From an uncultured Alphaproteobacteria bacterium (lineage in GTDB: Bacteria; Pseudomonadota; Alphaproteobacteria; Rs-D84): 35,812 nt of DNA. The stretch covers positions 67,390 through 103,201 of the forward strand of contig CALXMS010000001.1 of assembly GCA_944389535.1 (NCBI GenBank). Direction: 5' to 3'. This document shows positions 1-35,812 of this stretch, piece by piece. Every line of letters starts with the position of its first letter. The stretch's first letter is position 1. The translations under genes were made by a program, and so were the position numbers. The notes below the pieces were generated by a model. It had not been told where the DNA came from. It saw only the letters and a list, made by a program, of their open reading frames with translations, and did no database searches.

Positions 1-11
1 AATTCTTTCAC

Positions 12-40
12 TTGCAAGAAAATTCAAAATGTATTAATAA
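12..40 (+). promoter_or_regulatory. Candidate parE promoter, possibly leaderless
   Basis: A TTGCAA hexamer (12-17) is followed after 17 bp by TAATAA (35-40); TAATAC (38-43) is an alternative -10. Transcription would start within a few bases of the parE ATG at 50, and there is no purine-rich ribosome binding site in the short stretch between. The same CTTGC -35 core appears before tcpQ and both tRNA genes of this window. This is a motif reading only; no start site is known. Confidence 0.4.
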
Positions 41-49
41 TACTATGCT

Positions 50-2029
50 ATGACAGAACAAAACATACATACATATGATGCTTCAGATATTCAAGTATTA
101 GAAGGCTTAGAACCCGTTCGCCTGCGTCCTGGGATGTATATTGGCGGCACAGATGAAAAGGCTTGGCATCACTTACCCGTAGAAATTCTTGATAATGCTA
201 TTGACGAGGCGGTTGCTGGTTTTGCAAAAAAAATAACCGTAAACTTAATAGATTCAAAAACTATTGAAATAACAGATGACGGGCGCGGGATACCTGTTGA
301 TGAACATCCTAAGTTTCCTGGTAAATCTGCACTTGAGGTTATTTTAACAACATTGCACTCTGGTGGAAAATTTAATAATAACGTATATAAAACAAGTGGT
401 GGCCTGCACGGTGTCGGCAGCTCTGTCGTAAATGCTTTATCCTCAGAAATGATTGTAACAATTTCTAGGGACGGTTACGAATGGCAGCAAAGTTTTTCTC
501 GTGGGAAACCTACTAGTAAAATGACTCAAATAGCACCGACTAAAAATCATGGTACTAAAGTACGTTTTACTATTGATGACGAAATTTTCGGTTCAAACGC
601 GATATTTAAACCGGTGAAAATCTATCGAATGGCTCGTGCAAAATCTTTTTTATCGCGTGGTGTACGCGTAAATTGGATCTGCAATCCTGAGCTATTAACC
701 GAAGATATGAATATTCCAGCTCAAACAGAATTTTATTACCCAAATGGTGTTGCAGATTTCTTAGATAAAAAAACGCGCGATAAACCGCGCATATTACCAA
801 AAATTTTTAGCGGCACAGTTGATTTTCCAGATGATTCTGGGCGCGTAGAATGGGCTTTGACATTTTTAACAGATGAAAACGGCGCTGCATCTGATGATGG
901 TTTCTTTTCATCTTATTGCAATACTATTGCCACGATAGACGGCGGGACGCATGAAACAGGTTTCAAATCTGCAATAACCCGTGGTATAAAAGCATACGGT
1001 GAAAAAATAAATAACAAGTCTGCCGCAACAATAATCAGCGATGATGTATTTGATTCTGTTGCAGCAATTGTATCTGTATTTTATAAGACCCCACAATTTC
1101 TGGGGCAAACGAAAGAAAAGTTATCTAATCCGGAAATTGCACGCTTTACGGAAAATGCATTACGCGATCCATGGGAAATCTTTTTAGCATCTGACCCAAA
1201 GACTGCGAATGCCGTTTTAGAATTTGTAATAAATTTAGCAAACGCTCGTATAAGAACGAAACAAGTTAAAGAAATTGCTAGAAAGACCCCGACAAAACGC
1301 ATTCGTATGCCGGCTAAATTAGCCGATTGTTCAAAGCACGGCGTTGAAGGTACAGAACTATTTATTGTTGAGGGTGAATCTGCCGGTGGTACCGCGAAAC
1401 AAGCACGCGATCGTGCAACGCAGGCAATAATGCCTTTACGTGGCAAGGTATTAAACGTTGTATCAAATTCTGACGAACGTTTCAGTGCCAATAAAGAATT
1501 AAACGAACTGATAGATATTATTGGTGCAGGCACCGCAAAAGACTGGGATGAAAGTAAACTTAGATACGAAAAAATAATTGTTATGACCGATGCCGACGTT
1601 GACGGCAGCCATATAGCATCCTTATTAATGGCATTCTTTTATCAAGTTATGCCACAGTTGATTTATGGTGGTCATTTATATCTATCTTGTCCGCCGCTTT
1701 ATAAATTGACGTGCGGCACCGAATCGATATACGTTGACACAGATGAGGAACTAGAAGAATTAAAAAACACTAAATATAAAAATAAAAAAGTAGAAATATC
1801 CCGTTTTAAAGGCTTGGGAGAAATGATGCCCAATCAGTTAAAAGAAACGACTATGTCACCGAAGACTCGTCGTTTGATACGTGTTGACCTGCCGCCTCGA
1901 ACCGACGAAGGGGCCGAAGATACGGAAAAGACGCGCACGATTGTTTCCGAACTGATGGGTAAAAAGCCAGAATTTAGGTTTAAGTTTATAACGGAACACG
2001 CACAATTTGTGAAAGACTTATTTGTATAA
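50..2029 (+). CDS. parE: DNA topoisomerase IV subunit B (ParE)
   Basis: ATPase subunit of topoisomerase IV, which with ParC decatenates sister chromosomes. The GHKL ATPase is at the N-terminus: E45 and N49 in the EILDNAIDEA motif, DDGRG at 76-80, and the GLHGVG lid at about 118-123. A transducer domain follows, then the TOPRIM domain with EGESAGG (about 441-447; most relatives read EGDSAGG) and DADVDGSH (about 514-521), and a GLGEMMP tail. The 659-aa length and the ending (a stretch after VSELMGKKPE) fit alphaproteobacterial ParE; GyrB is normally near 800 aa. The ATG at 50 lacks a clear Shine-Dalgarno sequence and sits just behind a promoter-like sequence, so the mRNA may be leaderless. A bidirectional terminator follows. 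Confidence 0.95.
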   Translation: MTEQNIHTYDASDIQVLEGLEPVRLRPGMYIGGTDEKAWHHLPVEILDNAIDEAVAGFAKKITVNLIDSKTIEITDDGRGIPVDEHPKFPGKSALEVILTTLHSGGKFNNNVYKTSGGLHGVGSSVVNALSSEMIVTISRDGYEWQQSFSRGKPTSKMTQIAPTKNHGTKVRFTIDDEIFGSNAIFKPVKIYRMARAKSFLSRGVRVNWICNPELLTEDMNIPAQTEFYYPNGVADFLDKKTRDKPRILPKIFSGTVDFPDDSGRVEWALTFLTDENGAASDDGFFSSYCNTIATIDGGTHETGFKSAITRGIKAYGEKINNKSAATIISDDVFDSVAAIVSVFYKTPQFLGQTKEKLSNPEIARFTENALRDPWEIFLASDPKTANAVLEFVINLANARIRTKQVKEIARKTPTKRIRMPAKLADCSKHGVEGTELFIVEGESAGGTAKQARDRATQAIMPLRGKVLNVVSNSDERFSANKELNELIDIIGAGTAKDWDESKLRYEKIIVMTDADVDGSHIASLLMAFFYQVMPQLIYGGHLYLSCPPLYKLTCGTESIYVDTDEELEELKNTKYKNKKVEISRFKGLGEMMPNQLKETTMSPKTRRLIRVDLPPRTDEGAEDTEKTRTIVSELMGKKPEFRFKFITEHAQFVKDLFV

Positions 2030-2049
2030 AGAAATACGAAGAAAAAAGA

Positions 2050-2080
2050 AACGCCAGAATTTATCTGGCGTTTTCGTTTT
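2050..2080. terminator. Bidirectional terminator between parE and the Cys-repeat gene
   Basis: Stem 2052-2058 with 2064-2070 (CGCCAGA/TCTGGCG, 5-nt loop), extended by A-T pairs. A T-rich tract follows on the plus strand (2071-2080), and an equivalent tract on the minus strand (complement of 2041-2050). It serves the convergent genes on either side. Confidence 0.85.
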
Positions 2081-2091
2081 CCCCATCTGTT

Positions 2092-3489
2092 TTATTGGAT
2101 ACCGACGCGGAACTCGTCACCCCATCCTGCTACGACCTGACCGCCGACAGAGCATTGAATGTCTTCAAACCCATTTTCTACTTGATTTTTCTTTACGACG
2201 TTACTCGTTATCAACCCACCTGCCGTCCCAAGAACGACTCCTGCAATGGAATCGGATAGCAGACGAGAGGTATTAAAATTACCTTCTTTATTACGCCAAA
2301 CAGTTAATTTTAAACCAGAACTTATTTCGTCTAATTCAGATATAGCACTTGATATCTTTTCCTTTGCTTGGGACTGATTTATTGACAACTGTGCATCCGT
2401 AGTCAAAACACATTCTGTACGCGCCTCATTTATTTCCATATTTTTATCATTACATACACATTCATTATTAAGCCACTGTGCTCCATTAATATGTCGGCAT
2501 TCATCAATTTTCGGGTTAAGTTTACACATACCATCTATCCAAACATAATCTTGTGTCTGACACATACAATCATTATTGTACCAATATGCCCCAGATTCTT
2601 TACTAACCTCAGACTCGCATTGCATTTTCTTTTCCGCCAAATTAGTCAAATCACAGCGTTTATTTTCAGCATTATATGTATAGTCTGTATTATTTAAACA
2701 CACACACTTATTGTTTTCTAGACGTAAATTTTTAGTTTGATCGCACGTACATTTGTTGGTCGCCCATGTACCACCTGAAGTCTCACACTCTTTTTTACGT
2801 TGCTGATTAATATTTTCTTGTTGCTGACGGTTATCTTTTGCTATCGCGGCACTTGTTTTCTTACATCCATATACACCATCTGGCTCATAATCAGAATTTA
2901 TACATTCACAAGACTCACCATTTGCCGACAATTTTATATTCTTTGAAGAGCTGCAAGAACATTTACCATTCGCCCACGTACCACCACTATTTACACAAGC
3001 GGTCTTAGCCTCCCCAATAGATTCACACTTACAAATATTTGTTCTATCTGTAAGCAGCAATTGTGCCTTGCTACCGGTAGAAATTCCAACATTTCCACCA
3101 TTATCATCCATTATGTAATATCCATCAATTTGACTAGCTTCATCAGTAACTCTGCACTGCTGGGCATCACAATCAGCTATATCACTTATTTTCCACTCAA
3201 CCCACATCTGATCGCCCCTAGCAGCACAATAATATAGTTTCTGCTTTGACTCTGAGTTGCCCTTAAAATAATGGTCCGCTGGCATAAAAATCACCTGCCC
3301 CCCATCACAGTGTCCACGACCACATTCGTACGCATATTTTCCATCATAACGTGAAGAACTTTGATACAAATATTCGTCACTATTCTTTATTGCCCAACCG
3401 CTTAGTTCTTGCTCATCACACACAGCGACCGAAACAGAAGGACCTAAAATTCCCACCAAAAACAAAGAACAAAATAACAATTTTTTCAT
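2092..3489 (-). CDS. Exported protein with tandem cysteine-rich repeats
   Basis: I do not recognise a named family. Start chosen at 3489, where GGAGAAGAG precedes an ATG that opens a Sec signal peptide (MKKLLFCSLFLVGILG, cleavage near SVSVAVC); a longer in-frame ORF reaching 3645 has no such support. The 465-aa product has at least four modules with the pattern Cys, a short linker, G-[GA]-x-W-x-N-x(2)-C-x-C, then a further Cys pair. The first two are clear copies (CVNSGGTWANGKCSC and CETSGGTWATNKCTC); the third and fourth are more diverged. A Gln/Lys-rich linker separates copies one and two. Near the C-terminus lies a Gly/Ala/Val segment (AGVVLGTAGGLITSNVV) that could span or touch a membrane. 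The spacing recalls EGF-like disulfide modules, but that is a resemblance only. Likely periplasmic or surface-exposed. Confidence 0.75.
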   Translation of the reverse strand: MKKLLFCSLFLVGILGPSVSVAVCDEQELSGWAIKNSDEYLYQSSSRYDGKYAYECGRGHCDGGQVIFMPADHYFKGNSESKQKLYYCAARGDQMWVEWKISDIADCDAQQCRVTDEASQIDGYYIMDDNGGNVGISTGSKAQLLLTDRTNICKCESIGEAKTACVNSGGTWANGKCSCSSSKNIKLSANGESCECINSDYEPDGVYGCKKTSAAIAKDNRQQQENINQQRKKECETSGGTWATNKCTCDQTKNLRLENNKCVCLNNTDYTYNAENKRCDLTNLAEKKMQCESEVSKESGAYWYNNDCMCQTQDYVWIDGMCKLNPKIDECRHINGAQWLNNECVCNDKNMEINEARTECVLTTDAQLSINQSQAKEKISSAISELDEISSGLKLTVWRNKEGNFNTSRLLSDSIAGVVLGTAGGLITSNVVKKNQVENGFEDIQCSVGGQVVAGWGDEFRVGIQ

Positions 3490-3538
3490 ATCTCTTCTCC
3501 ATTCATAATGCGTACACGCACCATAATTATTACTTATG

Positions 3539-3567
3539 ATTTTACCATAATTTCTAACTATTTCCAA
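3539..3567 (-). promoter_or_regulatory. Candidate promoter of the Cys-repeat gene
   Basis: On the minus strand TTGGAA (3567-3562) is separated by 17 bp from TAAAAT (3544-3539). It would give a leader of roughly 40 nt before the ATG at 3489. Identified by motif and spacing only. Confidence 0.45.
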
Positions 3568-3587
3568 TAAGGAATTAAAACTTCTCA

Positions 3588-3614
3588 ATAAAAAAGTGCC
3601 ACTTTTCGTGGCAT
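3588..3614 (-). terminator. Terminator of dnaA
   Basis: Stem TGCCAC/GTGGCA (3597-3602 with 3608-3613), 5-nt loop, followed on the minus strand by a T-rich run (complement of 3588-3595). It lies directly downstream of the dnaA stop codon. Confidence 0.7.
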
Positions 3615-3628
3615 AAATCTTTATTATC

Positions 3629-4909
3629 TTATCTGCAATCTGCAATCAATTGATTCATCTGTGCAGCCAAAACCAAATCTGTCTTCTTCAACTTTTCAAT
3701 CTGTGATAAAGCATAAACGACTGTCGCATGATCACGATCCCCACATACACGACCTATTTCCGTCAAAGATAAGTTTGTCACCTCTTTTAATACCGCCATC
3801 ATCATCTGGCGCGCCAACACAACCCCGCGACAACGTCCCTTCCCACATACTGCATCATACGCAACGCCCAACTTTTCACACATTGATTTTACCATTGCAA
3901 TCGGGGTTCTTGCCTTTTTTAAAGTATCCGCTAACAAGTGTTCTGCTATATCCATAGTGACAGACTGACCCATTAGTTCAACGTAAGTCTTTATTTTCAT
4001 CGCGACACCACCAACTAAATGACCATCGCATGAAACACGAGAAGATATCGCATCTGCAACATCCGACGCAACACCAGCACGCATTAGCATAACACGCTTT
4101 ACATTCGTCGTCGGTGCCGCAACGTCCGCAACCAACCCAGATGCTAATAAAGACTGTAAACGACGATCAAAACCATTTAAGTTACTTGGTGCAACGTTTG
4201 CAGTTAAAACGATATTTTTACCCGCGGCACGCAAATCCATTAATAACTGCGCAAATTCTTCACAGGTTGCGCGTTTACCAGCCAAAGCTTGAACATCATC
4301 TAAAATGAAAGTATCACAATTACGACAAAAATCTTTAAATGCAAATATTGTTCTATCGTGCAAACTACGAGTAAATTCTGATACAAATTGCCCGCCAGAC
4401 ATTTTTATAACCCGCCCCGATGTAGAATCTTCTATGCAGTCTACTAATAAAGATTTACCGCAACCAGATGCACCATAAATGAACAACGGCGAGAAAGATA
4501 CTGAACCCGCCGCTATTTTTTTACAAGCCGATAAAACAAAGGCATTTTCATCACAACATACAAATGTATCAAAACCGTTTACCACACCCGCTTGTTCAAC
4601 TGTTTTTACAGGGGCATACGACTGAACATTATTATCATTTGCAACAGAAGACTTAACGTTTGCCCCACGAACACAAATTACCAGGTTTAATCCGAATTGT
4701 GCCGCAATTGAAGATAAAACATTTTTATGAACGCTTCCTATGAAATCAGCAGAAAATTGATTTTGCGCCGTCAGCACTAAATCACCGTTACAAACATTGA
4801 ACTGCAACGGAGCAATCCAAGAAGAAAAACTTGCAGAATCCATTTTTGCGGCTATGGCCCCCTTGATTTGTTCCAAGTCAGTCATTTTTATTGTCGCCGC
4901 TGCCTGCAT
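3629..4909 (-). CDS. dnaA: Chromosomal replication initiator DnaA, divergent
   Basis: Start set at the ATG at 4909 because AAAGGAG sits just upstream; a longer reading frame from 4948 lacks this. The 426-aa protein has a short domain I (about 8-80), a short linker, an AAA+ domain and a C-terminal DnaA helix-turn-helix domain (about 341-426). Walker A is GASGCGKS (146-153) and Walker B is FILDDVQ (201-207). Domain IV keeps the signature region as GDRDHATVVYAL (about 390-401). Several positions are unusual when aligned by eye to E. coli DnaA. The arginine-finger position (R285, in RLKSRFGWG) is L254 in RLQSLLASG. The sensor-2 Arg of the RELEGAL motif is H297. The base-contacting Thr of RDHTT is A395. 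Domain IV argues against Hda or another AAA+ protein. Flanked by a palindrome-rich gap upstream and its own terminator downstream. Confidence 0.88.
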   Translation of the reverse strand: MQAAATIKMTDLEQIKGAIAAKMDSASFSSWIAPLQFNVCNGDLVLTAQNQFSADFIGSVHKNVLSSIAAQFGLNLVICVRGANVKSSVANDNNVQSYAPVKTVEQAGVVNGFDTFVCCDENAFVLSACKKIAAGSVSFSPLFIYGASGCGKSLLVDCIEDSTSGRVIKMSGGQFVSEFTRSLHDRTIFAFKDFCRNCDTFILDDVQALAGKRATCEEFAQLLMDLRAAGKNIVLTANVAPSNLNGFDRRLQSLLASGLVADVAAPTTNVKRVMLMRAGVASDVADAISSRVSCDGHLVGGVAMKIKTYVELMGQSVTMDIAEHLLADTLKKARTPIAMVKSMCEKLGVAYDAVCGKGRCRGVVLARQMMMAVLKEVTNLSLTEIGRVCGDRDHATVVYALSQIEKLKKTDLVLAAQMNQLIADCR

Positions 4910-4974
4910 ATGTTTCTCCTTTCCTTCCCTAAAAGAGTTACCCGTCACCGCGCAAGAGTATAAAAATCACCCGC

Positions 4975-5032
4975 ACATAAACGCTAAATTTTACTGTCAA
5001 TCTAAGACTTCATAAAAATTTAGTGTTTATGT
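4975..5032. repeat. 18-bp inverted repeat upstream of dnaA
   Basis: Arms 4975-4992 and 5015-5032 (left arm ACATAAACGCTAAATTTT) are complementary at 17 of 18 positions; the exception is a G-T pair. The spacer is 22 bp. It lies 66-123 bp upstream of the dnaA start and could be an operator pair or a leader structure. No U-tract follows, so it does not look like a terminator. Confidence 0.75.
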
Positions 5033-5202
5033 ATAAGCCTACTTTTAACTCTCTCGCTTCTTTGTGATTGAGGTTGCTCTCAATCGTTTTGGATACGTCA
5101 CATAAGTTATAAGATAAAACTTAGTTTGCAACTATTTGTTAAACAATTTTTTAAGATTTATTTTTTGACAACGATTCGTTCTTTTGCCAGTTTTCCGCAC
5201 TT

Positions 5203-5224
5203 TGTATATACAATGTATATACAA
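5203..5224. repeat. Tandem 11-bp palindromic repeat
   Basis: TGTATATACAA occurs twice head to tail (5203-5213 and 5214-5224). Each contains the perfect palindrome TGTATATACA; with the preceding T the first forms the 12-bp palindrome TTGTATATACAA. It sits just beyond the dprA stop codon. The form is that of a dimeric repressor site, but no regulator is identified. Confidence 0.7.
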
Positions 5225-5232
5225 TATTTTTT

Positions 5233-6261
5233 CTACGTTCTAACGTAACCACCGTCAACTTTTCGCACTAAACCTTGCAATTCCAGAACTACAAGTTCGC
5301 TTTTAATTTCCGAAATAGATTTTTTGACAATTTCTGACAATACAGATTCTGATACAGGAATTGTTCCTATGGCATCTAATATCGAATTTTCCGAATCGGT
5401 TTTTTTACTAATTTTTTCGCCTTGCTGTAATTTTTTTTCCTGTTTAAAGAAATCTGACACTCCTGTACACATCTTTGCTATACCAGATTTTATTAATGAA
5501 TTTGGACCGGCTGCCCTAGAATCTAAGGGATGTGAAGGAATCGCCCATATTTCCCGATTCGATTCGATTGCAAACTGCGCCGTTTTCATACTTCCAGATT
5601 TTAAATCGGCCTCTCCTAATATTAATTTCTGTCCTATACCCGCGATCCAACGATTACGCATAACAAAATTTGAAGCAACAGGTTTAAAACCAACCGGCAT
5701 TTCACTAATGATTGCCCCCCGTTCGATAATTTCCCAATATAAAGATTCGTTTTCCAATGGCCAAACATAATCTACGCCGCCTGCCATAACCGCTATGGTT
5801 TGACTGTTACCGTTGGCTTTTAACGCCCCCTTATGCGCAGCTGTATCTGTTCCCATTGCTAAACCAGACACAACCGTATATCCGTGCATAGAAAAAGCAT
5901 TTGCAATGTCTGAGACAAAATTCATCCCAACAGCAGTTGCATGTCGCGTTCCGACAATACTGACACATGGTTTAGATAAAGTTTCTATTTTTCCCCTAAC
6001 AGATATTATAGGCGGATGCGGAGAAACCCGTCTTAACATATCAGGATATTCATCCATATCGTCACTTATATAATGTATATGTAACTGATTTGCTAAATCA
6101 ATTTCACGACTTACCGCGCCGCGAATCGAATCGTCTGGGCATAATTCAGCAATGGCCTCTTTTATGCCACCAGACTTTTTTATCAAGTCATTATAGCGGA
6201 CAGGCCCTATATTTGGACTTCTTAATATCAGTAATCGATTAAACAGATCTTCATAGTTCAT
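5233..6261 (-). CDS. dprA: DNA-processing protein DprA
   Basis: DprA binds incoming single-stranded DNA and loads RecA during natural transformation. The Rossmann-like core runs from about 99 to 275 with SIVGTRHAT (101-109), SGLAMGTDTAAHKGAL (132-147), AGGVDYVWPLEN (160-171), the RNRWIAG segment (202-208) and SGSMKTA (222-228). A SAM-like N-terminal segment (1-75) and a C-terminal winged-helix segment (about 293-342, ending LQGLVRKVDGGYVRT) complete the usual three-part layout. Length 342 aa is normal. The start at 6261 has only a weak ribosome binding site. It stands alone, with the gap to dnaA downstream and a terminator of the next gene upstream. A pilus-type secretin at 8.3-9.9 kb could be relevant to DNA uptake, but that link is speculative. 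Confidence 0.95.
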   Translation of the reverse strand: MNYEDLFNRLLILRSPNIGPVRYNDLIKKSGGIKEAIAELCPDDSIRGAVSREIDLANQLHIHYISDDMDEYPDMLRRVSPHPPIISVRGKIETLSKPCVSIVGTRHATAVGMNFVSDIANAFSMHGYTVVSGLAMGTDTAAHKGALKANGNSQTIAVMAGGVDYVWPLENESLYWEIIERGAIISEMPVGFKPVASNFVMRNRWIAGIGQKLILGEADLKSGSMKTAQFAIESNREIWAIPSHPLDSRAAGPNSLIKSGIAKMCTGVSDFFKQEKKLQQGEKISKKTDSENSILDAIGTIPVSESVLSEIVKKSISEIKSELVVLELQGLVRKVDGGYVRT

Positions 6262-6310
6262 ACTGATACTATAAAAAATTTATCTAATATAATAAATGTA
6301 TATTTATATT

Positions 6311-6333
6311 AAAAAGCCCTTAACGGGCTTTTT
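6311..6333 (-). terminator. Terminator of the glycine-zipper protein gene
   Basis: Stem AAAAAGCCC/GGGCTTTTT (6311-6319 with 6325-6333, loop TTAAC). It directly follows the minus-strand stop at 6334; the stem itself supplies the T run. Confidence 0.8.
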
Positions 6334-7197
6334 TTAATTTTTTGCGTCTAATAATCTTTTATAATCGTAAGTATCACACTCTGTTGGCTTATTATCGCCC
6401 TGCCAACCTTCACATTCTTTCTTCAAAATTTCTAATGCATCCATAAACCTATTAAATTCCGCAACATCTTGATTCTTCAAAGCACGCAACTGTGCCAAAA
6501 GCTGCTGATCTCCCTCTAAAGCTTTCTGTCCCATTACACTACCGCCTATCAACCGATTGCCGAACAATTCCATAACGCCGACACCGGCACCGGCACCCCC
6601 GACAACACCACCAACCGTTGCCCATGTACGCGCACCTTTTTTGGCATCTAATATACGTTGGCGCAAAGTTTCTTCATCCGCCCAATCACCACAAGTTATA
6701 TTTTGTCCCATTTGAAAATATTTTGATGGAACATCTGATACGCTGATCTTAGGATCGTTTGATTTTATATCAACCAAAACAAAACAGACGTTATTTTCAG
6801 GGTTAATCACATCTTCTACCATAGAAGAATAATTATTTGTATTACTATAACGAGATGCCCAAACGAAAGTATTTCCGATACCGATATTATTGTTTATGCA
6901 AGCTTGTTTTTGTTTTTCGTATTCTGCGGCATCATCATCTGGCTCTGACGGCTGCTGAGCCCCTTCTTCATCTGTTGTATCCGTCCAAACTGGTACTCTT
7001 ACACTGGACTTATCAACGACTTCTGCCCCAGCATTTGCATTTGCCATATCTGAAATCTGATTTGTCGAAGCTGTTGCACGCGGCGCCGATTGAACGAACT
7101 GTGATGCCATAGATCTGCGAGATTGGCTTTCTGCCGTTACTGCAAGCGCAGGTATACTAAACAAGCAAATGACAACAAAAGATATAAATTTCTTCAT
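6334..7197 (-). CDS. Exported protein with C-terminal glycine-zipper segment, function unknown
   Basis: I do not recognise a family. The 287-aa product begins with a clear Sec signal peptide (MKKFISFVVICLFSIPALA, cleavage before VTAES) and is preceded by AGGGAAAGAGAG. A Ser/Ala/Thr-rich region and an acidic stretch (about 75-92) lead to a central domain with four cysteines (among ACINNN, NVCFVL and NITCGDW). A Gly/Ala/Val segment (ATVGGVVGGAGAGVGVMELFG, near 195-215) resembles a glycine zipper, followed by a helical tail with CEGWQ and ECDTYD. The layout (signal, Cys-containing ectodomain, Gly-rich segment, short tail) parallels the Cys-repeat protein at 2.1-3.5 kb. Likely an envelope protein. 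Confidence 0.7.
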   Translation of the reverse strand: MKKFISFVVICLFSIPALAVTAESQSRRSMASQFVQSAPRATASTNQISDMANANAGAEVVDKSSVRVPVWTDTTDEEGAQQPSEPDDDAAEYEKQKQACINNNIGIGNTFVWASRYSNTNNYSSMVEDVINPENNVCFVLVDIKSNDPKISVSDVPSKYFQMGQNITCGDWADEETLRQRILDAKKGARTWATVGGVVGGAGAGVGVMELFGNRLIGGSVMGQKALEGDQQLLAQLRALKNQDVAEFNRFMDALEILKKECEGWQGDNKPTECDTYDYKRLLDAKN

Positions 7198-7224
7198 CTC
7201 TCTTTCCCTATTTCATTAATTTTT

Positions 7225-7233
7225 ATTATACCA
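7225..7233 (-). promoter_or_regulatory. Extended -10 promoter of the glycine-zipper protein gene
   Basis: Minus-strand TGGTATAAT (7233-7225) is an extended -10 element, with no good -35 at 17 bp. Transcription would start about 20 nt before the AGGGAAAGAGAG ribosome binding site region. Confidence 0.5.
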
Positions 7234-7260
7234 CAAAAAGCCCTAAAAATAAAGGACAAA

Positions 7261-7295
7261 TAATAAAAGGACCGCGTTTTGCGGTCCTTTTATTA
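7261..7295. terminator. Strong hairpin at the plsY stop codon
   Basis: A 15-bp stem (7261-7275 with 7281-7295, loop GTTTT) with GGACCGC/GCGGTCC at its tip overlaps the plsY stop. Both flanks are T-rich in the respective direction. It ends plsY transcription. Confidence 0.8.
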
Positions 7296-7886
7296 TTTTT
7301 TCCATTTCCATTCTATTTTTGATTCTGTACCTGATAACAGACGCTTAATATTTTCACGATGACGCCACAAGCAAAGTAAAGAAATTGCTAAAAATGGCCA
7401 ACCCATATTAAAACTGATCACAAACCCCAGAACGGGCATCAAACAAAATGCAACAACTGCACCGAAAGAAGAATAACCAGAAGATAAAGCAACTATTAAC
7501 CATTCAACGCCGCAGGTAATGAAAGCTAATGGACTTGTCGCTAACAATACCCCAAACAAAGAAGAGATTCCTTTTCCGCCCCGAAACTTTAACCATATGG
7601 GATAACAATGCCCGACTATAGCCGCAAAACCGCACCATGCACCAAAAACAGGGCCCGCAACAGCCGAACCTATTAAAACTGCGGCAATGGCTTTTGCCAT
7701 ATCCAGCAACCATGTTACCGCAGCCATACGAAGCCCCCCAACACGCATAACATTAGTTGCCCCGATATTGCCGCTGCCGACTTTACGTAAATCACCCTTC
7801 CCCATGGCGCGCGTTAAAATCAACCCCATCGGAATAGAACCTAGAAAATAAGAAAGAATTATTATAAGAGTATAAGTCCATATCAT
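7293..7886 (-). CDS. plsY: Glycerol-3-phosphate acyltransferase PlsY
   Basis: Integral membrane enzyme that transfers the acyl group of acyl-phosphate to glycerol-3-phosphate, the first step of phospholipid synthesis; its partner PlsX is not in this window. Diagnostic motifs are SYFLGSIPMGL (12-22), GSGNIGATNVMR (37-48), KFRGGKG (100-106) and the C-terminal WRHRENIKRLLSGTE. About five hydrophobic segments are visible, and 197 aa is the usual length. The ATG at 7886 has only an A-rich leader and no strong ribosome binding site. It is divergent from rpsT with 73 bp between the starts. Confidence 0.95.
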   Translation of the reverse strand: MIWTYTLIIILSYFLGSIPMGLILTRAMGKGDLRKVGSGNIGATNVMRVGGLRMAAVTWLLDMAKAIAAVLIGSAVAGPVFGAWCGFAAIVGHCYPIWLKFRGGKGISSLFGVLLATSPLAFITCGVEWLIVALSSGYSSFGAVVAFCLMPVLGFVISFNMGWPFLAISLLCLWRHRENIKRLLSGTESKIEWKWKK

Positions 7887-7897
7887 TTTATTTTTCC

Positions 7898-7925
7898 TTG
7901 ATTTTATGTTTGTTTTTTATAAAAT
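7898..7925 (+). promoter_or_regulatory. Candidate rpsT promoter
   Basis: TTGATT (7898-7903) is followed after 16 bp by TAAAAT (7920-7925), upstream of rpsT; an overlapping TATAAA (7918-7923) is also possible. Motif reading only. Confidence 0.35.
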
Positions 7926-7959
7926 AGCAAAAAGCTTGAAAAAATAAAAGGAAAATAAA

Positions 7960-8220
7960 GTGGCAAATCACAAGTCATCAAAAAAAAGAATTCTGGTAAC
8001 GGAAAAGAAAAACGCTGTAAATAATTCTCGTCGTAGTGCCGTTAAAACGGTTACGAAGAAAGTATTAAATGCTGTTGAATCAGGCGACAAAGCTGTTGCA
8101 GTTAATGCCGTTCGCGCAGCAGAAAGTAAAATTATGAAGTCTGCTGGTAAAGTTATGCCGAAAAAACGTGCAGCACGTAAAATTTCTCGGTTAACTAAAA
8201 AAGTTGCTAAAATGGCGTAA
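7960..8220 (+). CDS. rpsT: 30S ribosomal protein S20
   Basis: Binds 16S rRNA early in small-subunit assembly. It starts with GTG (7960), preceded by AAAGGAAAA. The 86-aa, Lys/Ala-rich helical product begins MANHKSSKKRI, the typical S20 N-terminus, and ends in a basic RAARKISRLTKKVAKMA tail. It is a single-gene unit with its own terminator downstream, as is common for rpsT. Confidence 0.95.
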   Translation: MANHKSSKKRILVTEKKNAVNNSRRSAVKTVTKKVLNAVESGDKAVAVNAVRAAESKIMKSAGKVMPKKRAARKISRLTKKVAKMA

Positions 8221-8240
8221 ACAGAATTCTGAATAAAAAT

Positions 8241-8262
8241 TATCCCTTTTGGGGTATTTTTT
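8241..8262 (+). terminator. rpsT terminator
   Basis: Short stem TATCCC/GGGGTA (8241-8246 with 8251-8256, loop TTTT), including a U-G pair, then a T run to 8262. Confidence 0.65.
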
Positions 8263-8265
8263 ATG

Positions 8266-8292
8266 AAAAAAAAATCCCGCCTTACTGGCGGG
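8266..8292 (-). terminator. Terminator of the tcpQ-secretin operon
   Basis: Stem CCCGCC/GGCGGG (8276-8281 with 8287-8292, loop TTACT). It is followed on the minus strand by a run of nine T (complement of 8266-8274 plus neighbours). It lies 10 bp beyond the secretin stop codon. Confidence 0.85.
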
Positions 8293-8301
8293 TATATTTA
8301 T

Positions 8302-9930
8302 TTAATTTAAAGGTGCACCCCAATGTTGTTGTATTGTACGTTCTGCATCCATCGGACTTACCAATACTTGAGGCGTTAATATTACAACCAACACGTCACG
8401 CGTAGCCGAAGTCTCGCGAGAACCAGATAAAGCCATAAAGTCTGGATCACCTAAACCATAGCGCGTATCATTATTAGTCTGCTTTTCAAAACCAGATACA
8501 ACCAACATCTGACCTGATTCCATAATTACTTCTTGCATGAAACTACGTTCTTCAACTTCTGGTAACTGTAAAGTGACCTCACCTATTGTCTGAGTAGACA
8601 TCTTTAACAATTCACGAATCGACATTCTAAACAGCAACAATATTTTACCGTTTTCCAGAACATTAGGTAATAATTGCATAGAGAACCCTGTTTCCAAATC
8701 ATCCTGATCAACGGTGCTTGATTCAACTGTCGTAAAGTTCCGAGATTCAAAACGCTTAATATATCCTGTTGTCTTTGTGTTGTTTACAGGTGCAACCCTA
8801 TTACTACGCGTTGTTACACCAACGTTTGTTACTAAAGACACCTTACCCTGCTTTGCCAAAGCCTGAATCAGCGCATCTGTACCGGCTAGTCCAGATAAAG
8901 AACCATTTTGAATTTGATCTTGAGTATAGGCCCCGGCAACAGTAGACGTACCCTCAGTATGAGTAGCCCCCGTCATACCAGACACAGTATTAGACAGAAC
9001 TGCAATATTCATTGAGCTAGCCTCTGTACTTGTTAAATTATTCTTAGGGTTAGCAACGATGTTCAAACCAGATGCAGAATTTATAGCTGCAGCAAGGTTT
9101 AATCCAAACGCAGAATCATTAGATATAGAAACCTGTAATACCTTTACGTCAATAGTAACCAATTGGGACAGACGTTTATTCTGTCTGTCTATATAATCAG
9201 CAACGCGCGCCAACGTTGACGGAGGTGCCGTTACTGTTATCGTACCTAAACTACGAGAAACAGTAAAAGTAGCATTATCAACTTCACCGGTAATTGTCGC
9301 TATGGCGTTTTCAATTTCATCCCATTCTTTCAACGTAGATTCCAGCGAAACAGTATTACCGCTGTCGGTTTCAACGGCAGTTTGATAAGATACGTCTGTT
9401 CCTAATGCATACAACGTAAAGGTTTTTGTTTCCGTTTCATAAAAAACTATTGAAGTTTTATCATAATACCACAATAAATCTAAATCCGTTGCAACTTGGG
9501 ACAATAAGCCAGACAAACTACCTGTATAAGCGATATTAATATTTTTCTTTAACTTTTCAGAATTTATTTGATTATCTATCTTTACTGGGATACCCGTTAT
9601 TGATGTAATATTATTTGCCAAAACGTTCAAAGTAACAGGTTCATCTAATAATATTGTGATACCAGTACTTGATTCAAACTGAGAAGGTAAATTATTACGG
9701 TGTGCCAACAAAGTAGAAGAAGAGCCTAGCCATACCCCTTCAGACATAGATACGGTATCACCACTGGCTACCTTAGCTGGTGGATTTTTAGACATCTCAA
9801 AAGCATCATAAGCATTTATAAAATCTTGATCGACAGATGCCGCAACTTTGGCCGATTCCTTTGTGGCACATCCTGTGAACATCACACCACAAAGCACGCA
9901 CATAATAAACATTTTTATCGGTTTGGTCAT
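8302..9930 (-). CDS. PilN-family type IVb pilus lipoprotein secretin
   Basis: Forms the outer-membrane gate of a type IVb pilus-like system. The 542-aa protein has a lipoprotein signal with the lipid-attached Cys at C21 (GVMFTGC). N-terminal ring domains follow: an STN-like segment with LLDEPVTLNVLANNI and a second domain around TATITVTAPPS-like sequence near 235. A C-terminal secretin domain covers about 265-530, with VTIDVKVLQVSIS at its start and LPEVEERSFMQEVIMESGQMLVVSG plus VLVVILTPQVLVSP near its end (quoted in part). The Ser/Thr-rich insert is typical of the R64 PilN / BfpB group. TAGGAGAAAA precedes the ATG. It follows the TcpQ-domain gene with 34 bp between them, an arrangement known from type IVb pilus loci. 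No pilin, ATPase or platform gene is in the window. Confidence 0.85.
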   Translation of the reverse strand: MTKPIKMFIMCVLCGVMFTGCATKESAKVAASVDQDFINAYDAFEMSKNPPAKVASGDTVSMSEGVWLGSSSTLLAHRNNLPSQFESSTGITILLDEPVTLNVLANNITSITGIPVKIDNQINSEKLKKNINIAYTGSLSGLLSQVATDLDLLWYYDKTSIVFYETETKTFTLYALGTDVSYQTAVETDSGNTVSLESTLKEWDEIENAIATITGEVDNATFTVSRSLGTITVTAPPSTLARVADYIDRQNKRLSQLVTIDVKVLQVSISNDSAFGLNLAAAINSASGLNIVANPKNNLTSTEASSMNIAVLSNTVSGMTGATHTEGTSTVAGAYTQDQIQNGSLSGLAGTDALIQALAKQGKVSLVTNVGVTTRSNRVAPVNNTKTTGYIKRFESRNFTTVESSTVDQDDLETGFSMQLLPNVLENGKILLLFRMSIRELLKMSTQTIGEVTLQLPEVEERSFMQEVIMESGQMLVVSGFEKQTNNDTRYGLGDPDFMALSGSRETSATRDVLVVILTPQVLVSPMDAERTIQQHWGAPLN

Positions 9931-9964
9931 TTTAATTTTCTCCTACGGCAAACGAAACGACTAT

Positions 9965-10873
9965 TTATTCTTCTGATGTGGACACAACCAGAACGCGATT
10001 TCCTTTATAGAATTTTGCGTATGGTATTGGTGTTGCCCTTGCAAAGTTACGCACCAGCGCAGATGCGACATCAACGAAGCGTCCTTTAAAGACGGCACTG
10101 GCTTCAATAGGATATTCTCTAGAAGTAGCCCAGACTAGGTCCCAACCTTCTTTATTGCACCAATCTTGTAATACTTCACGTAACGTTTGTCCATTGGCGA
10201 CAACCCAAGAACGAACCTGATCTGTTAAAGTTGCCGGAGCTTCAGCATCTGCAGATACGTCAACAGCAATTTCTGCGTCCAATGCTTCGTTTGCTTCATT
10301 AACTGCCGCGATTTCTTCATCGCTCATACCCACTTTGGCCATAAACGCTTCGTAACCGTCACGATATTGATTACAATCTTGTCTGCTGCTACGAGATACC
10401 GCCAAAACGCTTCCACCATCATCTTCTAACATTTCTCGACTTAATAACGGCATTTCGGCACCGCTATTACACGGATCATCAAAACCAGCAGGAACTTGCA
10501 TACCGTGCAGCATATTTGCACCACCAGACCAGCCACCAAAATCAGAATTACCAGTTCTTCCTAAATTAAAATTATTTTCAACGACTAAGTCAGAACCAAT
10601 TTTTGAAACTATGCGAATATTGTCATCTTGACTACCAGAACAAGCGCTATCTTCACAAGCAACGGTAACGTCTGCATCAGATCCGGCAATCGGCCATACG
10701 GGAACTTCCTGTTGAGAAATACCTGTGTCGTATTCAACGCTTTGCGTTTCTGTAACAACAGGTTCCTGAGAATAATAAACTTCTGACGTTACAATTTGCG
10801 GTAACGTCTCTGCGGCAAAGCAATACCCTGCGGCAGTAGCAAACATAGCAACTATGAAAAATTTACGGAACAT
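9965..10873 (-). CDS. Exported protein with C-terminal TcpQ-type domain
   Basis: The 302-aa protein has a Sec signal peptide (MFRKFFIVAMFATAAGYCFA) and a low-complexity acidic middle. Its C-terminal domain of about 80 residues (about 220-300, around WVVANGQTLREVLQDWC and a final KGNRVLVVST) resembles the toxin co-regulated pilus protein Q / PilL C-terminal family. TcpQ-type proteins help the cognate secretin reach or stabilise in the outer membrane, and the secretin gene is next in the same operon. AGGAAGT precedes the ATG. Promoter elements with a CTTGCA -35 lie upstream. The central region (residues 40-215), with several Cys and Gly-rich stretches, matches nothing I know. Confidence 0.8.
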   Translation of the reverse strand: MFRKFFIVAMFATAAGYCFAAETLPQIVTSEVYYSQEPVVTETQSVEYDTGISQQEVPVWPIAGSDADVTVACEDSACSGSQDDNIRIVSKIGSDLVVENNFNLGRTGNSDFGGWSGGANMLHGMQVPAGFDDPCNSGAEMPLLSREMLEDDGGSVLAVSRSSRQDCNQYRDGYEAFMAKVGMSDEEIAAVNEANEALDAEIAVDVSADAEAPATLTDQVRSWVVANGQTLREVLQDWCNKEGWDLVWATSREYPIEASAVFKGRFVDVASALVRNFARATPIPYAKFYKGNRVLVVSTSEE

Positions 10874-10916
10874 AAAACTTCCTTTCCTGAACGGGTTATC
10901 CTATTTATTATGTATT

Positions 10917-10945
10917 ATTATAACAACTTGACCGAATCTGTGCAA
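10917..10945 (-). promoter_or_regulatory. Promoter of the tcpQ-secretin operon
   Basis: Minus-strand TTGCAC (10945-10940), 17-bp spacer, consensus TATAAT (10922-10917). Leader to the ATG at 10873 is about 38 nt. Confidence 0.6.
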
Positions 10946-10996
10946 GACTAAAACGCACATGAAATCGGGATAAAAATTAAGCATAAAAAGATAAAA

Positions 10997-11025
10997 TCGC
11001 ACGAATCGATAAAAGATGCTATACT
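10997..11025 (+). promoter_or_regulatory. Candidate promoter of the sufBC operon
   Basis: TCGCAC (10997-11002), 17-bp spacer, TATACT (11020-11025). It lies 36-64 bp before the first gene of the operon. The -35 is weak. I see no clear Rrf2/IscR-type operator, though I cannot exclude one. Confidence 0.4.
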
Positions 11026-11060
11026 AAACCAGATAAAGCTAAATATATCAGAGGTTTTAA

Positions 11061-11606
11061 ATGCAAAACACGTTAATTATAATATTTTTAAGCGTAATTT
11101 TAATACTTCAATTTGCGGCATTATATTTTCTGTACACAGAAAACGCTCGAGTACGGGAAATAATAAAAAACATAACCTATCAGCAAAATTTAATAATAAA
11201 AATTCAATCACTGTTAAAAAATAAATCTGCAACTAATGCCGTTGCGGAAAACGCAGAAATGATTTATCAGGACTTATTACAGAATCTGATTCCGATTATG
11301 GCAGCAATAGATGTAATGCCCCGCAATACTAATGAACATCCTTTATGGCGTGCCTTGGGGGGAATAATGGACGAATACGCAAAAAATCCTTTTGCCTTAG
11401 AAAAGTTACGCAGATGCATAAAGCTTGATGCGGAAGTAAACCGTAGTATTGATAATTACATGAACCGTGCAGAAGCATTTTTAAACCATCTTACGACAAC
11501 CGATCCCGATGGAATACTGGCCTCAACGTTTACAGATGGTTTGCTTGGTCAATCCTTAACCTTTTTTGCCCAAGCAAAACAACTGGCAAGTCAAAACAAC
11601 GAATAA
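11061..11606 (+). CDS. Membrane-anchored helical protein heading the sufBC operon, function unknown
   Basis: I do not recognise a family. The 181-aa protein has one N-terminal transmembrane segment (about 5-25, LIIIFLSVILILQFAALYFLY). A probable coiled coil (about 27-55) follows, then an all-helical soluble part with no cysteines or obvious catalytic motif. Topology would leave the bulk in the cytoplasm or periplasm depending on orientation; the following charged ENARVR suggests the C-terminal side is cytoplasmic, but weakly. An AGAGG sequence precedes the ATG. The stop is 2 bp before the sufB start, so the two are probably translated together. That coupling is the only hint of function. Confidence 0.7.
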   Translation: MQNTLIIIFLSVILILQFAALYFLYTENARVREIIKNITYQQNLIIKIQSLLKNKSATNAVAENAEMIYQDLLQNLIPIMAAIDVMPRNTNEHPLWRALGGIMDEYAKNPFALEKLRRCIKLDAEVNRSIDNYMNRAEAFLNHLTTTDPDGILASTFTDGLLGQSLTFFAQAKQLASQNNE

Positions 11607-11608
11607 AT

Positions 11609-12943
11609 ATGCCGAAATTATCTGAAGATCTTGTCCGTGAAATATCTGCCAATCGAGAAGAACCGGACTGGTTGTTAAACTGGCGTTTAAATGCTTTAAA
11701 GGCATGGAAAAAAATGTCCGAACCTCATTGGGCAGAAATAAAGTACGATCCGATAGATTATGATAGTCTAAATTATTATAACGAAAGCCAACCCATAGAT
11801 AATTCTGATTTAAAAGCAACATATGAAAAAATGGGACTTCCTGAAAATGAACAAAATGCTTTGCTTGGTATGGCCACAGATACGGTTATAGATAGTAAAT
11901 CTGTTCATACTTCATACACAGATGAACTAAATAAATTAGGAATAATTTTTCTACCTTTTTCTGAGGCAGTAAAAAAATTCCCTGAACTGGTTAAAAAGTA
12001 CCTGGGGTCAGTTGTACCATCTACAGATAATTTTTTTGCGGCTTTAAACGCAGCCGTATTTTCAGATGGAACTTTCGTATATGTGCCAAAAAAGACTAAA
12101 TGTCCTATTGATTTAGCAAGTTATTTCAGAATAGAAACTGCAAAAATCGGTCAATTTGAAAGAACTTTAATTATAGCAGACGAAGGTTCGGAATTAAGTT
12201 ATATGGAGGGTTGCAGTGCTCCGCGCCGCCCTAATCATCAATTACATAGCGGTGTTGTAGAAATTATTGTTCATGATAATGCGACAGTAAAATATGCAAC
12301 TGTACAAAATTGGTATTCTGGGGAATTTAAAGACAAAGAAAACAGAAACCAAGGTGGTATATTAAACTTTGTAACTAAACGTGGTCGTTGCGATAAAAAC
12401 GCACGATTAGATTGGACACAGGTTGAGATAGGTTCTGCTATGACTTGGAAATATCCGTCTACAATTTTGTCCGGAAATCATGCACATAGCGATTTTTATT
12501 CTTTATCCATTACACGTGGTGCACAACAAGCTGACACAGGAACGAAAATGATTCATGTTGGCGATGAAACCGTTTCAAATATTGTTTCATATGGTGTTGC
12601 AATGGATAAATCCCGCCAAACATTTCGCAGTCTTGTAAGTTTTTCTGGGCACAACGGGAAAAACGCATCAAAATGTGATACAAAATTAATAGGGAAAGAA
12701 TCTATTGCGAATACTTTACCTACCATAATACACTTAAACGGTGATAATTTGCAAAGTCACGAAGCGTCTACAGGTGCAATAGACGAACGACAATTAGAAT
12801 TTTTAATGTCATCTGGGATAGACGAAGATACGGCCACAGCTCTTATAATCGGTGCGACCGCCGCACCTGTTATATCAAGATTGCCCATGGAGTTTTTGGT
12901 TGAATCAAAACAGCTAATTCAAATGGCAATATCAAAAAAATAA
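11609..12943 (+). CDS. sufB: Fe-S cluster scaffold protein SufB
   Basis: Scaffold on which SufBC(D) assembles Fe-S clusters. The 444-aa protein matches SufB rather than SufD through MEGCSAPRRPNHQLH (about 199-213), TVQNWYSG (231-238), GGILNFVTKRG and the WTQVEIGSAMTWKYPS stretch. The C-terminal KCDTKLIG (C356, equivalent to E. coli C405) and SHEAST (H384, E385) are also present. The N-terminal region is about 50 residues shorter than in E. coli SufB (495 aa), within the range of other SufB proteins. It starts 2 bp after the upstream membrane-protein gene and is followed by sufC after 13 bp. No sufD is present here. Confidence 0.95.
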   Translation: MPKLSEDLVREISANREEPDWLLNWRLNALKAWKKMSEPHWAEIKYDPIDYDSLNYYNESQPIDNSDLKATYEKMGLPENEQNALLGMATDTVIDSKSVHTSYTDELNKLGIIFLPFSEAVKKFPELVKKYLGSVVPSTDNFFAALNAAVFSDGTFVYVPKKTKCPIDLASYFRIETAKIGQFERTLIIADEGSELSYMEGCSAPRRPNHQLHSGVVEIIVHDNATVKYATVQNWYSGEFKDKENRNQGGILNFVTKRGRCDKNARLDWTQVEIGSAMTWKYPSTILSGNHAHSDFYSLSITRGAQQADTGTKMIHVGDETVSNIVSYGVAMDKSRQTFRSLVSFSGHNGKNASKCDTKLIGKESIANTLPTIIHLNGDNLQSHEASTGAIDERQLEFLMSSGIDEDTATALIIGATAAPVISRLPMEFLVESKQLIQMAISKK

Positions 12944-12956
12944 AAGTGAGATATTT

Positions 12957-13634
12957 ATGTTAGAAATTAAAAACCTATATGTATCGTTAAATAAAAAAAA
13001 GTTATTAACTGACATAAACCTGGTTGTTAATCGTGGGGCACGCCACCTTTTAACTGGTCATAACGGTTCTGGGAAATCAACTCTAGTAAACGCTATAATA
13101 GGTAATCCACAATATACAATTGACACAGGCAGCATTATATTTGATGGCCGAAATATAACTAATGAAAATACCACAACACGTGCTCTAATGGGGATATTTC
13201 TTGGTGCACAAAATGTACCAGAAATACCAGGGTTAACGGTATTAAGTTTTCTTAAACACACTTTATCTGCCCATAAACATTTTCAGACAGGTAAAGGTTT
13301 ATCTATGGGCGAATTCTTAACGAACCTAGAAGAAGCCTGCGCAGAATTAAAAATTCCAAAAGATTGGTTAAACCGCAGTATAAACGTCGGTTTTTCTGGC
13401 GGGGAACGTAAAAGGTTAATGTTGTTACGATTAATTCTAACTAAACCAATATTTGCAATACTTGACGAGCCAGACTCTGGTGCTGATTCAGATTTCCAAC
13501 AGCAAATGGCAAAAATAATCAACGGAATGAAAGATACAACATTTCTGTTTATAAGTCATCAGCCAACTTTTACAGAAATGATTCATCCGACAAGTATAAC
13601 AACTTTGTCAGACGGTAAAATTATGGTAAAATAA
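12957..13634 (+). CDS. sufC: Fe-S assembly ATPase SufC
   Basis: ABC-type ATPase that drives conformational change in the SufB scaffold. Walker A is GHNGSGKS (34-41), the ABC signature is FSGGERKR (146-153), and Walker B leads into LDEPDSGADSD (169-179), a typical SufC variant where E. coli has LDESDSGLD. The switch His is in FISHQPT. At 225 aa it is somewhat shorter than the usual 245-250. AAGTGAG precedes the ATG. It lies in one operon with the upstream membrane protein and sufB, and the next gene starts 23 bp after its stop. Confidence 0.95.
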   Translation: MLEIKNLYVSLNKKKLLTDINLVVNRGARHLLTGHNGSGKSTLVNAIIGNPQYTIDTGSIIFDGRNITNENTTTRALMGIFLGAQNVPEIPGLTVLSFLKHTLSAHKHFQTGKGLSMGEFLTNLEEACAELKIPKDWLNRSINVGFSGGERKRLMLLRLILTKPIFAILDEPDSGADSDFQQQMAKIINGMKDTTFLFISHQPTFTEMIHPTSITTLSDGKIMVK

Positions 13635-13657
13635 ATGTAACGAAAAAAGGGGAAGAA

Positions 13658-14557
13658 ATGGGGTATAAAAAATCTTTATCATTAATGTCATGGTTATTAA
13701 GTGCACCTATAAAATTTTCAATAATATCTTTTTTGCTAATTATATTATTTATCGGTGTCACTAGTATAATCAGCGAAGCACCATCTAATATGATTATAAC
13801 TCTATCTGTTTTTGTTGCACTTATATGTTCTGCAGTTATAACTTTATATAAACTTCCGCGAGAAAATATGGACCAACAAGGATTTATAGCCCTAAACAAC
13901 GCACAAATACTTATAGGTACAACAGCCTTTTTAATAGCCGTACTTGTAATAAATGCCAATCAAAATTTAATCTTTTCGCAACTGATGTGGATGAATATAA
14001 AATTCAGCGTACTATTTACAATTATAGCAATATTAGTTTCCCTATTCTTTCTATATTTATGCGGAACGTTTGTTATAAATTTGTACGCTAAATATAGACG
14101 TTGTCGTGAAATGGGTATATCGCCATGGAAAATCATCTGTTCTATGCCTTTTGGATTTTCTCTTTTATGGGTTCCAGGATATATATTACAAGACCAAAAT
14201 AAAAATAATCCTGCAGTATCATTACACACAAACTGGTATTTAAAATTTACAAAATGGGTTAAATCCAGTCCATCTTATACCACATTAATGTTTGTTATAA
14301 TCACAATTTATTCCGGATTATTTTATGGTTTTAACGCGGCAATTTTAACGCTTATTTGTACGCTAATATTTGCCGTATGGTTTCGTATATCTGGGTTATC
14401 AGACTTTCGTCAACACTTAGGACGTAAATATGCATATTTTGCGATTATACTAAATGTAGTAATATTCATTGGGTTGTGTGTATATATAACCCAACAAATA
14501 AATACTACCATTACAATGAACATAACCGATATTGAAACGACACAGATGATAAATTAA
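13658..14557 (+). CDS. Polytopic membrane protein of the suf operon, function unknown
   Basis: I do not recognise a family. The 299-aa protein has about seven hydrophobic segments, near 18-38, 44-63, 84-104, 112-140, 155-172, 200-238 (long enough for two) and 250-272. A cytoplasmic-looking basic loop with KYRRCREMGISPW lies around 145, and no Cys-pair or ATPase motif is visible. GGGGAAGAA precedes the ATG. It begins 23 bp after sufC and ends at a strong terminator, so it is probably co-transcribed with sufBC. Its role could be in iron or sulfur traffic or quite unrelated; nothing in the sequence decides. Confidence 0.65.
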   Translation: MGYKKSLSLMSWLLSAPIKFSIISFLLIILFIGVTSIISEAPSNMIITLSVFVALICSAVITLYKLPRENMDQQGFIALNNAQILIGTTAFLIAVLVINANQNLIFSQLMWMNIKFSVLFTIIAILVSLFFLYLCGTFVINLYAKYRRCREMGISPWKIICSMPFGFSLLWVPGYILQDQNKNNPAVSLHTNWYLKFTKWVKSSPSYTTLMFVIITIYSGLFYGFNAAILTLICTLIFAVWFRISGLSDFRQHLGRKYAYFAIILNVVIFIGLCVYITQQINTTITMNITDIETTQMIN

Positions 14558-14586
14558 AAAACGTGCTATATGCACGTTTTTATGGC
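14557..14586 (+). terminator. Terminator of the sufBC operon
   Basis: 10-bp stem (14557-14566 with 14572-14581, ACGTGC/GCACGT tip, loop TATAT) in which the right arm ends in five T. It stands between the unknown membrane protein and the AI-2E-family permease. Confidence 0.75.
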
Positions 14587-14599
14587 ATAGGAGTGTTTT

Positions 14600-15649
14600 A
14601 TGAACGGAATAGTTTTTTTTCTTGGACTGGTTTTAGTTCTATGGCTTGGTCGGTCTATTATTATACCTTTATTGGTTGCTCTTTTTTTATGGTATTTAAT
14701 AAACGCGACCGCAACTTATGTAAGAAAAATATTTCCTTTTAATTCAGATGAAAAGCGTAAAAAGTATCCAATCACAGCAAATGGTTTTGATTGGACATCT
14801 AATATATTATCCGTTCTGGTAATGGCTTGGTTAATTTACTTTTTCGCAACGCAAATTCAACCGATGTTTAGGGAATTGGTCATTGCGTTACCTGGTCTAC
14901 AACACAAATTCGTACAATTTGGAGATTATATATCACAATTAGTTGACTTACACTTTGATGCCAGCATGTTGCCCAATATATCTCACATTGCTGCCAACAT
15001 AGGTTCTTCTGCAGCCAGCATATTAGCTTCAACGGGTATGATTTTCGTTTACATGATATTTTTATTTGTAGAACAAAGTACTTTCAATAGAAAATTTGCT
15101 GCACTGTTCCCGAACAAAAGTAAACATAAAAAGATTCGTTATATTATAGACAGCATTGACGAAAACATGAAAAAATATTTATTCATGAAAACGTTATTAT
15201 CGGGTATTACAGGTATATTATCATATTTTTGGTTACACGCTATCGGCGTAGAATTTGCCGGGATATGGGCATTTATTGTATTCATCACAAGCTATATTCC
15301 GACAATTGGCGCAATCGTTGCGTGCGGTCTGCCTATATTATATTCTTTGGTAACAGCGCCGTCATTACATCAGCCAATTTTAACTGCTTTTGGGTTAATT
15401 ACTTTACAAATAATATTTGGTAATATACTAGAACCGAAATTGACCGGAAAAACTTTAAACCTATCCACTCTTGCTATTTTAATAAACTTAGTTTTTTGGG
15501 GCGTGATATGGGGTATAGCCGGTATGTTTTTCAGTGTACCGCTATTGGTGGCAATATTTATAATAACCGCTCAATTCGATTCCACAAGATGGATTGCTAT
15601 ATTATTGTCTGCCGACGGGAAAATACCAGATAAAAATGAAGACGATTAA
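14600..15649 (+). CDS. AI-2E family transporter (PerM/YdiK-like)
   Basis: Polytopic inner-membrane protein of the family formerly DUF20. Members export small molecules or ions; the autoinducer-2 label comes from one E. coli member and should not be transferred. The 349-aa protein has paired N-terminal membrane helices (about 3-36), a helix near 68-84 and a periplasmic helical region (90-130). The diagnostic C-terminal half has ITSYIPTIGAIVACGLPI, a NILEPKLTGKTLNLSTL segment and the WGVIWGIAGMFFSVPLLV helix. A GGAG-type site precedes the ATG. It is separated from the suf operon by a terminator and ends in a terminator shared with ruvX. Confidence 0.88.
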   Translation: MNGIVFFLGLVLVLWLGRSIIIPLLVALFLWYLINATATYVRKIFPFNSDEKRKKYPITANGFDWTSNILSVLVMAWLIYFFATQIQPMFRELVIALPGLQHKFVQFGDYISQLVDLHFDASMLPNISHIAANIGSSAASILASTGMIFVYMIFLFVEQSTFNRKFAALFPNKSKHKKIRYIIDSIDENMKKYLFMKTLLSGITGILSYFWLHAIGVEFAGIWAFIVFITSYIPTIGAIVACGLPILYSLVTAPSLHQPILTAFGLITLQIIFGNILEPKLTGKTLNLSTLAILINLVFWGVIWGIAGMFFSVPLLVAIFIITAQFDSTRWIAILLSADGKIPDKNEDD

Positions 15650-15675
15650 AAAAGGTGCGTGCAGCACCTTTTTTA
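15647..15675. terminator. Shared bidirectional terminator
   Basis: 12-bp stem (15647-15658 with 15664-15675, GGTGC/GCACC tip, loop GTGCA), flanked by A and T runs. It overlaps the stop codons of the permease gene (+) and ruvX (-). Confidence 0.85.
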
Positions 15676-16122
15676 TAACCTTTTAATAATAGCTATCGCA
15701 TTTTCTAATATTAAACGGGCTGATTCAGAATCCAACCTGTTTTTTATATTTTCAATTCCCATACGCCCAATTTCTTCTTGCGCTGATATACTTGTCAAAG
15801 TTTCATCAATGAACGCAATTGGTAAATCAGTATAAGACGACAGTTCTTTTGCAAATTTTCGAACATTACTTGTAGTTTCGGAATCTGAACCATCAGAATA
15901 CAACGGCAGTCCTATTACGATGCCCGTAATGTTTTCTTCCTTGGCCAAATCTGCAATTTGCCGTGCAATAGATTTTTCTTTGTTTCCCATGGTTATGGCA
16001 GGACGAGTAAAGAAAAACTCACGTTCTTGATCAGATATGGCAATCCCAGTTCTACGCAAGCCCCAGTCAACCCCTAAAACGCGTCCCGTACGTGGAAAAT
16101 CGTTGAAATCTGGTAAAATCAT
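15673..16122 (-). CDS. ruvX: RuvX/YqgF family Holliday-junction resolvase-like nuclease
   Basis: RNase H-fold protein required for pre-16S rRNA 5' processing in E. coli (YqgF) and also called a putative Holliday-junction resolvase. Start placed at 16122 (ATG preceded by GAGGAAAAT); an upstream in-frame extension to 16194 would overlap gatC and has no ribosome binding site. The 149-aa product shows GVDWGLRRTGIAISD (catalytic Asp in the first strand), IVIGLPLYSDGSDSE and FIDETLTSISA, the three acidic motifs of the family. It is divergent from gatC, with 51 bp between the starts. Confidence 0.92.
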   Translation of the reverse strand: MILPDFNDFPRTGRVLGVDWGLRRTGIAISDQEREFFFTRPAITMGNKEKSIARQIADLAKEENITGIVIGLPLYSDGSDSETTSNVRKFAKELSSYTDLPIAFIDETLTSISAQEEIGRMGIENIKNRLDSESARLILENAIAIIKRL

Positions 16123-16173
16123 TGTATAATTTTCCTCAGTGTTTTTATAGATATAAATAGAATAGGATTCAAA

Positions 16174-16467
16174 ATGGCATTTAGCAAGCAACAATTAAAA
16201 AAATTTGCCGATTTGATACGAATTGATATTTCTGACGAAAAATTAGAGAAAATGAATATCGATTCAGTAATAGAATGGTTGGATAAATTACAGAAAATAG
16301 ATACAAATGGTATAGAACCAATGTTAAATCCGGCAGAACATAGACTACCAGTAAGTCCAGACATTGTAACTGACGGTAACATCAGAGACGCAATTTTAGC
16401 AAATGATCCGGACACCGCAGGTGTTTCTCGTGGGTATTTCGCGGTACCGAAAGTTATGGACGAATAA
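16174..16467 (+). CDS. gatC: Asp/Glu-tRNA amidotransferase subunit GatC
   Basis: Small subunit that clamps GatA and GatB in the amidotransferase that converts Glu-tRNA(Gln) and Asp-tRNA(Asn). The 97-aa protein has the usual N-terminal helices (KFADLIRIDISDEKLEKM), a central WLDKLQKIDTNGIEPM and a C-terminal SRGYFAVPKVMDE ending. The ATG at 16174 follows TAGGATTC. It is first of the gatC-gatA-gatB series. Confidence 0.93.
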   Translation: MAFSKQQLKKFADLIRIDISDEKLEKMNIDSVIEWLDKLQKIDTNGIEPMLNPAEHRLPVSPDIVTDGNIRDAILANDPDTAGVSRGYFAVPKVMDE

Positions 16468-16488
16468 ATAAAAAATTTGGGTATAAAA

Positions 16489-17955
16489 ATGATTGATTTA
16501 ACTATTACGGAAGCATTAGAAAAACTAAAGTCTGGCGAAATCAGTTCAACAGAACTGACAAAAGCATATCTAGAACGTATTGAAAAATATGGTTCGGAAT
16601 TAAATTGCTATATTACAATAACACCTGAACGTGCGCTGTCAGATGCGGCAGCATCAGATGCACGATATGCAGCGGGGAATCCCCTGCCCTTAGACGGTAT
16701 ACCTATTGGTATGAAGGATTTATTTGCTACGAAGGGGATTCGTACTACCGCGGCATCAAAAATGCTAGAAAATTTTGTTCCGGAATACGAATCGACTGTA
16801 TCGCAGAAATTTATTGATGCCGGTACGGTATTATTAGGTAAAACGAACTTGGACGAATTTGCGATGGGCACTTTCAGCAAGACAAGTTATTTTGGTGCCC
16901 CTGTTAACCCATGGCAAATGGAACGTCGCCTAACCGCTGGGGGATCATCAGGTGGTGCAACAAGTGCGATTGCATCTGGTTTGGCCATTGGCGGAACAGG
17001 TACAGACACAGGTGGTTCGATTCGTTTCCCATCTGCTATAACAGGTATGGTTGGTATGAAACCTACTTATGGTCTTTGCAGTCGTTGGGGATGCGTCGCA
17101 TTTGCGTCAAGTTTAGATACACCCGGTCCGATTGCCCGTACAGTTGACGATGCTGCTTTATTATTATCGGCTATGGCGGGGCATGATGAAAAAGATTCAA
17201 CAAGCGCAACTGCAGGATTTCATGCACATACACCGCTTGAACCAATATTAGGTAACGGTAAGAAATTGCGCGTTGGTATAATAAAAGAATTTAATAACGT
17301 CGAAATATCGTCTGATATGAAAAAGCTATTTGAAGCACGTATTGCAGATTTAAAATCAATCGGTACAGAAATAGTTGAAGTATCTATTCCAAACATTCTA
17401 GACGCATTAGCTGCATATTATATTATCGCCCCTGCAGAGGCATCCTCTAACCTAGCCCGCTATGATGGTATGCGTTATGGCTTACGGGTTGAAGGTTCTG
17501 ATTTAATTGATACATATAAAAAGACCCGTGCAGCGGGTTTCGGTGAAGAAGTTCAACGCCGAATGATTGTTGGTACAGCGGTATTATCTAGCGAATCGTA
17601 CGAAGTATATTTCATGCAAGCTGCCCGTGTTCGCCGTATGATTTCAGATAGTTTTAACAAAGCATTTGAACAATGTGATTTAATATTATGTCCGGCCAGT
17701 GCTGGTACCGCCATGCCACTAGATTCAGATTTAACGCCGTTGGAATACTATGCTTTGGATTTATTTACTGTCGCGATGAATCTGGCCGGTATACCAGCAT
17801 GTAGTGTACCCGCTGGTTTATCAAGTAATGGATTACCTTTAGGGGTACAAGTTGTTGGTAAACGTTTTGATGATTTGAAAGTTCTGCGGCTAGCGAAACA
17901 TATAGAACAATTTGCAGATATAGATAATCGTCCGACAAAGATAATGGGGAAATAA
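16489..17955 (+). CDS. gatA: Glutamyl-tRNA(Gln) amidotransferase subunit A
   Basis: Glutaminase/amidase subunit that supplies ammonia for the transamidation. I use the ATG at 16489; a TTG four codons upstream is possible but unneeded. The 488-aa protein carries the amidase-signature triad: Lys76 in GMKDLF, the cis-Ser in TAGGSSGG (S153/S154) and the nucleophile Ser177 in GTDTGGSIR. It ends 21 bp after gatC and is followed by an antisense tRNA-Phe gene before gatB. Normal length and no missing key residue. Confidence 0.96.
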   Translation: MIDLTITEALEKLKSGEISSTELTKAYLERIEKYGSELNCYITITPERALSDAAASDARYAAGNPLPLDGIPIGMKDLFATKGIRTTAASKMLENFVPEYESTVSQKFIDAGTVLLGKTNLDEFAMGTFSKTSYFGAPVNPWQMERRLTAGGSSGGATSAIASGLAIGGTGTDTGGSIRFPSAITGMVGMKPTYGLCSRWGCVAFASSLDTPGPIARTVDDAALLLSAMAGHDEKDSTSATAGFHAHTPLEPILGNGKKLRVGIIKEFNNVEISSDMKKLFEARIADLKSIGTEIVEVSIPNILDALAAYYIIAPAEASSNLARYDGMRYGLRVEGSDLIDTYKKTRAAGFGEEVQRRMIVGTAVLSSESYEVYFMQAARVRRMISDSFNKAFEQCDLILCPASAGTAMPLDSDLTPLEYYALDLFTVAMNLAGIPACSVPAGLSSNGLPLGVQVVGKRFDDLKVLRLAKHIEQFADIDNRPTKIMGK

Positions 17956-17958
17956 AAA

Positions 17959-18034
17959 TGGTGGCTAGAAGTGGAATCGAACCACTGACACAGGGATTTT
18001 CAGTCCCTTGCTCTACCAACTGAGCTATCTAGCC
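17959..18034 (-). tRNA. tRNA-Phe (anticodon GAA), CCA encoded
   Basis: On the minus strand a 76-nt cloverleaf runs from GGCTAGA (acceptor, 18034) to TCTAGCC plus discriminator A and CCA (17961-17959). The anticodon stem GGGA/TCCC holds the loop CTGAAAA, giving anticodon GAA. The T-arm has GTTCGATTC. It lies between gatA and gatB on the opposite strand, 3 bp from the gatA stop. Confidence 0.95.
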
Positions 18035-18046
18035 AACGCGAGACGA

Positions 18047-18075
18047 ATAATAAGATACCAAATAAAAAAAAGCAA
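18047..18075 (-). promoter_or_regulatory. Promoter of tRNA-Phe
   Basis: Minus-strand TTGCTT (18075-18070), 17-bp spacer, TATTAT (18052-18047); start about 6-7 nt before the mature tRNA 5' end region. The -35 overlaps the gatB ribosome binding site on the other strand. Confidence 0.55.
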
Positions 18076-18087
18076 GGAAAAATAAAA

Positions 18088-19608
18088 ATGTTTACGATAA
18101 AAGGCAAAACGACAGATTGGGAACTGGTTATCGGATTGGAAACACATATAGAAGTTCTGTCCAACCGTAAACTATTTAGCGGTGCCTCCGCCAACTATAA
18201 CCCAAGTATTTCTCCGAACACACAGGTATCAATGGTAGACGTTGCGATGCCTGGTATGCTGCCCGTATTAAACGAATTCTGCGTTGAACAAGCGATTCGT
18301 ATGGGGCTGGGATTAAATGCAGAAATATCACGTAAAAGTAAATTTGCTCGTAAACAATATTTTTACCCTGACCTGCCCCAAGGTTATCAGATTTCTCAAC
18401 CTGCCGAAGAACCACCAGTTGTCGGTCGTGGTTGGGTTGAAATCATGGGTGATGACGGTAAACCTAAAAAGATTTTAATTGAACGCGCACACTTGGAACA
18501 AGACGCTGGAAAACTAAAACATGATGTTCATCCTACAAAATCTTTTGCGGACTATAATCGTACAGGTGTTGCTTTATTAGAAATAGTTACATATTTAGAT
18601 ACCAAACAACCGGATAATAATTCATACATAACATCTCCTGATGAAGCAGAACGTTATTTAAGAGAAATACGTGAAATAGCACGTGCCCTTGGTGTATCAA
18701 AGGCAAATATGGAAGAAGGTTCTATGCGCGCTGATGTAAATGTATCTGTTCGTCCTGTTGGCAGCAAAGAATTCCGCACAAGGACAGAAACGAAAAACAT
18801 GGTATCGTTTAAGTTCATTAAATCTGCAATAGAATATGAAGCACGTCGTCAAATAGAAATATATGAAAACGGCGGCATCGTATCACAAGATACGATGCGT
18901 TATTCGCAATCTGATGGCACTACATCTGTTATGCGCAGCAAAGAAGATGCATTAGATTATCGTTATTTTCCAGACCCAGACTTATTACCACTGGAAATCA
19001 GCGAAGAAACGATTGAAAGAATTCGCAGCACTATGCCTGAATTACCTGCTGCAACCCGTGCAAGATTTATACAAATGGGATTAAGCGAATATGATGCAGC
19101 ACGTTTAACGGAAACAACCGACATATCAAAATGGTTTGATACAGCTGTTGGCGGGAAAACAGAACGTGCAAAACCAATTGCAAACTGGATGATAAGCGAA
19201 CTGTTTGCGCACCCAGAAAATTGGGATGAAAAAAACGCTGTGGATACATCAAATCAAGGCACAGCGCGAATTATTACACCAAAAAATTTAGCAGAATTAG
19301 TAGATATGATTTCTGCATCTGAAATCAATGGTAAACAGGCAAAAGAAATCTTTATCAAAATGCTGGATGGCGAATCGGGAACACCGAAAGAAATCGCCGA
19401 CCGATTCGGAATGAAACAAATCACAGATACAACCGCAATTGAAAAAGCGGTTGACGATGTAATTACTGCAAATCAATCACAAGTGGAACAATATAAATCT
19501 GGAAAAACAGGTTTACTTGGTTTCTTTGTTGGTGCGGTAATGAAAGCAACCGGTGGGAAAGCAAACCCAGCAGTAGTAAATGAAATTTTACGTAAAAAAT
19601 TATCTTAA
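18088..19608 (+). CDS. gatB: Aspartyl/glutamyl-tRNA amidotransferase subunit B
   Basis: tRNA-binding kinase-like subunit that activates the misacylated Glu or Asp. The 506-aa protein begins with the family pattern WELVIGLETHIEVLSNRKLF and has FYPDLPQGYQISQ, the GVALLEIVT segment, MEEGSMRADVNVS, ETKNMVSFKFI and DYRYFPDPDLLP. The tail domain (about 360-506, ending in a GFFVGAVMKATGGKANP stretch) is the YqeY-like tRNA-binding end. GCAAGGAAAA precedes the ATG. Its expression must cope with a tRNA gene read the other way directly upstream. Confidence 0.96.
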   Translation: MFTIKGKTTDWELVIGLETHIEVLSNRKLFSGASANYNPSISPNTQVSMVDVAMPGMLPVLNEFCVEQAIRMGLGLNAEISRKSKFARKQYFYPDLPQGYQISQPAEEPPVVGRGWVEIMGDDGKPKKILIERAHLEQDAGKLKHDVHPTKSFADYNRTGVALLEIVTYLDTKQPDNNSYITSPDEAERYLREIREIARALGVSKANMEEGSMRADVNVSVRPVGSKEFRTRTETKNMVSFKFIKSAIEYEARRQIEIYENGGIVSQDTMRYSQSDGTTSVMRSKEDALDYRYFPDPDLLPLEISEETIERIRSTMPELPAATRARFIQMGLSEYDAARLTETTDISKWFDTAVGGKTERAKPIANWMISELFAHPENWDEKNAVDTSNQGTARIITPKNLAELVDMISASEINGKQAKEIFIKMLDGESGTPKEIADRFGMKQITDTTAIEKAVDDVITANQSQVEQYKSGKTGLLGFFVGAVMKATGGKANPAVVNEILRKKLS

Positions 19609-19623
19609 TAAAGAGAGACGCAC

Positions 19624-19800
19624 ATGAAAGTAATTAAAATTATTAGAGACGATTCTATAACAGGTGTTCAATACGGAATTGTGGACGTTCCAGACAACGT
19701 GCCAAAGATTTCTAGGGTTTACCGCGCGATTCAAAAAATAAAAAAAATTCAAGCCGCCAGAGCTAATATGAAACGTTCAGAAAACACAAAGAAAAAATAA
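19624..19800 (+). CDS. 58-residue basic protein, function unknown
   Basis: ATG at 19624, preceded by AAGAGAGA at about 7 bp, opens a 58-codon frame to TAA at 19798-19800. The product begins MKVIKIIRDDSITGVQYGIV and ends with a strongly basic helix (RAIQKIKKIQAARANMKRS and then Lys-rich). It sits in the 197-bp space between gatB and miaB, in the same direction and with short spacers on both sides (15 and 5 bp), so it is probably translated. No family recognised; a nucleic-acid-binding role is only a guess from charge. Confidence 0.65.
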   Translation: MKVIKIIRDDSITGVQYGIVDVPDNVPKISRVYRAIQKIKKIQAARANMKRSENTKKK

Positions 19801-19805
19801 ATCGT

Positions 19806-21107
19806 ATGAAAAACTTTTATATTCATACTTTCGGATGTCAAATGAATGTGTACGATGGTCAGCGCATAGCGGCTATGCTGACATCTCGAGGTATGAAACA
19901 GACAGAAAATATATCTGATGCGGATATTATAATACTTAATACTTGTGCAGTAAGGGCAAAAGCAACAGATAAGGTGTTTAGTGCCCTGGGACGCATTCGA
20001 AACATGAAAAAACCAAATGCTTTGTTTGGCATAGTCGGATGTGTTGCACGCGAGGCTGGGTCAGATGCTTTTAAGCGTATTCCTGAATTAAATTTTGTAT
20101 TAGGTCCACAGAGTTATCATAAACTGCCTGAAATATTAGACAACCCAGAAACAAGGTTATTAAATATCGATTTAGGCGGACTTGAAAAATTCGATGAACT
20201 TCCGCAAATGGAAAAATCGCCCGCGGTTGCATATATTCCAATTCAAGAAGGTTGTAATCATTGCTGTACTTATTGCATCGTCCCATATACCCGCGGTCGT
20301 GAGCTTTCCAGACCATTTGATGATGTAGTAAAAGATGTCGTACATGCTGCAAATACAGGTGCTATAGAAATATGTTTCCTTGGTCAGAATGTAAACGGAT
20401 ATAAATATACAGATGGGAACGGTAAAACATATAGGCTATCAGACTTAATTCGCGAAGCCGCAAAATTAGATACCATAAAACGTATCCGTTTTACATCAAG
20501 TTATCCAACAGAAATGACTGATGACTTGATAGATATGTTCAAAACAGAACCAAAGCTATTGCCTTTTTTGAATTTGCCTATACAAAGTGGTTCATTAAAT
20601 GTATTGACAAGAATGAACCGTCCATATTCGCTAAAACTATATATAGATATAGTTGACAAATTAAAAGCTGCTCGATCCGACATTCAAATCTCAAGCGACT
20701 TTATCGTCGGCTTTCCCGGCGAAACAGACGAAGACTTTGAACAAACCATGGGCATAGCAAGACGAATAAAATATATAAACTCATATTCTTTTAAATATTC
20801 TCCTCGCCCCCATACGGCAGCAGCCGTTATGAAAAATCAAATCCCTGAGGCAATAAAGGCAAAAAGGCTTGCAATATTAGATTCGTATTTGAACGAAATA
20901 CAACGTGAATTTAACTTATCTTGCATCGGTAAAGAAATGGAATGTTTATATGAGGGACCAGATAAAACAGGACAGCATTTGGTGTATAGAACCCCATATA
21001 TGCAACAATGCATAACAGACATACCATCTGGTGACATCGAAAAGTTAGCTAAAATAGAAATAACCGCGGCTAATAAGGCATCATTACGAGGTAAAATTAA
21101 AAGGTAA
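19806..21107 (+). CDS. miaB: tRNA-2-methylthio-N6-dimethylallyladenosine synthase MiaB
   Basis: Radical-SAM methylthiotransferase acting on i6A37 of tRNAs that read UNN codons, which include tRNA-Phe. The 433-aa protein has the UPF0004 N-domain with C11, C47 and C79 for the auxiliary 4Fe-4S cluster. The radical-SAM motif is C150-x3-C154-x2-C157 in EGCNHCCTYCIVPYTRGRE. The LGQNVNGY, LPIQSGS and DFIVGFPGETDEDF motifs separate it from RimO and MtaB. The C-terminal TRAM domain is about 372-430. It starts 5 bp after the small basic protein. Its last 11 bp overlap the end of the convergent autotransporter-like gene. Confidence 0.95.
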   Translation: MKNFYIHTFGCQMNVYDGQRIAAMLTSRGMKQTENISDADIIILNTCAVRAKATDKVFSALGRIRNMKKPNALFGIVGCVAREAGSDAFKRIPELNFVLGPQSYHKLPEILDNPETRLLNIDLGGLEKFDELPQMEKSPAVAYIPIQEGCNHCCTYCIVPYTRGRELSRPFDDVVKDVVHAANTGAIEICFLGQNVNGYKYTDGNGKTYRLSDLIREAAKLDTIKRIRFTSSYPTEMTDDLIDMFKTEPKLLPFLNLPIQSGSLNVLTRMNRPYSLKLYIDIVDKLKAARSDIQISSDFIVGFPGETDEDFEQTMGIARRIKYINSYSFKYSPRPHTAAAVMKNQIPEAIKAKRLAILDSYLNEIQREFNLSCIGKEMECLYEGPDKTGQHLVYRTPYMQQCITDIPSGDIEKLAKIEITAANKASLRGKIKR

Positions 21108-22647
21108 AGTTTGCGCTTACCTTTGCCATATAACTGACATTACCAAAAGTATCTTGAATTAAGCCTATTCCAAGACTTGCGCCTGCACTATCCGCTAAAG
21201 ATTTTACATCCATTTGAACAGAGGCATTTATTTGACCGTTTGTATAAACGCTTAAGTTTAAACCATATTTATATTTTATATCATACATACCGGTATTAAA
21301 TGAAATATCAGTTCCTGCACCAGTAATAATATTATTATCTGCTTCGTTATAAACCTTAATAGAATCAAAACCTAAGCGCACAAACGGAGTAATATAAATA
21401 CGCGACAAAAAGTCAAAATTAAACCCAAAGTCCGCCACAGAATATAAAGAATCACCTTTTGGATTTGCTGCCAAATTATATCCATCAAAAATAGAATCTA
21501 TATCAAATTTAGCCTGAGTTAAGCCTATTAACATTCTGGCCAACAAAAGATCATCTTTATACGATACATGTACGTTTCCGCCATAAATATCTCCCGTATA
21601 CTCATCAATATCATTCGCGAAAAGTATTTTTGCTGCATATCCTGTTATTCCGATATTAAAATCATCCGTAATATCATAACCTGCAGATATATTAAAACCG
21701 TAAATATCAAAATCACCAGAATAAATAAACATTGGTTCAATGCTAAAACCATTTGGTGTATTTACAATTTCATTTAATGCAAACGCATTATAAATGCTTA
21801 TACCTTCCATTAATCTTATCGGATTTAAACGCACCGACTTAGATAATATATCATTTATCTCATCTATAGAATTTGCCTTATCCAATCTAGATATAAGTTT
21901 ATCTTCTGGGTTGGTATATCTAACCTCATTTAAAAAAGTACCTATATTATTATTTAAAATTTTAAAATAATCTGTTTCTCTTTCTGTAGAAATGAATAAC
22001 TGATTACCGGATACATAAGAAGAAACCTTATATAAAGGATTTAACTTATCTACATTTACAGTTATTATACCGTCACCTTCAATATTTGATAAAACCGGTT
22101 TATCTTTAAACGCTGCAACATCATCAATATATAAAGTTACATCACCACGTAATTCTATATCTGGTATAACCGTAAATTTGGCGGTAATAAAATCTGTCGT
22201 TAAGTCTAACCCAGAATTATCAATAATGATTTTATCAGCCCAGGAAGAAATATTCTTTAACTTATTCCAAGAAATTCTTTCTGCGTTTTCAACCTGTATT
22301 TGAAAATTATTTGTAACACCAATTAAATTTATATCGCCTTCATCATGTATAATTTGAACAACAGAAGCGCTATTAGGCACGTCAAAAACAGCATTAAACG
22401 TTCCGGCATTTTTGATATTAATATCACATCCTGGGCATATTTCTACATACCCATTAACTGTTCCATAATTATCAATAATTGCTGAATTCTGAATATAAAT
22501 ATTATCAACTACCGCTGTATTAGAGATAACTATATCATCACGAACTATTAAATCCTGTTTATTATTGTCCACATAAAACGTATCGGCATAACAAAATGTC
22601 GATATAAATGAAAAACCAATTATGAAAAAAGTCCATCTTATCTCCAC
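21097..22647 (-). CDS. Autotransporter-like outer membrane protein
   Basis: The 516-aa protein has a Sec signal peptide (MEIRWTFFIIGFSFISTFCYA). A passenger of roughly 220 residues is rich in Asn, Asp, Ile and Val, with repeating short strands (DIVISNTAVVDNIYIQNSAI), as in a beta-helix. The C-terminal half of about 250 residues has alternating amphipathic strands and ends in a phenylalanine (MAKVSANFTF), as in type Va autotransporter barrels. The short central region with DKLISRLDKANSIDEIN could be the linker helix. The passenger is small and contains one Cys pair (CPGC). The function of the passenger is unknown; adhesion is a common role. The ribosome binding site is weak. The stop overlaps miaB. 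Confidence 0.75.
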   Translation of the reverse strand: MEIRWTFFIIGFSFISTFCYADTFYVDNNKQDLIVRDDIVISNTAVVDNIYIQNSAIIDNYGTVNGYVEICPGCDINIKNAGTFNAVFDVPNSASVVQIIHDEGDINLIGVTNNFQIQVENAERISWNKLKNISSWADKIIIDNSGLDLTTDFITAKFTVIPDIELRGDVTLYIDDVAAFKDKPVLSNIEGDGIITVNVDKLNPLYKVSSYVSGNQLFISTERETDYFKILNNNIGTFLNEVRYTNPEDKLISRLDKANSIDEINDILSKSVRLNPIRLMEGISIYNAFALNEIVNTPNGFSIEPMFIYSGDFDIYGFNISAGYDITDDFNIGITGYAAKILFANDIDEYTGDIYGGNVHVSYKDDLLLARMLIGLTQAKFDIDSIFDGYNLAANPKGDSLYSVADFGFNFDFLSRIYITPFVRLGFDSIKVYNEADNNIITGAGTDISFNTGMYDIKYKYGLNLSVYTNGQINASVQMDVKSLADSAGASLGIGLIQDTFGNVSYMAKVSANFTF

Positions 22648-22696
22648 GCCGTCAGAGTAGCATATAAGAAAAAAATCTTAAAGCATTTTATTAAAA

Positions 22697-22730
22697 ATGA
22701 CCCAAATGCTTATTTGGGTCATGCTTTTTT
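22697..22730. terminator. Terminator downstream of the SOD-like lipoprotein gene
   Basis: 11-bp perfect stem ATGACCCAAAT/ATTTGGGTCAT (22697-22707 with 22712-22722, loop GCTT). T runs follow on both strands (22725-22730 on plus; TTTTTAATAAAA on minus). It ends the minus-strand lipoprotein gene. Confidence 0.8.
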
Positions 22731-22745
22731 AACTGCCGGACAAAT

Positions 22746-23291
22746 TTACAACATCATACCTTTTTTTAAGGTACCCCAAGCAGCTTTATAACCACCATCA
22801 CGTTCTAAGTATAATTTTGCATTATTAAGCTGTTCTGCCGTCAAACCTTGTATAATAAACGATTCTTTTAAGCGTCCCTGTTTTGTTACGCTTAATTTTG
22901 GTAAATTCATCTGCATAGGGCTTTTATTACAGCACATTCCGCTGTCGCATTTACTACAAGGATATATTTTTATTGTATAAACCTTTCCTGGGCGTAGATC
23001 CGTTACATCAACTTCCATTTTTAAACCAGCGTCAGTCTCCACAAACTTTATATTACCCATCCTAGATTCTCCGCCATGACTGCTATGAGTATACATTTTT
23101 GCTTCAACATGATTTACGTCAGAATCTTCGTATGTTTGATAAAAGACTACGGTCTCTGTCATTTGTTGTTGCATAGCAGGTTTTGGTTGCGGCCCCATTT
23201 TTTTGTGACCACAATTTGTACATCCTGACGCCAATAATGTCATCCCAAGAACAGATGACAATAGTAATGTTTTTCTTATTAATTTTTTCAT
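22746..23291 (-). CDS. Lipoprotein resembling a Cu/Zn-SOD fold without metal ligands
   Basis: Start set at 23291, where AAGGAGAC precedes an ATG opening a lipoprotein signal; upstream in-frame codons to 23426 are not supported. The 181-aa product has the lipobox LLASGC with C24 as the lipid anchor. Residues 78-110 (MGNIKFVETDAGLKMEVDV then LRPGKVYTIKIYP) follow the pattern of SodC strands (G-x-V-x-F-x-E-T, D-L-x-P-G), and LPKLSVTKQGRLKES with GLTAEQL fits the later strands. The HxH copper motif is replaced by YTIKIYP, followed by a cluster of four cysteines (C112, C115, C120, C121). The fold assignment is my inference from pattern, not a search. Divergent from the helical protein gene at 23476. 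Confidence 0.55.
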   Translation of the reverse strand: MKKLIRKTLLLSSVLGMTLLASGCTNCGHKKMGPQPKPAMQQQMTETVVFYQTYEDSDVNHVEAKMYTHSSHGGESRMGNIKFVETDAGLKMEVDVTDLRPGKVYTIKIYPCSKCDSGMCCNKSPMQMNLPKLSVTKQGRLKESFIIQGLTAEQLNNAKLYLERDGGYKAAWGTLKKGMML

Positions 23292-23475
23292 TAAAGTCTC
23301 CTTTTTCGTTATGGTTACGATTTTCATTTTACAATAAAAAACTTCTATTTTCGTCAGGTTTGAATACCTAAGAAACCCAAGAAACAATGCACATAGAGTA
23401 ATTTTTGAATTCAATCCTATAATCAAAAAATTTGATAGATGTTAACATAACAGAAATTAACCAAAGGAGCAAATA

Positions 23476-23832
23476 ATGTACGAGTTATTACAACACCTAA
23501 TAGCTTTTAAATACGCATCAAAAATAAATCATTGGACATCAGAAAAATATGCGGAGCATCTTTTATTTGATCGACTAACAGAAGAAATAGATGACTGGGT
23601 TGACAATATTTCCGAAGCATATTTTATGGCAATGAATAATAAAAGTGTATTCAAGCCAAATATTTTAAATCCCAAATTAATTGATAAAGATTTAGTAAAA
23701 ATGTGTGAAAATATAATATCGCATCTAGAAGAACTGCAAAATGATGGAGAATTGAACGAAGGAATGCGTTCTTTATTAAGTGCTATAGAAGAAGGATTTC
23801 TAAATAAAATGGCACTTGCAAAATTATTATAA
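23476..23832 (+). CDS. Small helical protein, Dps-like/DUF5856-like
   Basis: The 118-aa product is all-helical. Its first half (FKYASKINHWTSEKYAEHLL, then an FDRLTEEIDDWVDNISEAY-type helix) resembles the first two helices of Dps/ferritin-like proteins and of the phage-associated DUF5856 family, where an H-W pair is followed by His, Asp and Glu residues. Only part of a ferroxidase site can be recognised (H19, H28, D32, E36, D39 by eye), and the length is short of a full four-helix Dps (about 150-170 aa). AAAGGAGC precedes the ATG. A TATAAT (23418-23423) about 50 bp upstream is a possible -10. It ends at a strong terminator shared with ohyA. Confidence 0.5.
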   Translation: MYELLQHLIAFKYASKINHWTSEKYAEHLLFDRLTEEIDDWVDNISEAYFMAMNNKSVFKPNILNPKLIDKDLVKMCENIISHLEELQNDGELNEGMRSLLSAIEEGFLNKMALAKLL

Positions 23833-23857
23833 AAACGCTCCGAAAGGAGCGTTTTTT
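23831..23857. terminator. Bidirectional terminator with GAAA tetraloop
   Basis: 11-bp stem (23831-23841 with 23846-23856, CGCTCC/GGAGCG tip) closed by GAAA. A T run extends to 23857 on plus, and an A run gives the T run on minus. It serves the helical-protein gene and ohyA, which converge here. Confidence 0.88.
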
Positions 23858-25481
23858 AACTATGTAACTTAAAAAAGGCCTTTAATAAAGTTCGCGGAGA
23901 ATATTGATGTTTACTAATCGGAGTCAAATCTTTATCAACACCCATTAAGTAATATACGGCATGTTGTGCGGCCCTGACTGAATATTCCATTGTGAAAACT
24001 ACATCTTCTGGTATTTCTACAAATTGACTAATAAAAGCAAAATTTTCATACCCAACAGGAACAACTAATGGTCTATCCTCTATTTCACGCGGTTGAAATT
24101 GTGAGTTTATATACGGCATTATCGCTGTTCTGCATATCAATCCTTTAATCATAGAAGCTTGCTCTTTCTTAGGAATATGTAAATGTCCCATAAGTTCTGT
24201 AATTATTTCGCGCCCAGTACATTTATACATAGGTTTTTTAACGTAATCCCCATCAACAAACATATTTAAAGAATACCCCCAAAATATTTGTGTATCACTT
24301 GGTTGATTTTTAAAGTGTGGTTGACGAGCCACAACAATAGATAAACGCCAAGCAGAATCTTTAAATGTTACTAACCCTCCTCCACCTGGATGATTTCTTG
24401 TAAAACGCTGAATATAATCCAACAATTTTTGGTTATTATTTATAGTAACAGTAAAAGACATCCACATAGATTCATTAGGTTTAGAATAAAACACTTCTGG
24501 GTTCCCAAATTCTGGTTTTCCTTCTGCAATTTTACGCCACAACTCAAAAGAAGGAGCTGTTTTGTTAACATCATATTTTGCAACAGTATCTGTATCTGCT
24601 TCGCATGAATTATCCGTCATACAACCATTCGTAAATGTAACAATATCAGTTGGCAGAACGTTTATTTCATGTTTTTTGCCGGATTGGGTATAAGCTATTT
24701 TATATACAACTTTTTCGCCTTTTCTTGTTTGATCGAACAAAATGTCTTTAACTGTCGCCCCTAAAAATACTTTTACCCCTTGATTTTTTAACCAGTCTAC
24801 CATTGGTCTAACAATCGAATCATATTGATTATATGCGGTACGAGCCACCCCAGCTAATGTATGAATCCTTGGGAACTCGTGCATGAACCGAATCATATAT
24901 CTTCTAAGTTCAGCGGCACTGGACCATGGTTGAAACGCAAATGTGGTCTGCCACATAAACCAAAAATTTGTTTTAAAAAAATGTTTGCTAAAAACCTCAT
25001 CAATTCTTTTTGCCCCCAAGGATTTTTCCGTTTCTATTAATATTAGTTTCTCCATTTCCATACGATCTTTAGGTGCAAATCCCATTTTCGTCACATCAAC
25101 TTTATTACCTTTTTTATCGATAAGACGAGCTCTTGAATGTGTTTTAAATTCTTCATTGTATTCTAAAAACTCTTCCTCCATTGATATTTCGTCAAATTCA
25201 ATAGAAGGTATAGATTTCATAACATCTTGTAAACATTCATACGTTGGTATATTTAACATTCTGCCACCACGTATCATAAACCCCCGCTTTGAGTTTCCAG
25301 CGCCATCTAAACTCCCCCCTTCAACATTCAAGGTCTCAAAAACGCGAATATTTTTACCTGGTACCTTAGCATCACGTATTAAATATATAGCCGCTGCTAA
25401 AGTCCCGATACCTGACCCTATCATATAAACATTCGTATTTGTGGGGCGACGCTTTATAGAGCTAACACCTGCCTTTGCCAT
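23856..25481 (-). CDS. ohyA: Oleate hydratase family protein (MCRA)
   Basis: FAD-dependent enzyme family that adds water to the double bond of oleate, giving 10-hydroxystearate; in gut and skin bacteria it detoxifies host unsaturated fatty acids. The 541-aa protein has an N-terminal Rossmann motif (GSGIGTLAAA, 22-31), FETLNVEGGSLDG (48-60), RGGRMLN (71-77), YNQYDS (217-222) and the long MCRA C-terminal domain. In characterised members the loop reads RGGREMN with a catalytic Glu; here that Glu is M75. I recall that at least one Rhodococcus enzyme also has Met here and is active, so loss of function cannot be assumed. The tyrosine in YNQYDS is kept. A monocistronic unit with terminators on both sides. 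Transfer from another phylum is possible but not shown. Confidence 0.92.
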   Translation of the reverse strand: MAKAGVSSIKRRPTNTNVYMIGSGIGTLAAAIYLIRDAKVPGKNIRVFETLNVEGGSLDGAGNSKRGFMIRGGRMLNIPTYECLQDVMKSIPSIEFDEISMEEEFLEYNEEFKTHSRARLIDKKGNKVDVTKMGFAPKDRMEMEKLILIETEKSLGAKRIDEVFSKHFFKTNFWFMWQTTFAFQPWSSAAELRRYMIRFMHEFPRIHTLAGVARTAYNQYDSIVRPMVDWLKNQGVKVFLGATVKDILFDQTRKGEKVVYKIAYTQSGKKHEINVLPTDIVTFTNGCMTDNSCEADTDTVAKYDVNKTAPSFELWRKIAEGKPEFGNPEVFYSKPNESMWMSFTVTINNNQKLLDYIQRFTRNHPGGGGLVTFKDSAWRLSIVVARQPHFKNQPSDTQIFWGYSLNMFVDGDYVKKPMYKCTGREIITELMGHLHIPKKEQASMIKGLICRTAIMPYINSQFQPREIEDRPLVVPVGYENFAFISQFVEIPEDVVFTMEYSVRAAQHAVYYLMGVDKDLTPISKHQYSPRTLLKAFFKLHS

Positions 25482-25514
25482 AATTTTCCTCTTTATTAAG
25501 AAATAACTTACATG

Positions 25515-25549
25515 TAAAAAAAGCCGTCAAAAACCATATTGACGGCTTT
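25515..25549 (-). terminator. Terminator of the small outer-membrane barrel gene
   Basis: 11-bp stem AAAGCCGTCAA/TTGACGGCTTT (25520-25530 with 25539-25549, 8-nt loop). It is followed on the minus strand by a run of T (complement of 25515-25519). It lies directly after the stop at 25560. Confidence 0.82.
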
Positions 25550-25559
25550 ATACATCATT

Positions 25560-26171
25560 TTAGAACATAAATCTGATACCGATATCACCGCCGAAATTAT
25601 GTAACCCAGAATTAATATCTACATAATTATATCTTGCAGCCAGATCTACAGCGAATCTCTTCATATCAAAAGTTACGCCCAAACTTCCCATTGCAGAGAA
25701 ACGAGTTTTACTTTCGCTATGATCGCCTACGTTAGGAATTTCACGTTTTACGTCCGCGAAAGCCGCACCAACGCCTAACCCCACGAACGGACGAATCATA
25801 CGATAACCACCAAATTCCCAATAAGAATTCCATAACAAAGTCTGCAATTTGGTTTCTATTTTAATATCTTCTGCCCCACCAAATGCTGCGCTATCTTTCG
25901 TTTTGCTGTATATAGACCATTCTATTTCTGACCGCATGGTATCGCAAACTTCTAAACCCATAGCGGCTCTACCTTGAAAAGCCATATCAGACAAAGTCTC
26001 TTTATGCTCGTTATAATTATAATTTAAATTTGAATAACTGGCACCGCCACGAATTCCTATATACGGATCTAAACCGAACATTTGCCAGCTACTGCCTTGT
26101 GATTGATACCCAGTTGCAAGCGCAGGTCCTGCGATAAGCACCGCCAGCGTTGAAATAACTATTTTTTTCAT
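25560..26171 (-). CDS. Outer membrane beta-barrel protein (Opa/OmpW-like size class)
   Basis: The 203-aa protein has a Sec signal peptide (MKKIVISTLAVLIAGPALA). The mature part has about eight amphipathic strands: DPYIGIRGGASYSNLNY, AFQGRAAMGLEV, SEIEWSIYS, LQTLLWNSYWEF, IRPFVGLGVGAAFADV, FSAMGSLGVTFDM, FAVDLAARYNYV and GGDIGIRFMF. The final Phe is typical of BAM-dependent barrels. This fits the small eight-stranded porin-like proteins common in Alphaproteobacteria. AAAGGAGAGAG precedes the ATG. It stands alone, between ohyA and a tRNA gene. Specific function is unknown. Confidence 0.8.
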   Translation of the reverse strand: MKKIVISTLAVLIAGPALATGYQSQGSSWQMFGLDPYIGIRGGASYSNLNYNYNEHKETLSDMAFQGRAAMGLEVCDTMRSEIEWSIYSKTKDSAAFGGAEDIKIETKLQTLLWNSYWEFGGYRMIRPFVGLGVGAAFADVKREIPNVGDHSESKTRFSAMGSLGVTFDMKRFAVDLAARYNYVDINSGLHNFGGDIGIRFMF

Positions 26172-26297
26172 TTCTCTCTCCTTTTAAATTTTTATTTTTC
26201 ATGTCAGCACTATAATTTTATCAAAACGAACTTAAACTTTGCATAGGTATGGCTGCCTATTACTTTTATACCCTGGAAACACAAAGTGATAAATGCC

Positions 26298-26325
26298 TTG
26301 CATTTAGTAAAAAAAAGGCTATAAT
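26298..26325 (+). promoter_or_regulatory. Promoter of tRNA-Lys
   Basis: TTGCAT (26298-26303), 16-bp spacer, consensus TATAAT (26320-26325), followed by a GC-rich segment (CGCC) near the expected start, as in stable-RNA promoters. The mature tRNA begins at 26356. Confidence 0.65.
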
Positions 26326-26355
26326 CGCCTAGGTCTAAGTATTATTAAGTGACCC

Positions 26356-26431
26356 GGGTGCGTAGCTCAGTTGGTAGAGCAACTGACTCTTAATCAGTGG
26401 GTCCAGGGTTCGAGTCCCTGCGCGCCCACCA
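26356..26431 (+). tRNA. tRNA-Lys (anticodon CUU), CCA encoded
   Basis: 76-nt cloverleaf. The acceptor stem GGGTGCG (26356-26362) pairs with CGCGCCC (26421-26427) with one T-G pair, then discriminator A and CCA. The anticodon stem ACTGA/TCAGT holds the loop CTCTTAA, giving CTT (reads AAG). The D-arm has GCTCAGTTGGTAGAGC and the T-arm GGTTCGAGTCC. Confidence 0.96.
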
Positions 26432-26437
26432 AAATAT

Positions 26438-26457
26438 AAACTGCACGACAGTTTTTT
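26438..26457 (+). terminator. Terminator of tRNA-Lys
   Basis: 6-bp stem AAACTG/CAGTTT (26438-26443 with 26449-26454, loop CACGA), with a T run to 26457. Weak but well placed, 6 bp after the tRNA. It may also act for the convergent LysM gene. Confidence 0.55.
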
Positions 26458-27787
26458 ATTTTTTCAAATATGATGAAGGGTTATAGGCTTTGGTTCCCTT
26501 ACGAATTTCGAAATGTAATTGAGGTTGATCAACTTTACCTGTTTCACCTACAGTCCCTATTTTCTGCCCGACCAAAACCTTGGTACCACGACGAACAGAC
26601 ATAGAATCTAAATGTGCGTATACTGTCATCCAACCATCTGAATGTTGGATGATGATCAAATTTCCCATTCCTTTTACTTCGTTCCCGGCATAAGCAACGA
26701 CACCGTTTTCTGCTGCCTTTACTGCAGTTCCACGTTTTGCCCCTATATTTATACCATCGTTAAATAAACCGTTAGACTTTGCACCATAACTAGATAATAT
26801 CTTACCCTGCACCGGCCAAGAAAACTTAGACGAAGAACGCGCACTTATGGTAGGTAACTTTTTTGTAGGATCAGACGAAATTTTTGCCTTAGGTTTAGCC
26901 GTTATCTGGGTCATAACTGTTTTTCCTGCGGCAGACGTTGAAGTTTTAGCCGTCGTGCTAGCCGCCGTACGAACTGGTGCATTACTTAAATTTGGAACTT
27001 TTAACTTTTGTCCAACAGACAAAGTAAACGGTGCATTTAAATTATTCATAACAGCCAAATCGTTAACTGGTACAGAATATTGTCTTGATAAAGAATACAA
27101 AGTATCACCTGATTTAACTGTAATTTCTTGCAATGCGACTCGCGTTATCGTATTTGGTTTTACGTTAACCGTAGATTTTGGTATAGATACTGTCTGAGCG
27201 ACTACCGTATCGGTCCTAGACGGAATTTTTAATATTTGGCCGCCATATAAAGAATACGGCTCTGTTAAATTATTCAACCGCGCAATTTCATCGACAGTAG
27301 TATTATATTTCTTAGCCAATGAATATAAAGTATCCCCTGTTTTTACAGTAACCTCGACAGTGGACTGAACAGTTTTCGTTCCGCCATACATTGGGACCAA
27401 TAAATACTCATCATATTCATCGGTTAAGGCGATTTCTTCTGAAACTATCGGCGCCCCATATTCCACCGTAGTTTGTAACGGTGCATCACCGTACATTGCA
27501 GCGCCCTCTTTCGCTGGTGGAACGATATAATCATCAACACTGGCATATTCCACATAATCTGTTGCGCTAACAGATCCATATAACGTTGGGGAAGCATAAA
27601 CCCCATAATCTGTTGCAGCGGAATTATAAATTTCTGGTTGTGTGACAGGATCTGCTAATAACGCCGGATAACGCGTAGAAATAAAATCTCCGACAGTATC
27701 TGGCAAAGACACTATTTTAGGCTGCAAATCACATGCGGTAACGCACATTACAACCAATCCGATAAAATACAGACTAATTTTTTTCAC
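26456..27787 (-). CDS. LysM-LysM-LytM lipoprotein, probable amidase activator (NlpD/DipM-like)
   Basis: 443-aa lipoprotein (lipid-anchor Cys at C19 in VMCVTAC) with a Tyr-rich N-terminal region. Two LysM peptidoglycan-binding domains follow (about 144-189 and 221-265, each with GDTLYSL and a QxLKxP ending), then a Ser/Thr/Lys linker and an M23/LytM domain (about 336-432). The zinc site is degenerate: the HxxxD motif is N343 and N347, and the HxH motif reads Q-L-H425; H391 in YAHLD remains. NlpD and EnvC of E. coli are likewise inactive hydrolases that activate amidases at division, so that role is likely here. It starts with GTG at 27787, only 6 bp after an extended -10, which suggests a leaderless message. 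It sits downstream of the tatC end. Confidence 0.88.
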   Translation of the reverse strand: MKKISLYFIGLVVMCVTACDLQPKIVSLPDTVGDFISTRYPALLADPVTQPEIYNSAATDYGVYASPTLYGSVSATDYVEYASVDDYIVPPAKEGAAMYGDAPLQTTVEYGAPIVSEEIALTDEYDEYLLVPMYGGTKTVQSTVEVTVKTGDTLYSLAKKYNTTVDEIARLNNLTEPYSLYGGQILKIPSRTDTVVAQTVSIPKSTVNVKPNTITRVALQEITVKSGDTLYSLSRQYSVPVNDLAVMNNLNAPFTLSVGQKLKVPNLSNAPVRTAASTTAKTSTSAAGKTVMTQITAKPKAKISSDPTKKLPTISARSSSKFSWPVQGKILSSYGAKSNGLFNDGINIGAKRGTAVKAAENGVVAYAGNEVKGMGNLIIIQHSDGWMTVYAHLDSMSVRRGTKVLVGQKIGTVGETGKVDQPQLHFEIRKGTKAYNPSSYLKK

Positions 27788-27793
27788 AGGCTA

Positions 27794-27802
27794 ATTATAT
27801 CA
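27794..27802 (-). promoter_or_regulatory. Extended -10 promoter of the LysM-LytM gene, leaderless arrangement
   Basis: Minus-strand TGATATAAT (27802-27794) is an extended -10 element ending 6 bp before the GTG start at 27787, so the predicted transcript starts at or very near the start codon. No ribosome binding site fits between. An AT-only hairpin (27808-27825) just upstream may weakly end the tatC transcript. Confidence 0.45.
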
Positions 27803-27825
27803 TAAAAAATAAGATAAATCTTATT

Positions 27826-28539
27826 CTATTTTCTTTTATCGTTCATAAACAATAAACTTATCTCGAACAGGCCCCACATAGGTAAAGCCAATAAAATCTG
27901 TGAAACAACATCTGGTGGGGTTAATACGGCGGCAACAATAATGATTAAAACTATTGCATACCTGCGCATTTTTACTGCGCGCTCATGAGATAAAATCCCC
28001 ATACGATTAAGCAATACCAATACTAACGGCAATTGAAAAGCGATACCAAACACTTTTAATAACCCAATGGCAAAAGCCAAATAATCTTTTGCCGCTGGTA
28101 ATATTACAGTTGGAACAGGAGAAGATTGGTTTAATTCTATAAAGAACCCGAAAACAAAAGGAAACAAAACATAAAAAGCAAACCCCACCCCTATTAAAAA
28201 TAAAACAGGGGAAACAATCAAAATCGGCCAAAGCATATTTTGTTCTTTTTTATGTAACCCAGGGGCGACAAAAGCCCAAAGTTGCCACAATGCAAAAGGT
28301 ATTGTAATAAACAAACCAAACAACACTGCCAAAGAAAAACGAATCATTAATCCATCGGCGATACCGTTGTATAATAAAGCCCCATCCGGCCATACCTTAA
28401 ATAAAGGCGCGGTCAAAAATTCCTGTAACCAAGGCGAAATATACCAACCAGCAATCAAAGCAACACCAAAAAGCCCCAGCGTCCATAAAATGCGCTTACG
28501 TAATTCTGAAAAATGTTGCCCTAGGGTCATTCGCTTCAT
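27826..28539 (-). CDS. tatC: Sec-independent protein translocase subunit TatC
   Basis: Six-helix inner-membrane receptor for twin-arginine signal peptides. The 237-aa protein has the N-terminal LGQHFSELRKRI motif (cytoplasmic, binds the RR signal), FVAPGLHKKEQ after helix two, and the TPPDVVSQILLALPMWGLFE signature before the last helices. The start at 28539 (preceded by AGGAAG) overlaps the tatB stop by the ATGA tetranucleotide. It is last in the long minus-strand string. TatA is not in this window. Confidence 0.95.
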   Translation of the reverse strand: MKRMTLGQHFSELRKRILWTLGLFGVALIAGWYISPWLQEFLTAPLFKVWPDGALLYNGIADGLMIRFSLAVLFGLFITIPFALWQLWAFVAPGLHKKEQNMLWPILIVSPVLFLIGVGFAFYVLFPFVFGFFIELNQSSPVPTVILPAAKDYLAFAIGLLKVFGIAFQLPLVLVLLNRMGILSHERAVKMRRYAIVLIIIVAAVLTPPDVVSQILLALPMWGLFEISLLFMNDKRK

Positions 28540-28859
28540 TTTATTTTTTTCTTCCTATGTGACTTAACGTTTTTTTGAAGCTTGTTTTTCGTACTTTTAT
28601 TTTTTACCTTTGTTAACGGCTCAGAAATTCCGTCCAACATATCCGCAGTTGTCGTCCGAATTAAATCATCAATGGGTTTTTCTAAATCAATTTGTTGTTT
28701 TATCTGTTCAGATGCGTCGGTAATTTTCCAAATTAACTTTCGTATGAAAGTGACTATTTTTGCTAAAAAACGGGCAACATCAGGCCACATACGTGCTGGT
28801 ATTACTAACACGCCAACCAACAAAATAACTAAAAATTCAGACCAACTTATCCCGAACAT
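28536..28859 (-). CDS. tatB: Sec-independent protein translocase subunit TatB
   Basis: Single-span partner of TatC that receives Tat substrates. The 107-aa protein starts MFGISWSEFLVILLVGVLVI with the conserved Glu8, followed by an amphipathic helix and a long basic tail. The hinge that usually reads GPxxLP is IPARMWP here. It starts 2 bp after lolA and overlaps tatC by 4 bp. Name rests on the N-terminal pattern and the position next to tatC; TatA is less likely given length and Glu8. Confidence 0.88.
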   Translation of the reverse strand: MFGISWSEFLVILLVGVLVIPARMWPDVARFLAKIVTFIRKLIWKITDASEQIKQQIDLEKPIDDLIRTTTADMLDGISEPLTKVKNKSTKNKLQKNVKSHRKKKIK

Positions 28860-28861
28860 TT

Positions 28862-29479
28862 CTAATCGTAAAAAGAATCACCACCACTTGTACTAACAGT
28901 TCTATGATGTTGAATCTGGAAATAATCAGATGCAAAATTTGTTTTTGTTTTTAAACCATCAAATGCAACATCTGTTTTTGCACCAGTCGCATCAATAACA
29001 GTCCACGAATTTAATTTTACTGGATCTTTATCAAAAACAACCGTCATATTACCAAGGCCTTCTTGACCACGTAAATTCAATTTTAAAGCAAACGTGCTTT
29101 TCATATCTTCTGTTTCTATAACGTTTATATCAGCGTTTCTTAAATCAATATTTTCTCGGATAAGAATACCTGCTGGCGTACTAGTTAATGGAACAGTTGT
29201 TATCTGATCCAATGACTTATCGAAAAAATATAAATCTCGCCCATCAGCAATTAACTGTACAGGCATATCATCGTAATCTAAACGTACTCGCCCGGGGCGA
29301 AGCATAGCAAATTTTCCTTCTTCTTTTTTTCCGTTTGCAGTTTGAACAAAATTACCCGCCAGGCCAGTAATAGAATTTAAGTATTTTTCCGCTGAACCAA
29401 TCAGAGCTGTATCCACAGCGGCATCAGCCATACCGCAGAATAAAATTCCGACCAGCGCAAAAAATATTTTTTTTCTCAT
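28862..29479 (-). CDS. lolA: Outer-membrane lipoprotein carrier LolA-like protein
   Basis: Periplasmic shuttle that takes lipoproteins from LolCDE to the outer membrane. The 205-aa product has a signal peptide (MRKKIFFALVGILFCGMADA). The family core is visible as GLAGNFVQTANGKKEEGKF, then MLRPGRVRLDYDD, LIADGRDLYFFDKSLDQIT and TPAGILIRENIDL. Its ATG overlaps the end of the upstream DHH gene (ATGA), so they are translationally coupled. The window carries several predicted lipoproteins that would be clients. Confidence 0.9.
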   Translation of the reverse strand: MRKKIFFALVGILFCGMADAAVDTALIGSAEKYLNSITGLAGNFVQTANGKKEEGKFAMLRPGRVRLDYDDMPVQLIADGRDLYFFDKSLDQITTVPLTSTPAGILIRENIDLRNADINVIETEDMKSTFALKLNLRGQEGLGNMTVVFDKDPVKLNSWTVIDATGAKTDVAFDGLKTKTNFASDYFQIQHHRTVSTSGGDSFYD

Positions 29480-30432
29480 TTTATCCCCCTGAATAATTCC
29501 AGAACTTTTTCACGCGTATGCTCTAAAGAATCTTTAACAACAGCCCCCGCGGCATACGTATGTCCCCCACCGCCAAGCGCAACTGCTATATCATCAATCG
29601 GTTTATTTTTACTTCGTAATGATACACCTGTCTGATTTGTTTTTTGGCTTTTTAACAACGCTACATATTCTACGCCTTTAATTTGCCCTAACAAAGATAA
29701 AACAGTATCTCCGCGCCCATCTATGTTTTTATAATCATCCGACGTAATTTCGGCTAACGCAAGTTTCCCGTTATAAAAGAATTTTGCCCTAGCTGTAACA
29801 GCTGCCTCTGTTATTACAGTTTTTCTCGGTTTATTATTTAATAGATTTGAAATATCGTCTATATCCACGCCCTCTTTTACTAACTTTGCCATAATATTTA
29901 ATGGAATTCCATTATTGACATATCTAAAAAATCCCGTATCTGTCAGAATAGATATTGCTATTAATTCATTTACAATATTATCTCGCGTTAAATTTAACTT
30001 AGACGCAATTTGAAAAAGCATTTCACCAACAGAAGATGATTTATAATCATTTAAACACAAATTCCCAATACAAAAATCGTTTTTATGATGATCTATCTCT
30101 ATTATAAATTTTGCGTTATCAACAGCTTTTATATTTCCCCCTATATGATCTTTCGTACCGTAATCTATCATAAAGCATAAATCAAAGGGTTTACTAAAAT
30201 CAGCTTTTTCCCAATATTGTATTTCTTTTCTTAAAGGAACATTGTCTAACATATCGGGAATATTTCCATCATATAAACAAACTGCTTTCTTGTTAAAGTT
30301 GATTTTAATAAGATGAGCCAAAGCCAGTGTAGAACACAAAGAATCACCATCTGGATTTTTATGTCCAAATATAGCAATATTACGAGCGCCACGAATTTTC
30401 GTAACTAATGTTTTTAAATCATCCTTTTTCAT
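29476..30432 (-). CDS. DHH/DHHA1 phosphoesterase, NrnA-like oligoribonuclease/pAp phosphatase
   Basis: Member of the DHH family that degrades nanoRNA and/or 3'-phosphoadenosine 5'-phosphate. The 318-aa protein has the manganese-binding motifs HKNPDGDS (24-31), MIDYG (88-92) and IDHHKND (113-119, the DHH motif). The C-terminal DHHA1 motif GGGGHTYAAG is near 287-296. This short two-domain form is distinct from RecJ, which is the next gene upstream. Gap of 2 bp from recJ and 4-bp overlap with lolA. Alphaproteobacteria often lack Orn-independent NrnA, so the exact substrate stays open. Confidence 0.9.
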   Translation of the reverse strand: MKKDDLKTLVTKIRGARNIAIFGHKNPDGDSLCSTLALAHLIKINFNKKAVCLYDGNIPDMLDNVPLRKEIQYWEKADFSKPFDLCFMIDYGTKDHIGGNIKAVDNAKFIIEIDHHKNDFCIGNLCLNDYKSSSVGEMLFQIASKLNLTRDNIVNELIAISILTDTGFFRYVNNGIPLNIMAKLVKEGVDIDDISNLLNNKPRKTVITEAAVTARAKFFYNGKLALAEITSDDYKNIDGRGDTVLSLLGQIKGVEYVALLKSQKTNQTGVSLRSKNKPIDDIAVALGGGGHTYAAGAVVKDSLEHTREKVLELFRGIK

Positions 30433-30434
30433 TC

Positions 30435-32198
30435 CTATACCGCAATATCTTCAAGAACGAGTTGAGCACTAACATGCCCATTATATTCATTCTCTTTTAA
30501 CTTACCTAGCAATTTTATTTTAGTGTTTGTATTAGCATCGTCCAGTAAAAAATCACCAACAGGTGTTCCAACCAAATTAAATCCAACAAACGACAACTGT
30601 GTTCCATTACTTGTCGCAAAACTGCCACGAATATGTGCGCCATGCCCCATTACTGTGGCATAACGTAAAGAAGCACCGTTTAGAATAAACAACGGTTCCG
30701 GATTTCCTTGACCAAAAGGTTCTAAGCAATTTAATTTATTTATTAATTTTAAAGTCGCCCCACCTGCATCTATTTCCGCATCAGCAACGACTTCACGATT
30801 TGGCTCTTCCCCTTTTAATTGTTCTTTTACGGCGCTTTCTAAAAATTCACAAAAAGCACTTTCGTTTTCTTCCGCCAAAGAAAAACCTGCAGCTGCTGCA
30901 TGTCCTCCACCTTCAGAAATAATACCTTTCACTAGTGCATCATGAATGATTTTACCCAGATCTACACCTGGTATAGACCTTCCGGAACCGTTTATAACGC
31001 CGTCACATTTAGTTGCAACACAGGATGGCAAATTATACTTATCTTTCAATCGCCCAGCAATTATTCCCATAACCCCGCCATGCCAATTGTTACCACAGAC
31101 AAATAAACTGCACCGACCTAAATCGCAACACTTTTGTGCCATATCACTGGCAGATATCATTATTGCATTTTGTATATCCAGCCTTTCTTGGTTCATTTTA
31201 TGAAGTTTCTGGGCCAAATCGTTTGCTATTAAAGGGTTATCCGTCAACAATAAGTTCAAAGCGGGCGTAGCAGAATCTAACCTACCCGCCGCATTTAAAC
31301 GTGGTCCCAAAGCAAATCCAGCGGCATAAACAGACGGTTTCTTTATACCGGCAACATTCATAAGTACACGTAAACCTAAATTATTACGCAACCCCAAAAC
31401 TTTCAAACCTGTTGCAACAAACGCACGATTTAAACCGATAAGTGGCATAGTATCGCAAATTGTCCCCAGCGCAACCAGATCCAAATAATTAATTAGATTA
31501 ATGTTCTCAACGCGGCTAACCATATCATCGGTTAAATTACGTTTTCTTAATTCTCGTCGTAATGCAATTAAAGTTAAAAACGCAACACCTACACCGGCAA
31601 GATAATCTAAATTTGACGAATCGTCTATACGCTTTGGATTAACCACAGCATCTGCATTCGGTAATATAGAATCAGGGGAATGGTGATCAGTAACCACCAC
31701 TTTTAACCCATTTGATTTTGCATAATCAACTTCTTCACTACCACTTATTCCGCAATCAACCGTTATTATCAGTTTGGCACCATTTTTTATTATTTCATCA
31801 ATTGCGCCAATATTTAACCCATAGCCCTCACCTTCTCGTGTTGGTAAATGCCAAATTACATCCACCCCTAAGGCAGTTAAAAATTTAACAAAAATAGCTG
31901 TTGAAGTAATACCATCAACGTCATAATCACCGTAAACAGCTATTTTTTCATTGTTCAAAATACTATCTGCGATGACAATTGCGGCTTTATCAATATCAGT
32001 CAAAACAGAAGGATCAGGCATATAATCTTTTATATACGGATTTAGGAATTTCTCCATTGCCGCCATATCCGTAATACCACGGTTAATTAAAATTTTCTGC
32101 AATAAGTTATCAACCGAGTCTGAATAACCATCTGCACCCGGATACGTCGCCACAGCCCATGCTTGTCCCAGCATAGACTTCTCTACAACTTTTCTCAC
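30435..32198 (-). CDS. recJ: Single-stranded-DNA exonuclease RecJ
   Basis: 5'-3' ssDNA exonuclease of RecF recombination and mismatch repair. The 587-aa protein has YGDYDVDGITS (89-99), TVDCGIS (147-153), the VVTDHHSP motif (168-175), GPRLNAAGRLDSA and the DHHA1 motif GGGHAAAAGF (about 428-437), then the C-terminal OB-fold region with LEPFGQGNPEP. The start taken is GTG at 32198; an ATG at 32174 with GAGAAG upstream is an equally good alternative. It follows ftsI by 42 bp. Confidence 0.95.
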   Translation of the reverse strand: MRKVVEKSMLGQAWAVATYPGADGYSDSVDNLLQKILINRGITDMAAMEKFLNPYIKDYMPDPSVLTDIDKAAIVIADSILNNEKIAVYGDYDVDGITSTAIFVKFLTALGVDVIWHLPTREGEGYGLNIGAIDEIIKNGAKLIITVDCGISGSEEVDYAKSNGLKVVVTDHHSPDSILPNADAVVNPKRIDDSSNLDYLAGVGVAFLTLIALRRELRKRNLTDDMVSRVENINLINYLDLVALGTICDTMPLIGLNRAFVATGLKVLGLRNNLGLRVLMNVAGIKKPSVYAAGFALGPRLNAAGRLDSATPALNLLLTDNPLIANDLAQKLHKMNQERLDIQNAIMISASDMAQKCCDLGRCSLFVCGNNWHGGVMGIIAGRLKDKYNLPSCVATKCDGVINGSGRSIPGVDLGKIIHDALVKGIISEGGGHAAAAGFSLAEENESAFCEFLESAVKEQLKGEEPNREVVADAEIDAGGATLKLINKLNCLEPFGQGNPEPLFILNGASLRYATVMGHGAHIRGSFATSNGTQLSFVGFNLVGTPVGDFLLDDANTNTKIKLLGKLKENEYNGHVSAQLVLEDIAV

Positions 32199-32240
32199 GC
32201 TATACTCTTTTATTATTATCAGCTAAATTATAATCAAAAA

Positions 32241-33866
32241 TTATTCAAATAGCAATGGCAGGATACTATCAAGAATTTTTCCTGTGGTCGGTACCGCATT
32301 CCATGCTGCAGTACGCAGCCCGAAAGAATCTTCTGTACCTTTAGGTTCATCCAATATTACTAAAATCGTATATTGCGGAGCAGAAACAGGAAATATTCCC
32401 GCAAACGCCGTCAAATTTTTCTTATTATTAATTCGACCATTTTCGTATTTTTCGGCCGTTGCAGTTTTTCCGCCTATCTCTACACCTGCAACCCGAGCTT
32501 TTTTACCTCCGGTTTCTTCTGCAATTTTATACATTATCTCACGTAAACGAGCAGATATTTCACCAGACAAAACCCTTTCACCTTTTATAGGACCAACGCC
32601 CCTTTTTAAAAGTGTTGGATAAATATAAATGCCGCCGTTTGTCATGGCATTTACAGCCAATAATAAATGCATCGGCGTTACAGATATACCATGCCCAAAA
32701 GAAAGAGTTGCTTTTTCAACAGGCCCCCATTTGGCTGGCATAAGCGGGCGTTCTGTTGTACCAAATTCTAAATCTAAGACCTCATCTAAATGTAACCTGT
32801 GGAAAAACTCTTTCTGTGTACCGTCCGGTAAGTCCAGCGCTATTTGTGCGCTACCTGCGTTACATGAATGCAGCATAATTTCTTCAATAGTTAAATTGGG
32901 GCGCGGCGGTTTAAAACTTCGTACATCACTTATTCTGGCCGCAGTACGACCAAATTTATCTTTAATTTCGAATGGTTTGGCCACATAAAATTCTTTAGTT
33001 ATGCCGTTTTCCATGGCCATTGCTGTATTAAATATTTTAAAGATAGATCCCATTTCAAAAACACCACGTAAAGGCATAAATAAACGATTCGATGCCGGAT
33101 CTAAATTTAAATTTTCAGGATCATAATCAGGTAATGATACCATCGCAATCATTTCACCAGTCCTAGAATTCATTAACATTCCCATTGCGGCACGTGCTTG
33201 ATAATGTTGCATTGCCATGGATAACTGTTCATAAAAAACTGCTTGAATTCGTGCATCCAGAGACAACTGTAATGGATCCACGTTTTCTCTTAGATAATCA
33301 TCATATGTACGTTCTACCCCCTCTAAACCATAACCATCACGCCCAACAAAACCAATTATATGAGAGAAAAGTCTACGCTTCGGATAACGACGTTTCTGTT
33401 CTGCTTCTATTTCCAAACCAGATAATTTTGCTTTTTCTACCACTTCTCTTTGTGCATCTGAGGCATATTTTTTTACATAAATAAACTTACGAGAAGAATT
33501 AACTAATTCTAAGGCCTGTGACAAAGTATATTCATACGGTAAAATTTCATGTATTGTTTCCGCTACTTTATCATGATCTTTAACATACGGTGGTCGTAAA
33601 GTTATATGACCGGACATAATATTCTTTGCTAATATATCACCGTTTCTATCCACAATATCGGCACGTTGAACCATCCATGCACCATCAGCCCCCGCACGCC
33701 GAGACCTGTCCGTTCCTTCAATTCCTAATTGCAAAGTACGTCCCACGAATAACACAAACGCGGCAACAAAAACATAATAAACTATCCGCATACGACGGTG
33801 ACCTTTTCGGTCACTAGATGCGCTAAATATACCGTGCTTAAAAATATCTTTTCCGATTTCAAACAT
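32241..33866 (-). CDS. ftsI: Peptidoglycan D,D-transpeptidase FtsI (PBP3)
   Basis: Septal cross-linking enzyme of the divisome. The 541-aa protein has an N-terminal cytoplasmic segment, one transmembrane helix (about 27-46), a PBP-dimer domain with QRADIVDRNGDILA (67-80), and the transpeptidase domain. The catalytic motifs are S274-I-F-K277, S334-C-N336 and K467-T-A469; the last is KTG in nearly all relatives. GYGLEGVERTYDDYL (178-192) is typical of class B PBPs. The gene starts 3 bp after ftsL, as in dcw clusters, but murE and the rest of the cluster are missing downstream, where recJ follows instead. Confidence 0.95.
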   Translation of the reverse strand: MFEIGKDIFKHGIFSASSDRKGHRRMRIVYYVFVAAFVLFVGRTLQLGIEGTDRSRRAGADGAWMVQRADIVDRNGDILAKNIMSGHITLRPPYVKDHDKVAETIHEILPYEYTLSQALELVNSSRKFIYVKKYASDAQREVVEKAKLSGLEIEAEQKRRYPKRRLFSHIIGFVGRDGYGLEGVERTYDDYLRENVDPLQLSLDARIQAVFYEQLSMAMQHYQARAAMGMLMNSRTGEMIAMVSLPDYDPENLNLDPASNRLFMPLRGVFEMGSIFKIFNTAMAMENGITKEFYVAKPFEIKDKFGRTAARISDVRSFKPPRPNLTIEEIMLHSCNAGSAQIALDLPDGTQKEFFHRLHLDEVLDLEFGTTERPLMPAKWGPVEKATLSFGHGISVTPMHLLLAVNAMTNGGIYIYPTLLKRGVGPIKGERVLSGEISARLREIMYKIAEETGGKKARVAGVEIGGKTATAEKYENGRINNKKNLTAFAGIFPVSAPQYTILVILDEPKGTEDSFGLRTAAWNAVPTTGKILDSILPLLFE

Positions 33867-33869
33867 TAT

Positions 33870-34172
33870 TTATTTTTTTATTTCTTCTTTCTTATCTGGT
33901 AAATCGCGCACAGATATGTGCTTTTGATATCCAATTACTTCGGTTTTTGGATAAACGCTGATTACAATATTTCGTAAAATTTCCGGTCTAACATAAGAAG
34001 CAAAATCTGCCTGAGCAACTGCAATATCTTGTTGCGTTTGAACAATTGCAGATCGAACCCTATTACGAACCTTATTTTGTGTACGATAACATACCTGCAA
34101 AACCGCGGATAACATAAAAACCAAGCACACTGCCCAAAAACCGATATTTAACATTTTTTTTGATTCGCCCAT
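33870..34172 (-). CDS. ftsL: Cell division protein FtsL-like
   Basis: Small bitopic divisome protein. I take the ATG at 34172 (a GTG three codons upstream at 34181 is possible). The roughly 100-aa product has a transmembrane helix (about 9-28, LNIGFWAVCLVFMLSAVLQV), a heptad-like coiled coil (about 30-55), and the short region YVRPEILRNIV followed by the motif near VRDLP that resembles the C-terminal end of alphaproteobacterial FtsL. Identification depends on topology plus position directly before ftsI. It begins about 36 bp after sufE in the same direction. Confidence 0.75.
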   Translation of the reverse strand: MGESKKMLNIGFWAVCLVFMLSAVLQVCYRTQNKVRNRVRSAIVQTQQDIAVAQADFASYVRPEILRNIVISVYPKTEVIGYQKHISVRDLPDKKEEIKK

Positions 34173-34207
34173 AATTCTCACACTTAATATTATTTATAGT
34201 AATATTA

Positions 34208-34570
34208 TCACAAATTATGTAAAAAACTAATCATAGAATTAACCCCTCCTAATCTTCCTGTTCCAAGACTTATATCAAGCGAGGCAAATTCTGACCCCAA
34301 GTCCATTTTTTTTATTTCTTCAGTTTCTTTACCGTCAACCATAGCTATAATAATTGCCACTATACCTTTAACAAGTGCGGAATCGGCCACACCATAAAAC
34401 TTATTTCCGCACCGGCATATTTCAACATGTGATGCACAACCTTCTATTTCTGTGCATTCAGAATTTTTCGGGACCGGGGGCATACTTTTACCAAAATCTA
34501 TAACCATTTCCAGTTTTTCTACGGGATCAGAAACCATTGATAAAAGTTTTTTCATTTCTGCATATTGCAT
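34208..34570 (-). CDS. sufE: Sulfur acceptor protein SufE
   Basis: Accepts persulfide from SufS and passes it to SufB. The 120-aa protein has the active-site region EIEGCASHVEICRCG with the reactive Cys in GC-x-S-x-V (E. coli reads GCQSQVW), an acidic helix after it (VDGKETEEIKK), and a C-terminal LGTGRLGGVNSM that matches LxxxRxNG of SufE. It follows sufT by 6 bp. Confidence 0.93.
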   Translation of the reverse strand: MQYAEMKKLLSMVSDPVEKLEMVIDFGKSMPPVPKNSECTEIEGCASHVEICRCGNKFYGVADSALVKGIVAIIIAMVDGKETEEIKKMDLGSEFASLDISLGTGRLGGVNSMISFLHNL

Positions 34571-34576
34571 TTTATT

Positions 34577-34894
34577 TTACCATCCCTGCTCTGTTAAATC
34601 TAACTCTATACGCGCTTCATCTGACATACGCGTTAAATCCCAAGGTGGATCCCAAACTAATTCAATCTGTACGTTTCTTCCACCAGATATGTCCGTTACG
34701 ACGTCATGTACTTGCTGTAATAATTCTTCCATCATAGGACAAGTCGGACTTGTAAAAGTCATTTTTATAACAACCTGCGCATCATCAATGATTATGTCGT
34801 ATATTAAACCCAGATCCCAAATATTTACAGGTATTTCAGGATCATATACTGTTTTTAAAACCTTTATAACGTTTTCTTTTATCAATGTAGCCAT
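34577..34894 (-). CDS. sufT: SufT-like DUF59/MIP18 family Fe-S assembly protein
   Basis: Small accessory factor for Fe-S protein maturation (DUF59). The 105-aa protein shows YDPEIPVNIWDLGLIYDI (17-34), TSPTCPMMEELL with the conserved Cys, and a WDPPWDLTRMSDEAR tail; the latter is shared with SufT and PaaD. Location between sufS and sufE supports SufT. It starts one base after the sufS stop. Confidence 0.9.
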   Translation of the reverse strand: MATLIKENVIKVLKTVYDPEIPVNIWDLGLIYDIIIDDAQVVIKMTFTSPTCPMMEELLQQVHDVVTDISGGRNVQIELVWDPPWDLTRMSDEARIELDLTEQGW

Positions 34895-34895
34895 T

Positions 34896-35812
34896 TTATT
34901 TAATAATTTCTTCTATAATATCTGCAGCGCAACGAACTTCATCGAAAGAATTCCACCAGCCGACGGATATTCTTGCCGTACCATTTATACCCAATAATTT
35001 ATGCATCCAACTTGCACACATATTACCAACGCGCAAACAGACCCCCCGAGCACCAATTAAAGCCCCAAAATCCAGCACATGCATATCCTGTACATAAAAC
35101 GTAAACATTGTCGCGTCCCGCGAAGTAATTATCTTTATACGTTCGTTTTTACTTAATCTATCGTGCAAATATTTTATCAGTTCCAAATTTGGGCGATTCG
35201 ATTCAAGATAATCTATTGCCATTGGCAAACCAATAATTTGTGTTATGGGTAAAGTACCGGCTTCAAACTTGGCGGGTGCGGGTTCCAATTGTAAATTATA
35301 ATTATCCGTTACTGTACTACCTGTTATCTTAGAAACCATTCCGCCACCGAATTTATCCGGCAAGATCCAACGGTCAGGATTTTTAATATACATAATGCCA
35401 AGCCCGGTATCAGCCCCAATTTTATGCGCTGAAAAACACATAAAATCACAATCCCACTTTTTCACGTCAATTTTATCGTGTACAACGTATTGAGCTGCAT
35501 CAACGACGGTTATAACATCGGGATTTTTTTTACGCGCTGCCGCCACCAAACGTGCAACGTCTTGAGCCCGCCCCATAACATTTGACATAGCAGCTATCAC
35601 AAAAACATCTGCATATGGTAAATCAGAGCAATCTAAATTATACTCTGCATCTAACGGACATAAAACTATTTTACAATCAAGAGATTTCGATAAAATCTCA
35701 AATGGTAAACGTGCCGAATGATGATCCAAATCAGATACCATAATTGTTTTATTTTTCAACGAATAACCACAAACTGATTCATTAATTATTTTTACAATTC
35801 TATTAATGCCGT
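34896..35812 (-). CDS. sufS: Cysteine desulfurase SufS, N-terminus beyond the window
   Basis: PLP enzyme that removes sulfur from cysteine and hands it to SufE. The reading frame is open to the window edge; the residues before the TTG at 35759 (TGINRIVKIINES and then VCGYSLKNK) align with the TTEGIN region of E. coli SufS, so the true start lies outside. Visible motifs: DLDHHSARLPFE, VDAAQYVVHDKIDV, the PLP lysine in FSAHKIGADTGLG, the FEAGTLP stretch and the catalytic Cys loop RVGNMCASWM. About 100 residues are missing. Whether sufD or a regulator lies upstream cannot be seen. Confidence 0.94.
   Translation of the reverse strand, partial: GINRIVKIINESVCGYSLKNKTIMVSDLDHHSARLPFEILSKSLDCKIVLCPLDAEYNLDCSDLPYADVFVIAAMSNVMGRAQDVARLVAAARKKNPDVITVVDAAQYVVHDKIDVKKWDCDFMCFSAHKIGADTGLGIMYIKNPDRWILPDKFGGGMVSKITGSTVTDNYNLQLEPAPAKFEAGTLPITQIIGLPMAIDYLESNRPNLELIKYLHDRLSKNERIKIITSRDATMFTFYVQDMHVLDFGALIGARGVCLRVGNMCASWMHKLLGINGTARISVGWWNSFDEVRCAADIIEEIIK

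Follow-up and report, generated by a model that had tools for sequence, protein, structure and literature searches.

The window analysed here is a 35,812-nucleotide stretch from the genome of a Candidatus Enterousia bacterium (order Rs-D84, Alphaproteobacteria) that carries dnaA on its minus strand at 3629-4909. The gene lies within an ORF spanning 3629-4948 (-), starts at the ATG at 4907-4909 and encodes a 426-aa protein in which three Pfam domains follow one another in order, all above curated cut-offs: domain I (DnaA_N, residues 13-61, 4727..4873, E=1.7e-07), the domain III AAA+ ATPase (Bac_DnaA, residues 111-261, 4127..4579, E=1.5e-30) and the domain IV helix-turn-helix (Bac_DnaA_C, residues 340-404, 3698..3892, E=3.5e-17). 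The structure was predicted as a monomer (mean pLDDT 83, pTM 0.61), and trans contacts therefore lie outside its reach. The predicted domain III superimposes on solved DnaA domain III structures with TM-scores of 0.86-0.87 depending on the target, and the fold matches are headed by 8btg, 1l8q and 3r8f. The genome from which the window comes is 882 kb long and 98.8% complete, and among named taxa it is closest to the gut bacteria Candidatus Enterousia; reduced genomes are general across order Rs-D84 (PMC12306168). Directly 3' of dnaA, a 517-aa ORF at 2092-3645 (-) without a Pfam match overlaps the dnaA stop by 17 bases as called. Elsewhere in the window, a secretin adjoins a TcpQ-like pilus protein (8302-10873, -), which suggests a pilus or secretion system in this sub-megabase gut bacterium.

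Aligned by MAFFT to the DnaA of E. coli K-12, the protein shows three replacements. Leu254 (4148..4150) occupies the position of the arginine finger R285, His297 (4019..4021) that of the sensor-2 arginine R334, and Ala395 (3725..3727) that of the base-contacting T435, changing RDHTT to RDHAT. Alignment with B. subtilis DnaA (8btg) by phmmer also places a leucine at the finger position (LEDRLRSRF against FDRRLQSLL) and agrees on His297. These assignments bear out those made by hand in the original prediction, and neither program places another arginine at the finger position. The ATPase core is intact by sequence, again as first proposed, with a Walker A motif GASGCGKS containing Lys152 (4454..4456; E. 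coli K178) and a Walker B motif ILDD containing Asp204-Asp205 (4295..4300; E. coli D235/D236). The equivalent of R399 is also kept; it is R359 rather than R361 as previously assigned, the latter aligning to R401.

To place these changes in context, we relied on an alignment of 134 DnaA sequences from one family, hereafter family f1, of which 119 are distinct and which cover Enterousia as well as 12 further genera, and on 12 sequences from sister families, the residue survey being confined to order Rs-D84. Position 285 is Leu, Val or Ile in all 119 distinct family sequences and Arg in none. At position 334, 118/119 have His, and Ala occupies position 435 in each of the 118 sequences that reach it. 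In the sister families, R285 is found in 11/12 sequences, R334 in 9/12 and A435 in 10/12. Since the substitutions are fixed across the family, they are neither error nor chance, and close relatives with the normal residues, named beforehand as a sign of sequencing error, did not turn up. The Walker A lysine is invariant (119/119), the two Walker B aspartates are present in 119/119 and 116/119, and dN/dS between close relatives is 0.06-0.18, indicative of purifying selection. Decay is therefore ruled out, as are a sequencing error and a pseudogene, and by these sequence criteria the family DnaA is a constrained, working protein. Assembly through domain III-domain III contacts in E. coli needs R285, R227, L290, R281 and K243 (PMC5742627), and the filament-contact residues other than the finger are kept in the family (R227, 116/119; K243, 119/119; R281, 105/119; L290, 116/119). 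Further changes affect sensor 1, where D269 is Asn in 91/119 sequences, and the ssDNA-binding H/B-motif residues known from E. coli, V211 and R245, both of which are altered.

The substitutions had been treated as one set. All are real, but their ages differ, as T435A is common to the sister families whereas the R285 and R334H changes are specific to family f1. Because the family forms a single clade in the DnaA tree (support 100/100), the loss of the finger and the sensor-2 change would most simply date to the family stem, with T435A being older. The stem branch is long, and it might be argued that these positions simply drifted in a reduced genome, with compensations elsewhere, so that a conventional ATP-DnaA cycle persists and the replacements have little functional meaning. 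The generality of genome reduction in Rs-D84 fits such ordinary divergence, as does the loss of single key residues in some sister lineages, namely E285/K334 in G040, G334 in G047 and A334 in G052. We nevertheless consider it quite unlikely, given that His334 is nearly invariant in a protein under purifying selection and that the changes coincide with a missing Hda and a changed DnaA box, as described below.

How the loss at position 254 should be interpreted depends in part on Arg249-Arg250 (4160..4165; E. coli 280/281), located one turn upstream in the same helix and comprising the conserved box VII Arg281 and a second, family-specific arginine. An Arg has taken the place of Asp/Glu at position 280 in 106/119 family sequences, and 118/119 have Arg or Lys at one or more of positions 280 and 281. 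In the sister families, position 280 is mostly Asp, Glu, Ala or Ser (9/12), and Arg281 occurs in 0/12. Furthermore, residues 249-255, including the finger position, form one helix in the monomer model, with residues 250 and 254 sharing a face. Along with the invariant Walker motifs, these observations favor the main rival to the reading developed below, in which Arg249 and/or Arg250 would act as a relocated finger contacting the neighbor's gamma-phosphate, such that ATP-dependent assembly is kept and only hydrolysis is lost. We regard a relocated finger as rather unlikely: R281 of E. coli stabilizes the filament and represses the ATPase and is not a finger (PMC5742627), position 280 is His in 11/119 family sequences, and a monomer model cannot place the nucleotide of a neighboring subunit.

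The original prediction held that this lineage either initiates replication differently or has a second DnaA. The second half can be set aside, as searches of the 98.8%-complete genome with profiles for the ATPase and DNA-binding domains found only the gene in the window, which is thus the sole DnaA gene found. A weak second match to the ATPase profile (PF00308) reads as RuvB. The first half, that initiation may differ, is supported by the family-wide replacement of the residues that sense and hydrolyze ATP, by the undetected Hda and by the changed box of the probable origin.

Hda drives the hydrolysis of DnaA-bound ATP and is the factor of RIDA. A full-length match of Hda size was found in 0/34 Enterousia genomes by profile search, which a distant Hda could escape; the genome of the window likewise gave none. 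Full-length matches of this size (E about 1e-30, 229-254 aa) came from six genomes of g4, a sister genus within the order, and the five of these genomes with an aligned DnaA all keep both R334 and R285 (5/5). No Hda-size match was seen in G047 (Gly334), G052 (Ala334) or G040 (Lys334), three independent losses of R334. The absence of Hda appears to track the loss of R334, as a correlation across few and partly incomplete genomes. The DnaA of G040 (locus L050, sister family f2) is an independent case, with Glu at the finger position, Lys at sensor 2 and a long branch, and this lineage may have lost the ATP switch in parallel. Of the three marks of an ATP-switch DnaA, the arginine finger (R285) and the sensor-2 arginine (R334) are thus replaced in family f1, and Hda-driven inactivation has no detected factor in the 34 Enterousia genomes.

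The closed chromosome of Ca. E. intestinigallinarum (1,001,484 bp) was used to locate the origin. Its cumulative TA skew is lowest at 600 kb and highest at 105 kb, and its cumulative GC skew is lowest at 642 kb and highest at 124 kb. At 597 kb, the 508-bp gap (71% AT) that separates rpmJ from a virB3-virB4 pair (all three genes named by sequence resemblance) contains the densest cluster of TTTTCAAC in this genome, with six copies in 400 bp; elsewhere a 250-bp scan found at most two. The counterpart of this locus in the genome of the window lies on contig C1 at 206.3-207.1 kb, outside the window and on a skew plateau, with the skew minima of that contig at 198.7 kb (TA) and 234.7 kb (GC). In these two genomes, the rpmJ/virB3 region is 3-8 kb from the TA-skew minimum and 28-45 kb from the GC-skew minimum, and in the closed chromosome it is about half a genome away from the skew maxima. 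We conclude that the rpmJ/virB3 intergenic region, with six non-canonical TTTTCAACA boxes, is likely oriC (G000:C1:206258-207000; L194; L164:17033-17541). This call rests on skew and conserved boxes, and the box array overlaps the probable promoters of the two flanking genes. Other candidates were rejected. An origin adjoining dnaA was dismissed, dnaA being about 135 kb away on the window's own contig and 150 kb away in the closed chromosome, and the repeats clustered at 636 kb in the latter proved to be a tRNA followed by a duplicated element.

Up to six box positions are conserved in the rpmJ/virB3 region of 28 Enterousia species, in mixed orientation and separated by steps near 34, 44, 28, 18 and 43 bp. 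Across these species the region contains 109 exact copies of TTTTCAACA and no copy of TTATNCACA, TTTTCCACA or TTTTTCACA. The canonical TTATNCACA box forms no cluster genome-wide, and TTWTNCACA boxes are neither enriched (98 vs 93 for the reversed control) nor clustered in the genome of the window. At the probable origin of that genome, two sites are exact and three have one mismatch, the fourth site being weak. Among the base contacts that PMC7561715 lists for domain IV are P423, T435 and H439, which have become Thr/Ser/Ala, Ala and Tyr, respectively, in the family. These changes may be tied to the new box. Both Ala435 and Tyr439 are common in the sister families and so are older than family f1, unlike the loss of P423. 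The paired-box pattern matches 81/201 genomes of the order and almost none in the reversed control. A separate search of the sister families for box clusters gave no clear origin among the matches listed, and the dating given above therefore covers the protein changes. Sister genome G041 has a TTTTCAACA pair that falls within a coding frame, probably by chance. We also observed seven copies of TTTTCAACA in the 400-bp regions upstream of dnaA at 57 loci, vs about one expected from whole loci, and autoregulation in a few species is possible. None of the literature searched was found to describe TTTTCAACA as a DnaA box.

DnaA was found in 190/201 genomes of the order. In three genomes with an estimated completeness of 92-97% (G035, G196 and G076), neither the ATPase profile nor the DNA-binding profile matched a DnaA, reflecting an assembly gap or a real loss. 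Read as real, these absences, like the altered ssDNA-binding residues V211 and R245, would suit a DnaA that has ceded the main role in chromosomal initiation and acts, for example, as a transcription factor while another system starts replication. Gaps in draft assemblies are a simpler cause, however, and the near-universal presence of DnaA in the order and the conserved box array near the skew switch make such a change of role very improbable.

Our preferred reading, to which we assign a probability of roughly 55%, is that the family DnaA is the sole functional initiator and still binds ATP, has lost the means to read and hydrolyze it, and acts at an origin with nearly uniform boxes. The fixed changes at R285 and R334, the kept Walker and filament residues, the undetected Hda and the box array all speak for it; ATP binding, ATPase activity, oligomerization and box binding are here deduced from sequence. 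The same evidence does not separate this reading well from a relocated finger. Under the preferred reading, ATP would be bound by the family DnaA mainly as a structural ligand, and ATP/ADP cycling by hydrolysis would be absent. Protomers would assemble on DNA through the kept filament contacts without a finger-to-gamma-phosphate contact, guided by about six near-identical TTTTCAACA boxes and not by weak-site arrays to which binding is cooperative and ATP-specific. The timing of initiation would then be set by the amount of DnaA or another control rather than by RIDA. A bolder proposal, for which we would offer somewhat less than even odds, is that the whole family gave up the ATP/ADP switch of DnaA and adopted the new box TTTTCAACA, with the origin opening irrespective of the bound nucleotide and its timing independent of DnaA-ATP.

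So far, the question whether the ATP cycle of DnaA is essential or is one timing option among others has been approached in E. coli, through engineered mutants and origins. The present family, which comprises well over 100 species with both substitutions fixed, Hda undetected and the box changed, provides a natural evolutionary test. This tiny-genome gut family, with its probable origin built on a new word, suggests that replication can start without the usual ATP on/off switch, which bears on the shedding of cell-cycle control by bacteria with reduced genomes. The 426-aa protein and the probable origin of about 240 bp constitute a protein-DNA pair that can be made and assayed. Furthermore, origin finders keyed to TTATNCACA would miss such origins.

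The family DnaA shares with E. coli DnaA the domain order I-III-IV, the Walker A and B motifs, the AID residues R227 and L290, K243, box VII R281 and the DNA contacts R399, D433 and H434. In contrast, it lacks the finger R285, the sensor-2 R334, V211 and R245, usually has Asn instead of D269, has Thr, Ala and Tyr at base contacts P423, T435 and H439, and comes without a detected Hda in Enterousia. Its sensor-2 residue reproduces a known laboratory change. In E. coli, R334 is required for ATPase activity and RIDA and dispensable for initiation complexes, while R285 is essential for the intrinsic ATPase (PMC5742627). R334H abolishes the intrinsic ATPase of E. coli DnaA, and the equivalent R328H protein of Synechococcus works as the only DnaA and over-initiates (PMC6478999). 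These ATPase-dead, ATP-locked mutants carry a single change and keep the finger, whereas in the family the same Arg-to-His replacement is naturally fixed together with the loss of the finger.

In other bacteria, losing the switch comes at a cost: R285A is lethal in E. coli with its normal origin, and the Caulobacter sensor-2 alanine mutant R357A over-initiates and is unable to substitute for the wild-type protein (PMC3193534). A switch-less DnaA is nonetheless plausible because, as summarized in PMC6727663, the engineered origin oriC-allADP, which DnaA-ADP can use, suppresses the lethality of R285A. That pair combines a finger-less initiator with a nucleotide-blind origin, as we propose for the family; however, oriC-allADP is engineered and has canonical sites, whereas the family origin is natural and has TTTTCAACA boxes in mixed orientation. 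With variant boxes such as the epsilonproteobacterial TTCAC core and with E. coli TTWTNCACA, TTTTCAACA shares a 9-mer length, a T-rich 5' half, an ACA-like 3' end and clustering in an AT-rich intergenic region, and differs from them at position 6, where 147/147 aligned sites carry A in place of the C of the E. coli consensus. Finally, Hda-size matches (Hda/HdaA) occur in sister genus g4, and the gene in the window is distinct from them, encoding a full DnaA with domain IV.
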